Positions 1 through 52,634 of a DNA stretch of 52,634 nucleotides are shown here, in pieces. The notes under the pieces were generated by a model, which saw nothing but the letters and a program-made list of their open reading frames with translations, searched no databases and was not told the origin of the DNA. The stretch comes from Nitrospirota bacterium (GTDB lineage: Bacteria; Nitrospirota; Nitrospiria; Nitrospirales; Nitrospiraceae): the NCBI GenBank assembly GCA_030682135.1, contig JAUXQT010000011.1, forward strand, positions 1 through 52,634, in the 5' to 3' direction. The position numbers and the translations under genes are program-made. Numbering within the stretch: the first letter of the stretch is position 1; every line of letters starts with the position of its first letter.

Positions 1-351
1 GGCCCAGGCATGAGAGAAATGCTGGGCGTGACCGCGGCCATCGTCGGTGCAGGCTTGGGCGATTCCGTTGCGCTCCTCACCGATGGCCGATTCTCTGGCG
101 CCACCCATGGACTGATGGCAGGCCATGTCGCACCGGAAGCCATCAAAGGCGGCCCCATCGGCGCCGTGAAAAACGGCGATATGATTGTCTTCGATATCGC
201 CAAACGAACGCTGACCCTGGAGGTTTCGCAAAAAGAGATCAAGGCCAGGCTCAAGAAGGTCAAACAGCCGGCGCCACGCTATACTTCAGGCGTCATGGGC
301 AAGTACGCGCGGCACGTCTCCTCTGCGTCGGAAGGGGCGATCACCACGTAG
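1..351 (+). CDS. ilvD: Dihydroxy-acid dehydratase, C-terminal fragment
   Basis: This is the last 116 residues of a dehydratase that begins outside the window; the reading frame is open from base 1 (GPGMREML) to a TAG stop. IlvD converts 2,3-dihydroxy-3-methylbutanoate or -pentanoate to the 2-oxo acid in valine and isoleucine synthesis, in the cytoplasm. Family hallmarks are visible: GPGMREML, then [11 protein letters not shown], then GHVAPEA and GGPI. The tail ends about 27 residues after a TLEV segment, a normal length for IlvD. The gene is cut by the window edge, not broken. It converges with the minus-strand methyltransferase, 16 bp away, and no terminator hairpin is evident between them. 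Confidence 0.95.
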
Positions 352-367
352 ATCTTCCGGAGAGATT

Positions 368-1132
368 CTAGGGCAGGTAGACAGGCTTCTCCATGCAGAC
401 TGTCAGCATACACGTCACGGCATCATCATAGGGATACTTGTGGAGGTAAGGGAGTTGCTCGTAGAGGCGGACCGTGTGGTCGCTCACGGTTGCCTCACGG
501 GCTCGCGCCACAAACCCTGCCTCGTTAAACAAACGTAGCCAGTCAGACTGTCTCAGTCGATTCACATAGGAGCTTCGGTTCCACCGCATCAGGTTCCAGA
601 GCCACTCTGGATATTGCAGGCAGTCGAATACTCTATCGGGATATGTTTTATTTTTCCCATAGAACGAATGGTCGCCGAGATCTATGACTGAAACCAGCAT
701 CCCTCCTGGCCGGAGAATTCTGAAACATTCCTGGACGGTCACGGACGGATAGCGGGCATGTTCAAGCGCCGTGTATGAAAAAATCAGATCGACAGACTCC
801 GTAGCAAGCGGCATGTCCTTACCTTCATACACCTCATATGAGATCTGTTTTCCCTTCACCTGCTCACCGGAGAAATAGTCGAGCACATCTATCGCCGTAC
901 AACTCCTTGCGCCAGCTGCCAGGGCCCGCTCAAGCACCTCTAGTGTTTGCCCTGGACCAATTTCCAGGATATCTTTTCCCCGAGTGGACACAAATCTTGA
1001 ATAGATATTACAAACTCGGCTTACCATGTCTGGGTCGGCATTAAGCCCCGTTGAGTGATACCGCTGGGCTAACCTGGCCAAGGGTCGTATACCCATCAAA
1101 ATATTTTGGAGTATGTCCACCGCAACAAACAT
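368..1132 (-). CDS. Class I SAM-dependent methyltransferase
   Basis: The predicted 254-residue protein has a Rossmann methyltransferase core. SAM motif I is EIGPGQ at about residues 57-62, an acidic residue follows at the end of strand 2 (TAIDVLDYF), and YTALEHARYPS plus FRILRPGGMLVSVID form the later core motifs typical of Methyltransf_11 enzymes. The substrate cannot be read from sequence. The start is uncertain: an AAGGAG lies 11 nt before the ATG at 1132 and 5 nt before a TTG at 1138. It is separated from the large glycan cluster by the protease gene but resembles the methyltransferases there, so it may be an outlying member. Confidence 0.8.
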   Translation of the reverse strand: MFVAVDILQNILMGIRPLARLAQRYHSTGLNADPDMVSRVCNIYSRFVSTRGKDILEIGPGQTLEVLERALAAGARSCTAIDVLDYFSGEQVKGKQISYEVYEGKDMPLATESVDLIFSYTALEHARYPSVTVQECFRILRPGGMLVSVIDLGDHSFYGKNKTYPDRVFDCLQYPEWLWNLMRWNRSSYVNRLRQSDWLRLFNEAGFVARAREATVSDHTVRLYEQLPYLHKYPYDDAVTCMLTVCMEKPVYLP

Positions 1133-1481
1133 CGACAAGGAAGCTCCTTCGGCCTCTGCCCAAACAAACCTAACCTAATAAGAAACACACCTTTGCGCGT
1201 CCGCTACTACTCAAAGGAGGCCGCACAGATACCAACCAGCACGGCATGATCAACGCATCGCGGCAGCAACTGTTTTACTCACGGCCAGAGATCCCTGCTT
1301 GTCAGACCAAGTCCGAACTCTACGCGTATACATGATGACTAACTTGCAAAGACATTTGGCAGCACTAGCGCTGTCGCTCACCTCCTATTAAGGCTGATTG
1401 TACCGAGAACAGGATGGGGTGTTCGCCATAAGGCGCCTGACGAACGCGGGTTGTGATCGAGGAAGAAACGTCTCTCCGTAC
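1133..1481. other. Intergenic region without a supported gene
   Basis: About 350 bp between the methyltransferase start and the protease stop. Short Shine-Dalgarno-like strings occur on both strands (near 1216 on plus, near 1385 on minus), but none is followed at proper spacing by a convincing ORF. A weak inverted repeat (GTTCG/CGAAC around 1418-1445) lies just downstream of the protease stop and might act in termination. Nothing else is recognisable. Confidence 0.5.
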
Positions 1482-2480
1482 TTATCGCTTCATCCGTCCA
1501 CGCATCTCTGACATCATGCTGTCGAGATCGGCTTCCGCCTTCGCACGATCGCTGACCAACTGATCGAGGTTGTAGGGGCGAGCTGGAGTCGGCTGAACCA
1601 CCTCCGGATGTATCGCCTGCTTGAGCGACAGGTCAGACTGAGAAGGGCGGGAGGGTTTGACTTGTAGCTGTACCGACGGGGCCGGAGGTTGGTCGGTCGC
1701 GGGCAGCGTCTGTCCAGTTGGCAGCGGCGTCCCTCGTCCAGCTCGTCCCCCTAGGCCCTGCTCCCTCAACCATTGCGTCGCCACGCTCGATTTAAGCGAG
1801 AAACTGATACTCGTGATCGGAAGGCCATCCGCAGCCACCCGAGCAATCGCCGTATTCACCCCGACCATATGCCCCTCACCATCGAGCAATGGACCGCCTG
1901 AATTGCCACGATTCAGCCCTGTCTCCGTTTGAAAGACATGCTTGCCCCTGACCCCGTTGAAATTATCGACCTCGGCACTGATGACGCCAGTAGTGAGGGT
2001 CCACAATCCACCCTGTTCAGGATGGCCAATAGCCACCACTCGATCCCCGATCCTTGCCCGCCCTGACTCGCTCACATCGACAACAGGCAGCGGTTCGGTC
2101 ACGCCTTCGAGCTTCAAAATGGCCAGGTCTAATGGCTGCGAATAAGCCACGACCTTGGCGCGGACCATCCGGGAAAGATCGCTCTTTGAGTCGCCCGTGA
2201 CCCGAGCCGGTTTGAGATACACAGCCAGACGAGCATAGGGCTTCCCCGTCTGCTCTTCGATCACGACATGGGCATTGGTGAGGACCAGCCCGTCCGACTG
2301 AATGATCGATCCGGTTCCGCCACTCCCCTTCCTGCTTCCATCCGCATAGCCCATCACCATCACGACGGCGGAAGAAGCCTGTTCGTAAATCTCGCGCGGC
2401 GATAAATCCTTACCGAAGGCGACCGTGCTCCCAGCCACAACCAACGCGAACAAAGCCATCCACGCGATCGATTTCATCAT
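1482..2480 (-). CDS. Secreted trypsin-like serine protease (S1C/Deg type, no PDZ)
   Basis: A 332-residue exported protease. The N-terminal hydrophobic stretch (residues 4-22, ending AFGKD) is a signal peptide. The chymotrypsin-fold triad is visible: His71 in LTNAHVV, Asp118 in QPLDLAILKL, and Ser194 in GLNRGNSGGPL. The last ~90 residues are Pro/Gln-rich and then charged, and no PDZ domain is seen, unlike DegP or DegS. The start is the ATG at 2480 because AAGGAG sits 6 nt upstream; the frame is open further upstream into a palindromic repeat, and that extension is not credible coding sequence. It probably acts in the periplasm on misfolded or regulatory proteins; the target is unknown. Confidence 0.88.
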   Translation of the reverse strand: MMKSIAWMALFALVVAGSTVAFGKDLSPREIYEQASSAVVMVMGYADGSRKGSGGTGSIIQSDGLVLTNAHVVIEEQTGKPYARLAVYLKPARVTGDSKSDLSRMVRAKVVAYSQPLDLAILKLEGVTEPLPVVDVSESGRARIGDRVVAIGHPEQGGLWTLTTGVISAEVDNFNGVRGKHVFQTETGLNRGNSGGPLLDGEGHMVGVNTAIARVAADGLPITSISFSLKSSVATQWLREQGLGGRAGRGTPLPTGQTLPATDQPPAPSVQLQVKPSRPSQSDLSLKQAIHPEVVQPTPARPYNLDQLVSDRAKAEADLDSMMSEMRGRMKR

Positions 2481-2570
2481 GATCTCCTTCTTCGGCAAGA
2501 TAGTCGAGCGCGACTGGCAGGACGGGCGAGACGAGATGGAAGTCCAATCGATCCATGTCGCTCCTTCCCG

Positions 2571-2695
2571 CAGGATGCTCAAAAAGTTCTCCAGCAAGGC
2601 CGCAGGCGGAGCAAGAACCGGAGGCGTACCCTCAGGGGTACGTTGAGGATTCTTGCGAGCCGAGAACGCCGCTGGTGAACTTTTTCAGCATTCTG
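2571..2695. repeat. ~125-bp imperfect palindromic repeat
   Basis: The two ends are near-perfect inverted copies: CAGGATGCTCAAAAAGTT on the left, and the reverse complement of the right end reads CAGAATGCTGAAAAAGTT. The centre is another palindrome, GTACCCTCAGGGGTAC. The element begins immediately beyond the stop of the DegT gene (2696) and ends before the protease leader. It would fold into a long cruciform or RNA hairpin. From memory this resembles an interspersed repeat of Nitrospira genomes. I saw no second full copy in this window. It may serve as a terminator for the glycan operon. Confidence 0.75.
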
Positions 2696-3826
2696 CTATG
2701 CGCGTTGATAGAACTCCGCAATCATCTCGACGACATAGGCCTGCTGCGCTTCTGTCAATTCGGCATAGATCGGAATAGACATGACCTCTTCCGCTGCCTG
2801 CTCCGACAGAGGAAACGATCCCTTCCGATGGCCTAAGTCGCGATAACACTGTTGAAGATGCATCGGAAGCGGATAATACACTTCCGTGCCGATCCCCTTC
2901 TCTTTCAGGAAGGTGCGCAACTCGTCGCGCTTCGGAACTCGCACCGTAAACTGGTTATAGACGTGGAAATTCCCAGGCACCGTAGGCGGCAGCGTCACTC
3001 GATCCGTATGTTTCGTTCTGGCAAACAACTGCTGGTACCGGTCGGCATTCCGGCGGCGGCCCTCGGTCCATTGGTCGAGATACTTCAATTTGATCTGGAG
3101 CACGGCAGCCTGGAGCGCATCCAACCGGCTATTGATACCGATCGCCTCATGGAGGTAACGGACCTGACTCCCATGCACGCGGAGCATCGACATGGAATCG
3201 GCAAGGGCTTTATCGTTGGTCGCGATGAGCCCTCCGTCGCCAAAGCCGCCTAAGTTCTTGGTAGGGAAAAAGCTGAAACAGCCGGTGTCGCCGAGAACCC
3301 CGGCGCGCACCCCCTGTTGACCGGCGCCGATAGCCTGGCAGGCATCTTCGATGACGTAGATTTTCTTCCGCTTGGCAATCGCGTTGATCGCCGCCATGTC
3401 CGCACATTGCCCGAAGAGGTGTACGGGCATGATGGCTTTTGTACGAGGCGTGATCGCTTGTTCGATCAGCTTGGGATCGATGTTGAACGTATCCGGCTGA
3501 ATGTCCACAAACACCGGCTTCGCCCCCAACCGTGAAATCGCACCAGCCGTGGCAAAAAATGTGAACGGGACAGTAATCACCTCATCGCCGGCCTTCACTC
3601 CCATCGCCATAAGCGAGAGCAACAGGGCATCGCTCCCGGAGGCGCAGCCAATCGCATAACGGCTGCCGACATATTGCGCCGTGGACTCTTCGAACGCCGA
3701 GACGCGGGGCCCAAGCACGAACCCCTGTTCGTCGCAGACCGCTTCCATGGCCGACAGCACCTCCGCTTTGATGACGCGATATTGGGCTTTGAGATCCAAG
3801 AGAGGAACGTTCACGACAGGCTCCAT
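2696..3826 (-). CDS. DegT/DnrJ/EryC1 family PLP aminotransferase
   Basis: A 376-residue sugar aminotransferase, the normal family length. It would transfer an amino group, usually from glutamate, to a nucleotide-linked keto sugar to give an amino sugar for the glycan built by this cluster. Visible hallmarks: ASGSDALLL (phosphate binding), EDACQAIGA with the pyridine-nitrogen Asp at 161, and the Schiff-base Lys190 in SFFPTKNLGG. The family includes WbpE, FdtB and PglE, and the exact sugar cannot be assigned. The start lies 2 bp after the upstream glycosyltransferase stop, so the two are co-transcribed; this is the last gene of the long minus-strand run. Confidence 0.9.
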   Translation of the reverse strand: MEPVVNVPLLDLKAQYRVIKAEVLSAMEAVCDEQGFVLGPRVSAFEESTAQYVGSRYAIGCASGSDALLLSLMAMGVKAGDEVITVPFTFFATAGAISRLGAKPVFVDIQPDTFNIDPKLIEQAITPRTKAIMPVHLFGQCADMAAINAIAKRKKIYVIEDACQAIGAGQQGVRAGVLGDTGCFSFFPTKNLGGFGDGGLIATNDKALADSMSMLRVHGSQVRYLHEAIGINSRLDALQAAVLQIKLKYLDQWTEGRRRNADRYQQLFARTKHTDRVTLPPTVPGNFHVYNQFTVRVPKRDELRTFLKEKGIGTEVYYPLPMHLQQCYRDLGHRKGSFPLSEQAAEEVMSIPIYAELTEAQQAYVVEMIAEFYQRA

Positions 3827-3828
3827 GG

Positions 3829-5025
3829 CTACGAGTGTGATGAAAATCGAACCGAACGAGAAGCCCTTCCTCCTCGTCGATTATTCAAAAGACTATCATA
3901 CAGAGATTCATACTGTTTGACCATTTCATCAAGATGAAATTCTTTGGGAAGCGCCTCTACAGAATGCGACTCACGATGCCATTGGTCGCTTCGGCCCTGC
4001 AACACTCGGATAAGCTGCGTGGCCAGTCCGTCGACATCTCCTGCGTCGCTCAACCACCCATGGCGGCCCTCGGCAATCACTTCCGCCACGCCCCCGACTC
4101 TCGTAGCCACAACCGGCAGGCCGATCGTTCTTGCTTCCAAGAGAACCCTCGGCAATCCTTCCCAATGAGACGTGAGCAGAAACGCATCGAATGATTTCAT
4201 GGCGGTTGAGACATCCCGTCTCCATCCGGCGAGGTGCACCCGGTGCTCGAGCCCATGTTGCTCGATCATCGATTCCACCCGTGGGCGCAAATCTCCATCT
4301 CCTATCAAGACAAACCGTGCCTGAGGAACCACATCACAGACCCGTTTGGCCACAGCCACAAAATCATCCGGAGCTTTTTGAGGCTTTAAGCAGGCCACCG
4401 TGCCCACCAAGTAGTCCCCAGACCCCGCCCCGAATTCAGCCCGTAGCGCATGCCTCGTGGTCTCGCTGAGAACGGCTTGGAAAGGCTTCGGATCAATGCC
4501 TGGCCTGACGACCGACACCTGCGTCCGGTCAAACAGCCCCCACGCCACCCCTTTCTCAATGTCAGTCTGCGTAACTGCAATCCAATAAGTTGTGATCCAT
4601 CCCGTCATCCGCTCAAGTAGAATCAACATGCGGCGCAGCCAGAGTGGCTGGGCTGACGTGATGCCATACCCATGGATGGTATGAATAATCACCGGCACTC
4701 GCACACACCAGGCCGCCCACCGACCGAGAATGCCTGCTTTTGAACTATGAGTATGGACGATTGTCGGGCGTAGCCGACGGAATAGGCGCATCAGTTCAAT
4801 GAACGCGGCAAGATCTGCGAGGGCATGAACTTGACGGGTGAGCGAAGAAAGGATGTGCACATCGACACCGGGGATGGCCCTGGCTTCATCCGTGAGGAGC
4901 CCGCCGGGACCCGCTATGAGGCAGGGGCGAAACTTGCTTCGATCAAGATGCGACACGGTATACAGCGCAACTTCCTGTGCCCCGCCTAACTCCAGCTTGG
5001 TAATGACATGACAGATCGTCTCCAC
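3829..5025 (-). CDS. GT4-type glycosyltransferase
   Basis: A 398-residue GT-B retaining glycosyltransferase. The N-terminal domain opens with ITKLELGGAQEVAL (acceptor-side glycine loop). The C-terminal donor domain has VGTVACLKPQKAPDDF and the E-x7-E element at Glu289/Glu297 (EGLPRVLLE), followed by GLPVVATRVGGVAEVI. It would add one sugar from a nucleotide donor to the growing glycan on the cytoplasmic membrane face. The start is GTG at 5025, preceded by GAGGAAC at good spacing, 10 bp after the FAD-enzyme stop. Donor and acceptor are not predictable. Confidence 0.88.
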   Translation of the reverse strand: METICHVITKLELGGAQEVALYTVSHLDRSKFRPCLIAGPGGLLTDEARAIPGVDVHILSSLTRQVHALADLAAFIELMRLFRRLRPTIVHTHSSKAGILGRWAAWCVRVPVIIHTIHGYGITSAQPLWLRRMLILLERMTGWITTYWIAVTQTDIEKGVAWGLFDRTQVSVVRPGIDPKPFQAVLSETTRHALRAEFGAGSGDYLVGTVACLKPQKAPDDFVAVAKRVCDVVPQARFVLIGDGDLRPRVESMIEQHGLEHRVHLAGWRRDVSTAMKSFDAFLLTSHWEGLPRVLLEARTIGLPVVATRVGGVAEVIAEGRHGWLSDAGDVDGLATQLIRVLQGRSDQWHRESHSVEALPKEFHLDEMVKQYESLYDSLLNNRRGGRASRSVRFSSHS

Positions 5026-5035
5026 GCCGTGTTCC

Positions 5036-6364
5036 TCAAACCAAGGCTTGATGCGCGGATTGATTTCTCAGACGCGCCGCGACTTGCTTCCCTTGCCCGA
5101 TGGCATCTTCCATCGACGTATGTTCCCAGCGTCCGTACCGACCGACCGAGTGGATGCCCCGGCGCTCCAGTTCGGCGAGAATGGCCGGCACCGCCTTCGC
5201 CCGGTGATGATCGAAATAGACGTAGGCATAATGGAGATCTTTGACATCCGAGACCACCAGCTCGTCGTCCGGACGAAGAATGCCTGCCTGCTCCAGGCCT
5301 GTGCGTACCCGACCGATCAGTTGCTCTGAAGATTGGTGCTCAGTCGGCTTGTGCGACATCTCCACATACATCGAGCTGCAACCGGGACGCCCCAAGGAGG
5401 GAGAAAAGTTCATGGGAAATCCGGCGCGGTAGAAGGGATACTCAACTTCGGGGAAATAGATCCAATGTTTGTCTGAAACCCGCTCACGTCCAATCCCGAT
5501 ATTGATGTTGTAGACGGAGACCCAACGTAACGCTTGGGCTGCCTCTTTCAAAGGAGCGGGGAAGTCGAGGCACCGATGGACCAGCTCAGGGATTGGAATC
5601 GTGGAGACCAGCGACTCATATCGCTCTTCTCTCGTCCCTCCGCTAGTGTGATCACGAAAAATGGCACGATGGCGGACGGTGTCTACTTCCACAAGTTCCA
5701 CACCATGAGTGACCGCGTCGATACCGGGCAGGAACGATTCTGGAAGCACTTTGATGCCATCGGCTGCTGGATAGAGAAATGAGGGGTTATAGCCGAACGC
5801 CTTGTCTTTGATGCCTAACGCGCCGTTGACCACATCCTTGAGTTCAGGCTTTGGGACGAGCCATGACACCCAATCAGATGTCAGTTCATCCAATGACACT
5901 TGCCAGAGCTTCTCATTAAACGGCACCATGAAATGCCTGGCCATGCCTTCACCGAGATTGTCGAGAATCCACTCTTTGAACGATCGATCTTGCGGTGGCG
6001 GGTCGGCTCGATGATTCGTCAGCGTCGCGATAAACCCCATCAAACATTCCCGCACCACTTCGGGCGGAAGCCCGAATGTGTTTACCTGAAACGGATACTC
6101 CGTATAGGTCCGGTGAGAATAGATAAACGATTGACGGGCATGTTTCTGCAGCTTCCCGTCCAGGAGCTTTTCTACTAATGCTTTGATTTCGGCCTGACGA
6201 AAATGAAGCAGGTGGCCAGTGTAGTCGAAGGTAAATCCATCCTTTTTGTACGAGCGGCATAACCCACCGACCTCAGCCTCCCGCTCATAGAGACGATAGG
6301 GAACGCCGGAGAGATGATAGGCAGTACTGAGGCCGGCCAAACCGGCACCGACGATGAGAATCAT
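5036..6364 (-). CDS. FAD-dependent oxidoreductase, UDP-galactopyranose-mutase-like
   Basis: A 442-residue flavoprotein. It begins with a dinucleotide-binding fold (ILIVGAGLAGLSTAYHL) and the amine-oxidase second motif EREAEVGGLCRSY. The C-terminal segment GRYGRWEHTSMEDAI matches the FAD-proximal end of UGM and protoporphyrinogen-oxidase-like enzymes. In glycan clusters such proteins are often annotated as protoporphyrinogen oxidase but probably act on nucleotide sugars or lipid-linked glycans. Its ATG overlaps the stop of the WecA-like gene by 4 bp (ATGA), so the two are translationally coupled. No heme genes are nearby, which argues against a heme role. Confidence 0.8.
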   Translation of the reverse strand: MILIVGAGLAGLSTAYHLSGVPYRLYEREAEVGGLCRSYKKDGFTFDYTGHLLHFRQAEIKALVEKLLDGKLQKHARQSFIYSHRTYTEYPFQVNTFGLPPEVVRECLMGFIATLTNHRADPPPQDRSFKEWILDNLGEGMARHFMVPFNEKLWQVSLDELTSDWVSWLVPKPELKDVVNGALGIKDKAFGYNPSFLYPAADGIKVLPESFLPGIDAVTHGVELVEVDTVRHRAIFRDHTSGGTREERYESLVSTIPIPELVHRCLDFPAPLKEAAQALRWVSVYNINIGIGRERVSDKHWIYFPEVEYPFYRAGFPMNFSPSLGRPGCSSMYVEMSHKPTEHQSSEQLIGRVRTGLEQAGILRPDDELVVSDVKDLHYAYVYFDHHRAKAVPAILAELERRGIHSVGRYGRWEHTSMEDAIGQGKQVAARLRNQSAHQALV

Positions 6365-7410
6365 GCGGCCTTTGATCCTCCGCTCTGTGAGGATGCAACG
6401 GCAGGCATCTCAGGTCGACGGACCTCTATCTTCGTTAGCATCGCGGTGAGGAGCAGGAGACTAACGGCCGTCCCAGCGCAGAGTGCCCACGCGATGTCCT
6501 GACGAACTGACAACATCGCAAGACCGATCACACCGACAACGGCCGTCGCCACATAGCTTGTACCCACGATCTGCGGAACCGACATCCCCCAATGGCGCAG
6601 CCGAATCGCGATGTGGTCGGGGCTCCCCCAAAAAATCGGCAGCCCACGTCTGTAACGGATATACATCACGAATAGGGTATCGAAAATCGGAATTCCTAAA
6701 ATAAACACCGGGGTGAGGAGCGAGAGGGGATGATCGCTAGGGTACTTCCCAATCATCGCCATTGCCCCCAGCAGCAATCCGATAAACATAGCCCCGGTAT
6801 CTCCCATATAAATCCGCGCCGGATACCAGTTGTACTTGAGAAATCCCAGCAGGCTTCCCAGCAACGCCACAAGCATCACCGCAATTGTTTGATCGCCCTG
6901 CAGTAACGCCACAACGAGCAGACAACTCGCACTGACCGCCCCCACGCCGGCCGAAAGCCCGTCCATGATATCGAGCAGATTGAATGCGTTGATCAACCCC
7001 ACCATCCACAAAACGGTCAGAGCCAAGTCGAGCCATTCAGGAAAGGCTGCAATCTCAATTCTGATCCCGCTCTTGATCAATACGAACACAGCGAGGAGTT
7101 GCCCCACCAGTTTCGTCGCCGGTGTCAACACGCCAAAATCGTCAATCAAGCCCAGCATCACGACAATAGTGCCGCCTAAAATTATGCCAAGCACGTCATG
7201 CCTGAACTCAAAGGTAAAAGACAAACTCATCAGAAAGGCGAGATAGATCGCCAGTCCACCAAAGTATGGCACCGGCTCCCGCTGGTGCTTCAATCGCCCA
7301 TCAGGCGCATCAACAATGCCGTATTTCAACGCAGCTTGCCGGGCTATGGGCACGCCATAGAGCGAAAACAAGAACGCCAGTATGAAGGTTAGTGGGTATA
7401 GGTATGTCAC
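6361..7410 (-). CDS. WecA/MraY-family polyprenyl-phosphate sugar-1-phosphate transferase
   Basis: A 349-residue polytopic membrane protein with about ten hydrophobic segments. It would transfer a sugar-1-phosphate (often GlcNAc-1-P) from a UDP-sugar to undecaprenyl phosphate, starting the glycan. Family signatures are intact: Asp90-Asp91 in GLIDDFG, NAFNLLDIMDG at 141-151, the catalytic Asp204 in YMGDTGAMFIG, and the His-rich cytoplasmic loop SPDHIAIRLRHWG at about 263-275. The start is GTG at 7410 with GAGG upstream. It is the only initiating transferase seen in the cluster. WecA-like is favoured over MraY because there is no peptidoglycan gene context. Confidence 0.88.
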   Translation of the reverse strand: MTYLYPLTFILAFLFSLYGVPIARQAALKYGIVDAPDGRLKHQREPVPYFGGLAIYLAFLMSLSFTFEFRHDVLGIILGGTIVVMLGLIDDFGVLTPATKLVGQLLAVFVLIKSGIRIEIAAFPEWLDLALTVLWMVGLINAFNLLDIMDGLSAGVGAVSASCLLVVALLQGDQTIAVMLVALLGSLLGFLKYNWYPARIYMGDTGAMFIGLLLGAMAMIGKYPSDHPLSLLTPVFILGIPIFDTLFVMYIRYRRGLPIFWGSPDHIAIRLRHWGMSVPQIVGTSYVATAVVGVIGLAMLSVRQDIAWALCAGTAVSLLLLTAMLTKIEVRRPEMPAVASSQSGGSKAA

Positions 7411-7475
7411 GTAACCTCTGCCTTAAAGATCAAACCAACTGACTATGACCATCAAGATATAGCACCACAACTAAT

Positions 7476-8591
7476 CTATGCATGGGCGAGGCAGTCTTCG
7501 TAGACCTGCTCGTGCTGCCGAACAACAGTAGCAATTCCGTACTTCCCTCTGACATGCTCCCGCCCCTGAAACCCCATCTGGCCAGCTTGCTCTGAATTCT
7601 CCAGAACCCGCCTGATTGCGCCAGCCAGGGCCGATACATTACCAGGATCCACCAGCAGGCCCGTCACATCATGCGTCACAAATTCAGGGATGCCTCCCAC
7701 CGATGTGGCAATCACCGGTCTCCCCACTGCCATCGCTTCAAGAATCGAGATCCCGAATCCCTCATATAACGAAGGCAGGACAAACGCCTGCATGACCGGA
7801 AGGACTCTTGGGATGTCTCTTCGGACCCCTGCAAACACAACCCAAGGAGCAATCTCCAACCGTTCACTCAACCTCTGCAGCATCGCTCGTGCAGGACCGT
7901 CGCCGACAATAAGCAATTGACAGCCGGGAGTACCGTCAAGCCCTTTTAGATGCGCCATGGCGGCCAGGAGAACACTCAATCCTTTTTTTGGTTCTACGAG
8001 TCGACAGACGGTTCCGATCACCGCGCCACCTTCCTTCAATCCCAGCTCACGTCTCGTGGCAACATCGCCTGCACTAAACCGACGCATATCCAGACCAAAT
8101 GGAATGATCACATGTCGAGCGACATCGCCCCCAATTCGGGAAACTACGGAGCGTCGGACAGCTTCTGAGCAACACACGATCGTGTGGGACCACTTCAGTG
8201 TTAGACGATCGATGGTCCGCACTATCCACCCTTCACTTACAACCTCATCGTGATAGGTCGCAATGACCGGAATCTCTTTCACGAGACGCCCCAACAGCCG
8301 GGCCGATATATTCGCCCAAAATAAGAACGATTGAATAATATCGGGCTGCTCGCTCCTCAAGAGCCTCCACAAACGAAACAACACGCGAGCATCGAGCTTT
8401 CCCGTCCCCCCTAACGACACCACACGGACCCCCCGGGCTTGCAACTCTTCGGACAGCCCCCCTCCAGCTTTCAACGAGCAGACCATCACATCAAACTTTG
8501 TCCGGTCGATTCGGGAGGCGAGCTCCAGGACATGCGTCTCAGTTCCCCCCACTCCAAGACCGACCGTCAGAAGAATGAGCTTACGAGGCAT
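7476..8591 (-). CDS. GT4-type glycosyltransferase
   Basis: A 371-residue GT-B glycosyltransferase beginning MPRKLILLTVGLGVGGTE, the usual N-terminal strand and glycine loop. The donor-binding part has GTVCRLVEPKKGL, VGDGPARAML and the E-x7-E pair Glu277/Glu285 in YEGFGISILEA, then GRPVIATSVGGIPEFV. The frame is open further upstream, but those residues lie inside the preceding gene and lack family similarity; the ATG at 8591 gives an 11-bp overlap with that gene's stop. It would add a sugar to the lipid-linked glycan; specificity is unknown. Confidence 0.88.
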   Translation of the reverse strand: MPRKLILLTVGLGVGGTETHVLELASRIDRTKFDVMVCSLKAGGGLSEELQARGVRVVSLGGTGKLDARVLFRLWRLLRSEQPDIIQSFLFWANISARLLGRLVKEIPVIATYHDEVVSEGWIVRTIDRLTLKWSHTIVCCSEAVRRSVVSRIGGDVARHVIIPFGLDMRRFSAGDVATRRELGLKEGGAVIGTVCRLVEPKKGLSVLLAAMAHLKGLDGTPGCQLLIVGDGPARAMLQRLSERLEIAPWVVFAGVRRDIPRVLPVMQAFVLPSLYEGFGISILEAMAVGRPVIATSVGGIPEFVTHDVTGLLVDPGNVSALAGAIRRVLENSEQAGQMGFQGREHVRGKYGIATVVRQHEQVYEDCLAHA

Positions 8592-9963
8592 GCGAAACCG
8601 TCCCGGCACCATTCTGTCGCTCAATGATATGTTGATACCAGTCCATATAAATCTCTGCCTGCAAGCGAAGATCGAAGAGCCGAGATGCTGTTTTCGCTGC
8701 CTCGATTCCCATCTGCGCACGCAGGGCATCGTTCATCAGCAATTGCACGACTCTCGCAGCCATGGCTGCGGCATCTCCAGGCGGCACTAAGAAACCAGTC
8801 CGCCCCTCTTCAACTTGCTCGGGAATCCCATCAACAGCTGTCGCTACAGTAGGCGTCCCACATGCTCGCGCTTCGAGAATAGTATTTGGGAAGGTATCGG
8901 ACTTCGCTGCATGAACATGGACATCGGCCGCACGATAGTAGCGAGCGATCACGCGCCGATCCTGTTCAAAAGGGACAAACAGCACTTCACCATTTCCGAA
9001 CTGCTCAGAGCCGGCCCCTTCACCGACGACAATCAGCCGGATCCGTTCCGTACGAAGCTGCGCCCCCACCAGGAGCACCGCCTCACGGATGGTGCGAAAA
9101 TCTTTAAATCTATTGCTCTTCGCCGCATTTGCCACGAAAAGAAGCACTTTGTCCTGTTGCGGAATTTGCAAGAGTGCCCGGGCATCTGCTTTTTCTCCGG
9201 GACAAAAGACCGTTAAGTCCACCCCGTTCGGAACGACCTTTGCTTCGGCAATTGCGGGAGCAAGCATGGACTGCTCTACTTGGGCCATCAACCATCGTGA
9301 CGGCGTGGAAATGAATAACGAACTCTGCGCATAGATATCCTTTTTCCTATGCCAGTTAAACGCTGTCGAATCCTTCGAAACAGTCGGATAGATAGTCAAG
9401 TCTGGACATTCACCGCAACCAGATCTCCAGCGTTCGCAACCCAACGTATAAGCACAATGCCCGCTCAAGAGCCACGTATCGTGCAAAGTCACGACAGTCG
9501 GGACCTGGCGGCTGAGCCAAGGCAGAGCTCGCAGGTCAAAATACCCACCGTGAGAAATCCACCCGCCATGCAGATTATGACAATGAACAATGTCGGGCCT
9601 CCCTTGCCGAGAGTCCAGGAGCCGCCATGTGTCGGGAAAGTCGAACGACTCTTTTCCTACATATAAATCATGCCATTGCTTCGGAGAGGCAACCCATGTG
9701 TGCAGGGCTTTCCGGAGTTGCCACACTCCTCGCACTTTCCCTTCGAAAGGCCGCAGCTGTCTTGCAAACTGATAACACAACTGTTCCCATTTGCCATGTC
9801 TTCCTCCTTCGGAAACGAGGAAGACATCTGGGTCAGTGCCCCGTTTCTCACCGACAGCCAGCGTAGCCTTATGGCCTCGTCTGCGATATTCTTCCAATAG
9901 CTGCCAGGCAACGGCCTCCGCTCCTCCACCCCTATCATAGGTCCCAACCTGAAGAATCCTCAT
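8581..9963 (-). CDS. GT4-type glycosyltransferase
   Basis: A 460-residue glycosyltransferase starting MRILQVGTYDRGGGAEAVAW. A Cys-containing segment in the N-terminal half (HCAYTLGCERWRSGCGECPD) follows TLHDTWLLSGHC; this pattern is common in colanic-acid-type WcaC-like GT4 enzymes. The donor site has a variant E-x7-E element in which the first Glu is Asp (SDTFPNTILEA), followed by GTPTVATAVDGIPEQV. The protein is longer than the neighbouring GT4 enzymes because of an insert between the two halves. It overlaps the next gene by 11 bp and starts 18 bp after the GT2 stop. Confidence 0.88.
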   Translation of the reverse strand: MRILQVGTYDRGGGAEAVAWQLLEEYRRRGHKATLAVGEKRGTDPDVFLVSEGGRHGKWEQLCYQFARQLRPFEGKVRGVWQLRKALHTWVASPKQWHDLYVGKESFDFPDTWRLLDSRQGRPDIVHCHNLHGGWISHGGYFDLRALPWLSRQVPTVVTLHDTWLLSGHCAYTLGCERWRSGCGECPDLTIYPTVSKDSTAFNWHRKKDIYAQSSLFISTPSRWLMAQVEQSMLAPAIAEAKVVPNGVDLTVFCPGEKADARALLQIPQQDKVLLFVANAAKSNRFKDFRTIREAVLLVGAQLRTERIRLIVVGEGAGSEQFGNGEVLFVPFEQDRRVIARYYRAADVHVHAAKSDTFPNTILEARACGTPTVATAVDGIPEQVEEGRTGFLVPPGDAAAMAARVVQLLMNDALRAQMGIEAAKTASRLFDLRLQAEIYMDWYQHIIERQNGAGTVSHAS

Positions 9964-9981
9964 GTGGTCAGGATAGCATGG

Positions 9982-10890
9982 TCACACGACAAAGCCGGTA
10001 ATGATTTCCCATTCCTGTCCGGTCCAGGCAAGTACTTTTGTTGGGAAGGTCAGGCCAGTTCGATTCCCAATCACACGAATCCACCGCGGGAGGGTCGCAA
10101 GCGCATAGTGGCGAGAGATCTTCCACGTCACTCCACGAACGAGTGCCTCCAACCCTGTGCACGGACGGCCTCCATAGCGCCTCAGGGCCTCGTCAGCTTC
10201 TGACATATACTGACTCGCATGGGAAACCGACTTCTGATCACCGTGGGCCCGAAAACCTCCAAGCGGCGCTAGCACTCCGTACAGGTTTGCATGTTGATAG
10301 AACCGTGCCCAGAGCTCAAAGTCTGCAGCAAGCTGGAGAGAGCTCTCAACTCGAGCACCTGCCCTCTCCCAAAGTGACCGCCTCCAAAATGTCGACTCCT
10401 GCTGGATCCATTTTCTCCCGTACGATCCTTCGCTGGGGAAATTACCCCCCTTGAGAAATGACGGCTGACTAAATCCTCCGCTGAAATCCACGTTGATGGC
10501 CTGGCCTCTTACATTCCAACCTATTGGCTGAACCGTGGAAATCCATTCCACTTCGGGGAAGGAGGCAAAAATCTCTCCTACAATAGAAAACGCCCATGGC
10601 GTGTACTTATCATCGCTATTGAGCCAGGCCATGATCTCACCGGTCGTATGTGCAAACCCTCTGTTGATGGCGTCATATTGGCCTCCATCCCGCTCACTCG
10701 TCCAATACTTAAGACGCGCTGCGTAACGACGAATGATATCGACACTGCCGTCTGTCGACCCTCCATCGATCACAACATACTCAAGATTGGGATACCCCTG
10801 GCCCAGGACTGACTGAATCGTGTCCTCGATGAACTGCGCTTGATTGTACGATGGGGTAACAATCGATATGGTCGGAGACAACTTACTCAT
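9982..10890 (-). CDS. GT2-family glycosyltransferase
   Basis: A 302-residue inverting GT-A enzyme. It opens with ISIVTPSYNQAQFIEDTI, followed by VVIDGGSTDGS (nucleotide-sugar binding) and the metal-site region WLNSDDKYTPWA in place of the classical DxD. A middle segment (QQESTFWRRSLWE) is typical of this subgroup. No transmembrane segment is evident, so it likely acts on the cytoplasmic face of the membrane. Its ATG overlaps the FkbM gene's TGA by 4 bp (ATGA), showing coupling. The sugar transferred is not predictable. Confidence 0.9.
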   Translation of the reverse strand: MSKLSPTISIVTPSYNQAQFIEDTIQSVLGQGYPNLEYVVIDGGSTDGSVDIIRRYAARLKYWTSERDGGQYDAINRGFAHTTGEIMAWLNSDDKYTPWAFSIVGEIFASFPEVEWISTVQPIGWNVRGQAINVDFSGGFSQPSFLKGGNFPSEGSYGRKWIQQESTFWRRSLWERAGARVESSLQLAADFELWARFYQHANLYGVLAPLGGFRAHGDQKSVSHASQYMSEADEALRRYGGRPCTGLEALVRGVTWKISRHYALATLPRWIRVIGNRTGLTFPTKVLAWTGQEWEIITGFVV

Positions 10891-11729
10891 TTCCCCGGCT
10901 CACCAGGGAGTACCCCTGCGAGATAAGATTTGAGCTCTCGATTTTGTTCCATGCGCTGTACTGGCGTCGCATAATGATGCGACTTGCGAAACTCTCCGTC
11001 TTCCTTCACAAATGCGATATCGATCTGCGAGAGGGCTCCGTCCAGTGGGCGATACTGGAGCCCATAGATATCGTAGGGGACAAAACCTTTGGACTTCATA
11101 TATGCCACGACGTCACAAAAGACAGGTCCTTGACGAAAAAACTGAAACAGGGACACCTCCAAGAGCACATACTCAGTTTTTGCCAATACCTTTTGCGCGC
11201 CAGCCAAAGCATCAAGCTCCGCGCCTTGAACATCAATCTTGATTAGAAACGGTGGAGGGACGTTGCGTTCAGCAACTAGACGATCCAACGTGATCGCGCA
11301 CACCTCTCGCCGAACTCCGTCAATGTCCGTGCCTTCCTCCACTTCTCGATACAGCGATGACCCGACGAGATCGTGATGCACGTTGAGAAATGTGCGGCCA
11401 TCTTCAGCCGCGATAACAGCAGTCACGTTTATTGCAAGAGGCATGGCACGTACCACTTTACTGAGAACGGGGCGATACTCTTCGATCGGCTCAACCAGTA
11501 CATAATGCGCATCGGGGAAAACCTTGTGGCATTCTCCGGAAAAAGTTCCAAACGCTGCTCCGATATCAACAACCGTTCCGGGCGTGAAGCCAATTCGGCG
11601 AGCCTGCCCTAAGACCCCCTGAAGCGAATTGCGTGGAGCACCAAGCTCCGCACACCCGCTCTTCTTCACTCTCTGGATGTCGAATCCAAACTTCCAGAGC
11701 ACTTTCTTGATGAGATATTTCGTATACAT
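10887..11729 (-). CDS. FkbM-family methyltransferase
   Basis: A ~280-residue SAM-dependent methyltransferase. Motif I is VVDIGAAFGTFSGE, followed by VLVEPIEEY. The FkbM signature KIDVQGAELDALAGA lies in the C-terminal half and is followed by LLEVSLFQFF. FkbM enzymes O-methylate sugars or related hydroxyls. The start is uncertain: an ATG at 11729 or an in-frame GTG at 11747, neither with a clear ribosome binding site. It is coupled to the GT2 gene downstream through an ATGA overlap, which suggests it methylates the residue that GT2 adds or accepts; that link is inference. Confidence 0.87.
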   Translation of the reverse strand: MYTKYLIKKVLWKFGFDIQRVKKSGCAELGAPRNSLQGVLGQARRIGFTPGTVVDIGAAFGTFSGECHKVFPDAHYVLVEPIEEYRPVLSKVVRAMPLAINVTAVIAAEDGRTFLNVHHDLVGSSLYREVEEGTDIDGVRREVCAITLDRLVAERNVPPPFLIKIDVQGAELDALAGAQKVLAKTEYVLLEVSLFQFFRQGPVFCDVVAYMKSKGFVPYDIYGLQYRPLDGALSQIDIAFVKEDGEFRKSHHYATPVQRMEQNRELKSYLAGVLPGEPGK

Positions 11730-11853
11730 ATATGAACGTTTCAGCACTTACACATGAGAGGTCGGACAGATCATTCCTTAGGATCAGATGATTATTGAGA
11801 CCTCAGTTCAAACGAATAGCATCCCCCCAACCTCGAGCATGCCAATGAGACGA

Positions 11854-12735
11854 TCAGGCTGAAGAGCGTTGCTTCATCCCTTCCATGAATAGGGAATCCG
11901 GCTTCCGGATACGCCCCTTGACGACATCCAGACCGTACGAGGCGAACCCTTCGATTTGACTCTCAAAAGCCGTACATACACGAATCTTGGAAAATCCAGA
12001 CTGTTCAAGCAACCGTTTGAGGGAGACTCGGTCGTACATCCATCGATGACACTCACCAGATGTACGGAACAGGGCCTCTCGAATCGCCTCAGACCCATGC
12101 CTCCCGAGCAAAGCACCGCAAAGCAGGACCGCAAACTCCTCACGAGCATACCTTGCGACACGCGTGATACTCCCCGATTGCGAGAGGGCATCTCGCAATC
12201 GCCTCACCAGGCCACGTTGTACCACCGGCAGAGAGGGATCTGACGCAGCGGGACCGTGCTTCATCATGTCTTCCGCATCGGACCCGATACGGGATTTGAC
12301 GAACGCTTCATTGGGTATCGTCCCACTCGTCAAGTATCGCAGCATCTCCCCGCCGGATCTCGTTCTCACCATCTGGTCCAGCAACTCCATAACAATCCAC
12401 TTATGGTCACAAGCGGCCTGAGCATCTCCGCGATCGACCCGATCAAGGGCCGACACATACTCACGGGCAATGGCTTCAAGATCGGGAACCACGATCCGAA
12501 CGATCCCACGATCTTTGAGCACCCGGTGGCACTGCCTCAATAACCCCTCCGCATCTGCGGGATGCAAATGCTCAACGACGTGAGAGGCATAACACACATC
12601 AACTTCTCCATCCCCGCACGGAAGCCCTTGCGTCGCATCCCATTGACGCACAGAGGGGACCGATGGCTGGATATCGAGATTGATCCAATCCGGCTGCCAG
12701 ACCGCTCCACAGCCAATATTTAAGCGAGTCGTCAT
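11854..12735 (-). CDS. SAM-dependent methyltransferase (Methyltransf_11-like)
   Basis: A 293-residue protein. The short motif I LNIGCGAVWQPDWINLDI sits right at the N-terminus, as in the methyltransferase subgroup found in LPS and exopolysaccharide clusters. It is followed by CYASHVVEHLHPADAEGLLRQ and HRVLKDRGIVRIVVPDLEAIA. The region 130-230 is an insertion relative to minimal methyltransferases and shows nothing recognisable. The C-terminal part VSLKRLLEQSGFSKIRV is the usual closing element. Its substrate is probably a sugar or lipid-linked glycan. A gap of about 100 bp separates it from the FkbM gene. Confidence 0.8.
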   Translation of the reverse strand: MTTRLNIGCGAVWQPDWINLDIQPSVPSVRQWDATQGLPCGDGEVDVCYASHVVEHLHPADAEGLLRQCHRVLKDRGIVRIVVPDLEAIAREYVSALDRVDRGDAQAACDHKWIVMELLDQMVRTRSGGEMLRYLTSGTIPNEAFVKSRIGSDAEDMMKHGPAASDPSLPVVQRGLVRRLRDALSQSGSITRVARYAREEFAVLLCGALLGRHGSEAIREALFRTSGECHRWMYDRVSLKRLLEQSGFSKIRVCTAFESQIEGFASYGLDVVKGRIRKPDSLFMEGMKQRSSA

Positions 12736-12755
12736 CTGGACCGTACGTCCCTCAG

Positions 12756-13532
12756 CTATTCAAAAACTTTCACTGCGACCCTGCCCGTATAGTCGATCTT
12801 GTGCAACAGAATCTTCACCTGATGGCCCTGGAAGTATTCGTCAACGGCTCGACGCGCACCCTGCCAATGCCCGTAGTCGTCCAGAATGAGCACCCCTCCG
12901 CGGCTTAAGCGCGGGAACAGTTGTTCCATCTCATGACGAGTCGACTCGTACCAATCCGTATCGAGCCGCAACAGCGCAATCTTATCTGGCGCCGCCTCCG
13001 TTATCGTATTTTCTACTCGCCCGGGAATAAAATGCGTACGCGCTTCTGAATAGTTGGTCAACGACATCGCCAGCTTGACTTGCTCCAACGGCGCATAGCA
13101 CCACACCAAATCTTCTTGAGTGCGCGAGCTCCGATCCATCAACTCCTTGGCCGTCTCGCCGGTGGTCGCCACATCATGAATCCCAGGCTCCGACATACCT
13201 TCAAAGGTGTCGAAGAGAAACAAATCGCGATCCTCGGCCCCCAGACTCTTCAGAGTCCGAGCCACAGCCATCATGCTGCCTCCCCGCCAAACCCCGCATT
13301 CCACAATGGCCCCCTGAATACCGGCTTGTTCGATATATCGAGTCGCCGAGCACAAGGCACGAATTCGTTCCGGAGACGTCATCGTATAGGGCTGAACAAA
13401 CTTGATTGTTGCGCCATCCTCATCTTCGCCGCTTATGGCGAGACTGGAGCACTGGGCAGCTTGCGCACCAGTGCGCTTGAGACCTAATCGACGCCCCAGC
13501 GCCCTCACGGATCTAGCCAATTCTGTCAGCAT
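12756..13532 (-). CDS. TylF/MycF-family O-methyltransferase
   Basis: A 258-residue macrocin-O-methyltransferase-like enzyme. Motifs seen: VECGVWRGGSMMAVA (SAM loop), LFDTFEGMSEP, LRLDTDWYEST (metal-binding DxD) and LILDDYGHWQGARRAVDEYF (second metal Asp pair and the family's signature His-Trp). TylF and MycF methylate sugar hydroxyls using Mg2+, so O-methylation of a glycan sugar is the natural reading. The start ATG at 13532 lies about 32 bp downstream of the preceding gene's stop. A second TylF-type gene sits at 22367, so two distinct hydroxyls may be methylated. Confidence 0.88.
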   Translation of the reverse strand: MLTELARSVRALGRRLGLKRTGAQAAQCSSLAISGEDEDGATIKFVQPYTMTSPERIRALCSATRYIEQAGIQGAIVECGVWRGGSMMAVARTLKSLGAEDRDLFLFDTFEGMSEPGIHDVATTGETAKELMDRSSRTQEDLVWCYAPLEQVKLAMSLTNYSEARTHFIPGRVENTITEAAPDKIALLRLDTDWYESTRHEMEQLFPRLSRGGVLILDDYGHWQGARRAVDEYFQGHQVKILLHKIDYTGRVAVKVFE

Positions 13533-13564
13533 CGGAGGCCTTCAAAATTCCACACCCTCGTCCC

Positions 13565-14245
13565 TCATGCCTTGCGCAGTAAAATAATGGAATCGCGGCG
13601 GAGCAGGTCCAAGTCGGCCTGCTCCACCTGCCACCCCGCCTCAGTCGCAATGTTGGTCATAACTTCCTGACTGTTGCGTGGCCACCAGATATCTTGATCT
13701 TTCTGATGTTTGAACTCTTGGGGCACGCCTCCCTTGCCCCATCCGAACTGATTCAATTTATCCCAGTCACCGTACTGATGGACAGATCGTGCGCCAGGCT
13801 TCAGAACTCTGCGGACATGCTTCAAAATATTGAGAATTGAAGCGCCTTCGTTGTGACACAAGACTCCAAACGACCAGAAAAAATCAAAATAATCGTCAGG
13901 AAGCCCGGCAAACGTATTGTCGTGAACTTGGTGGCACGTAAGCCGTCCCGAAAAAGATTCAGGATTGAGCCACGCTGACACATCTTGAAAATCAACGGTG
14001 TGCAACTCTCCCTGTGGAATGAATTTCAGAATCGCTCTGGACCAGGATCCCTTTCCCGGCCCAAGCTCCAGAACACGCGAGTCCGGACGGAGGTACGGCA
14101 GAACCGCGTTCTTAAATACACGGCGATACGATCCCCCGCTTCGCCGCTCCTCAGAGAATCTGACTCTCCCCGGAATAATGGAGAGGACATTCCCGCTATC
14201 GTACCCATAACCAAATTCGCTCTTCAGCCAATTCAATGTCGGCAT
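13565..14245 (-). CDS. SAM-dependent methyltransferase
   Basis: A 226-residue methyltransferase with motif I VLELGPGKGSWSRAIL at about residues 68-83, then LHTVDFQDVSAW. The later core is DYFDFFWSFGVLCHNEGAS, then VRRVLKPGARSVHQYGDWDKL. The aromatic-rich segment after the core (FGWGKGGVPQEF, DIWWPRN) is unusual and may form the acceptor site. No membrane segment or signal is present. It sits among other methyltransferases and a GT-A glycosyltransferase, so a glycan substrate is likely but unproven. Confidence 0.8.
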   Translation of the reverse strand: MPTLNWLKSEFGYGYDSGNVLSIIPGRVRFSEERRSGGSYRRVFKNAVLPYLRPDSRVLELGPGKGSWSRAILKFIPQGELHTVDFQDVSAWLNPESFSGRLTCHQVHDNTFAGLPDDYFDFFWSFGVLCHNEGASILNILKHVRRVLKPGARSVHQYGDWDKLNQFGWGKGGVPQEFKHQKDQDIWWPRNSQEVMTNIATEAGWQVEQADLDLLRRDSIILLRKA

Positions 14246-14275
14246 ATGACGTATGCTCCCCCTAGGCCCTCTCGC

Positions 14276-15238
14276 CTACATCACAGAACACGCTGCAACC
14301 CGTTTCAGTCTGTTCACTGCGGCGCTCATTCTGGACACGACTCGCATGAACGCATTTTCCTTCTTCTCTCCGCGGAGGCCCTCCAGAAATTCACGGATCG
14401 ACTCCAACCCAGTCGCCGACTCTTCAACCCGATCAGGAAACTGCCACCGCTCATGCGCGCTAAGATCAACCTCGAAAGACCGGGATACCCCGCAATGGAC
14501 CCCGCTTCCATCCATTCCGATATTCTGCACCATCGATTCACCGGGATAGACACACAGTCCTCCCGCAACAAACATGCTCGCATACCAGCGAACCCCCCAC
14601 ACATCCATCTTCCCCTCGGCCTGAAGCTTGAGATGCTCAAAGTAGGGATAGGCTCCCTTCACGTTGAACTCATGCTGCTGCCCTGGATCCTGGAGAAAAC
14701 TCAGCAAGCTGGCAGAGTCGAGCTCCAAGCGCTTCCAGGCCCTTTCCCATGTCCCCCACCCCCAACTCGTGGGCACCCGGCACAGAAACGTCGATCCCAC
14801 TCTCTCGGAATGTGCCACGGGAAACATATACCCTGACACCTGCATGATTTTCGGCTCATCCTGATAACGCAAAAGTGCTTGATTCATATAGGTCAAAAAA
14901 CCTGGGGCAACGACAAGATCATCTTCAAGCACAATGACCCGTCCATGGGTCCGAGACAACTCCGTCACACCTTCAATGACAGACCGCGCCAATCCAATAT
15001 TTTCCGCCCGTTCATGCACCAGAACATGCGCAAAGCCTTTGAGGTTGCGGACCAGCGCACGAACTTTCTCCACCGCAGGACGGTCACCGACATGTTTCGG
15101 CCCGTCGATGAACACATGCAGTTCACTTCCACGTGCCTGAGCACACACCTGCAATGCTTTGAGCGTTCGCCTCAAATGCTCCGGCCGTTTATACCCAAAC
15201 AGCGCGATGGGTGCCAAGGACATATGTGTCTCGCTCAT
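14276..15238 (-). CDS. GT-A-fold glycosyltransferase (GT2/GNT-I-like)
   Basis: A 320-residue protein starting with ALFGYKRPEHLRRTLKAL, the N-terminal signature of a bacterial group related to GT2 and eukaryotic GNT-I enzymes. VIVLEDDLVVAPGFLTYMNQ contains the E-D-D metal site, and MQVSGYMFP plus TSWGWGTWERAWKR are strongly typical of this subgroup. No membrane helix is evident. It would transfer a sugar in assembly of the local glycan. Two in-frame ATGs (15238 and 15223) are possible starts; the first is chosen. Confidence 0.85.
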   Translation of the reverse strand: MSETHMSLAPIALFGYKRPEHLRRTLKALQVCAQARGSELHVFIDGPKHVGDRPAVEKVRALVRNLKGFAHVLVHERAENIGLARSVIEGVTELSRTHGRVIVLEDDLVVAPGFLTYMNQALLRYQDEPKIMQVSGYMFPVAHSERVGSTFLCRVPTSWGWGTWERAWKRLELDSASLLSFLQDPGQQHEFNVKGAYPYFEHLKLQAEGKMDVWGVRWYASMFVAGGLCVYPGESMVQNIGMDGSGVHCGVSRSFEVDLSAHERWQFPDRVEESATGLESIREFLEGLRGEKKENAFMRVVSRMSAAVNRLKRVAACSVM

Positions 15239-15292
15239 TCCAGATCCGCCGACATATACATGGTCAATACGCCGAGACCGATTTCGCCAGTA

Positions 15293-17266
15293 TTACGTGA
15301 GGGCTATCGGCTCCTGTTGGAGTGCCGAGTCAACCAACGCATGCCGAGACGGAACGGCTAACTGTCTGCACCATAATTCCAAGGTTAGAGCTTTGAACGA
15401 CATGGGCGAGCCAGCCCCTGCCGGAAATGGCCCCTTCGCAAGCATCAGGCCAGCCTCGGCACTTAGAACACCCGTGCGCACTAACATACCGCCTTCTAAT
15501 TCTGCCCCATGTGCCGCAAAGACCGCCTGATGCCACTCGTGGATCGGAGGAGTAAACCCTCGTTTCGGTCTTCTCGTCACCCATTCAGGCAATACATCTT
15601 TTAGTGCGGCGCGAAACCAAGCTTTCGGAGGAAGCTCATGATCAGGTCTGGCCTTGCGCAAACCAATCACTGTTTCGACAAGGCGATAATCCACCAGTGG
15701 CAACCGGAGTTCGACCGAAGAGGCCATGCTCAGTCGATCACCCTGGGCTATTCCATTCTCCAGCAAGTAAGTCCGGCATATCAGGGAGGTGATGAGGAGA
15801 TCGAGTCGAGGACGTGGCATGGAAGCCGTAAATACGTCGAACGCAGACGACAGCTGGATCTGCTCCAGGAAAGCCGGCTGGTACATCCCAGGAAGCGCAT
15901 CATGTGCCATGCAAAAATCTGGCGTAAGGTCGTAGAACACAGTCTGTTCCCTCGGGCTTACCCGATCTCGATCGTATAGCTCCCATGACTTCCGAAGTCC
16001 GGCAAGCGACTTTACCCATTCCTTGATTCCCCAGGGCGACAAATATTGGGGAGCCGAAAGGCTGAGGTAGTCCAGAAAGTGCGGCCCCCCCCTGTTCGAG
16101 CTGGCAACTTTCCGCTCAGTTTGATAAACAGACTCCCGCACCCAAGGATACCCCCAAAAAAGCTCATCTCCCCCGTGCCCCTGAAGCATGACCGAGACTC
16201 CATGGGCCTTCGCCGCCTTCATCACGGAATAGTACCCATACCCGGATATATCGCCAATGGGATCATCAAGCCAGTACACCAACTCCGGAAAGAAGTTCGC
16301 AAAGTCGGCAGTCTTTACCTCGACTTCATGAAACGGCATGCCCAAGAACTCTGCCAGCGCTCTGGCATCTGCCCGCTCATCGTTCTCCTCACACCCCTGG
16401 TAGCCCACACTAAACGCCTGCATGGCCCCCGGATACTTTCGCGAAGCCAATGCAGCAATCGCACTTGAATCAAGCCCCCCGCTCAAAGCGATACCAACGG
16501 GAACATCTGAACGAACAATAAGTTCGCTGATCGATTCCAGCTCGTTCCTAATCAGCTCGGCAGGATCTCCAGTGAGAAGAGGAGCGTCCTCCATGCGCCA
16601 ATAGCATGATTCTTTGTGCGCCCACGTGTCGACAGAGACCGTCAGAATATGCGCCGCTGCCAACTTGCGGACACCTCGTATCGGTGTCATGGGTTCTGGC
16701 ACGTAGTTATAGTGAAAAAAGAGATCCACTGCTGTGGGGTTCAACTCAAACGGCACACAGCCTGAACGAATCAGTGCTTTGAGCTCCGAAGAAAAATACA
16801 GCTGCCCTTTCCGCTCATACAGATAGAGGGGCTTTTCCCCCATCCGGTCTCGAGCCAAAACCAGCACTCGACGCCGGCGATCCCATAAGGCAAAGGCAAA
16901 CATGCCTCGGAGATGCCGGACACAATCCTGGCCGTACTCTTCATAGAGGTGGACAATGACTTCACAATCGCTGCCGGTCAGAAACTGGTGGCCCCGCGCA
17001 CGCAAAGCATCTCGCAGTTCGATAAAATTGTAGATCTCTCCATTGGCAATCAACACCAGCGAGCCGTCTTCGTTATAAAGCGGCTGTTCCCCTCCTTGCG
17101 GATCGATGATGCTGAGCCGACGCATGGCCAGCGCGACATGCCGGTCCTGAAAGGTTCCAGATCCGTCAGGCCCTCGATGCACCAGCCGCTCACTCATGCC
17201 CGCAACGCGTGACAAGGCGTCAGTGTCGAGAGGTTCTCTTGCAATAACTCCAGCAATGCCACACAT
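15293..17266 (-). CDS. asnB: Asparagine synthetase B-type glutamine amidotransferase
   Basis: A 657-residue glutamine-hydrolysing synthetase. The start is fixed by the N-terminal nucleophile: MCGIAGVIA puts Cys2 right after the initiator Met, and GAGGG lies upstream; a longer frame from 17281 is rejected for that reason. The glutaminase domain shows RGPDGSG, RLSIIDPQGG and ANGEIYNF. The synthetase domain has the ATP PP-loop SGGLDSSAIAAL and VMLQGHGGDELFWGY. In O-antigen and exopolysaccharide clusters such proteins often amidate sugar uronic acids (WbpS type) rather than make free asparagine; context favours that role here, but sequence alone cannot decide. Confidence 0.9.
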   Translation of the reverse strand: MCGIAGVIAREPLDTDALSRVAGMSERLVHRGPDGSGTFQDRHVALAMRRLSIIDPQGGEQPLYNEDGSLVLIANGEIYNFIELRDALRARGHQFLTGSDCEVIVHLYEEYGQDCVRHLRGMFAFALWDRRRRVLVLARDRMGEKPLYLYERKGQLYFSSELKALIRSGCVPFELNPTAVDLFFHYNYVPEPMTPIRGVRKLAAAHILTVSVDTWAHKESCYWRMEDAPLLTGDPAELIRNELESISELIVRSDVPVGIALSGGLDSSAIAALASRKYPGAMQAFSVGYQGCEENDERADARALAEFLGMPFHEVEVKTADFANFFPELVYWLDDPIGDISGYGYYSVMKAAKAHGVSVMLQGHGGDELFWGYPWVRESVYQTERKVASSNRGGPHFLDYLSLSAPQYLSPWGIKEWVKSLAGLRKSWELYDRDRVSPREQTVFYDLTPDFCMAHDALPGMYQPAFLEQIQLSSAFDVFTASMPRPRLDLLITSLICRTYLLENGIAQGDRLSMASSVELRLPLVDYRLVETVIGLRKARPDHELPPKAWFRAALKDVLPEWVTRRPKRGFTPPIHEWHQAVFAAHGAELEGGMLVRTGVLSAEAGLMLAKGPFPAGAGSPMSFKALTLELWCRQLAVPSRHALVDSALQQEPIALT

Positions 17267-17368
17267 CTTGCCCTCGCACACACCCTGTTAGAGGGGATAC
17301 CGGTTCGTGACTACCGCAGTTCGCTGATCGAAACATTCACTCTGCACTCTTGATGACCCTCGGAATTT

Positions 17369-18007
17369 TCATGGCTTCCGCGCATCGACGATCAAAGACG
17401 TGTAATACAGCGTCCCGCGCTTAAATCGCTCCTGCCTGTCATGCCGAATCGACCGCCGTATCAAACCATCAGCCTCCGCCCATGAATGACTGTGGAACCG
17501 GTCCGACACATCAAAGTATTCCAGCGGCGTCGCCTGAAAACCGACTCGATTCAAGCGCGCAACCAAATCGTCGACGGTAAAGAGCAGCTTGTGCCCGTCC
17601 TTAGGCGGACTCACTTCCTCAATGTATTCTGAATCTTTGCGGTTGCCGTCCGGAACAGCAATTCTGAGGAGCCCGCCCTTCCTCAGATAGCGAAAGCATG
17701 CCAAGAGCGCCACCGTGCATTCCGCATCAGACAGATGCTCCATCACATGCTCGGCCATTAATCGATCGATGGAATTTGGCGAAAACAACTTCCTCCATCC
17801 ACGGGTGGAGGTCACATCTAAAATATCAGCATCCGTTGAAATCCATCCTTCCACGCTCACCGGACCGGCTCCCAAGATCACATTCAACGGATGACTCGCT
17901 CTAATCTTCGCGCGCATCGCCAAGAGCCGGAACAGTCTGCGGAGTCGCTCCTGCAGTGCGTGAGGCACCCATCGGACTCTGCCGCTAGACCAACCAGGTT
18001 GCGACAT
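17369..18007 (-). CDS. SAM-dependent methyltransferase, short
   Basis: A 212-residue protein of the same broad group as the gene at 11854: NVILGAGPVSVEGWISTDADILDV replaces a canonical motif I (LGAG for GCG). MAEHVMEHLSDAECTVAL and YLRKGGLLRIAVPDG follow. A basic N-terminus of about 35 residues precedes the core. The degenerate SAM loop may mean weakened or altered binding. It is flanked by gaps of about 100 bp (asnB side) and 270 bp (upstream side); the latter holds no recognisable gene and may contain a promoter. Confidence 0.75.
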   Translation of the reverse strand: MSQPGWSSGRVRWVPHALQERLRRLFRLLAMRAKIRASHPLNVILGAGPVSVEGWISTDADILDVTSTRGWRKLFSPNSIDRLMAEHVMEHLSDAECTVALLACFRYLRKGGLLRIAVPDGNRKDSEYIEEVSPPKDGHKLLFTVDDLVARLNRVGFQATPLEYFDVSDRFHSHSWAEADGLIRRSIRHDRQERFKRGTLYYTSLIVDARKP

Positions 18008-18276
18008 CTCTCACATCCTCACCGCCACAAACAAACACCGGACGGTCCAGGGTACAGCAGTTGCCTGCCAAGACCACCATGATTGCCTGCGAATGAACTC
18101 ATTATGCTAAAATCCGCACTCTTGCGCCTCCCATACATACGTGCATACCCCTGCGATGCATCCTCCGGCGTCTCGGAAATTTCTACCGGCAGATATCAAG
18201 GACAGAAGGCCGTCTCCTGTCTTCCAATCGCGGCTCCCGTCAAGAGGCCACACAGGTACCGTCGTACCTTTTCACG

Positions 18277-19563
18277 CTAAGGAAGAATGTTTTGAGTTCG
18301 TTGAGCCGTGTTCACGCTCTCCCTATTCGATGGCACGTTACCAACCCCCTGTGGGGCAGGAAGAATGGCACCTTGCTCACGATAGCTGCTGTTCTCGCTG
18401 TACACTTTCGCCTTGATCCAGCGCGTAACCTTCGTACAAGGATTCCACGCGCGACGATACAGCCACCGTAGTTCCCGTCTCTCGCTAACCCAATCTTGTC
18501 GCTCTGTCGCAAAAATATACCAATCCGCCCGATTCCACGGTTTTAGAATCCCGGCAGCAACCAGTTCATCTGCGTTGCATTGACAAGCAACACAATCGGT
18601 CTTGGTCACGTAGTAAGACCCGCCAATAAACCATGCCAGAGGAAAACCGACATGCCTCAACTTCGTCCTACTCATCACGAGATAGGCGCTTCGACGAACC
18701 AATAGACGCTTCAGAGTCCCTCGGAGCGAGGCAGGTGCGCAATCTTCAATAAACCGCCAGTGGTTTCGCATGTTATCCATCGATCGAATTGAAAACAGGG
18801 CTTTCCATGCTTGGCGAAGCGTCAATTTAGACGCTTCGCCTGCAAACAACCCTGTTTCCTCGACATACGATCGAACCGTTGCCTCATACGTCACGCCAAG
18901 ATGAAATCCATACCGCTTCAGTCGGGCAAAAAACTCACAATCGCTGATATAGTGGGGGAAACGATCGGCGTTCACGTTGCCTGCCTGCCTTATCATGGAC
19001 AACGGAACCAGAGTACCACGCCCCGACAGCAGGTCCACTCCTTCGAGGAAAGTTTCACCAGGCTCAATCGCCGTTTTGACGGGGAAGCTATAGGTCTTCC
19101 AATCAACAAACTCCCCGGCATCAAGAATGCGTGACGGATCACGGCTATCAACAATTACGCCGCCAACGGCAGCGTTCTGTTTCTGCGAGACCCGCACAAG
19201 AGTTTCCACATAATTTTCTTCGATCAGCGTGTCGTTATTCATCATCAACAACATGTCATTCTCGTTGCAGCTTTGCCGAAGGCAATACTCAATGCCTAGC
19301 TGCATTGCGCCGCCCCACCATAATTCCTCTTTGCCTTGCAGGATCACGACGTCAGGATAATGCTGTTGTAGATACTCACGTGTCCCGTCGGTCGACCCGC
19401 CGTCGACGACAATCAGGCAGAGAGGAGAGTAGGTCTGGGAACGGAGACAGTTGAGACATTCCTTAGTAAAAGCGATTCGATTAAAAACCGGGATGACAGT
19501 AAATACAGTGGTAGGAGTACCAGGCATCGAGGATGAGTTACGATTGACATAGTCGGACAACAT
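18277..19563 (-). CDS. GT2-family glycosyltransferase (rhamnosyltransferase-like)
   Basis: A 428-residue GT-A enzyme. It has FTVIPVFNRIAFTKECL, IVVDGGSTDGTREYL, the subgroup marker ELWWGGAMQLGIEYCL, and LLMMNNDTLIEENYV in the metal-site position. The WWGGA element is common in rhamnosyltransferase-like GT2 proteins, but donor assignment is not safe. The C-terminal ~170 residues are basic and without recognised motifs, and could be an acceptor- or membrane-association region. The start is the ATG at 19563; an ATG at 19527 is an alternative closer to the conserved domain. Confidence 0.87.
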   Translation of the reverse strand: MLSDYVNRNSSSMPGTPTTVFTVIPVFNRIAFTKECLNCLRSQTYSPLCLIVVDGGSTDGTREYLQQHYPDVVILQGKEELWWGGAMQLGIEYCLRQSCNENDMLLMMNNDTLIEENYVETLVRVSQKQNAAVGGVIVDSRDPSRILDAGEFVDWKTYSFPVKTAIEPGETFLEGVDLLSGRGTLVPLSMIRQAGNVNADRFPHYISDCEFFARLKRYGFHLGVTYEATVRSYVEETGLFAGEASKLTLRQAWKALFSIRSMDNMRNHWRFIEDCAPASLRGTLKRLLVRRSAYLVMSRTKLRHVGFPLAWFIGGSYYVTKTDCVACQCNADELVAAGILKPWNRADWYIFATERQDWVSERRELRWLYRRAWNPCTKVTRWIKAKVYSENSSYREQGAILPAPQGVGNVPSNRESVNTAQRTQNILP

Positions 19564-19657
19564 GTATACTTGGAGACCTTATCTTCTTTCAGTGGAAGCA
19601 GGACTGGCCCAGCCATCCCGCACAGCAACCATGGGAACTCCAGTGCATTGATGCACG

Positions 19658-20830
19658 CTAGATCGACGTTTCCTCTAACCTGAGAACCTTCAAGAGCTGT
19701 TGCCGCTCGTGATTCCAGGAAAAACGCTCTTGGGCACGCTGCCAGCCTGCGACTCCCATCTTCCGTCTCAGATATACATCCTTGGCAAGCACCACAATCC
19801 GTTCAGCCATTGCCACGCTGTCACCTTCCGCGACCAAATACCCAGTCTCCCCATCAACCACTGCCTCTGGAATTCCGGCATGCTTAGTCGAAATGACAGG
19901 AAGCCCCTGCGCCATGGCTTCCAAGATTGATACTGGCAGCCCCTCTTCATCTCCAGTGACTGGATCGGCAATGCTATGTTGCAGAAAGACATCGGCTCTT
20001 CTCATAAGAGACAACACTTTATCGTGCGGCAATCCACCCCAGAATGTCACTCTATCACTGAGATTTAGCACCTTACAAAAATGCTGGGCGGCAATAAGCA
20101 ATTCTCCCGTCCCCACATAGTCCAATCGCATATTGGGATGCGTTTCAGCCGCACGGCGAAACGCATCGAGGGTCAAAATCGGTGCCTTCTTAGAAACCAT
20201 TCGCCCAACCGCGAGACAACGAATCTCTTGTCTTTCGTCATTGCGAGGTGAAAGAGACGGGATATCAACGCCATAGGGAATCACGTGAATTTTCTCAGGT
20301 GGCAGACCTAGCGTAATCAGTCGAGTCCTGCTCACCTCGCTCATGGTAATCACTCCCTCAGCCTGCTGGTATTGCAGATAGTCTGTCTGCCAGCGGGGAT
20401 CTTTTAAGCGAGCTGAAATATCAAACCCGTGTCCATGGCCATAAAATGGGATATTCAATTCTCTCGCGACCTTCAGCCACTGAAGACCAGCATCGAGATA
20501 CTCACTAAGAATCACCCGCACATGATGCTCACACAAGAACTGCTTGATTGCGGATAGTGTATCCGGCAAAGAATCAGGAGTCTTTCGTCCAAGGCGGCGC
20601 GCCACAGTCCACGCAACATGTTGACGGAGCCCATTCGGGACTGCTCGAACCGGAATACGGTCTATGATGAGTTGTGGGCCTGTGATGCCCCAATGCCCAA
20701 GATAGGATCCATCGACTGTCCCAGTCACGACCACTGTTCGACCTGGAAACAGATTCTGGACATGACGCCTGATAAAGCTCTCCGAGAGAGCTCCTATATG
20801 CGGTGTAAAGATTGCGAGCGGATAATGCAT
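19658..20830 (-). CDS. GT4-type glycosyltransferase (WcaL-like)
   Basis: A 390-residue GT-B glycosyltransferase. The N-terminal LAIFTPHIGALSESFIRRHV matches the colanic-acid WcaL / AmsK-like subgroup, which has SETFI at this place. HGHGFDISARLKD and VIPYGVD follow. The donor site has AVGRMVSKKAPIL and an E-x7-E pair in EEGLPVSILEA, then QGLPVISTKHAGIPEAV. The start is the ATG at 20830, which shares one base with the upstream methyltransferase stop (TAATG); a longer frame to 20869 lies inside that gene and is not used. Confidence 0.88.
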   Translation of the reverse strand: MHYPLAIFTPHIGALSESFIRRHVQNLFPGRTVVVTGTVDGSYLGHWGITGPQLIIDRIPVRAVPNGLRQHVAWTVARRLGRKTPDSLPDTLSAIKQFLCEHHVRVILSEYLDAGLQWLKVARELNIPFYGHGHGFDISARLKDPRWQTDYLQYQQAEGVITMSEVSRTRLITLGLPPEKIHVIPYGVDIPSLSPRNDERQEIRCLAVGRMVSKKAPILTLDAFRRAAETHPNMRLDYVGTGELLIAAQHFCKVLNLSDRVTFWGGLPHDKVLSLMRRADVFLQHSIADPVTGDEEGLPVSILEAMAQGLPVISTKHAGIPEAVVDGETGYLVAEGDSVAMAERIVVLAKDVYLRRKMGVAGWQRAQERFSWNHERQQLLKVLRLEETSI

Positions 20831-21534
20831 TATTCCGGTCTCATGGCAGTTCCCCAGAAGCCTGTGCACATAGAGCTTTCTTCGAACAGCTGTGGAAGCT
20901 CATCTCGGGCAAGAAGGGAACGTACGATGGGGAGCGCAAGCCAAGAAAAGATTGCTCGCTTGCGAGGTGACATGGGCCTTCGACGCACCCACAGGCCAAT
21001 CATCTGAGCGAGACTCGCATCCCACCCCCCCAAGGCTTTGATCGCGACTTCCGTAAATCCAGAGCCACGAAGATGTCGATCCAATGCAAATGGCGTATAG
21101 CGATACTCGTCATGCGGAACGTCATGCAACGGCCAGAGAAACGGAACGGTGAAGAACAAGAGACCTCCTGGCCTTAGTACCCGAAATGCTTCTTTCATGA
21201 CCGCATCAGGAACAGGACAATGCTCAAACAGCTCTGTGGCTAAGGCAATATCCACAGAGCTGCTCTCCAGGGGCAACGTGACTCCGTCCCATTCGAGATC
21301 AGGCTTTCTATATATATTGACCTTGAGATCAACGCCTATATATTTCTCGGCTCGGCTCGGCGCTGATAGTACGAGAGAACGATAGGGCATATGCCCGCAC
21401 CCGATATCGAGCACTGTTCCTCTGAACTTCGGCAACTGGGTCTGTAACGCGTCGACAATAGCCCGCCTCACAGCAAAAATATCGAGGCGCGCAGGGGAGC
21501 ATTGCGGCTCAAGAAAGTTTTGGCGTATATCCAT
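20830..21534 (-). CDS. SAM-dependent methyltransferase
   Basis: A 234-residue methyltransferase with VLDIGCGHMPYRS (motif I), YIGVDLKV (motif II), LATELFEHCPVPDAVMKE and FRVLRPGGLLFFTVPFLWPLHDVPHDEYRYTPFAL split across the later core. The phrase HDEYRYT is frequent in methyltransferases of glycan clusters. The ATG at 21534 is preferred (GAGG upstream, no overlap with the previous gene); the frame stays open to 21606, so the start is not certain. The stop overlaps the next gene by one base (TAATG), implying tight coupling to that glycosyltransferase. Confidence 0.8.
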   Translation of the reverse strand: MDIRQNFLEPQCSPARLDIFAVRRAIVDALQTQLPKFRGTVLDIGCGHMPYRSLVLSAPSRAEKYIGVDLKVNIYRKPDLEWDGVTLPLESSSVDIALATELFEHCPVPDAVMKEAFRVLRPGGLLFFTVPFLWPLHDVPHDEYRYTPFALDRHLRGSGFTEVAIKALGGWDASLAQMIGLWVRRRPMSPRKRAIFSWLALPIVRSLLARDELPQLFEESSMCTGFWGTAMRPE

Positions 21535-21547
21535 GGCCTTGTCGCCT

Positions 21548-22348
21548 CTATCCTCTCGCACTCGAGGGGTAACAATCTGGCCCCAACCGTTGCAGCACCC
21601 GTGCAAGCCGTTCCGAGCGAGGCGGGACTAAGGACTCTGGCTGGCGGCGAAATAATTCACCGATCTTCATCATGATGCCGCAGGCAGGCTGCACCGCTTG
21701 AGGAATATCCTTCCAGCCGACGCGTTGGCCCAAGACAGCATGAGCGTAATCCCCTTCATGCCACACGCCGACCTCCTTGTAACAAAGGACATCCGTCCCC
21801 GTGTCATGTGCCAGAACTGCCATTGTCTCAATGGTGATGTCGTCATCTATCGGCTGGATCCTATCGGGCTGGTGAATCTTAAGCCAAGCCAAGTGGCGGG
21901 GTGTTGGGAATGCCAGCACAATACGAGTGTGCTCATTCTTCAGTTCCTTGATCGCCTCGTGAAGTTCTCGCCGATTCTCCACACCGATGTGTTCGTACAC
22001 ATCCATCAGGACAATCAAGTCAAAAGATCCACTCAACCGTCCTCTGACGAGCGGTCCCTCACAGAAGGATATCCTCGACTCGCCAAACAGTGCCTCCGCC
22101 AAGCGTAAGGAACGCTGGCTTACATCAAGACCAACCACATGACTGCGCGTCCACCGTTGACTCATTCGCCATACGATGTCGCCTATGCCACAACCGACTT
22201 CCAGAATTCTGCCGGGCTCTTCGCCGGCCCATTGTTCAATGGTCGACCACGCGCACTCAACTCGATCATTGCCTTCCACAAATCCACGCAGCTTGCCCTG
22301 AACTTGGCTATCGTAGTATTCGCGTATTTCATTTTGCCGGGTATTCAT
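21548..22348 (-). CDS. SAM-dependent methyltransferase
   Basis: A 266-residue protein. ILEVGCGIGDIVWRMS is a clean motif I at about residues 48-63, followed by VVGLDVSQRSLRLAE and then LIVLMDVYEHIGVENRRE and RIVLAFPTPRHL. The N-terminal REYYDSQVQGKLRGFVEGNDRVE is the lead-in seen in Methyltransf_23-type enzymes that act on lipid-linked or sugar substrates. It lies 18 bp from the TylF-type gene and 13 bp from the next methyltransferase, so three methyltransferases are adjacent directly downstream of the exporter genes. Confidence 0.82.
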   Translation of the reverse strand: MNTRQNEIREYYDSQVQGKLRGFVEGNDRVECAWSTIEQWAGEEPGRILEVGCGIGDIVWRMSQRWTRSHVVGLDVSQRSLRLAEALFGESRISFCEGPLVRGRLSGSFDLIVLMDVYEHIGVENRRELHEAIKELKNEHTRIVLAFPTPRHLAWLKIHQPDRIQPIDDDITIETMAVLAHDTGTDVLCYKEVGVWHEGDYAHAVLGQRVGWKDIPQAVQPACGIMMKIGELFRRQPESLVPPRSERLARVLQRLGPDCYPSSARG

Positions 22349-22366
22349 AGTGATACATCTTATCCT

Positions 22367-23035
22367 TCAGGGAATTGTCTTCTTACCGGAAAAATCTCGG
22401 TTGTGCCCCCGCCCTTTGATCCAGAACGCTTGTGTATGCCCGGACCGCTCCAAAAGAGGCTTGAGACCTCGACCTCTGACAAAATCATAAAACGCCTCAC
22501 GACAGCCCTCCCAATGTCCGAAATCATCAAGAATGATGACTCCACCATCAGATACGCGATCGTAGAAAGTTTCAAGGATGAGTGTGACATTGTCATACCA
22601 ATCAGCATCGACGTGAAGCTGCGCTACTTTCTCTGGAAGCGGGAGCTGCAAGGTGTCCACAAACCATCCCTTCCGAATGACACATCTGCTCTCGGGGAAA
22701 CTAGCCACCGCCAGCGCTTTCCGTACTCGAGCTTCATCTCCCACGAGCTCGCCGACGTAGCGAGACGCCAACTCCCCGTCTACTGCTTGTGTGGCTGACA
22801 TACCTTGGAACGAATCGTATAACCATAGCCGGCGGTTTGAACTTCGAAAAGCGCAAGCCATCGCTGCGGCAGACCCGCCGTTGTAGACGCCACATTCTAC
22901 GAAGTCGCCCTGCACATCCCTGGCAACGACATCCTGTCCCAAACGATATAACCTCTCTAATGTCAGAAGCCCACTTACCGAATAGGCCTCCAGTTGGAGA
23001 AGCTCGGAAGGGATTGCATTCATATGTTCATCCAT
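22367..23035 (-). CDS. TylF/MycF-family O-methyltransferase
   Basis: A ~222-residue Mg2+-dependent sugar O-methyltransferase. Motifs: VECGVYNGGSAAAMA, LYDSFQGMSATQ, LHVDADWYDNV with the metal DxD, and ILDDFGHWEGCREAFYDF. It is shorter at the N-terminus than the TylF-type protein at 12756. The start is chosen at the ATG at 23035, which clears the Wzt stop by about 30 bp; an ATG at 23023 with GGATGA upstream is equally possible, and the frame continues open to 23158 inside wzt. Its position next to wzt makes it a candidate chain-end methylase (see findings). Confidence 0.85.
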   Translation of the reverse strand: MDEHMNAIPSELLQLEAYSVSGLLTLERLYRLGQDVVARDVQGDFVECGVYNGGSAAAMACAFRSSNRRLWLYDSFQGMSATQAVDGELASRYVGELVGDEARVRKALAVASFPESRCVIRKGWFVDTLQLPLPEKVAQLHVDADWYDNVTLILETFYDRVSDGGVIILDDFGHWEGCREAFYDFVRGRGLKPLLERSGHTQAFWIKGRGHNRDFSGKKTIP

Positions 23036-23066
23036 TGGGTTGAAACAGTTTAATGGCTCGACGTAT

Positions 23067-24326
23067 TCATATCGAGGAAGCGCTCTCAACTTCCCAGTCA
23101 CAATCCTCCAAGTAGGCACAGGCGTCAGGCTTCCATTCGAACTCCCGAGTCTTCCCATACATCACTACCTTAAATGGACAGATGCCCTCGATCGTCTGAT
23201 ATTTCTTTCCACCGGCACGCTCAGACAAATGCACGGTGAGGGTATAGTCCCCCATGTAGAGATGAAGCCGCGGTATGCGGCAGACTAGTCGAAACACACC
23301 GATTTCACGGCACATGGGTCGCTCTGAGTCAAAAGTCCAGAGATGCAGAATCGGCTGTTGAAGGGAGTTAAAGACTTGAAACGAGAGCGCCGCGCCATCA
23401 ATTGGCTCAGGGGTGGTGATTTCAAACCTGATCTCGATCGACTCATCATTCACCTGGGTATTCCCTGGCTTTGACGTCCGCACTTCTACTCGCGTAATAC
23501 GCGGAGCAGATCGTGATGGGCCATCGGAGTAAATCGTATCGGGCCGCATCTCCTCGTGAAGATACTGCGCGAGCACGCTGGAGATCGGGCCATCGCTCAC
23601 ACAACGTCCACCCGAAAACAACAAACCACGATTCGTGAGAACAGAGATGGCCTGGAGATTGTGGCTGACAAACAACACCGTCCGCCCCTCGCGGGCCACA
23701 TGTCGCATCTTCCCTAAACTTTTCTTTTGAAATGCAGCGTCGCCCACAGCCAGCACTTCATCTACGAGAAGAATATCTGGTTCGAGATGGGCTGCGACGG
23801 AAAACGCAAGCCGCATATACATTCCACTCGAGTAGTATTTGACAGGAGTGTCGAGAAATCGATCCACTTCGGCAAAATCCACAATCTCATCGAACGTTCG
23901 ACCAATCTCAGCCTTCTTCAGGCCCAAAATGGCTCCATTCAAGTAGATATTCTCACGGCCCGTCAGGTCAGGATGGAACCCAGTCCCGACTTCAAGTAAC
24001 GATCTGACGCGACCTTGAATTTCTACATGCCCTTCCGTCGGGTCGGTAATTCGAGAAAGGATTTTTAACAGCGTGCTCTTTCCTGCACCGTTCGGCCCAA
24101 TAATCCCAACAACTTCCCCGCGTTTAATATCGAACGACACGTCTTTGAGCGCCCAGAGATTGGCATCAAACTCGGATGTTTTCTCAACGATGCCATGGCC
24201 AAGCCAGGACTTGATCGTGCGAATTGGTGCAGATAGCGACCCAATACACGATTGCTGCAGCCCGCAACTCTTATTCAAGTGGTATAGCTTAGAAAGCCCT
24301 ACCGCTCTTATCGCGACTTCACTCAT
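23067..24326 (-). CDS. wzt: Polysaccharide ABC exporter ATPase with C-terminal substrate-recognition domain
   Basis: A 419-residue Wzt-type ATPase. Nucleotide-binding motifs: Walker A GPNGAGKST at 77-85, an LSxRI-type segment after it, signature YSSGMYMRLAFS from 165, Walker B ILLVDE at 185-190, and the switch His in SHN at 221-223. After the ATPase (to about 250), a separate ~160-residue beta-rich domain (TSKPGNTQVNDESIEIRF ... YTLTVHLSE) matches the Wzt_C carbohydrate-binding domain in placement and length. In characterised E. coli O8/O9a systems that domain reads the modified non-reducing end of the chain before export. It is followed by a methyltransferase and preceded 3 bp upstream by the permease gene. 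Confidence 0.93.
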   Translation of the reverse strand: MSEVAIRAVGLSKLYHLNKSCGLQQSCIGSLSAPIRTIKSWLGHGIVEKTSEFDANLWALKDVSFDIKRGEVVGIIGPNGAGKSTLLKILSRITDPTEGHVEIQGRVRSLLEVGTGFHPDLTGRENIYLNGAILGLKKAEIGRTFDEIVDFAEVDRFLDTPVKYYSSGMYMRLAFSVAAHLEPDILLVDEVLAVGDAAFQKKSLGKMRHVAREGRTVLFVSHNLQAISVLTNRGLLFSGGRCVSDGPISSVLAQYLHEEMRPDTIYSDGPSRSAPRITRVEVRTSKPGNTQVNDESIEIRFEITTPEPIDGAALSFQVFNSLQQPILHLWTFDSERPMCREIGVFRLVCRIPRLHLYMGDYTLTVHLSERAGGKKYQTIEGICPFKVVMYGKTREFEWKPDACAYLEDCDWEVESASSI

Positions 24327-24329
24327 AAG

Positions 24330-25196
24330 TTAAACCCTATCAGCAAACGTTCGTTCCATACGTCGGAATACATAAAGACCGGGAACAAGCATGACCAACA
24401 TGACAACGAGCGATGAAACCACCATTGAAACGGACAATCTTCCAGTACCGAGCAACGCCCAACGGAACCCTTCGATTACTCCAGCCATCGGATTCATCCA
24501 GTACAACCACCGCCAGGACTCAGGCACTAAACTGCTGGGGTATAGCACCGGCGTGGCAAAGAACCAGATCTGCGTCATGAATGGGTGCGCATGCGCGACA
24601 TCTCGGAATCGAACGCTTAACGCTGATAACCAAATCCCTGCGCCGAATGCCGTACACATGCCCATGAGCAAAAACATCGGGAGCAGCCACATTCCGCGCG
24701 TTGGCACCACTTCATAGAACCCCATCATCAACAGCAGTAACAATGTCGAAATGCCAAACTCAAACAGCGGGCCAACCATCGCTGATAAGGGAATCACAAG
24801 TCTGGGGAAATACACCTTTGTGATGAGGTGTTGATTTGCCACAAGACTCGTGCTTGCTCCGGACAAAGCACGCGCAAAGTATTGCCAAGGAAGCAACGCC
24901 GAGAACATGAAAAGGGGATAAGGAATACCGTCTGACGGGATCTTAGCCAGCAGACCAAAAACAATTGTGAAAATGGTCATGAGTACGGCCGGTTTCACGA
25001 AAACCCAAGCCACACCCAGCACTGTCTGGGCATGTGCCGCCTTAAGATCGCGCCATACAAGAAGGGAAATGAGCTCACGATAGTCCCACAACTCTCTTAA
25101 CTGAATCGGCACCCAGCCCCGGGAGGGGCAGAGATGAACCACCGTGTCTTCGCAGGCCACCCGGGAAACCTGACCACTATTGATTGAGTGGCTCAT
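24330..25196 (-). CDS. wzm: Polysaccharide ABC exporter permease
   Basis: A 288-residue ABC-2-type membrane protein with about six hydrophobic helices. The family-typical start of the domain is LLVWRDLKAAHAQTVLGVAWVFVKP, followed by ALLPWQYFARALSGAS. It pairs with Wzt to move undecaprenyl-linked polysaccharide to the periplasm. The start ATG at 25196 overlaps the upstream CgeB-like gene's TGA by 4 bp (ATGA); the frame is open further but that would run into the preceding gene. No Wzx flippase or separate Wzy polymerase is seen, consistent with the ABC-dependent route. Confidence 0.92.
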   Translation of the reverse strand: MSHSINSGQVSRVACEDTVVHLCPSRGWVPIQLRELWDYRELISLLVWRDLKAAHAQTVLGVAWVFVKPAVLMTIFTIVFGLLAKIPSDGIPYPLFMFSALLPWQYFARALSGASTSLVANQHLITKVYFPRLVIPLSAMVGPLFEFGISTLLLLLMMGFYEVVPTRGMWLLPMFLLMGMCTAFGAGIWLSALSVRFRDVAHAHPFMTQIWFFATPVLYPSSLVPESWRWLYWMNPMAGVIEGFRWALLGTGRLSVSMVVSSLVVMLVMLVPGLYVFRRMERTFADRV

Positions 25197-26353
25197 ACTA
25201 GACGTCCAGATGCTTTTAGGCGGCCGAACAATTCGTCGAACCGATGCCGCCATGTATGGGACTGAAGGGCCCGCTGTTGGCCAGCTTCCCGAATCCGCTC
25301 CGCTACTTTGACGTTTCTTGAATAATAAGTCGCTTTTGCAGCAAGTTCTTCGGACTCAGACCAGGTCTCGATTTCTTCCCCGATCTTGTAATAGTCGTCA
25401 TGGCCTGGAGCCTTTTGCACCAGATAGAATCCCCCCGACATGGGCACCTCAAAGTCTCGCAGCCGACATTGCAGATTCTCCGACGGGATCACGTGGCCGT
25501 CACTGTGCCATCCTGTATCGGAGAATCCAAGATTGACCTTGCTCGACCTGAATATCTGCGGCAACACCTCATCCGAACATGGAGGACGAAAATCTGGCCC
25601 GATCAACTCCTCAAACGCATGCTGCCTGGCATACTTCCGCTTGAGCGGGTCAGTAAGGCTCTTTATTCCCTCTGCCTTCAATCGTGGCAAACCGTAATAA
25701 CGAAGATCATGGGAAATCTTATGAAGATCCCATTCAAACCGATAGGGACTCGGAGCCTCATCACTCCACCCTCTGCCACATACAACTGGCGTGACCCCTC
25801 GCTTGACACAATCAGCTATGTGAGCTCTCCGATACGGGTTGAAGCTCCCGACAAATGACACGTCGTGCTGGTAACTAATCGATAGGGCCGCGCGGGAGTG
25901 ATAGAAGTCCGGATTAGCCGCCATGGGCATCCAATGGATGCTCGGGTTATACGGTGTAAGAAATTCTGCATTCGTCATCTGCGCGACGGCCATCACGTCG
26001 AAATACGGAGCGGTTCGAATCACCCGATACCACTGGAAGGCCATGTCCACATGATAGTTAATCATTGGCGCACCAAGATCACGCAACTGCTTTGCAGTTT
26101 CCACCAACAGAAAATCGTCATAGACGATACAGAAAATGAGATCGAGCCGACCCGCAGCGCGAAGACTGCGGGCGAGACATAATATTTCCCGGTTTAGTTC
26201 ATCGCGCGTATCACGCCAGATCGACGATCCTAGCTGACCCATTCCGCCAGGATAATGAAATACATGAAGATTATCGCAGTAATGCCGGCGAAGGGTGTCG
26301 AGGAGATTAATCTCCATCCACCGGTCTGGAGGCAGGATTGCGAGCACGTTCAT
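25193..26353 (-). CDS. CgeB-like glycosyltransferase (GT1-like, DUF3880-type)
   Basis: A 386-residue protein with two Rossmann-like halves. The C-terminal part, LRDFEVPMSGGFYLVQ ... KIGEEIETWSESEELAAKATYY and then HTWRHRFDELF, is the hallmark of the CgeB / Glyco_trans_1_2 group. The N-terminal half has DLIFCIVYDDFLL and INYHVDMAFQW. It is probably a glycosyltransferase or a glycan-modifying relative. The start at 26353 (MNVLAILPP) is chosen because upstream residues lie in the preceding permease gene. It is coupled to wzm by an ATGA overlap, so its product may act on the exported chain. Confidence 0.78.
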   Translation of the reverse strand: MNVLAILPPDRWMEINLLDTLRRHYCDNLHVFHYPGGMGQLGSSIWRDTRDELNREILCLARSLRAAGRLDLIFCIVYDDFLLVETAKQLRDLGAPMINYHVDMAFQWYRVIRTAPYFDVMAVAQMTNAEFLTPYNPSIHWMPMAANPDFYHSRAALSISYQHDVSFVGSFNPYRRAHIADCVKRGVTPVVCGRGWSDEAPSPYRFEWDLHKISHDLRYYGLPRLKAEGIKSLTDPLKRKYARQHAFEELIGPDFRPPCSDEVLPQIFRSSKVNLGFSDTGWHSDGHVIPSENLQCRLRDFEVPMSGGFYLVQKAPGHDDYYKIGEEIETWSESEELAAKATYYSRNVKVAERIREAGQQRALQSHTWRHRFDELFGRLKASGRLV

Positions 26354-26382
26354 CGTGGATATTCGCCAATCGGAGCTACAGG

Positions 26383-27147
26383 CTAAAAATCTCTCCGCTG
26401 AAAAATAAGGCAAGCCCCGGTCAGCAAGAGACCCGCGTAGAGCACTCCATAGGCAGTTGCTGTGAGCTGGTAACCCATTTCCACCAGGACCCCGCTTGCA
26501 GCTTGTCCCTTAATATTCAACAGCTCAAGGTTAGGACAGACGTAATACAATGCAGTTAGTACGGCCTCTGTTAGCTGGCTATGGCTTTTCTCCGCAATAG
26601 CCTTGAGATCGCTCGTCAAATGCCCGATAACATAGACCCCGATAGTCATGGTCGCGCTAAGCGTTGAGGAGCTAAATGTCGAGAAGAACATGGCAATTGC
26701 CATTACGAGCAAGGTCTCTACAAGAATGAGCTCAACCGCTTGAAACAGGGATCCGTAGATCACATTGCCACTGACCCAAACGGTCCCTAGGAACATCGTG
26801 AACATGATCGCGATGTTGACGGCGATGATGAAAGCCAGCCCGAGGTATTTCCCCAATATGAACTGCACCCTGGTAATGGGCCTTGCCAGAATCGTGTAAA
26901 TGGTGCGTCGGTCAATCTCCTTGGTCACCAATCCGATACCGACAAAAATGGCGATGATGACCGCAACCAGATTAATGGCGGCCAACCCAAGGTCATTAAT
27001 TATCCTCGATTGTTCACCCATCGTGAGGGTCCCGAGAAGCAGTGAAGCTCCAATAAGTAGGATGGCGAAAAAGACAAGGTTGTAAAGAATCTTGTCTCTT
27101 ACCGTTTCCTTAAACGTATTGCCGGCCACAACCACAAGGCTCCGCAT
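26383..27147 (-). CDS. ABC-2-type permease, NosY-like
   Basis: A 254-residue membrane protein with six predicted helices. The N-terminal MRSLVVVAGNTFKETVRDKI and the segment GLVTKEIDRRTIYTILARPI are typical of the NosY / ABC-2 membrane family and distinct from Wzm. It pairs with the ATPase gene immediately upstream: the ATG at 27147 lies one base after that gene's TGA, with GGAGGG before it. The substrate is unknown; relatives take part in copper-site maturation, lipid or peptide export, or gliding-type machineries. It is the only other transporter in the glycan cluster. Confidence 0.88.
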   Translation of the reverse strand: MRSLVVVAGNTFKETVRDKILYNLVFFAILLIGASLLLGTLTMGEQSRIINDLGLAAINLVAVIIAIFVGIGLVTKEIDRRTIYTILARPITRVQFILGKYLGLAFIIAVNIAIMFTMFLGTVWVSGNVIYGSLFQAVELILVETLLVMAIAMFFSTFSSSTLSATMTIGVYVIGHLTSDLKAIAEKSHSQLTEAVLTALYYVCPNLELLNIKGQAASGVLVEMGYQLTATAYGVLYAGLLLTGACLIFQRRDF

Positions 27148-27148
27148 C

Positions 27149-28081
27149 TCACGCCCTCCGGTTGGTCTGCTCGAGAAAAATCTCTTCAAGCGAACCCTTG
27201 TGTGGAATCACCGAGACCAGCTTCCCCCCCGCATGGCGAAGCGTGGATAAGACCTCCTCTAGATGATCCTGTCCTGGAAGGATCATCAAACATCGCTCTC
27301 CTCGCTGCAGAATGCGAATCGCTTTGGACTTAACCTCTGCAAGCTTATCCCCAACCACTCCATCACAAACCACTTCGACCGACTGAGCCACATGTTCGTT
27401 AACCAGGTCCTCAATACGACCAGACGTGACCATCTTCCCTTTTGCCAAAATGCCCACTCGATCGCAGATCATCTCAACATCGGACACAATGTGCGTGCTG
27501 AAGAAGACGGTCTTGCCTTGATCTCGGAGACTTAGAATCAAGTCCCTGACTTCCTTGCGGCCGATGGGATCGAGGCCGGACATGGGCTCATCGAGGATGA
27601 TGAGTTCGGGGTCATGAATAAGCGCTTGGGCAAGTCCGATCCGCTGAAGCATCCCTTTCGAAAACTTTCGCAACTGCCTGTCTCGAGCCTCCGTCAGCCC
27701 CACACGGTCCAGCAACTGAGGCACACGCTGATGCACCGTTTCACATGGCAGCCCTGCAAGCCTGCCATAGAAACGCAAAAACTCTTCTGCCGTTAAATAA
27801 TCGTAAAAGTAGGGAGCCTCCGGCAGATATCCGATGCGAGCATGCACGGCCACATTATCGGCAGATACACCCAGGAGTTCGATGCTGCCACGCGTGGGCC
27901 TGAGTAGGCCCATTAGCATTTTCATCGTGGTCGTTTTGCCTGCGCCATTGTGGCCTAAGAATCCGAACACTTCTCCTTGCCCAACCGACAGCGAGACATC
28001 GGAAAGCACCGTTGTCTCCTTCAGCCAAGGCCACATCGGCTTGTACGTTTTGGTCAATCCGTCAACAACAATGGCATCCAT
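27149..28081 (-). CDS. ABC transporter ATPase (CcmA/NatA-like)
   Basis: A 310-residue ATPase. Walker A is GHNGAGKTT at about residues 43-51, the signature region is KFSKGMLQRIGLAQAL, Walker B is LIILDEPMSGLDP, and the switch His is in FFSTHIVSDVE. A C-terminal ~80-residue extension (from VNEHVAQSVEVVC) is usual for exporters of the NatA/NosF type. The start is the ATG at 28081; a TTG just before it is not needed. It forms a two-gene unit with the permease downstream. The ~175-bp region upstream (28082-28257) holds no gene. Confidence 0.92.
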   Translation of the reverse strand: MDAIVVDGLTKTYKPMWPWLKETTVLSDVSLSVGQGEVFGFLGHNGAGKTTTMKMLMGLLRPTRGSIELLGVSADNVAVHARIGYLPEAPYFYDYLTAEEFLRFYGRLAGLPCETVHQRVPQLLDRVGLTEARDRQLRKFSKGMLQRIGLAQALIHDPELIILDEPMSGLDPIGRKEVRDLILSLRDQGKTVFFSTHIVSDVEMICDRVGILAKGKMVTSGRIEDLVNEHVAQSVEVVCDGVVGDKLAEVKSKAIRILQRGERCLMILPGQDHLEEVLSTLRHAGGKLVSVIPHKGSLEEIFLEQTNRRA

Positions 28082-28257
28082 CAATCACGCGCTCACAAAA
28101 AGCATCTAAAAACCATCCTCCTCGAACAGAAACCAGCGCGAATTGCGCACGGCTCTCACCAACGAGGACCCCTAATTTTCAATCATAGCAACCCCATGGA
28201 AATGTTCAAGCTTTCACAACTTCTGAACGACATAATAGATTTCTCCCCGCCTCACGA

Positions 28258-29136
28258 CTACTCACCTCGTCTACGAACAGGAATTCGCATTCGCTCGGCC
28301 ACTTCGCTGCTTCGAATAGCCCCAGTCGTGGGCTCATAGAAGTACCGCCCACCGAATGGTTCCTTCGGGAGCTCTTGAAGCAATCCTGGTCCCACTAAAT
28401 TCTCCAGTCGCTCAGGCTGTCGTGAGTACTTAGCCTGAAATTTTCCGACCGCTTGCTCCAACATCTGGAGATCCCGCTCAACAATAGACTCTTTTAGCCG
28501 AACCTCCAGGGCCTTTCGGACATTCTCATCTGAAGTCTCTTCATACACTTTGGCTAACAGCTCGACCGCCTGTTGCGGAGATTTTGCCGACACGAATAAT
28601 TTGGCCGCTAAACGCACAAGACTGTCAGGAGCTCCAGGGAGACTGGAGGCTCGTGCCATAGCTGCGGCGGCCTTTTCATCATCCCCCAACTCGAAGTAAT
28701 AGTTGATCCCCAGGAAGAACGGCAGCTTCCACTCCTGAGGATTGTGCTGCATGCCCTTTTCCAACAGACGATTGCTCTCTTCTGGTAACACCACGAGAAT
28801 ACAGAGCGCATGACTTCCAGCCTCATATGCGCGAACGAACTTGGGATCGAGCGTCGTAATCCTATCCACTGCATGGTAGAGCCAGCGGCCATCATCCTCG
28901 GAGAGCTTACGCTCTCCCATCATCTGAATGGCTTGAAGCCAGAGAAGATCAGCAGCTAACTCGCGATAGCCCAAGGAGGCCATCCGCAGATAATCTCCGC
29001 TTGGCAAATACGTCAACTGTTGGAGTTTTGGTCTGGACTGGATCCAGTGGGTCAATGGGATTTGAAGAGCACCCAGGAAAACCACGAGCACTGTACCAGT
29101 GGCCCAGAGCGCCAATGATCGAGGCATCATATTCAT
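28258..29136 (-). CDS. Membrane-anchored TPR protein of glycan/pilin locus
   Basis: A 292-residue protein with one N-terminal membrane helix (ALWATGTVLVVFLGAL) and the bulk outside the cytoplasm. TPR-like helices follow: DPKFVRAYEAGSHAL, NPQEWKLPFFLGINYYFELGDDEKAAAAMARA, and SPQQAVELLAKVYEE in pieces. The C-terminal part, LLQELPKEPFGGRYFYEP, is a motif seen at the end of pilus- and secretion-associated proteins. Its ATG overlaps the ligase-like gene's TGA by 4 bp, so the two are coupled and probably work together. The specific function is unknown. Confidence 0.78.
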   Translation of the reverse strand: MNMMPRSLALWATGTVLVVFLGALQIPLTHWIQSRPKLQQLTYLPSGDYLRMASLGYRELAADLLWLQAIQMMGERKLSEDDGRWLYHAVDRITTLDPKFVRAYEAGSHALCILVVLPEESNRLLEKGMQHNPQEWKLPFFLGINYYFELGDDEKAAAAMARASSLPGAPDSLVRLAAKLFVSAKSPQQAVELLAKVYEETSDENVRKALEVRLKESIVERDLQMLEQAVGKFQAKYSRQPERLENLVGPGLLQELPKEPFGGRYFYEPTTGAIRSSEVAERMRIPVRRRGE

Positions 29137-31178
29137 GGCTTAGACTCCAACGCTCTGGCAAGTGGGTGGAGATCGACATCTAGAAACTGCCGCTCAAGAT
29201 CACTCAAGACCCACCCGTCATATTTTTGTTTGATGGCAACAATCGCGTCAAATTCCGATTTCGCGAATTCGCTTTCTCCGTCTTTTAACGAGAGCTCTGC
29301 AAGGAGCACGCGGGCCGGCAAGAAATTTGGTTCAGTGGCTACGGCTCGCTGCAACCACGACTTTGCTTCGTCTACCCGCCCTTGCGGCAACCGAATGTTG
29401 GCCAGGGCTATATAACTCAACGGCGAATACGGATCGGCATGAAGGGCCTGCTCGTAGGCATGTGCTGCCTGATTCAACAGGAATTCACGCTGATCGGTAG
29501 ACACCTTTTGACCTGCCAGCAAACCATAGATAGTTCCTAATCGGTAAGGGAACCGCCCGTCTGATGGGTTCAGCTCAATGGCCTGCCCTTCCTCTTCAAC
29601 TGCCCTCACCAACCACTGGGGATCGCCTGACCGATGGAAAAGCTGGACCGATGTCCGCGCAACGTCGTCATGAAACCCTGTCGTGCCTGGATCGATCAGG
29701 GAGGCTCGGCGAAACCAGTCCAATGCCAATTCAGGTCGACCAACCTGGGCCTCGATCTGACCTCGCCCGTGAGCGTACCACCCAGCAGCAGGCTGGATAA
29801 TGAGAGCAGCAAGCACAACTCCACAGAGCAGAACAAACGTGAGCCGAAGCGGACGGCAAGAGAACGGTCCACTTCGCCGTAAAATGTCCGGTTTGTTGAT
29901 CAATTGAAACACAACGACCAGGGCACCTGACACAATCAGAAGAATAACTAACGCTGGTTCATGGAACACAGAATCGACAGTGCTATGAGCTAATATGCCC
30001 AGCACTACACCAACAAGACCGGTCGCAAGGCCTCGCTCCCATGGCTCCAGTTCGGAGCACAATACCTCTTTGGCCTCCCATCCCCACACCCCGATACCAA
30101 CCATGAAAATTAGAAGTCCTCCTATTCCCAACTCGACCGCCATCTGCAAATACTCGCTATGAGCCGACTCAGCTCTTTTCCCATATCGAGCAATGTTGGA
30201 CTCAATGGGGAACCGATATTGGAACGAGGCGTACTTATACATCCCCAACCCTATTCCCAGTGGTTGATCAACAACACGCTCTATTGAGCTTTTCCAAATA
30301 TCTACTCGACTGAAGGCATAGGGGTCCTGCGCTCGGCCTTCAGCCATCCGTTGCTTGAGAGGATTTGGGATCACAACCCCTGCAGCGAGACAGACAATAA
30401 GAATCACCAACGCCATCTTCCCAAATCGATAGCAGCCGATAAACGACACGGCAGTGATCAATGCCACCAACGCCCCTCGCGACTGGGCAACTATAAATGC
30501 GCAAAACATAATCATGGCGGTGATCGAGAGAACTACCCCCTGCCACCTTCTCAGCTCGTGCCACCTCATAACACTCAATAGTCCGAGGACGATGGACAGC
30601 ACCGCAACCTCATACGCCGCAAAGAAGTTCGGATTAAAGAACGTGCCCTTCGCCCTGGCTTCGCCAAGCCAGATATACTGAACGATGCCTAGCAACCCCT
30701 CACAGAGCCCCATTCCTACCAACACCATGACGACTTGCCGCACTTGTCTACTCGTTCGAACCCCCTGAAGAACAACACCGAACAGTATGGCATACATCAA
30801 TAGACTGATGACCCATTGAACGCTTGGATTCTTGTATGGAGCCCACCATATCGAAAGGCCGGCCCACCCTAAGAACAACACTAAGATCGGAATAAGACGA
30901 TTCCAGACGAGAGCTATTGATCCCGCCATCATCTGATAAACGGTCCATGAAGTGGCTACGCAGAGAAGGAGCAGTCGGATAATTAGAACAGGCCCGTGTG
31001 TTGTCCCACCCTCGATCAAAGGAGAGAAGATGATAAGGGCACCAAGAAGGAGGACCGCCGTTGAGCGAGGCCAGAATAGCAGATCACGATTCTGAGTCGC
31101 GCCGGGAGTGCGATCAATGTCTACTATCGGACCGGAGGAGGATTGTCCCTCTTCGGTATTAATACGACGTTTGAGCAT
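29133..31178 (-). CDS. O-antigen ligase/polymerase-family protein with TPR tail
   Basis: A 681-residue protein. Residues ~35-445 hold about 11-12 membrane helices, with the long periplasmic loop and AESAHSEYLQMAVELGIGG that typify the Wzy_C (WaaL / PglL / Wzy) superfamily. Residues ~470-670 carry TPR repeats (ALDWFRRASLIDPGTTG, EEGQAIELNPSDGRFPYRLG, HAYEQALHADPYSPLSYIA). Such hybrids may ligate lipid-linked glycan to lipid A-core, to protein, or polymerise it. The gene directly follows pilA on the same strand and is coupled to the TPR gene downstream. An ABC-exported chain would not need a Wzy polymerase, so a ligase role is favoured. Confidence 0.85.
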   Translation of the reverse strand: MLKRRINTEEGQSSSGPIVDIDRTPGATQNRDLLFWPRSTAVLLLGALIIFSPLIEGGTTHGPVLIIRLLLLCVATSWTVYQMMAGSIALVWNRLIPILVLFLGWAGLSIWWAPYKNPSVQWVISLLMYAILFGVVLQGVRTSRQVRQVVMVLVGMGLCEGLLGIVQYIWLGEARAKGTFFNPNFFAAYEVAVLSIVLGLLSVMRWHELRRWQGVVLSITAMIMFCAFIVAQSRGALVALITAVSFIGCYRFGKMALVILIVCLAAGVVIPNPLKQRMAEGRAQDPYAFSRVDIWKSSIERVVDQPLGIGLGMYKYASFQYRFPIESNIARYGKRAESAHSEYLQMAVELGIGGLLIFMVGIGVWGWEAKEVLCSELEPWERGLATGLVGVVLGILAHSTVDSVFHEPALVILLIVSGALVVVFQLINKPDILRRSGPFSCRPLRLTFVLLCGVVLAALIIQPAAGWYAHGRGQIEAQVGRPELALDWFRRASLIDPGTTGFHDDVARTSVQLFHRSGDPQWLVRAVEEEGQAIELNPSDGRFPYRLGTIYGLLAGQKVSTDQREFLLNQAAHAYEQALHADPYSPLSYIALANIRLPQGRVDEAKSWLQRAVATEPNFLPARVLLAELSLKDGESEFAKSEFDAIVAIKQKYDGWVLSDLERQFLDVDLHPLARALESKP

Positions 31179-31327
31179 CTACATTCCGAATCCAGGAAGC
31201 TCTGTGCAACTGACACGGGAGTGGAATAGTAGTCCTACCGTTTCTAGTGACGGTCGGTGCAAAGCCAACGTAGAAGTTGCCTCAGACCCTGTCAAGATAT
31301 TCTGCCGTTCTCTCTTCAAACGGAAGA

Positions 31328-31356
31328 GGGAGAGGGACCATCACGGCCCCTCTCCC
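31328..31356 (-). terminator. Hairpin downstream of pilA
   Basis: A perfect 9-bp inverted repeat, GGGAGAGGG/CCCTCTCCC, with an 11-nt loop, 42 bp beyond the pilA stop and before the ligase-like gene. There is no clear U-run after it on the minus strand, so it may be an attenuating or RNA-stabilising hairpin rather than a strict terminator. It would let pilin mRNA exceed mRNA of the downstream ligase. Confidence 0.55.
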
Positions 31357-31397
31357 CCATTACTGCAGCAGTGACCTCACTGCCTCAGATATACGTG

Positions 31398-31922
31398 TTA
31401 GAGTACTTCTGACACGTCGTTTTTGTCGTTCGTCAAGGCTCGCCGATCGTTCATATGCCACTCATCGCAGGCTGCGTCACCATCGATATTCCCCTTCGCA
31501 CCTGCCGTAAACCCTGTTTGACTCGCGGCAACAGTTGCACCGACTGCAGGGGCAGTGCCTACGTTACAGAGAGCCACCGTGCCTGTGGCACCACCGGGAA
31601 ATGCAGTGGGGGTACCAGGGCCAGGACCTCCAGCAGCCGCGTCAATGGCGTACCAGAACGAATATCGCGGCGTACCAGACGGCACATACCCAATTAGGCC
31701 AATGATCGATGGCGCATACGTCTGGGGATTTGTTTCAGCCTGGAAGGCCACGGCTGAGGTGAAAATCGCACCAAGACTTACCTTGGCTTCCGCCTGCTTC
31801 GACTTCGCCTGATAGGCGATGAAGTTCGGAATGGCGATGGCCGCCAAGATCCCGATGATCGCCACAACGATCATCAACTCGATCAAGGTAAAACCCTTTT
31901 GCCCCTTTAACTGCTTCAACAT
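31398..31922 (-). CDS. pilA: Type IV major pilin-like prepilin
   Basis: A 174-residue type IVa prepilin. The leader is 10 residues, cleaved in GQKG|FTLIE, and the mature protein has Phe1 and Glu5 (Glu15 of the precursor), then a hydrophobic helix ([19 protein letters not shown]). PilD would cleave and N-methylate it. Two Cys (119 and 152) could form the C-terminal disulfide loop. Residues 95-142 are rich in Ala, Gly, Pro and Thr. The start ATG at 31922 has AAGGAGG 8 nt upstream; a longer frame to 31985 is not used. A candidate sigma-54 promoter lies about 100 bp upstream. The retraction ATPases PilT and PilU are encoded at 44040-46303. Confidence 0.93.
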
Positions 31923-32019
31923 CGTACCGCCTCCTTGTTGATGGTTCACTAACTTCCCCTCTTCACACCCTTGAGTCTTTCTCATTGAGACTCACATCTG
32001 TTTCTACTACTAGCGCTTT

Positions 32020-32035
32020 AGCAGGTTCGATGCCG
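32020..32035 (-). promoter_or_regulatory. Candidate sigma-54 (-24/-12) promoter of pilA
   Basis: On the minus strand the sequence CGGCATCGAACCTGCT has GG and GC separated by exactly 10 nt and aligns with the consensus TGGCAC-N5-TTGCT at most positions. It lies about 100 bp upstream of the pilA ATG. Sigma-54 control of pilA is established in Pseudomonas, Myxococcus and Geobacter. The -24 and -12 elements each carry mismatches, so this is a candidate only. Confidence 0.4.
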
Positions 32036-32410
32036 AGGTTGATCGTAGAGGGATAGAGACCGTATTGATTGAAATATCATATAGTTATGATTATCACTCT
32101 ACAGGGGAACAGACCAGGGGAGGAAAATTCACTCCAGCTTTTGCTCTGATCTGCCAATATTTGTCGTCTATTTGTCGTCTACTGTACGGAGCCTGGCGCC
32201 TACCCTGGTTTCTTAGCGGTCTAGGACGGACCAGCCAACATCCCCATCCATCTGAAGTTGATTAGCCTGTGGTAACAATGGGTTAGCTTAAAAATCTGAG
32301 GCCAATGAATCTCGTTAGCTGCAGCATCGCTGCTTCAACGAGATGGTGATGCATGACTTCAGCGTGTAGAGCAGAGAAAGCGGTGCGGAAATCAGAAATG
32401 CGATACGTGA
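32036..32410. other. Intergenic region with a two-part hairpin (32309-32344)
   Basis: Between the TPR-lipoprotein stop and the pilA promoter. It contains a strong palindrome: ATCTCGTT (32309-32316) pairs with AACGAGAT (32337-32344), and inside it GCAGC-ATC-GCTGC forms a second stem with a 3-nt loop. It may terminate transcription of the TPR gene (stop at 32411) or form part of a small RNA. An AT-rich patch near 32060-32100 could hold upstream activator sites for pilA. No ORF here looks coding. Confidence 0.5.
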
Positions 32411-34252
32411 CTAGGGATTGGGTGCATGGCTCTGTATCTTCTCTGATACACGCCGTTTAGCTTGTTGGATACGTTCCTCCTTGGCAGGATCCCCCATCCC
32501 TAGGTCACGGAATCGGTCCATCAGCTTTGTATTGGAGGGGTCAAGTTCCAACGCATGGAGCCAGGCCTCGCGAGCCTCTGAGAGATTCTGTTGCTTCGCG
32601 TAGATATCACCAAGATGCTCGTAGAGCACCGGATCGTTACCGGCGAGCGTAAGCGCACGTTTCATCTCGATCAAGGCCTCGGTCAACAAACCTGATTTAA
32701 ACAGAGCCCAGGCGAGGCTATCGACATAGTATCCATTGCTCGGTTTCAGCGCGACGGCCTGCTTGGTCAGAGAAAGTGCTTGCTCCATCTTGAGCCCCCG
32801 CTCGGCATAGCTATAGCCCAGATAGTTGAGTGCATCAGCATGATGCGGATCCAGCTTAATCGCAGCCTCCATGACGCGCACCACGTCCTCGAAGCGATTG
32901 AGCTTGTCGTAGGCCGTGCCGAGATTAAAATACAAGTCGGCGCTGGTGGGGTTCTGGTTGATGCCTTCTTCAAGAGCCCTGACCGCATCGTCGAACTGGT
33001 CCTGCTGCAGATAGGTCAAGCCCAGCACGATGTGGGATTCAGGCTGCTTCGGATTGATCGTGATGGCCTTGGTCAAATGCGTAATGGCCTCGGGAAATTG
33101 CTTCAACCGATAGAACAACACGCCGAGATGCAGATGCCCTTCGAAATAAGAGGGCTCCAGTTGAACATTAAAGGTATAGGTCTCGATGGCGTTCTTCGTG
33201 TCTTTAGACTCCTCATAGAGAAACCCAAGGTAATCTCTGATTTTGAGTTCCGTCGGACGCGCCTTGAGAATCTGGGTCAGTTGATCGATGGCCTTGGGAT
33301 ATTCCTTCTCTTCCCCATACACAAGCGCCAGTCGAAGCTGAGCATCGAGGTCCGACGGATCTTCCGTCAGTAAATCGCTCAACTCTTTCCTGGCACCCTG
33401 GAAATCCTTTGCCGCCACATAGAGCCGCACCAACTGGTGCCGGATATCCCGGTTTCGAGGATTCACCGTCTGGAGATATCTCCGCAACACCGAGACCGCT
33501 CGCTCCTGGTCCTGGCGTGATTCATACATCGAAGCGAGAGCAAGGTAGGCTGGTTCAAACGAGGCATTGACTGTAATCGCCCGCTCCAGACTGGCCGCCG
33601 CCTCTTCCCCTTTTCCCGCGTCAAGGAGTATGCGCCCCAGATGATAATGACCGACAGCCGATTCTGGAACCCGTGCCAGACCAGCTCGAACAGCCTGCTC
33701 TGCCTCGGGCTGCCGCCTCAGATTCAGGAGCAATAGGCCCTTTGTAAAATAGGGGTCACCGGATGTTGGGTCGACTTCAATCGCCCGATCCAGCAAGGTT
33801 ACCGCCCGATCGCCCTGCCCCGCGCTGGCTAAGATGCCGGCCATCTGTGTGAGCAATTGACCGTCCTGGCCTGTTCCCTCTGCGGCCTGATCCGCATAAC
33901 GAACGGCATTGGGCACATCGCCCAACGAAAAATAGAGACCGGCCAGCCTTGCGTTCACAGACTGGGACGTGGGATCCGTCTTCAGCGCGGCCTGATACTC
34001 CTGAACAGCACGATCCATGTCTTGGGCAAGTTCGGCTTGGTATCCGAGCATGAAATGGAACGACGCTGCAGCATCGGGAGGATGAGTCGAGGATGTTGCC
34101 TTAGGCACATTGGCAGAGGTGAGAGGTTCTTTCGACGCGTGAGGCGCTGTGGCGCAGGCCAGGAACGCGAAGGGAACCAGCGCGCCCGCCACGCCTCTGA
34201 GTATCGAACGGCCTCGGCTACTCCCCGTTCGGCTCAGGATGAAGTCTGTCAT
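32411..34252 (-). CDS. Large TPR-repeat lipoprotein
   Basis: A ~613-residue protein built almost entirely of tetratricopeptide repeats; well over ten 34-residue units can be followed from about residue 60 to 590 (for example VNARLAGLYFSLGDVPNAV, SHIVLGLTYLQQDQFDDAV, LYEHLGDIYAKQQNLSEA). The N-terminus has a hydrophobic stretch ending FLAC, a probable lipobox, so it would be a membrane-anchored periplasmic or outer-membrane scaffold. TPR lipoproteins commonly support pilus or glycan assembly; the actual partner is unknown. The ATG at 34252 is used, with an in-frame GTG at 34264 as alternative. Confidence 0.85.
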   Translation of the reverse strand: MTDFILSRTGSSRGRSILRGVAGALVPFAFLACATAPHASKEPLTSANVPKATSSTHPPDAAASFHFMLGYQAELAQDMDRAVQEYQAALKTDPTSQSVNARLAGLYFSLGDVPNAVRYADQAAEGTGQDGQLLTQMAGILASAGQGDRAVTLLDRAIEVDPTSGDPYFTKGLLLLNLRRQPEAEQAVRAGLARVPESAVGHYHLGRILLDAGKGEEAAASLERAITVNASFEPAYLALASMYESRQDQERAVSVLRRYLQTVNPRNRDIRHQLVRLYVAAKDFQGARKELSDLLTEDPSDLDAQLRLALVYGEEKEYPKAIDQLTQILKARPTELKIRDYLGFLYEESKDTKNAIETYTFNVQLEPSYFEGHLHLGVLFYRLKQFPEAITHLTKAITINPKQPESHIVLGLTYLQQDQFDDAVRALEEGINQNPTSADLYFNLGTAYDKLNRFEDVVRVMEAAIKLDPHHADALNYLGYSYAERGLKMEQALSLTKQAVALKPSNGYYVDSLAWALFKSGLLTEALIEMKRALTLAGNDPVLYEHLGDIYAKQQNLSEAREAWLHALELDPSNTKLMDRFRDLGMGDPAKEERIQQAKRRVSEKIQSHAPNP

Positions 34253-34303
34253 GAAAATTTGCACGATCCCCTTGCTGGATATCGCGTAACGACTCAGGTG
34301 TTC

Positions 34304-34337
34304 AGGCTGAAGACCGAAGACTAAAAGTCTTCAGCCT
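34304..34337. terminator. Hairpin between dnaB and the TPR gene
   Basis: A perfect 11-bp inverted repeat, AGGCTGAAGAC/GTCTTCAGCCT, with a 12-nt loop in the 150-bp spacer after dnaB. No U-run follows on the minus strand. It may terminate dnaB transcription or protect mRNA ends; the partial internal repeat (GAAGAC, GAAGACT) suggests it arose from a short tandem or inverted duplication. Confidence 0.5.
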
Positions 34338-34400
34338 ATCTACCTGCAGCCTCTCTGCCTGCGTAGGTCAGAAAGATTATACGAGTGGGATGGGACCGGG

Positions 34401-35756
34401 TCAAACGACTTCGCGATTGTCGAGGCTTTCAAACTTGGCAAAACGATCGTGGAAGAAAAGTTCTTTTTTCCCGATCGGACCGTTCCGATGCTTACTGATG
34501 AGAATATCGGCAATGCCCTTCCGTTCGGAGTTCTGGTCATAGACCTCCTCACGGTAAATGAACATCACGACATCGGCATCCTGCTCGATCGCGCCGCTCT
34601 CGCGAAGGTCGGCCAGCATCGGGACAGGCGGCTTCCTGGCTTCCACGGCCCGGCTGAGCTGAGACAGCGCCACAACCGGCACGTTGAGCTCCTTGGCTAA
34701 GGCTTTCAGCGAGCGAGAGATGTCGGAGATTTCCTGCTGGCGAGATTCCGAATCGCTCCGCCCCTGCATCAGCTGGAGGTAGTCGACAATTAAGAGATCA
34801 AGCCCCCGTTCGGCTTTCAATCGACGCGCCTTACCCCGCATCTGCTGCACGGTAATACCGCCGGTATCATCGATGTAAATCTGTGCCTGCTCCAGCCGGC
34901 CTGCCGCCTCCGCAAGCCGCCACCAATCCTCTTTCTGAAGCTTGCCGGTCCTGAGTCCATGGGAATCGACCCGCGCCTCTGAACTCAACATACGCAACAC
35001 GATCTGCGGCTTGGACATTTCAAGACTGAAAATTCCCACCACCGCGTTCGCGTGAATGGCAGCATGGACAGCCATCCCCAACGCCAGACTCGTTTTCCCC
35101 ATGCTAGGCCGCCCCGCGATCACCACGAGGTCTGAGGGTTGGAGCCCGGCGGTGATGTCGTCGAGATCGTAAAATCCGGTAGGAACGCCCGTGACATGTT
35201 CTTTTCGCTTCGACAACTTGTCGACGAGGTCGAGGCTTTCCTTAATAATGGAGTTAATGGGGGTAAAGGACCGATCCAGTTTCCCCTGGACGATGCCGAA
35301 GACCGACCGCTCCGCGAAATCAAGGAGGTCGTCGATTGATGAGCTGCCTTCGTAGCCTCGCGTGAGGACCTCCGTCGAGGTATTGATCAGCTCTCGCAGC
35401 AACGCCTTGTCACGCACGATCTTGCAGTGATAGCGAATATTGGCGGAGCTGGCCACGCTCTGCACGAGCTCCGCTAAATACGCCGCGCCCCCGACGGCCT
35501 CAATTTCCCCCAGCGCTTTCAACCGTTCCGTCAACGTAATCTGATCGATTACTTCGCCAATGTCCGACAATTCCAACATCGCACGGTAAATCTTCCGATG
35601 CGACGTCCGGTAGAAATTCTCTTCGACCAGCAATTCCATTGCTTTGGCCATCGCACTATTGTCGAGAAGAATTGCGCCGAGGACCGATTGCTCGGCCTCC
35701 ACATTCTGAGGGGGAAGTTTGGGTTGTGAGAGATCGACGGCTGACATGGATTTCAT
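34401..35756 (-). CDS. dnaB: Replicative DNA helicase DnaB
   Basis: A 451-residue hexameric helicase that unwinds DNA ahead of the replisome. The N-terminal domain (NVEAEQSVLGAILLDN) mediates primase contact and ring assembly. The RecA-like motor has Walker A GRPSMGKTS at 215-223, IFSLEMSKPQ, Walker B LLIVDYLQLM at 321-330, and LSQLSRAVEARKPPVPMLADLRESGAIEQDAD split over the sensor region. No intein is present. The ATG overlaps the hisZ stop by 4 bp (ATGA), so translation is coupled to an unrelated histidine gene, an unusual pairing. Confidence 0.97.
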   Translation of the reverse strand: MKSMSAVDLSQPKLPPQNVEAEQSVLGAILLDNSAMAKAMELLVEENFYRTSHRKIYRAMLELSDIGEVIDQITLTERLKALGEIEAVGGAAYLAELVQSVASSANIRYHCKIVRDKALLRELINTSTEVLTRGYEGSSSIDDLLDFAERSVFGIVQGKLDRSFTPINSIIKESLDLVDKLSKRKEHVTGVPTGFYDLDDITAGLQPSDLVVIAGRPSMGKTSLALGMAVHAAIHANAVVGIFSLEMSKPQIVLRMLSSEARVDSHGLRTGKLQKEDWWRLAEAAGRLEQAQIYIDDTGGITVQQMRGKARRLKAERGLDLLIVDYLQLMQGRSDSESRQQEISDISRSLKALAKELNVPVVALSQLSRAVEARKPPVPMLADLRESGAIEQDADVVMFIYREEVYDQNSERKGIADILISKHRNGPIGKKELFFHDRFAKFESLDNREVV

Positions 35757-37159
35757 GATCGTTTCTTGGTCTGCCGAAGAACGCGACGAGCCTCGGCCAC
35801 CAGTTCATCAAGCCCCATCTTCTTCGACCGACGGCTACGATTGCCGGTTCGGCCACCAGGCAGATGAGCCGCCAGGGATTCGACCACCAGCACATTATTA
35901 CGATCGACGCCAGGGGCACCCACAATGACAACAGACGAAGCGTGCTGGGCCAGCCCCGCCGTCACTGCGGCAGTCACAATCGCCGCGTCGCTCCCCTTGA
36001 TCGTCTGCTGGACCACTCGGGCGCCTGTCTGACGCAACTGTGCTGCTACCTTCATCAAACGTGGAGTGGCCTTGGGTGGTGCAGCGACAAGATACTCGAC
36101 TCGCGATGATCCTGCACCTTCTTCGGGAAAAGCCACGGTGCGAAAGAGACGATCGACGTCCAGGCCAAAACCGGTTGAGGGCAATGGCCGGCCAAATCGA
36201 CCCATCAAATGGTCATATCGTCCGCCGCCGCCTAACTCCGCCCCCATCCCTTCGGCGAACACGTCGAAGACGACACCATCATAATAGTCGAAGCCTCTGA
36301 ACTCCCCGAGATCCAGGAGGAGTGAATCCCGGTGGCCCGCTGCACAGAGCAGCTGATACACCTGGGTAAGCCGTGCGAGTGGAGCGGCCAATGCCGGATC
36401 ACCAGCAGCGAGAACCCGTCCCCGTGCCAAGACTTCCTCTTGGCCATACAGCTCAGGCGCTTCCCGAATAACACGAGCCGCCGTTTTCGAGATGCGTTCA
36501 CTTGCCAGGACCTCTTCGAGTCTCGGCAAATCCTTTCGCGCAGCCGCCTGCTCAGCCAGCTTCTGCCCCTGCAGCGACAGCCCGGATCTTGAGAGAAGGC
36601 CTTTAATAAATCCGACATGTCCAAGAGAGACCTTAAAAGACTGCAGGCCGATCGTATGGAGACATTCGATCATCAACCCGATCACTTCGCTATCGCTCGT
36701 GGCATCGTCCAGGCCGATGAGTTCGGCTCCGACTTGGAAAATTTCGCGCCCTCGTCCGGCATGTTCCGTTTCATACCGAAAGACAGAGGTCCGGTACGAC
36801 AGCCGCAACGGCAACGTCGCGCCCGTGAGCCCCATCGCGACCGTCCTGGCGATCTGCGCCGTGGCATCCGGACGGAGAAGGAGCGTCCGCCCCGTCGTGC
36901 GATCGACAAATTGGTAGCAGTGATCGATCAGTTCCGGTTCAAGCCCCGGAGCCAACACATCGAGATACTCGAATGTGGGAAGAATGATCTCGTCGTAGCC
37001 CCAACGATTAATATGCGCGAGCAGCTGTTCTTCGAGACGGCGAACCTGCTTCGCCGCGTGAGGGAGTATCGTCGCCATGCCCACGGGCACGAGCGAGCGC
37101 TCGCGGGACGACGAGACCTGTCCCGAAGAGGGGCGCGGCTTCGGTGGAACGGAGACCAT
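35753..37159 (-). CDS. hisZ: ATP phosphoribosyltransferase regulatory subunit
   Basis: A 468-residue class II aminoacyl-tRNA-synthetase paralogue. HisZ lacks tRNA charging and activates short-form HisG in the first step of histidine synthesis. The sequence shows PVGMATILPHAAKQVRRLEE, PTFEYLDVLAPG, motif 2 LRPDATAQIARTVA, RGFDYYDGVVFDV in place of the HisRS RGLDYYT element, GGGRYDHLMGRFG, and STGFGLDVDRLF. It retains a C-terminal Rossmann-like anticodon-binding-type domain (from about residue 330) that many HisZ proteins lack, plus a basic tail. HisS was considered and judged less likely because of the changed histidine-binding motifs. It starts 24 bp after serA. Confidence 0.8.
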   Translation of the reverse strand: MVSVPPKPRPSSGQVSSSRERSLVPVGMATILPHAAKQVRRLEEQLLAHINRWGYDEIILPTFEYLDVLAPGLEPELIDHCYQFVDRTTGRTLLLRPDATAQIARTVAMGLTGATLPLRLSYRTSVFRYETEHAGRGREIFQVGAELIGLDDATSDSEVIGLMIECLHTIGLQSFKVSLGHVGFIKGLLSRSGLSLQGQKLAEQAAARKDLPRLEEVLASERISKTAARVIREAPELYGQEEVLARGRVLAAGDPALAAPLARLTQVYQLLCAAGHRDSLLLDLGEFRGFDYYDGVVFDVFAEGMGAELGGGGRYDHLMGRFGRPLPSTGFGLDVDRLFRTVAFPEEGAGSSRVEYLVAAPPKATPRLMKVAAQLRQTGARVVQQTIKGSDAAIVTAAVTAGLAQHASSVVIVGAPGVDRNNVLVVESLAAHLPGGRTGNRSRRSKKMGLDELVAEARRVLRQTKKRS

Positions 37160-37183
37160 AGCTGACCTGGTGGATGGCGCGGG

Positions 37184-38773
37184 TTAGGATAGAGCCGCGA
37201 CTTTGACTGAGAGAATGTCCTTGCTGGATTTGATCGTCTCAAGCACCGTGTTCGGGAAAACCGCATCGGATCCAATGATGAGCAGCGCGTTCCCGCCCCG
37301 CTTCTGCAGCGCACATTGCATCCGAACGATGTTGATCTGGTTGTCGCCGAGGACCTTGCCCACCATCCCAATCACCCCTGGACGGTCGACGTTGAGGATC
37401 AACAGCATATGTCCTTCCGGCACGACCTCAACATTGAATTGATCGATCTCGACCACGCGCGGATCTTTCTTGTGATAGAGCGTGCCGGCGACCTGATACG
37501 ATTTCTTCCCGGCTTCCACTCGCACACGAATCAGGCTGGTGAAATCTCCCGCATCGGAGCTCTTCACTTCCTTCACTTCAATCCCGCGCTCCTTCGCCAC
37601 GATCGGCGCATTCACATAGTTCACGGGCGCTTCCATCATCGGACTCAGCAACCCCTTCAACACCGCGATCGTAAGTGGGGCGACAGACAGACCTGCCACC
37701 TCCCCGCTATATTCGACGGTCACACGTTCAAGGCCGCCTTCGCACAACTGGGTCTGCAACTTCCCGAGCTGTTCGGCTAAGGACAGGTAGGGCTGAAGCC
37801 GCGGAAGCAATTCGGGAGAGACGGACGGGATATTGACCGCCCCACGGGCAATGCCTTTGGTGAAATAATCGACGACTTGTTCCGCGATGCCGACGGCCAC
37901 ATTCTCTTGCGCCTCAGCCGTCTGCGCTCCGATATGCGGAGTACAGATAAAGTTATCCAGCGTCAACAACGGATTGTCCGCCTTCACCGGCTCTTCTTCA
38001 AATACGTCGAACGCAGCGGCCGCCACACGTTTGACCTTCAACGCATCAAACAGATCACCCTCATGGATAATCCCGCCGCGGGCGCAATTCACGATCATGA
38101 CCCCCGGCTTCATCGTCGAAATCGATTGCGCATTGATGAGCCCCTTGGTCTCAGGGGTCAACGGCGTATGCACAGAAATAATATCGGCACGTTTGAAGAG
38201 CTCATCCAGCGGCATCATGGTGACGCCCATCTTCTGCGCGCGCTCTTCGGCCAAGTAGGGATCGTAGGCAATCACGCTCATGCCGATTCCCTGAGCCAGC
38301 TTCGTGAGATGGCTGCCGATTTGCCCCACGCCGACGATGCCGAGCACCTTATTGTAGAGTTCGACGCCCATGAATTTATCTTTTTCCCACTTGCCAGCCT
38401 TCACAGACGCGGTGGCTTGGGGGATACGACGGCTCATCGCCCAGATCATCGACATCGTATGTTCGGCAGTCGTGACGGTATTACCGCCCGGTGTGTTCAT
38501 CACCACGATCCCGCGACGCGTTGCGGCCGGCGTATCGACATTATCCAGCCCCGACCCGGCACGCCCGACAATCTTCAACTTCTCGGCTGCCGCAATCAGT
38601 TCTGCCGTCACTTTGGTCCCGGACCGCACGATCAAACCATCGGCGTCCTTGATCTCCTTGAATAGCTCCTCTTTCGCCATCTTGGATTTCACGACGACCG
38701 TGAATCCAGCCTTCTCAAGGAGCTCTACGCCCTGCGTCGACAAACTATCGCTGATGAGGATTTTCATGCCCAT
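37184..38773 (-). CDS. serA: D-3-phosphoglycerate dehydrogenase
   Basis: A 529-residue, full-length SerA catalysing the first committed step of serine synthesis (3-phosphoglycerate to 3-phosphohydroxypyruvate, NAD+). The NAD fold has LGIVGVGQIGSHLTKLAQ; the catalytic Arg, Glu and His lie in NCARGGIIHEG, VFEEEPVKADNPLL and CTPHIGAQT. After the dehydrogenase (to about 310) come the allosteric-substrate-binding domain and a C-terminal ACT domain (LLILNVDRPGVIGMVGKVLG) for feedback by serine. It follows a class V aminotransferase by 37 bp, which suggests a joint role in serine metabolism. Confidence 0.96.
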   Translation of the reverse strand: MGMKILISDSLSTQGVELLEKAGFTVVVKSKMAKEELFKEIKDADGLIVRSGTKVTAELIAAAEKLKIVGRAGSGLDNVDTPAATRRGIVVMNTPGGNTVTTAEHTMSMIWAMSRRIPQATASVKAGKWEKDKFMGVELYNKVLGIVGVGQIGSHLTKLAQGIGMSVIAYDPYLAEERAQKMGVTMMPLDELFKRADIISVHTPLTPETKGLINAQSISTMKPGVMIVNCARGGIIHEGDLFDALKVKRVAAAAFDVFEEEPVKADNPLLTLDNFICTPHIGAQTAEAQENVAVGIAEQVVDYFTKGIARGAVNIPSVSPELLPRLQPYLSLAEQLGKLQTQLCEGGLERVTVEYSGEVAGLSVAPLTIAVLKGLLSPMMEAPVNYVNAPIVAKERGIEVKEVKSSDAGDFTSLIRVRVEAGKKSYQVAGTLYHKKDPRVVEIDQFNVEVVPEGHMLLILNVDRPGVIGMVGKVLGDNQINIVRMQCALQKRGGNALLIIGSDAVFPNTVLETIKSSKDILSVKVAALS

Positions 38774-38810
38774 TGTGCCTGCCCTATGTATAAGTTTCGA
38801 GACGTAACCG

Positions 38811-39950
38811 CTACGCCATCAAAATTTCTTGTGCCTTCGCCACGCCGCTTCCAAGCTTCACGGGATGACCTAGCCCTTTGAGGACCATCTCAACAGCTGC
38901 CACTGCGATAATGACATCGAAACGGTCCATGTAGCCCATGTGGGAGAGCCGGAAAATCTTTCCCTTCAAATGGTCTTGCCCGCCGGCTGCTGTAATGCCG
39001 TATTGCACACGCAGGTTCTTGTAGATCGCCTGACCATCCACACCCTCCGGCGCTAATACAGCAGTGAGGGCATCGCTCGGCGACTCTTTGGGAAACAACG
39101 CCAGTCCAGCACCCTGTAGCCCTTCACGCATAGCCTTCGCAAGCATCGCCTGACGGCCAAATACCCCCTCAAGCCCCTCCTCCTTCATCATCCGCAACAC
39201 TTCCTGCAGGCCGACGATGAGGGAGACAGCCGGCGTATAGGCCGTCTGATTCTTCTGCTGATTCTCATGCTCTTTTTTGAAATTGAAATAGAACGCCGTG
39301 TTCTTCGCTTTGTCCGCCAACTTCCAGGCTTTATCGCTCACGCTCACAAATGCCAGGCCAGGCGGCAGCATCAGCGCCTTTTGCGACCCGGTAATGACAA
39401 CATCGAGTCCCCATTCATCGGTCTTGATGTCGAATACGCCGAGGGCCGTAATGGCGTCCACCACCAGAATGGTATCGGGATAGGGCTTCACGATTTCTGC
39501 AAGCGCCTTGATATCGTGCGACACGCCGGTCGAGGTTTCACTCGCCTGCACATAGACCGCTTTAATTGAAGGGTCCTTCTTCAAAGCATCGGCCACCACT
39601 TGCGGATCGACGGCCCGTCCCCACTCCACCTTGATCTCGATGACCTCAGCGCCGAACGTCTTGCAGAGCTTTGTCCATCGTTCCCCGAACTTCCCACCAT
39701 TAATGGTGAGCGCTTTGTCGCCGGGTGAGAGGAAGTTCGAGACCGAACCTTCCATGCCTCCGGTTCCGGATGCTGCCAGCATGAGCACGTTATTTTTCGT
39801 TTGGAACAGCCACTTCAGCCCATCCCGGACTTCCGCAAACACCTTATCGAATTCGGGAGCACGGTGATGGAACATGGGTCGCGCCATGGCCAACAACACT
39901 TCAGGGGGCACAGGCGTCGGACCGGGAGCCAGTAAGTACCGCTTCAGCAT
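38811..39950 (-). CDS. Class V aminotransferase (serine/alanine-glyoxylate type)
   Basis: A 379-residue PLP enzyme. It begins MLKRYLLAPGPTPVPPEV, the standard opening of serine-pyruvate / alanine-glyoxylate aminotransferases and of the misnamed 'soluble hydrogenase 42-kDa subunit'. ASGTGGMEGSVSN binds the PLP phosphate, VDAITALGVFD carries the Asp, and VVITGSQKALMLPPG holds the Schiff-base Lys. GGAGGA lies 8 nt before the ATG at 39950, so a longer frame to 40022 is rejected. Because it is followed by serA, it may serve as the phosphoserine or serine transaminase in place of SerC; that is inference. Confidence 0.9.
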   Translation of the reverse strand: MLKRYLLAPGPTPVPPEVLLAMARPMFHHRAPEFDKVFAEVRDGLKWLFQTKNNVLMLAASGTGGMEGSVSNFLSPGDKALTINGGKFGERWTKLCKTFGAEVIEIKVEWGRAVDPQVVADALKKDPSIKAVYVQASETSTGVSHDIKALAEIVKPYPDTILVVDAITALGVFDIKTDEWGLDVVITGSQKALMLPPGLAFVSVSDKAWKLADKAKNTAFYFNFKKEHENQQKNQTAYTPAVSLIVGLQEVLRMMKEEGLEGVFGRQAMLAKAMREGLQGAGLALFPKESPSDALTAVLAPEGVDGQAIYKNLRVQYGITAAGGQDHLKGKIFRLSHMGYMDRFDVIIAVAAVEMVLKGLGHPVKLGSGVAKAQEILMA

Positions 39951-40037
39951 CGAGGGATCCTCCTCCGGATGAAACGTGAAAATTCCTACGCGGGAAGGGG
40001 GGACGATACCATTGCCTCCCAAAATCTGTCAAGGCAA

Positions 40038-40073
40038 GGAACCGCGTGGGCACGCGTGTTTTCAGACGGTTCC
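40038..40073. promoter_or_regulatory. Nested inverted repeat in divergent intergenic region
   Basis: GGAACCG (40038-40044) pairs with CGGTTCC (40067-40073), and inside it CGTGGGCACG forms a small second stem. It lies between the divergent class V aminotransferase (start 39950) and mltD (start about 40256), about 90 bp upstream of the former. It could be an operator or a 5' leader structure; nothing else recognisable occupies this 300-bp spacer apart from the mltD promoter. Confidence 0.35.
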
Positions 40074-40177
40074 GCCCTCCAGTTCCCGGCGTGATGCCCG
40101 CTCATGATTTCCTGCAAACGTGAGCGCACCTGACCGCCGTGCCCCCACGAGTCGAGTGCCAATCCTCTTGCAATTCC

Positions 40178-40206
40178 TTGACAAGCGCGAGGTCGCTCGA
40201 TAGTCT
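40178..40206 (+). promoter_or_regulatory. Sigma-70-type promoter for mltD
   Basis: A perfect -35 TTGACA (40178-40183), a 17-bp spacer and a -10 TAGTCT (40201-40206; T, A and final T match). The predicted transcript start near 40213 is 43 nt before the ATG at 40256, which supports that start over upstream in-frame candidates. Confidence 0.5.
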
Positions 40207-40255
40207 ACCCTCACAGAAGATGTTGAACCTCAGACACCATACTGATAGCCAACGT

Positions 40256-41620
40256 ATGTCCACGACACCTCTCAGACCAATACATGCCGCCCTCCCGATT
40301 GCGCTCTTGCTTGGAATGTGGCTCAGCCTCTCCCTACCGATTGAAGGACACGGCGCCACTTCTACCGAACCCGCCTTAGCCGATCCGTCCACAGTTCTGG
40401 ACGAGAACGCACCGGCAGCAGACGACCCGGACGACAATCTCGTCCCGCTCGACACTGAAGGACCGGCAACGGAAAGTACCAACACTACCTCCGTACGAAC
40501 GAGCAGCGTTCCGCGGGCCGAAGACCTCTTGCAGTTGAACCAGGCGGGAAACTCGCCAGCAACCGCACGTTTTTCAGATGCCTTGAATCCTCCGGCTGAA
40601 CTGGCTCCGACTCAAGACGCCGCTCGAAGCGCGCCAGCGGAATATGCCGCCTACGATATGCCGATCGTCATGGACTCATCCGTCCAGGCTCACATTCGTT
40701 ACTTCAATACCGGCATCCACGATCGCTTCGAGCAATGGCTCCTCCGGCTCAGCCGCTATCGACCGCTTGTCGATAAAATCTTCTCGGAGTTTCATCTCCC
40801 CAGCGATCTGGTCTACCTTTCGCTGGTGGAGAGCGGATTCAACCCCTACGCCTACTCCCGAGCCAAAGCCACAGGCCCCTGGCAGTTCATGCAGGGCACG
40901 GCCAAGGCCTATGGGCTCCGCGTCGATAACTATGTGGACGAACGGCGCGATCCCATCAAATCAACAGTCGCTGCGGCACGTTACCTCCGCGATCTCTATG
41001 ACCTCTTCGGCGCCTGGCCACTCGCGATGGCCGCCTACAATGCCGGAGAAGGCAAGGTGATGCGAGCCCTTCACAAAGCCCAGGTCGAAAGTTTTTCCGA
41101 GATTTCCAAGACTCGATTGATTCGACGGGAAACGAAAGAGTACGTGCCGCGATTTATGGCCGCAACGATCATCGCCAGGAACCCCGATCGATACGGCTTT
41201 TCTCAGGAGTCCGCTGCCCCCCATGAGTTTGACGAGGCCATCATTACGCGAACCGTCCATTTCCGTGCCATCGCCAATGTCACCGGCATTCCCTATGAAG
41301 AGCTTCGGCTCCTCAATCCTGAGCTGCGCCGCGACGCGACGCCTCCTGGCAACGAGACCTACCACCTCAAAGTACCGGTGGGAATGAAAGCGAAAGTAGA
41401 GCAGCTCCTTGATCGCATCCCATCCTATAAGTTCCCGCAGCTCCCGGAGAAGGTTCATCTTGCGGCAGCCGGGCCCTCTCGTTGGTATAAAGTCCGCGTG
41501 GGAGACACGCTGGGGAAAGTATCGAAACGATTTCGCATCCCCATCAAGACGCTTAAGACGAAGAATAATCTCTCCAGCCCGACCATTCGACCAGGCGACT
41601 TTCTCGTCATCAGCCGCTAG
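40256..41620 (+). CDS. mltD: Membrane-bound lytic murein transglycosylase D-like
   Basis: A 454-residue cell-wall hydrolase cleaving the MurNAc-GlcNAc bond of peptidoglycan to form 1,6-anhydro ends. It has an N-terminal export signal (IHAALPIALLLGMWLSLSL), a disordered acidic/Pro-rich linker, and an SLT domain with catalytic Glu in LVESGFNPYAYS followed by ATGPWQFMQGTAKAYGL and MAAYNAGEGKV. A C-terminal LysM domain (KVRVGDTLGKVSKRF ... RPGDFLVIS) binds glycan. No lipobox is seen, so it may be periplasmic or signal-anchored. The start is set by the promoter position; an ATG at 40220 and a GTG at 40139 are alternatives. Confidence 0.9.
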   Translation: MSTTPLRPIHAALPIALLLGMWLSLSLPIEGHGATSTEPALADPSTVLDENAPAADDPDDNLVPLDTEGPATESTNTTSVRTSSVPRAEDLLQLNQAGNSPATARFSDALNPPAELAPTQDAARSAPAEYAAYDMPIVMDSSVQAHIRYFNTGIHDRFEQWLLRLSRYRPLVDKIFSEFHLPSDLVYLSLVESGFNPYAYSRAKATGPWQFMQGTAKAYGLRVDNYVDERRDPIKSTVAAARYLRDLYDLFGAWPLAMAAYNAGEGKVMRALHKAQVESFSEISKTRLIRRETKEYVPRFMAATIIARNPDRYGFSQESAAPHEFDEAIITRTVHFRAIANVTGIPYEELRLLNPELRRDATPPGNETYHLKVPVGMKAKVEQLLDRIPSYKFPQLPEKVHLAAAGPSRWYKVRVGDTLGKVSKRFRIPIKTLKTKNNLSSPTIRPGDFLVISR

Positions 41621-41626
41621 ATTCGA

Positions 41627-41655
41627 TCTGCCCTATCCCCTGGTCACAGGGCAGA
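41627..41655 (+). terminator. Hairpin downstream of mltD
   Basis: A perfect 8-bp inverted repeat, TCTGCCCT/AGGGCAGA, with a 13-nt loop, beginning 7 bp after the mltD stop. There is no U-run, so it is a candidate Rho-dependent or stabilising hairpin. Confidence 0.45.
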
Positions 41656-41816
41656 GTACACCATCAAGCCAAGTCAGCGATCAGCCTACCGGATTAATAG
41701 GTCTCGAAAAACGATTGTGGGATTAGCCCGCGAGAGCTTCGCTATCCGCACCTGTGGCACGGGAACAGGCTCAGGAGAGGGCTGCAGGGATCAACGTGGA
41801 ACACTGCCGACGAGGA

Positions 41817-42623
41817 TTACTTCTTGCCGGGTGCGGGAGGAGGAGACGCAGGACCCTTCTGTGGTGCAGCACCAGCCGGGGCCATCGACGAGGGCACAGG
41901 CGTCGATTCCTGGGATTTCTTCACATCCATGATCTTGGTCCTGATCGTCGCTTCACTGGTGAAAGGAGAACTTGGATAGGTCTTGATCAGCTCCTGATAA
42001 TGGGCTAACGCCCCTTCTGGCCGCGACTGAGATTCTTCCAACCGCGCCAACTCAAACAAGGCTTGATCTCGATTCAACGTGCCGGGGGTCTCCAAGATGC
42101 CGGTTAATGCCTTAACGGCGAGATCCCGGTCTCCCTTGAGCAAATACACATAGGCCAACCGTTGCTGAACGAGCCCTGCCATTGAGGGATTCGAACCGTA
42201 CAACATCAAGAATCGCTGATAGGCGTCAATGGCCGCACTCAATTCATTGGTCTGGACCAACGTATTTCCCAAATGATACAACGCCAGTGGTGCTGAGGGG
42301 GTTCGAGGATATTGATCGACCACTTGCCGATACCGCGCAATCGCTTCCTTGAGCGCATGATCGGCCTTTTGAGGATCGCTGGCGGAAGGAGCGGTCAAGA
42401 AGCGCATCGCCTCACGTTCAAGCTCTTGAGCCTTCTGCGCGGCCTGGCGGTCAACATAGAACACTCCGCCAACCACGGCAGCCGCTAACACCAACACCCC
42501 CAACCCGACTAGTATGGGGCGTCGATAGTCTTGGAGTCGGTGGAACGCATGGTCCAGCCCGCTCAGCATGTGGGCTTCATCGACCGGAAGGACTTTTGCC
42601 GGGACCTTAATGCGGTAGCTCAT
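41817..42623 (-). CDS. Membrane-anchored TPR protein (YfgM/YbgF-like)
   Basis: A 268-residue protein. A cytoplasmic N-terminus of about 35 residues (basic YRRP just before the membrane) is followed by one membrane helix (ILVGLGVLVLAAAVVGGVFYV) and a periplasmic TPR domain: ALKEAIARYRQVVDQYPRTP, ALYHLGNTLVQTNELSAAID, RLAYVYLLKGDRDLAVKAL. The topology matches YfgM-type chaperone-associated proteins, while the spacing of repeats also recalls the YbgF C-terminal domain. The tail is Pro/Ala-rich. It is divergently transcribed from bioF and has its own strong promoter. Function is not certain. Confidence 0.8.
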   Translation of the reverse strand: MSYRIKVPAKVLPVDEAHMLSGLDHAFHRLQDYRRPILVGLGVLVLAAAVVGGVFYVDRQAAQKAQELEREAMRFLTAPSASDPQKADHALKEAIARYRQVVDQYPRTPSAPLALYHLGNTLVQTNELSAAIDAYQRFLMLYGSNPSMAGLVQQRLAYVYLLKGDRDLAVKALTGILETPGTLNRDQALFELARLEESQSRPEGALAHYQELIKTYPSSPFTSEATIRTKIMDVKKSQESTPVPSSMAPAGAAPQKGPASPPPAPGKK

Positions 42624-42675
42624 GGATAGATTCGTCAGAGAGGGCGAGGCCCGTTTCGGTAAATACTGTCCGCGC

Positions 42676-42705
42676 CTTATACTAAGGATGTCACAAGGTT
42701 GTCAA
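42676..42705 (-). promoter_or_regulatory. Strong sigma-70-type promoter for the TPR membrane protein
   Basis: On the minus strand: TTGACA (42705-42700), an 18-bp spacer, and TATAAG (42681-42676), matching 11 of 12 consensus positions. The transcript would start near 42669, giving a 5' leader of about 46 nt before the ATG at 42623. Confidence 0.65.
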
Positions 42706-42750
42706 TGAGGCAGCGGTTTTCTCTCAGTTTTCAGGTGGTAACCAGCCCCT

Positions 42751-43911
42751 ATGTTTAATAAACAACTCGACGAGTTGGCTGCGCGACATCTCACCAGACG
42801 GCTCACGCCGCTCCATTCGGGCGTCGGCCCGATCGTTGAAATGGCTGGACGACAAATCCTCCTCTTCGCTTCGAACGATTATTTAGGACTCGCCATGCAC
42901 CCGGAGGTGATTCAGGCCGCCGTCGGGGCGACGCAACGATTTGGGGCCGGAGCTGGAGCCGCACGGCTGGTCTCAGGCTCATTGCCACCGCATCAAGAAT
43001 TGGAAGTCGCATTGGCACAGTTTAAGGGAACAGAGGCCACACTGACCTATGGCTCTGGCTATCTGGCCAACATTGGAACCATCCCGACATTAATCGAGAG
43101 AGGCGGATTAATCCTAGCCGATCGCCTGTGTCATGCCAGCCTGATCGACGGATGCCGACTGAGCGCAGCCGACTTTCGCATCTATCGCCACAACGACACC
43201 GAGCACCTACGAACTCTTCTGGCTGCCAGACGCCAGACACGGCGCATTCTGATTGTGACCGACGGCCTGTTCAGTATGGACGGAGACCTCGCCCCGCTGC
43301 CCGAACTCAACCGGCTCGCCCAGGAGTATGAAGCAGATCTCTATATCGATGATGCCCACGGCACAGGCGTGATGGGGCCGCATGGGCGAGGGACGGTCGA
43401 ACACTTCGGGCTTGATACACAAATCCCGCTTCAGATGGGGACGTTGGGCAAGGCCATCGGCAGTAGTGGCGCATACATCGCCGGTCCCTCGACCTTGATC
43501 CAATATCTCTTGAATACGAGCCGATCGTTTATCTTTACCACGGCGCCGCCACCAAGTTCGGCTGCCGCTGCGACGGCAGCCATACGAATCATCCAACGGG
43601 AGCCGGAGCGAAGGGCGCGTTTGTGGGCCAACCGAACACGACTGTTCACGGGACTCACACAAATGGGCTTCAGCCTTTCCCCCAGCGTCAGCCCAATCAT
43701 GCCGATCCTCGTCGGCAATGCTGAAACCGCACTCTCATTCGCCGAACATCTGCTTGCAGAGGGTATCTACGCTCCGGCAATTCGGCCTCCCACCGTTCCT
43801 GACGCCACCAGCCGCATCCGCGTCACGGTGACCTCGGAGCACACCGCTAGCCACATCGATCAGGCGCTCGCTGCATTCCAACGCGCAGGCCAATCCGCGG
43901 GACTGATCTGA
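42751..43911 (+). CDS. bioF: 8-amino-7-oxononanoate synthase
   Basis: A 386-residue PLP enzyme of the alpha-oxoamine synthase family. It condenses pimeloyl-ACP or -CoA with alanine in biotin synthesis. Seen: LFASNDYLGLAMHP, GAGAARLVSGSLPPHQELE, YGSGYLANIGTIPTL, DDAHGTGVMGPHGRG with the PLP Asp and His, and TLGKAIGSSGAY with the Schiff-base Lys. AGGTGGT precedes the ATG. No other biotin gene is adjacent, so a related role (KBL-type or lipid oxoamine synthesis) cannot be fully excluded, but length and motifs fit BioF best. Confidence 0.88.
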   Translation: MFNKQLDELAARHLTRRLTPLHSGVGPIVEMAGRQILLFASNDYLGLAMHPEVIQAAVGATQRFGAGAGAARLVSGSLPPHQELEVALAQFKGTEATLTYGSGYLANIGTIPTLIERGGLILADRLCHASLIDGCRLSAADFRIYRHNDTEHLRTLLAARRQTRRILIVTDGLFSMDGDLAPLPELNRLAQEYEADLYIDDAHGTGVMGPHGRGTVEHFGLDTQIPLQMGTLGKAIGSSGAYIAGPSTLIQYLLNTSRSFIFTTAPPPSSAAAATAAIRIIQREPERRARLWANRTRLFTGLTQMGFSLSPSVSPIMPILVGNAETALSFAEHLLAEGIYAPAIRPPTVPDATSRIRVTVTSEHTASHIDQALAAFQRAGQSAGLI

Positions 43912-44039
43912 CCGAGAATTCAGGCAGACACTTCCGGCTATTTCCTTGCTTTCTCATCACCCTATGGCATCATGCACACAAGTAGCGCTGAGGTCTGACA
44001 AACCAGTGCCCTGTCCATTTTCACCGAGGAGTCCTCTTC

Positions 44040-45098
44040 ATGGATATATCGAAACTCCTGACCTTTACGGCTAAGGAGGGTGCCTCGGATTGTCACATTA
44101 GCGCGGGCGAACCACCCATGATCCGGATGAACGGGGACCTCAAAAAACTCGATCATCCCCCGTTGACTACTGAGGAAACGCATTCGCTCATCTATGACAT
44201 GATGAGCGATACCCAGCGGAAAAACTTCGAGGAAAAACGCGAGTGCGACTTTTCCTTTGAGTTGGGCGACATCGCCCGGTTTCGCGTCAATGTCTTCGTC
44301 CAGAATCGCGGTCTTGGCGCCGTCTTCCGAAACATCCCCACCGAAATCATTCCGATGGAAAAACTCGGCATGCCTCCTGTCGTGCGGCAGCTCTGCGATC
44401 GGGAAAAGGGGTTGATCCTTGTGACCGGCCCAACCGGGTCTGGTAAATCGACGACGCTCGCCTCCATGGTCGACTACCTGAACAACACCTTCGAAGGCCA
44501 CATCATCACCATTGAGGATCCGATCGAGTTCGTCCACAAGACCAAAAAGTGCCTGGTCAACCAGCGAGAGCTGGGCGTCCATACTCTGTCGTTCGCCAAT
44601 GCGCTGAAATCCGCACTCCGCGAAGACCCGGACATCATCCTCGTGGGTGAAATGCGCGACCTGGACACCATCCAGCTCGCGTTGACGGCCGCAGAAACGG
44701 GGCACTTGGTCTTCGGCACACTCCACACGTCCAGTGCACCGAAAACCATCGACCGCATCATCGATGCCTTTCCTCCGAATCAGCAATCCCAGATTCGCAC
44801 CCAGATTGCCGAAGCATTGGAAGCGGTCATCACCCAAACCTTACTGAAGAAAAAATCTGGCGGCCGCGTCGCCGCGCTTGAAGTCATGGTTGCCACGACC
44901 GCCGTCCGGAATCTCATCCGAGAGGGCAAGTTGCACCAGATTCCAGGAATCATGCAGGCCAGCCAAAAAGACGGCATGCAAACGATGGACATGGCACTCA
45001 TGGATTTAGTCGCCCGTGGAGTCGTCACCAAGGGCGAAGCCCAGTCCCGCAGTATGAATCCCAATCTATTTGGATCCGCCATGGGTGGCGCAGCCTAA
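44040..45098 (+). CDS. pilT: Type IV pilus retraction ATPase PilT
   Basis: A 352-residue hexameric ATPase that depolymerises type IV pili, driving twitching. The N-terminal PAS-like part has ASDCHISAGEPPMIRMNGDL. The motor has Walker A GPTGSGKSTT, the Asp box (EDPIEFVHK), Walker B ILVGEMRDLDT, and the His box HLVFGTLHTSSAPKTIDRI. Near the C-terminus, VRNLIREGKLHQI matches the AIRNLIRE motif needed for retraction and identifies true PilT. GAGGAG lies upstream of the ATG. pilU follows after 29 bp, an operon arrangement. A large minus-strand ORF antisense to it is not coding. Confidence 0.96.
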   Translation: MDISKLLTFTAKEGASDCHISAGEPPMIRMNGDLKKLDHPPLTTEETHSLIYDMMSDTQRKNFEEKRECDFSFELGDIARFRVNVFVQNRGLGAVFRNIPTEIIPMEKLGMPPVVRQLCDREKGLILVTGPTGSGKSTTLASMVDYLNNTFEGHIITIEDPIEFVHKTKKCLVNQRELGVHTLSFANALKSALREDPDIILVGEMRDLDTIQLALTAAETGHLVFGTLHTSSAPKTIDRIIDAFPPNQQSQIRTQIAEALEAVITQTLLKKKSGGRVAALEVMVATTAVRNLIREGKLHQIPGIMQASQKDGMQTMDMALMDLVARGVVTKGEAQSRSMNPNLFGSAMGGAA

Positions 45099-45127
45099 GA
45101 AACTTCGACGAGGGAACGGGGGTCGCA

Positions 45128-46303
45128 ATGGATGTTCGCAGTCTCTTAAAAGTTATGGTGGATCAGGAAGCGTCAGACCTGTATCTGACCGTCGATTCAG
45201 CTCCGGCCTATCGCGTCCACGGTTCGACCCAACAAACCGACGCGCCTCCGTTTACCAACGAACAGCTCGAAGCCCTTGCGCTGGCGCTGATGCGAGGCCA
45301 GCAGCGTGGAGAGTTCGAGGAAAAGATGGAGATGAACCTGGCTCTCTATTACAAAGAGCTCGGCCGTTTCCGCGTCAATATTTTCCGGCAACGGGGGAAC
45401 GTCGGCTTGGTCTTCCGGCATATCAAGGCCGAAATCCAGACCGTCGAGCAGTTGGGCCTGCCGCCGATCGTCAAAGACATCGCCATGACGAAGCGTGGGT
45501 TGGTGCTCGTCGTCGGAGCCACCGGTTCCGGAAAATCCACCACCCTCGCCGCCATGATCGACCACCGCAACACCGTCCATCCCGGCCATATCGTCACGGT
45601 AGAAGACCCGATCGAGTTCGTCCACAATCACAAGCGGTCGCTCATTACACAACGCGAAGTGGGCTTCGACACGCTCTCCTTTCAAAATGCGCTCAAGAAT
45701 ACCCTGCGGCAGGCGCCAGATGTGATTCTGATCGGAGAAATCCGGGACACGGAAACGATGGAAGCCGCAATCACCTTCGCGGAAACCGGACACCTCTGCA
45801 TCGGCACACTCCACTCGAATAACGCGAACCAAGCCATCGAGCGCATCATGAACTTTTTCCCGGTGGAGCGGCATGCACAGATTTACCTCCAGCTCTCACT
45901 GAATCTCCGCGCCATCATCTCACAGCGGCTCGTGCCGTCCATCGACGGGAAGCGGGCTCCGGCACTGGAAATCATGCTGGACACACCTCGCATTAAAGAC
46001 CTCATCAAGAAGTCCGAAGTCGATTCGCTCAAAGAAGCGATGGAGCAGGGAGTGGAGGAAGGCTGTCAAACGTTCGATCACGTCCTGTTCCAGCTCTACA
46101 AGGAAGAACGGATCTCACTCGAACAGGCCTTAATCAATGCCGACAGCGCGAACAATCTCCGGCTCAAGATCAAGATCGAAGGTCTGAGAGGGGACGATGC
46201 GGTGAATGCACTCCTCGACAAGAAGTCCGGCGACGCGTCAAACAGTGCCTTTAAAATACAAGGCGGAGCCTCGGGGAATGTAACCCCTCTACGGAAACGA
46301 TAG
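45128..46303 (+). CDS. pilU: PilT-paralogous accessory retraction ATPase PilU
   Basis: A 391-residue PilT paralogue. It has the same motor motifs: ATGSGKSTTLAAM, VEDPIEFVHNH, ILIGEIRDTETM and HLCIGTLHSNNANQAIERI. The PilT AIRNLIRE element is replaced by RIKDLIKKSE, and a C-terminal extension of about 40 residues (from LRLKIKIEG) is present; both are PilU traits. PilU works with PilT to increase retraction force. It starts 29 bp after pilT. The divergence from PilT supports an old paralogue rather than a recent duplication. Confidence 0.93.
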   Translation: MDVRSLLKVMVDQEASDLYLTVDSAPAYRVHGSTQQTDAPPFTNEQLEALALALMRGQQRGEFEEKMEMNLALYYKELGRFRVNIFRQRGNVGLVFRHIKAEIQTVEQLGLPPIVKDIAMTKRGLVLVVGATGSGKSTTLAAMIDHRNTVHPGHIVTVEDPIEFVHNHKRSLITQREVGFDTLSFQNALKNTLRQAPDVILIGEIRDTETMEAAITFAETGHLCIGTLHSNNANQAIERIMNFFPVERHAQIYLQLSLNLRAIISQRLVPSIDGKRAPALEIMLDTPRIKDLIKKSEVDSLKEAMEQGVEEGCQTFDHVLFQLYKEERISLEQALINADSANNLRLKIKIEGLRGDDAVNALLDKKSGDASNSAFKIQGGASGNVTPLRKR

Positions 46304-46336
46304 TCCTACCACCCTGCGCGAATCCAGCAAGAACCA

Positions 46337-46353
46337 TCGCACTTATGGTGCGA
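46337..46353. terminator. Small hairpin at pilU / cytochrome convergence
   Basis: TCGCAC-TTATG-GTGCGA, a 6-bp stem spanning the cytochrome stop codon, 33 bp after pilU. It is placed where a bidirectional terminator would be expected but is short and lacks a U-run. Confidence 0.3.
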
Positions 46354-46840
46354 CTGGGATCCCTTGCAACTCAAGATACGACGCTATTTTCTCCAGCGCG
46401 AGCGCGCTCAGTTTCACGCCATACCATGTCGGCATGGTGTGATCGGGATAGCCCGCCACAACAAACACCCCCGGCTCGATCACCGATTCGATCACATATT
46501 GATGCACCGACTGCGCATGGCCCCGGTACGATGGATCGACCAATCGACGAGGCCCCGTGACTCCTAACAGGAGAGGCGGCCCCACGCGTCCATCGGCTCC
46601 CGAAATGCCAGGCACGGTGTGGCACACCGCGCAACCGGCTTTTGTGAAAATCTCTGTGATCGGTTCGTCGCCCGTGACGAGCGGAATCATGTCCGGCACA
46701 AGTGACGCCACCGATGGGACAGGCACCGGCGTCACCGAAGAGGAATTGATGGAGTGGAGCGCCCACAGAGTCCCCAACACCAGCGCAATAATAATAAGAG
46801 GTGTAATCAATCGTTCAGGCATGGAATCGGTTGAGCGCAC
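46343..46840 (-). CDS. Membrane-anchored monoheme c-type cytochrome
   Basis: A 165-residue protein with one N-terminal membrane helix (LITPLIIIALVLGTLWAL) and a periplasmic cytochrome c domain. The heme site is Cys70-Ala-Val-Cys73-His74 in AGCAVCHTVPG, and Met in DHTMPTWYG is the likely sixth ligand, with KIASYLELQG as the closing helix. It would carry single electrons in the periplasm. The start is GTG at 46840, with AAGGA 9 nt upstream; an ATG at 46822 is an alternative. It lies 13 bp after the SUMF1-like gene, forming a two-gene operon. Confidence 0.88.
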   Translation of the reverse strand: MRSTDSMPERLITPLIIIALVLGTLWALHSINSSSVTPVPVPSVASLVPDMIPLVTGDEPITEIFTKAGCAVCHTVPGISGADGRVGPPLLLGVTGPRRLVDPSYRGHAQSVHQYVIESVIEPGVFVVAGYPDHTMPTWYGVKLSALALEKIASYLELQGIPVAP

Positions 46841-46853
46841 AGGCTGATGTCCT

Positions 46854-47711
46854 TCACTTCGTCACATTCATCGCACAACGAAATCCTATCGTCCGATCCT
46901 CATAGTCAGCCTCAGCTGAAAACCGTGCAGTCACGCGCAAGGCAGCCGGCAAGTCCGCCCACGACCCACCCCGGATCACTCGTTTTTCACCAGTGGCCGG
47001 GCCGCCTGGGTTTTGCTCAGGACTCTTCTGGTAGTAATCGCGTCCATACCAGTCCGCCACCCATTCTGCCGCATTCCCCGCCATATGGAAAAGACCAAAG
47101 GGACTTTTCCCACCCTCTTTCAGCCCATGCCGCACACTCATGCCCTCAAGACCGCTGGTGACCGCCACCAACGTGATGGCTTCATTCACCCACATGCCCC
47201 GGTTATAGTTCGCAATATCGACGAAAGGCTGCATGTCTCCCCAGGGGTACCGGCGCCCGTCGGTCCCCCGCGCCGCCTTCTCCCACTCAGCCTCCGTTGG
47301 AAGCCGCCTCCCTGCCCATTGGCAATAGGCGAGGGCCGACTGCCACTTCATCCCGGTAGCCGGCCGATCTCCCACGGTCGTCGCCACCTCATCGTCCCAG
47401 GTCGAAGGAGACTCCTGCTTCGTCGATTCCAAGAAGTTCCGATACAGACTGAGGGTGACCTCATACTGATCAACATAGTACGAATCCAGCGTCACAGTAT
47501 GTTCAGGCCGCTCATTAGGGAGACCGCCATTACTCCCCATCATGAAGGGACCGGCAGGGATAAGAATCATCGGAGCGCCATCCCCTCCTCGACCGACCTC
47601 GGACGAAAGAGCCTGCCCGCCCTTCGAAGACTGTGCCTCTGCCGCCCCAAGGCACAGGATTCCCGCCACAAAGCTCAGCCCTGCCCATACCATCAGCCGC
47701 TGTCCATTCAT
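46854..47711 (-). CDS. Exported SUMF1/FGE-sulfatase-fold protein, probably non-catalytic
   Basis: A 285-residue protein with a signal peptide (cleavage near GAAEA|QS) and an SUMF1 domain: MILIPAGPFMMGSN, PEHTVTLDSYYVDQYEVT, RRLPTEAEWEKAARG, YPWGD, MAGNAAEWVADWYG, RVIRGGSWADLPAALR and IGFRCAMN. True formylglycine-generating enzymes have a Cys pair just after the GGS segment; here those positions are not Cys, so Cys-to-formylglycine oxidation is unlikely. GGAGGTG lies just before the ATG at 47711. Its pairing with a cytochrome c suggests a periplasmic redox or assembly role, which is inference. Confidence 0.85.
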   Translation of the reverse strand: MNGQRLMVWAGLSFVAGILCLGAAEAQSSKGGQALSSEVGRGGDGAPMILIPAGPFMMGSNGGLPNERPEHTVTLDSYYVDQYEVTLSLYRNFLESTKQESPSTWDDEVATTVGDRPATGMKWQSALAYCQWAGRRLPTEAEWEKAARGTDGRRYPWGDMQPFVDIANYNRGMWVNEAITLVAVTSGLEGMSVRHGLKEGGKSPFGLFHMAGNAAEWVADWYGRDYYQKSPEQNPGGPATGEKRVIRGGSWADLPAALRVTARFSAEADYEDRTIGFRCAMNVTK

Positions 47712-47844
47712 CACCACCTCCATCACGGCAGCATGCGAGAAGCAGCCAACCACTACCAGTCAGTGTATCCAGCTGAAGAGGTAAACTCAACGAAGCGAGA
47801 GGAGTGAAACAACAAGCCGGCAGCGAGAGAGAGGGAGATAAATG

Positions 47845-47922
47845 TGGTGTCCCCAACGGGATTTGAACCCGTGTTACTGCCTTGAAAGGGCAATGTCCTA
47901 GGCCAGGCTAGACGATGGGGAC
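47845..47922 (-). tRNA. tRNA-Glu (anticodon UUC)
   Basis: On the minus strand the 5' end is GTCCCCATCGTCTAG and the acceptor pairs GTCCCCA with TGGGGAC. The anticodon loop is CTTTCAA with anticodon TTC, the T arm contains GGTTCAAATCC, and the discriminator A is followed by an encoded CCA (47845-47847). It reads GAA/GAG. A -10-like TATGAT lies on the minus strand at 47960-47955, about 33 bp before the mature 5' end. Confidence 0.96.
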
Positions 47923-48020
47923 GAAACGGGATCCGCGAAACGAGCTGGATTCTTATCATACTTCTGACTCACGTGTCACTAGAGCCAGCCGAAGGCCGGT
48001 GAGCTGGTCGCGTTTCCGCT

Positions 48021-48074
48021 CCGAATTCGGTAAGATAAACTCTACCGAGGGCGTTGAACCTTCACTCGGTAGAG
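48021..48074 (+). promoter_or_regulatory. Palindromes in the leader of the lipoprotein gene
   Basis: Two palindromes sit before the lipoprotein start. CCGAATTCGG (48021-48030) is perfect and could bind a dimeric regulator. CTCTACCGAG (48040-48049) and CTCGGTAGAG (48065-48074) form a 10-bp stem with a 15-nt loop ending just before the AAGGAG. A -10-like TAAGAT lies between them at 48031. The stem could hide or expose the ribosome binding site. Confidence 0.5.
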
Positions 48075-48092
48075 ACCCAAGGAGCAGGACTC

Positions 48093-48581
48093 ATGACCAG
48101 ACCCAGACTCGTATCCTGTGCATCAATTCTGCTCATCGCCTGCGGTCTGCTCGTCACGAGTTGTGTCCACGATACCTACCAGGAACGGGCGAACCTGATC
48201 AAGAATCATGCTGAGACGTTTTATGACAATCTGAAAACCAATCGCGTAGAATCCGCGATCCGAGCCAACGAACAGATTGAAGCTATGGCAAGCCAGATGG
48301 GAGACACCGTCAAGAAACGGGCCGCGCAACAAGGCACGACACATGTCGAGCGCGAATTTGCGTTGATGAAAACGGCCAATGAAGCCGCAGCCACAAACTG
48401 GCTCGCACTGGGCCAATACTTCGCCATCAAGCGCCAGTACCCCCAAGCCCGCGCCACCTATCGACGCGTGATCGATACCTATACGAATCCCACAGACCAG
48501 CCATACCGTGAGCAGGCTCTGCGCGCCTTGAAAGATTTGGACATGCTCAACCCACCCACGCCCGCCACGACGAACCCGTGA
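48093..48581 (+). CDS. Small lipoprotein of unknown function
   Basis: A 162-residue lipoprotein. The lipobox is VTSC with Cys24 as the lipidated residue, after a hydrophobic signal. The mature part is helical, with a charged coiled-coil-like stretch (YQERANLIKNHAETFYDNL) and a TPR-like pair (NWLALGQYFAIKRQYPQARATYRRV) split by a turn. It ends in a Pro/Thr-rich tail. AAGGAG lies 7 nt before the ATG at 48093. The next gene starts within its stop codon (GTGA), so the two lipoproteins are coupled. I do not recognise a named family. Confidence 0.8.
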   Translation: MTRPRLVSCASILLIACGLLVTSCVHDTYQERANLIKNHAETFYDNLKTNRVESAIRANEQIEAMASQMGDTVKKRAAQQGTTHVEREFALMKTANEAAATNWLALGQYFAIKRQYPQARATYRRVIDTYTNPTDQPYREQALRALKDLDMLNPPTPATTNP

Positions 48582-49135
48582 ACGGCAACCGTCTCCTGCG
48601 CCAATCCATGGGGTGTATTCTTAGCGGGCTCCTCTTGCTCAGCTGGGGCTGTGGCCATCGAATTCACGTGAACCCTGCACCCCCAGCTGTGTCGCCGACC
48701 CTCATCCCTCAATCCCTCTCTGTCGTGGTCCCCTTCCTCGCCATGGAAGGAGCCGACCATATGCCGGGCATCGCCTTGCTGGAGTGGCCGGCACAGGACC
48801 TACGCTCCGCCACGATTAATTACATCCAATCGCGCCAAACCTTTGCCTCGACAGGCGACAAACCGGCCGACCTCACCCTGACCATCAAAGCCTGGCTGAC
48901 GATGCGATCCCGCGGCAACTATCGCTACAGTCTGCGCTTGGAATCAGATCTTGGACCATCGGACAAGCCGCCGATCAAGTCCTACTTGGTGGAAAAAGAA
49001 GCGACGGGATCGAGTGCCAGGTGGATCACGTCTTCAGAACAAGGCCCCATCGCAGAGGCTGCCCAAGCCACATTAGACGATCTGCTCACGCAGATCGAAG
49101 CCGACTACCTATTGTATCGAAAAGGACAGCGCTGA
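48578..49135 (+). CDS. Small lipoprotein of unknown function
   Basis: A 185-residue protein starting with GTG that overlaps the previous stop (GTGA). The signal LSGLLLLSWGC places the lipidated Cys at 25. The mature domain looks alpha/beta: SVVVPFLAMEGADHMPG, ADLTLTIKAWLTMRS and YRYSLRLESDLG, consistent with a periplasmic domain of the kind found in outer-membrane-linked lipoproteins. No catalytic motif is seen. It probably works with the coupled lipoprotein upstream. Confidence 0.78.
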   Translation: MNGNRLLRQSMGCILSGLLLLSWGCGHRIHVNPAPPAVSPTLIPQSLSVVVPFLAMEGADHMPGIALLEWPAQDLRSATINYIQSRQTFASTGDKPADLTLTIKAWLTMRSRGNYRYSLRLESDLGPSDKPPIKSYLVEKEATGSSARWITSSEQGPIAEAAQATLDDLLTQIEADYLLYRKGQR

Positions 49136-49158
49136 GGAGATACAGGACGAGGACGATT

Positions 49159-49183
49159 CACGAGCCAGAGTTTCTGGCTCGTG
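49159..49183. terminator. Strong bidirectional hairpin
   Basis: A perfect 11-bp stem, CACGAGCCAGA/TCTGGCTCGTG, with a 3-nt loop. It lies between the convergent lipoprotein gene (ends 49135) and the minus-strand small ORF (ends 49202). The placement and stability fit a bidirectional terminator even though the U-run is poor. Confidence 0.65.
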
Positions 49184-49201
49184 TGGCGTTGTAGCAATCC
49201 G

Positions 49202-49435
49202 CTAGGAAGTTCGAGACCGTCGGTCGAAAAAACGCATCGCCAAACCTCCGGCCGCCAGGCCTGCAGCAAAGAGGGCACCGATCATCCACAAGGACGGAAC
49301 GTCCGTTCGCCTTGGCTCACGACGGCGAAGCTCTCGATTGAGATTCGGCATATGGGATTCAGCCCCGAGCCATTCATCCTCAGGCGAGCCGTTCGAGCCT
49401 TTCTTCACGGACATGGCTGTTCTTCCTTCACTCAT
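49202..49435 (-). CDS. Small single-pass membrane protein
   Basis: A 77-residue protein with a polar, charged N-terminal half and one membrane helix near the C-terminus (LWMIGALFAAGLAAGGLAM), then a basic tail (RFFDRRSR). That layout suggests a tail-anchored inner-membrane protein. Two in-frame ATGs (49435 with GGAG, 49414 with GAAGGAAG) both have plausible ribosome binding sites. It lies about 60 bp downstream of the marR-like gene on the same strand and may share its transcript. No family recognised. Confidence 0.6.
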   Translation of the reverse strand: MSEGRTAMSVKKGSNGSPEDEWLGAESHMPNLNRELRRREPRRTDVPSLWMIGALFAAGLAAGGLAMRFFDRRSRTS

Positions 49436-49495
49436 CGTTTCCCTACTCCATCACCAACAGATACCAACTTCGCACGAGCAGCGGTGAGACAAACT

Positions 49496-50188
49496 CTAGG
49501 CAATACATGAACGGGAAAAATTGGTCCAGGCCGCATCGACCTGCGCGACCGGAGCCGCCTCGTATTCATGGCAATCCAAACGAAGCGAACGATCCCCGAA
49601 CGACGCGTTCAAATAATCGCAGTGGTGCGGCCGATCGGCGTTGTCATAGTGATTGGGGCGAAAATACTGACAGGAGATACACATCCGCGCGACGGAAATC
49701 TCCCCCTGTTCCTGGAGGCTGTGAATCACCTTCACCAAGGACGTAAGGAGAAGGACTTGCTCCGGTGACGAGAGGGTGTCCGTCGCGGTCGCCAGCCGAT
49801 CCGGCATACCGGTCGAAGGCGTACAGGACCGATTTCCTTTGGCCGTCAATTGCGCCGTCACCACGCGTCCATCGCTCGTATCTCGCCTCCTCCGTACCAA
49901 TTGCTTCCGCTCGAGCGTCGCAATGACTTCCGACGCAGTGGGAAGCCTGACGGCTAATTCATTGGCTACAGTCGAGACGGTGGCGCGCTGGCCTGGCTTG
50001 GATCGAAGAAGCGTGAGGACCTGTCGCTGCAAGGGGCCGAGACCTGCTCGACCTTCACGTCGCCATGTCCGGCTTTTCATCGCCAGCCCGATCTTCTCCA
50101 GACCGGCCACCAACTGAGTGGTCATTGCAACCGCATCCTGCAATGACGATGACTTCTTCCCGTTATTGAGTACGCGCAATTCAGCCAT
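49496..50188 (-). CDS. MarR-family regulator with C-terminal Cys4 tail
   Basis: A 230-residue regulator. Residues ~45-125 form the winged helix-turn-helix (GPLQRQVLTLLRS, VSTVANELAVRLPTASEVIATL, ERKQLVRRRRDTSDGRVV). It is much longer than a typical MarR (~140-150 residues): after a linker, the tail holds Cys170-x2-Cys173, His188-His189-Cys190 and Cys206 in LRLDCHEYE, a probable metal or Fe-S site. DNA binding may thus respond to metal or redox state. The ATG at 50188 has AAGGAGG upstream; a longer frame is not used. Its promoter carries an inverted repeat at the likely start of transcription, suggesting autoregulation. Confidence 0.88.
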   Translation of the reverse strand: MAELRVLNNGKKSSSLQDAVAMTTQLVAGLEKIGLAMKSRTWRREGRAGLGPLQRQVLTLLRSKPGQRATVSTVANELAVRLPTASEVIATLERKQLVRRRRDTSDGRVVTAQLTAKGNRSCTPSTGMPDRLATATDTLSSPEQVLLLTSLVKVIHSLQEQGEISVARMCISCQYFRPNHYDNADRPHHCDYLNASFGDRSLRLDCHEYEAAPVAQVDAAWTNFSRSCIA

Positions 50189-50202
50189 GGAGCACCTCCT
50201 TA

Positions 50203-50249
50203 AATACCAGTATTCGAAAAGTGTAGTGTCCACACGATAGCCACGTCAA
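50203..50249 (-). promoter_or_regulatory. Promoter and candidate operator of the MarR-like gene
   Basis: On the minus strand: -35 TTGACG (50249-50244), an 18-bp spacer, and -10 TACACT (50225-50220). Immediately downstream, covering the expected transcript start, is the palindrome AATAC-CA-GTATT (50203-50214), just before the ribosome binding site. A repressor bound there would block its own promoter. Confidence 0.55.
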
Positions 50250-50891
50250 GGTTTCACGGGGCCAAATGACCGGCACTCACCATAAGCGGGGGAGGGGACA
50301 AACGAGCGCGCCCGCAACCGCTCCTCGACCAGCAAACTGAGATATAGAGCTGAACGGCACTACGACATGCAGACCCATCTCACCAACGAGTGCCAACCGA
50401 GAATATCAAGCAAGACTGGGCAGAAAGACCGGATATTTTAGCAGACAGCCCCTTCGCTCAAGGCACAGCACTGCCTGCCCTGTCGCTAAAAAATAAACTG
50501 CGTGAATATTTTCTAGGCAACCGTCACGGAAATCTCATGGAGCCCGGTCGCACCGTCCGGAGCAGGATCTTGCTCGATCGACGTTTGAATTTTTCCGGAT
50601 CCATCGGTCGCACGAACACCCAGCGCGTAACGGCCCGGCGCCGGCACCACCCAGGTATAACTCCAGAAGCGCCAAGCCGCGTGAGCAATCGGCGGATCAA
50701 GCGTTGCGGCAATCCACTGCGCATCACCATCGACGCTGCTTCGCCCTCACAATCAGACCTCCTTGGTGCTCATAGAGAGTCGGGGGAAGGGCCTTCCTCT
50801 TACAAAGAAAATACATCCGGAGAAGAAAATCTCCCGTAGTGGGTGGTAAGGTGTAACCGTCATTCAGCTCACTTTACGCAAGGAGGCCGCG
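50250..50891. other. Long gap holding a gene remnant and no intact gene
   Basis: About 640 bp between the MarR promoter and the small periplasmic protein gene. Apart from the minus-strand remnant at 50513-50746, no stretch looks coding; the plus-strand frame at 50390-50839 has a low-complexity, Arg/Ser-rich product with no ribosome binding site and is antisense to the remnant. Small palindromes (GGAAGGGCCTTCC near 50784, and GGAGA/TCTCC at 50819-50834) precede the next gene. Confidence 0.6.
50513..50746 (-). pseudogene. Remnant of sulfite-oxidase-type Mo-cofactor enzyme, dimerisation domain
   Basis: The minus-strand frame from 50746 to a TAG at 50513 gives 77 residues without a usable start codon. 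The product includes VDGDAQWIAATLDPP, AAWRFWSYTWVVPAPGRYAL, GVRATDGSGKIQTS and GLHEISVTVA, which matches the end of the Mo-co_dimer domain of sulfite oxidases and sulfite dehydrogenases. A TGA closes the frame just upstream, and I could not follow the homology further back in any frame. The catalytic Mo-binding domain is missing, so this is the 3' end of a decayed or deleted gene. Confidence 0.75.
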
Positions 50892-51245
50892 ATGCAGATG
50901 ATTGGACGTATCGGGATCATGGGATTGGGCGTTGCGTTAGTAGGTGCGCTCAGCGGAGCGCCGGTCTTCGCGGCGGATGCTCCGATCGAAGACGGATCGA
51001 AGATCGTGATCACCTCCCCCAAGGATGGAGACAAGGTCGCTGATAGCTTTGAACTGAAATACGAGTTGACCAAAGGCTCGGAGGCAGCCCATGCCCACGT
51101 ATACCTGGACACTCAATATCAAAAGGGCTTTCCCGGATCGTTCAAGAGTCTGAGCAAAGGGAAACACCAGATCACCGTGACCGGCGCCAATAAAGATCAC
51201 AAACTTGTCTCGGCAAGCCAGACCATCACCGTCGAAGTCCAGTAA
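50892..51245 (+). CDS. Small periplasmic Ig-like protein
   Basis: A 117-residue protein. The signal peptide (GIMGLGVALVGALSGAPVFA|AD) is followed by a compact beta-sandwich: IVITSPKDGDKVADSFELKY, AHAHVYLDTQYQKGF, LSKGKHQITVTGAN and SASQTITVEV. The alternation and the HAH segment resemble DUF4399/DUF6130-type periplasmic domains; a metal or ligand site at HAH is possible. AAGGAGG sits 5 nt before the ATG. It stands alone, with a hairpin downstream. The specific function is unknown. Confidence 0.82.
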   Translation: MQMIGRIGIMGLGVALVGALSGAPVFAADAPIEDGSKIVITSPKDGDKVADSFELKYELTKGSEAAHAHVYLDTQYQKGFPGSFKSLSKGKHQITVTGANKDHKLVSASQTITVEVQ

Positions 51246-51549
51246 CTGCAAGGACTCTCTTCACGCCACCAGGGTCTCTTCTCACAAGGGGCCCTGGCAC
51301 GCGTCGATTCCCCTCCCCATCAGGCCCCCTCATGAGTACACAGATCCGCACGTTGATACTTGCACATCGTTCCTCTGGCTAAAACCGTAGGGTTGCACAA
51401 AATTGAAAGCATAAATGCAACACACTGTACAGAGTTGTACGTATAAGTAGTCACCACAGTACTAAGCTATTGATAATCCAACATTGTCGAGCTGGACCGC
51501 AAATTGCTTTACCATCGTACAAGTTCGATTCATAACCAGGGAGGCTACG
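51246..51549. other. Intergenic region with hairpin (51269-51297) and AT-rich promoter zone
   Basis: CCAGGG (51269-51274) pairs with CCCTGG (51292-51297) around a 17-nt loop, 24 bp after the preceding stop; it is a weak terminator candidate. The second half (51395-51480) is AT-rich with the repeated TGTAC/TTGTAC motif at 51425-51440, probably the control region of the zinc-ribbon gene. No ORF is supported. Confidence 0.45.
51448..51477 (+). promoter_or_regulatory. Possible promoter for zinc-ribbon gene
   Basis: TAGTCA (51448-51453) and GATAAT (51472-51477) are separated by 18 bp and match the sigma-70 consensus at 4 of 6 and 5 of 6 positions. The start codon is about 70 bp downstream. The surrounding DNA is AT-rich, which supports but does not prove promoter activity. 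Confidence 0.3.
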
Positions 51550-51729
51550 ATGGATTGTCCGAAGTGCAAAGGTCTGATGATGCTGGAACGATTCTCCGAT
51601 TTTTTCCTGGTGTTCTATGCCTGGAAATGTGTCAACTGCGGAGCGGTCATCGATCGGACAATCTCCAATAACCGGAGAGCCAGTCTTGCCGCCATAGCGG
51701 CAAAAGAAGTTGAAACGACCACGGTATAA
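51550..51729 (+). CDS. Small zinc-ribbon protein
   Basis: A 59-residue protein with two CxxC knuckles: Cys3/Cys6 in MDCPKCKG and Cys27/Cys30 in WKCVNCG, separated by about 20 residues, the spacing of a zinc ribbon. The middle (DFFLVFYAW) is hydrophobic and the tail is basic then Ala-rich. GGGAGG lies 5 nt before the ATG at 51550; a longer frame to 51484 is not credible. It could bind nucleic acid or protein. No partner gene is adjacent. Confidence 0.8.
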   Translation: MDCPKCKGLMMLERFSDFFLVFYAWKCVNCGAVIDRTISNNRRASLAAIAAKEVETTTV

Positions 51730-51951
51730 CAGAGGGGGAGACAGACTTTGGTGCTCGGTCTTGCACCGGCAGGTTTCAGCTATGAGCAGAGCAAACTCCT
51801 CGATACGTCCCGGACAGCAGCCGGCTGCGATCTAGACCCGACAGCCTGATTCCATAATCATCTCTCGATTTACGGCGCGCGATAGGTCTCGCCCCGCCGT
51901 TGATACAACAGTCTCTACCTCGTAGCCTATTCCCGTGAAAACCTCACTCTC

Positions 51952-52137
51952 TTGGCCGCCATCTGCGGGTATCTCGTCGGGCTATTCGGCGGAATGCCGC
52001 TGGGTGAAGCCCTGACCACACACAACACATCGATAGAAGCAGCCATGACGGGGGCCTTCGTCTTCGGTCCGCTCATGGCACTGATTCCCGCGATCGTGAC
52101 AGTCCTGTTCTGCCAACGACGCTCCCACACAAGCTAG
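51952..52137 (+). CDS. Possible small membrane protein or gene remnant
   Basis: The frame is open from 51904 to a TAG at 52137 and encodes two hydrophobic segments (LAAICGYLVGLFGGM and GAFVFGPLMALIPAIVTVLF). The only early start is a TTG at 51952, and neither it nor the ATG at 51991 has a clear ribosome binding site. A good Rho-independent terminator follows on the same strand (52184), which supports transcription. It may be a short membrane protein or the 3' end of a decayed gene. Confidence 0.4.
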   Translation: MAAICGYLVGLFGGMPLGEALTTHNTSIEAAMTGAFVFGPLMALIPAIVTVLFCQRRSHTS

Positions 52138-52183
52138 CACTCCGTCCAGCGACGCACGGCATTGACCAAATCTAGAAAGGGAT

Positions 52184-52201
52184 GGCCGCATCGGCCTTTT
52201 T
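52184..52201 (+). terminator. Rho-independent terminator
   Basis: GGCCG-CAT-CGGCC followed directly by TTTTT: a 5-bp GC stem, 3-nt loop and U-run on the plus strand, about 50 bp after the small membrane ORF. It is the cleanest intrinsic terminator seen in the window. Confidence 0.75.
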
Positions 52202-52207
52202 ACTCTG

Positions 52208-52495
52208 TCATGGACGGTGGTCGCGCTTGGCACTGAAGGCTTCGGTCAAACGAGCTTTCGTGTCCGGAGAAGGAGCCGACGGATCGGCAGGCAGATTCGC
52301 CTTCTCCGAGCCACGCAAGGTCTGTCGAATCAGGCTCAATTGATCGCGATACCTCGCACAAGCCGCACAAATCCAATAGTGGAGCTGGAGCTTGAGCCTC
52401 ATGGACCAAGGCAGCGGCCGATCCATCGATTGCGACGATAGCGCGGTAACGTCTTTGCAGGATGGCGTAATACGAGCCAGTAATGTCGTGATCAT
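52208..52495 (-). CDS. ZAS-type zinc-binding anti-sigma-like protein
   Basis: A 95-residue cytosolic protein with Cys13 and then His39-x3-Cys43-x2-Cys46 (LHYWICAACARY), the HX3CX2C signature of zinc-associated anti-sigma factors. The first 50 residues match the usual ZAS helix layout; the remainder is charged and lacks a membrane helix, so it would be a soluble form. The start is the ATG at 52495, without an evident ribosome binding site. ECF sigma factor genes normally lie directly upstream of such genes; here the upstream DNA is the end of an IS630-type transposase, so the partner is missing from view. Confidence 0.7.
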   Translation of the reverse strand: MITTLLARITPSCKDVTALSSQSMDRPLPWSMRLKLQLHYWICAACARYRDQLSLIRQTLRGSEKANLPADPSAPSPDTKARLTEAFSAKRDHRP

Positions 52496-52508
52496 CTAGT
52501 GTAGTGAT

Positions 52509-52634
52509 TCATGCTGTTCTTGTCTTATTTAGGGCGAGCCTAGCCCGGTTTACTTTTGTCAGGATTTCCTGCGCGGTTTTGGTCCACACAAAGGGTGTGG
52601 GATGGGCATTGCGCTGGGTGATGTACGCGTCAAT
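52509..52634 (-). mobile_element. IS630-family transposase, C-terminal end (partial)
   Basis: The minus-strand frame from the window edge to a TGA at 52509 gives 41 residues, beginning IDAYITQRNAHPTPFVWTKT and continuing AQEILTKVNRARLALNK. The NAHPTPFVWTKTAQEIL pattern is the conserved C-terminus of IS630-family DDE transposases. The 5' part lies beyond the window. The stop is only 13 bp from the anti-sigma start, so the IS terminus must lie in or overlap that gap; a TA, the IS630 target, is at 52497-52498. Confidence 0.75.

Follow-up and report, generated by a model that had tools for sequence, protein, structure and literature searches.

In the available excerpts of its description (PMC12343034), ArnR of Corynebacterium glutamicum is a dimeric MarR/ArsR-like winged helix-turn-helix (wHTH) protein that represses hmp and nar and senses nitric oxide (NO) through a C-terminal [4Fe-4S] cluster, and it thereby provides a precedent that a MarR/ArsR-like wHTH protein with a [4Fe-4S] cluster can work by NO sensing. 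The regulator proposed here would share this architecture, but that description sets ArnR apart: it has three conserved cysteines (residues 179, 193, and 223) and a sensor domain that is TRAPPC3-like in the authors' modelling, and it is found almost only in Actinobacteria, whereas the present tail has the pattern C-x2-C-x16-C-x15-C. NsrR, according to the same excerpts an Fe-S repressor of NO-detoxifying haem proteins, and other Rrf2 regulators would work alike but belong to a separate protein family.

Described MarR repressors (e.g., MepR, YusO, OhrR, and AdcR/ZitR) have the same core fold, PF01047, and a palindrome at their own promoters; solved MarR structures match the model of the present protein mainly over residues 14 to 167, and the tail cysteines lie beyond this span. 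HiPIP and BSS-beta have a similar cysteine spacing pattern and a weak fold match to the tail, but no significant sequence similarity to it. CioR and OsbR, with one and two cysteines, respectively, in the available parts of their descriptions, are probably not members of the family. No characterised member was found among PDB sequences and open-access papers, in agreement with the original prediction.

Gene, MarR core, and cysteine tail

The gene lies on the minus strand at positions 49496 to 50188 of the window (the whole 52,634-nucleotide stretch of DNA that was analysed), with an ATG at 50188 and a stop codon at 49496 to 49498, and encodes a 230-amino-acid (aa) MarR-family repressor with an added cysteine tail. 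The MarR winged helix is present: PF01047 matches at 38.2 bits (cut-off, 24.6), and the DNA-binding region comprises residues ∼49 to 120 (49829 to 50044, minus strand), as placed by Pfam MarR (55 to 110), MarR_2 (49 to 108), and model elements H52-63 to H116-121. The full-length AlphaFold2 model has a mean pLDDT of 89.5 (87 to 97 in the tail blocks) and aligns with 1s3j_B over 140 residues (Z, 15.4; rmsd, 2.6). For the window protein and six relatives, all listed matches to NCBIfam MarR equivalogs were under the cut-off. A GTG at 50233 was rejected as the start, since it would place the operator palindrome within the gene and since relatives conserve an ATG preceded by AAGGAGG, the ribosome-binding site (50195 to 50201, minus strand).

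The tail domain comprises residues ∼161 to 208 (49565 to 49708, minus strand), as delimited by alignments and model pLDDT. Cysteines had been claimed at residues 170, 173, 190, and 206 and are found at exactly those residues, beyond the MarR core; C170 (49679 to 49681), C173 (49670 to 49672), C190 (49619 to 49621), and C206 (49571 to 49573), all on the minus strand, form the motif C170-x2-C173-x16-C190-x15-C206, accompanied by H188 (49625 to 49627) and H189.

Several comparisons bear on the conservation of this tail. First, of 121 homologues, drawn from many phyla, 119 contain the motif C..C-x(8-22)-H.C-x(12-20)-C; 41 of the 121 came from whole-protein searches (31 loci and 10 of 35 plasmid records; motif in 40 of the 41) and 80, the best of 210 confirmed, from patterns that include tail residues, which inflates tail conservation among those 80. 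The spacing is fixed, with a motif length of 37 in 113 of the 119 matches. Second, across more than ten phyla, the four cysteines are complete in 120 of the 121 proteins, and every one of the 121 keeps one or both of the adjacent histidines. The Cys4/His tail of the original prediction stands to that extent, with the reservation that H188 itself is a tyrosine in L083, where the next histidine is retained. Third, the invariant columns past residue 164 in a 16-protein alignment (Nitrospira relatives, Cyanobacteria, Proteobacteria, Deinococcota, and Bacteroidota) are C170, C173, H188, C190, L202, R203, and C206, and in a 72-protein alignment the four cysteines are invariant while H188, H189, L202, and R203 occur in at least 90% of proteins. 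Loss of the four cysteines from close orthologues would count against the tail proposed originally; 23 of 24 such orthologues retain all four, and one (L019, genome G007) has lost C206, which is replaced by phenylalanine.

At E≤0.001, 36 of 61 genomes (the window genome and 60 relatives) have a match; two scans of viral contigs gave no relative. A further cysteine, at residue 122 (49823 to 49825), occurs in 23 of the 24 window-clade proteins and in 1 of the 97 others. Elsewhere in the window, a small ORF at 51484 to 51729 has two CxxC pairs (CPKC and CVNC) and appears zinc-ribbon-like by eye.

Operator B and promoter in the window's clade

A sigma70-like promoter, TTGACG-18-TACACT (50220 to 50249, minus strand), is directly followed by a candidate operator palindrome, AATAC-CA-GTATT (AATACCAGTATT; 50203 to 50214), and the expected transcription start falls inside it. 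That the palindrome covers the predicted start had been proposed from the window sequence and is confirmed by promoter geometry and by conservation in 24 orthologues of the same genus. TTGAC occurs at the same distance in all 24, 33 to 39 nt before the operator of this clade, operator B (counted with up to three mismatches to AAATACTGGTATTT accepted), and xTxGTATT is kept at the palindrome spot in all 24. The promoter hexamers, palindrome, and ribosome-binding site form conserved blocks when the 24 upstream regions are aligned. Of 14 symmetric positions, 12 are found in 11 orthologues, 10 in 7, 8 in 2, and 6 in 4, i.e., at least 8 in 20 of the 24. L013, L015, and L019 (genomes G027, G028, and G007), which keep the right half-site only, form a sub-lineage in which the left half-site is degraded and, in L019, C206 is missing, as if decaying.

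AATACNNGTATT occurs once in the window, against 0.01 expected from shuffles, and the exact palindrome occurs at three places in the 3.75-Mb genome, against none in a backwards control. In 32 genomes of the genus, AAATACTGGTATTT with at most one mismatch has 28 sites in 20 genomes (5 in the reversed control), 18 of them at the window-type marR gene and 10 elsewhere, as assigned by comparing places with homologue matches. Its retention in the 24 orthologues, with some decay, shows the palindrome to be more than chance.

Downstream on the same strand is a 77-aa ORF (49202 to 49435, minus strand) in which a single membrane span is visible by eye. It has a tblastn match beside marR in 22 of the 24 window-clade loci and starts 60 to ∼230 bp downstream of that gene (∼60 bp in the window). 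It is missing at L017 and L025, the latter a locus that ends early, and was found at none of 15 other loci searched by tblastn. Because the ORF is on the same strand in 22 of the 24 loci, the likely unit is marR plus the 77-aa ORF, and the two may be co-transcribed. A convergent lipoprotein-like gene lies further downstream, with synteny kept.

A regulon defined by the operator-B motif in the window's own genome was rejected, as matches with three mismatches (199, against 208 in the reversed control) were not enriched; the two further exact palindrome sites, on contigs C81 and C90, have neighbours without an evident thematic link and could be due to chance. In other Nitrospira genomes, operator-B-like sites occur before a peptidase gene (papain-like by eye; L163, L168, and L170) and, in L169, L171, and L173, near another gene common to the three genomes. 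The peptidase gene is not put forward as a second target: although operator B with at most one mismatch precedes it in 3 of 13 genomes with the gene, against 5 of 680 background windows, the window genome lacks it.

The window genome also encodes a paralogue (40%; L176:8156-9301, contig C48) with a truncated haemoglobin gene (PF01152, exported-looking) directly after it, a pairing found in all five such paralogues in the genus. A Tll0287-like ORF lies ∼3 kb from this paralogue, and no operator was recognised for it. Operator A, described below, is absent from the window genome at up to one mismatch, and no globin or thioredoxin gene adjoins the regulator in the window's clade.

Operator A and partner genes in other phyla

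In many other phyla, operator A (TTAGGANTCCTAA) is found upstream of marR, often right after TTGAC and TATTAT-like hexamers. When up to two mismatches are tolerated, the 19,602 bp preceding marR contain 61 operator-A matches, at 59 of the 121 loci; the other 928,600 bp of these loci contain 45. TTGAC lies 28 to 42 nt before operator A in 29 of 61 loci, and 37 of the 49 TTGAC occurrences near operator-A sites are 22 to 33 nt ahead of the site. Neither operator label was assigned to 36 of the 121 loci (45 by a stricter scan). The autorepressor originally suggested draws support from where the palindrome lies and how well it is conserved, and from a family-wide putative operator at the same promoter position. 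A text search of open-access papers for operator-A spellings gave matches on animal biology only, as judged by title.

Wide flanks are available for 90 loci, 80 from genomes and 10 from plasmids, which contain 24 further operator-A sites with at most one mismatch. Twenty of these, two of which are a repeated pair on L045, mark globin, protoglobin, thioredoxin-like (Trx3), or sec258 (258-aa secreted-looking protein) ORFs and lie within 193 bp before the partner ORF or just inside its listed start (L077). The other four comprise one site in front of an HPP gene, one 166 bp ahead of marR itself (L046), and two unassigned sites (L046 and L038).

Within 5 kb of the regulator, a globin-type ORF occurs in 39 of the 90 loci, a thioredoxin-fold ORF in 32, sec258 in 20, and any of these in 69, a descriptive figure because neighbourhoods were built from simple ORFs and BLAST with seeds chosen for recurrence near marR. 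The kinds of globin near the family are protoglobin, single-domain globin, long flavohaemoglobin-like protein, and truncated haemoglobin (PF01152). The 39 loci divide into 29 with protoglobin (PF11563 in 4 of 4 scanned), 1 with truncated haemoglobin, and 9 with globin or flavohaemoglobin-like ORFs, for which the globin label denotes similarity to one gene annotated as globin and "flavohaemoglobin-like" denotes length plus similarity. The Trx3 neighbour is under the Pfam cut-off (22.5 versus 24.8 bits) and the redoxin barely over it (26.3 versus 26). The 258-aa secreted-looking family (e.g., L074:5705-6481 and L097:5573-6403) matched no Pfam or NCBIfam model among its scanned members, and its gene has its own TTAGGANTCCTAA site in L047, L063, L074, and L077.

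Annotated plasmid loci include one with tpx and thioredoxin (L032), two with redoxin, two with TlpA (one of them with NnrS), and one where hmpA occurs with Rrf2, catalase, protoglobin, and a hexameric tyrosine-coordinated haem protein. Four of the 10 lack both globin and thioredoxin-fold genes, and three of these four (L033, L034, and L038) have the 258-aa protein. An Rrf2 gene is near the regulator in 5 of the 90 loci. The 21 loci without a partner family include all 11 Nitrospirota loci of the set; among the rest, three adjoin a cupredoxin-like ORF (one scanned, the others by eye) and one an HPP gene. In Hydrococcus rivularis (L053:4194-4962), the gene immediately preceding the regulator encodes an HPP membrane protein (PF04982) and has operator A in front of it; HPP proteins have been linked to nitrite transport.

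In many other phyla, TTAGGANTCCTAA appears to place globins or protoglobins and thioredoxin-fold proteins under the control of the same protein. That several kinds of globin recur along with thioredoxin-fold proteins suggests that the signal is NO or a related oxidant. The haem-protein neighbours (globins, the hexameric tyrosine-coordinated haem protein, and catalase), and the Tll0287-like ORF near the paralogue, would also suit a tail that binds haem or iron, as a sensor controlling haem proteins; we consider this highly improbable, as it leaves the thioredoxin-fold targets unexplained and four cysteines with one histidine are not a usual haem site. The family, the conserved cysteines and palindromes, the promoter geometry, and the association with partner genes are computed observations, and a cross-phylum regulator family with an operator and partner genes is a larger finding than the original prediction.

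The operator tree groups all 24 operator-B rows, 7 of them labelled by hand (L009, L011, L013, L015, L019, L023, and L024), in a single clade (SH-aLRT, 95), and L028, of the same family, has operator A. This arrangement points to an operator switch within the family, in which the window's Nitrospira-type clade would have changed from TTAGGANTCCTAA to AAATACTGGTATTT; operator A itself is patchy, with 15 changes, on a quick tree with long branches and L065 misplaced. Residues 81 (R versus T/S) and 88 (V versus A/S) are candidates for determining operator type, although they separate one clade only; E87 was rejected, as 17 of 61 operator-A proteins also have E. With its operator changed, its partners absent, and C206 lost once, the window clade could have left the ancestral regulon, its protein serving only as a local switch, under its own control, of marR and the 77-aa ORF. 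This would be compatible with the other readings but seems rather improbable to us, given that all four cysteines are kept in 23 of 24 orthologues and that some relatives have a possible second target.

Possible tail fold and proposed cofactor and mechanism

The cysteine spacing of the tail resembles that of HiPIP (C-x2-C-x14-C-x13-C in 1cku), both having one CxxC followed by two single cysteines. Foldseek with a tail-only model (mean pLDDT, 78.1) against 350,542 chains gave two matches at E≤10, the best being HiPIP 1b0y (E, 4.1; probability, 0.14; far below significance) and the other an unrelated repair enzyme. Among Foldseek's five best chains, VIA-align gave Z≥2 for two, both benzylsuccinate synthase chains (69 and 68 residues), with Z values of 2.3 and 2.2 over 46 residues, again far below significance. 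These chains are the size of the resolved BSS-beta, which in the available excerpts has a HiPIP-like fold holding a [4Fe-4S] cluster that is lost in the C29S variant (PMC12590467). The aligned range, if ungapped, places model C15 (C173) at chain residue 29, by arithmetic rather than as tool output.

Sequence comparisons gave no significant link to HiPIP. HHalign of the tail with two HiPIPs reached 4.3% and 2.9%, which does not support homology, with 0 of 60 and 2 of 60 cysteine-fixed shuffles attaining the real scores. Four tails had no match to any Pfam family, HiPIP and BssB_TutG included, at E≤10, and the tail profile found nothing relevant among PDB sequences (none better than E 0.3; best, CD33). 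PF18512, across 148 genomes of the phylum, had one sub-threshold match in another genome and none in the window genome. We regard an Fe-S cluster in the tail as likely and a HiPIP-like tail as a serious guess. The metal or redox sensing proposed originally is supported indirectly by the conserved Cys4 and histidine and by globin and thioredoxin-fold neighbours in relatives, and weakly by the HiPIP-like fold match.

The same ligands, four cysteines with at least one adjacent histidine (the latter in all 121 homologues, one of which lacks C206), would suit a zinc site (C3H or C4) with a structural or redox-switch role, from which peroxide, HOCl, or disulfide stress would release the zinc and de-repress thioredoxin-fold and haem-protein genes; the thioredoxin-fold neighbours at 32 of 90 loci and tpx beside L032 fit such a response. 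We take this seriously but find it unlikely: several kinds of globin point to gas or NO rather than thiol stress, the weak fold matches with a metal centre are [4Fe-4S] proteins, and the cysteines are not arranged as two CxxC pairs, which zinc ribbons usually have. A cluster-free thiol switch, in which oxidant stress would link some of the four cysteines by a disulfide, as in OhrR-type MarR proteins, is more doubtful still. OhrR is a MarR-family thiol switch in the available part of PMC8282892, and thioredoxin-fold partners could reset such a switch, but the fixed spacing (37 in 113 of 119) and the conserved HxC and LRxxC frame exceed the needs of a two-cysteine switch.

The preferred reading, to which we give about an even chance, is a MarR-type autorepressor with a metal centre in the tail, most likely [4Fe-4S], that is relieved by NO or oxidants. 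For its steps, we infer dimerisation, DNA binding, the cofactor, the signal, and the direction of the response. The sensor would be the C-terminal four-cysteine mini-domain, in which a [4Fe-4S] cluster is most likely bound much as in HiPIP. As long as this cluster is intact, the dimer would bind the palindrome over its own transcription start and block RNA polymerase. That the palindrome covers −10/+1 and that this geometry is conserved imply autoregulation, with repression by occlusion, which probably includes the downstream 77-aa ORF. NO or a related oxidant would nitrosylate or damage the cluster, DNA binding would be lost, and the genes would be expressed. The least secure step is the signal assumed for the window gene, which is taken from the rest of the family, since operator B has no linked globin or thioredoxin target. 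The regulator is probably a redox or NO sensor of a kind not yet characterised.

More tentatively, as a possibility that we would not favour in full, a HiPIP-fold [4Fe-4S] domain may serve as NO or redox sensor of a MarR repressor in a cross-phylum family, with a single operator (TTAGGANTCCTAA) from cyanobacteria to planctomycetes, control of globin and thioredoxin genes, and a rewired operator in the Nitrospira branch. HiPIP-fold [4Fe-4S] domains are otherwise known as electron carriers or enzyme subunits, and we know of no earlier case of a HiPIP-like sensor domain in a transcription factor. If this is right, the induction of protoglobins and other globins in many bacteria, proteins with an often obscure physiological role, could be explained by one uncharacterised regulator. 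NO is plausibly a routine stress for a bacterium of the nitrite-oxidiser type. The change of operator in a single clade would offer a usable case of regulator-operator co-evolution.
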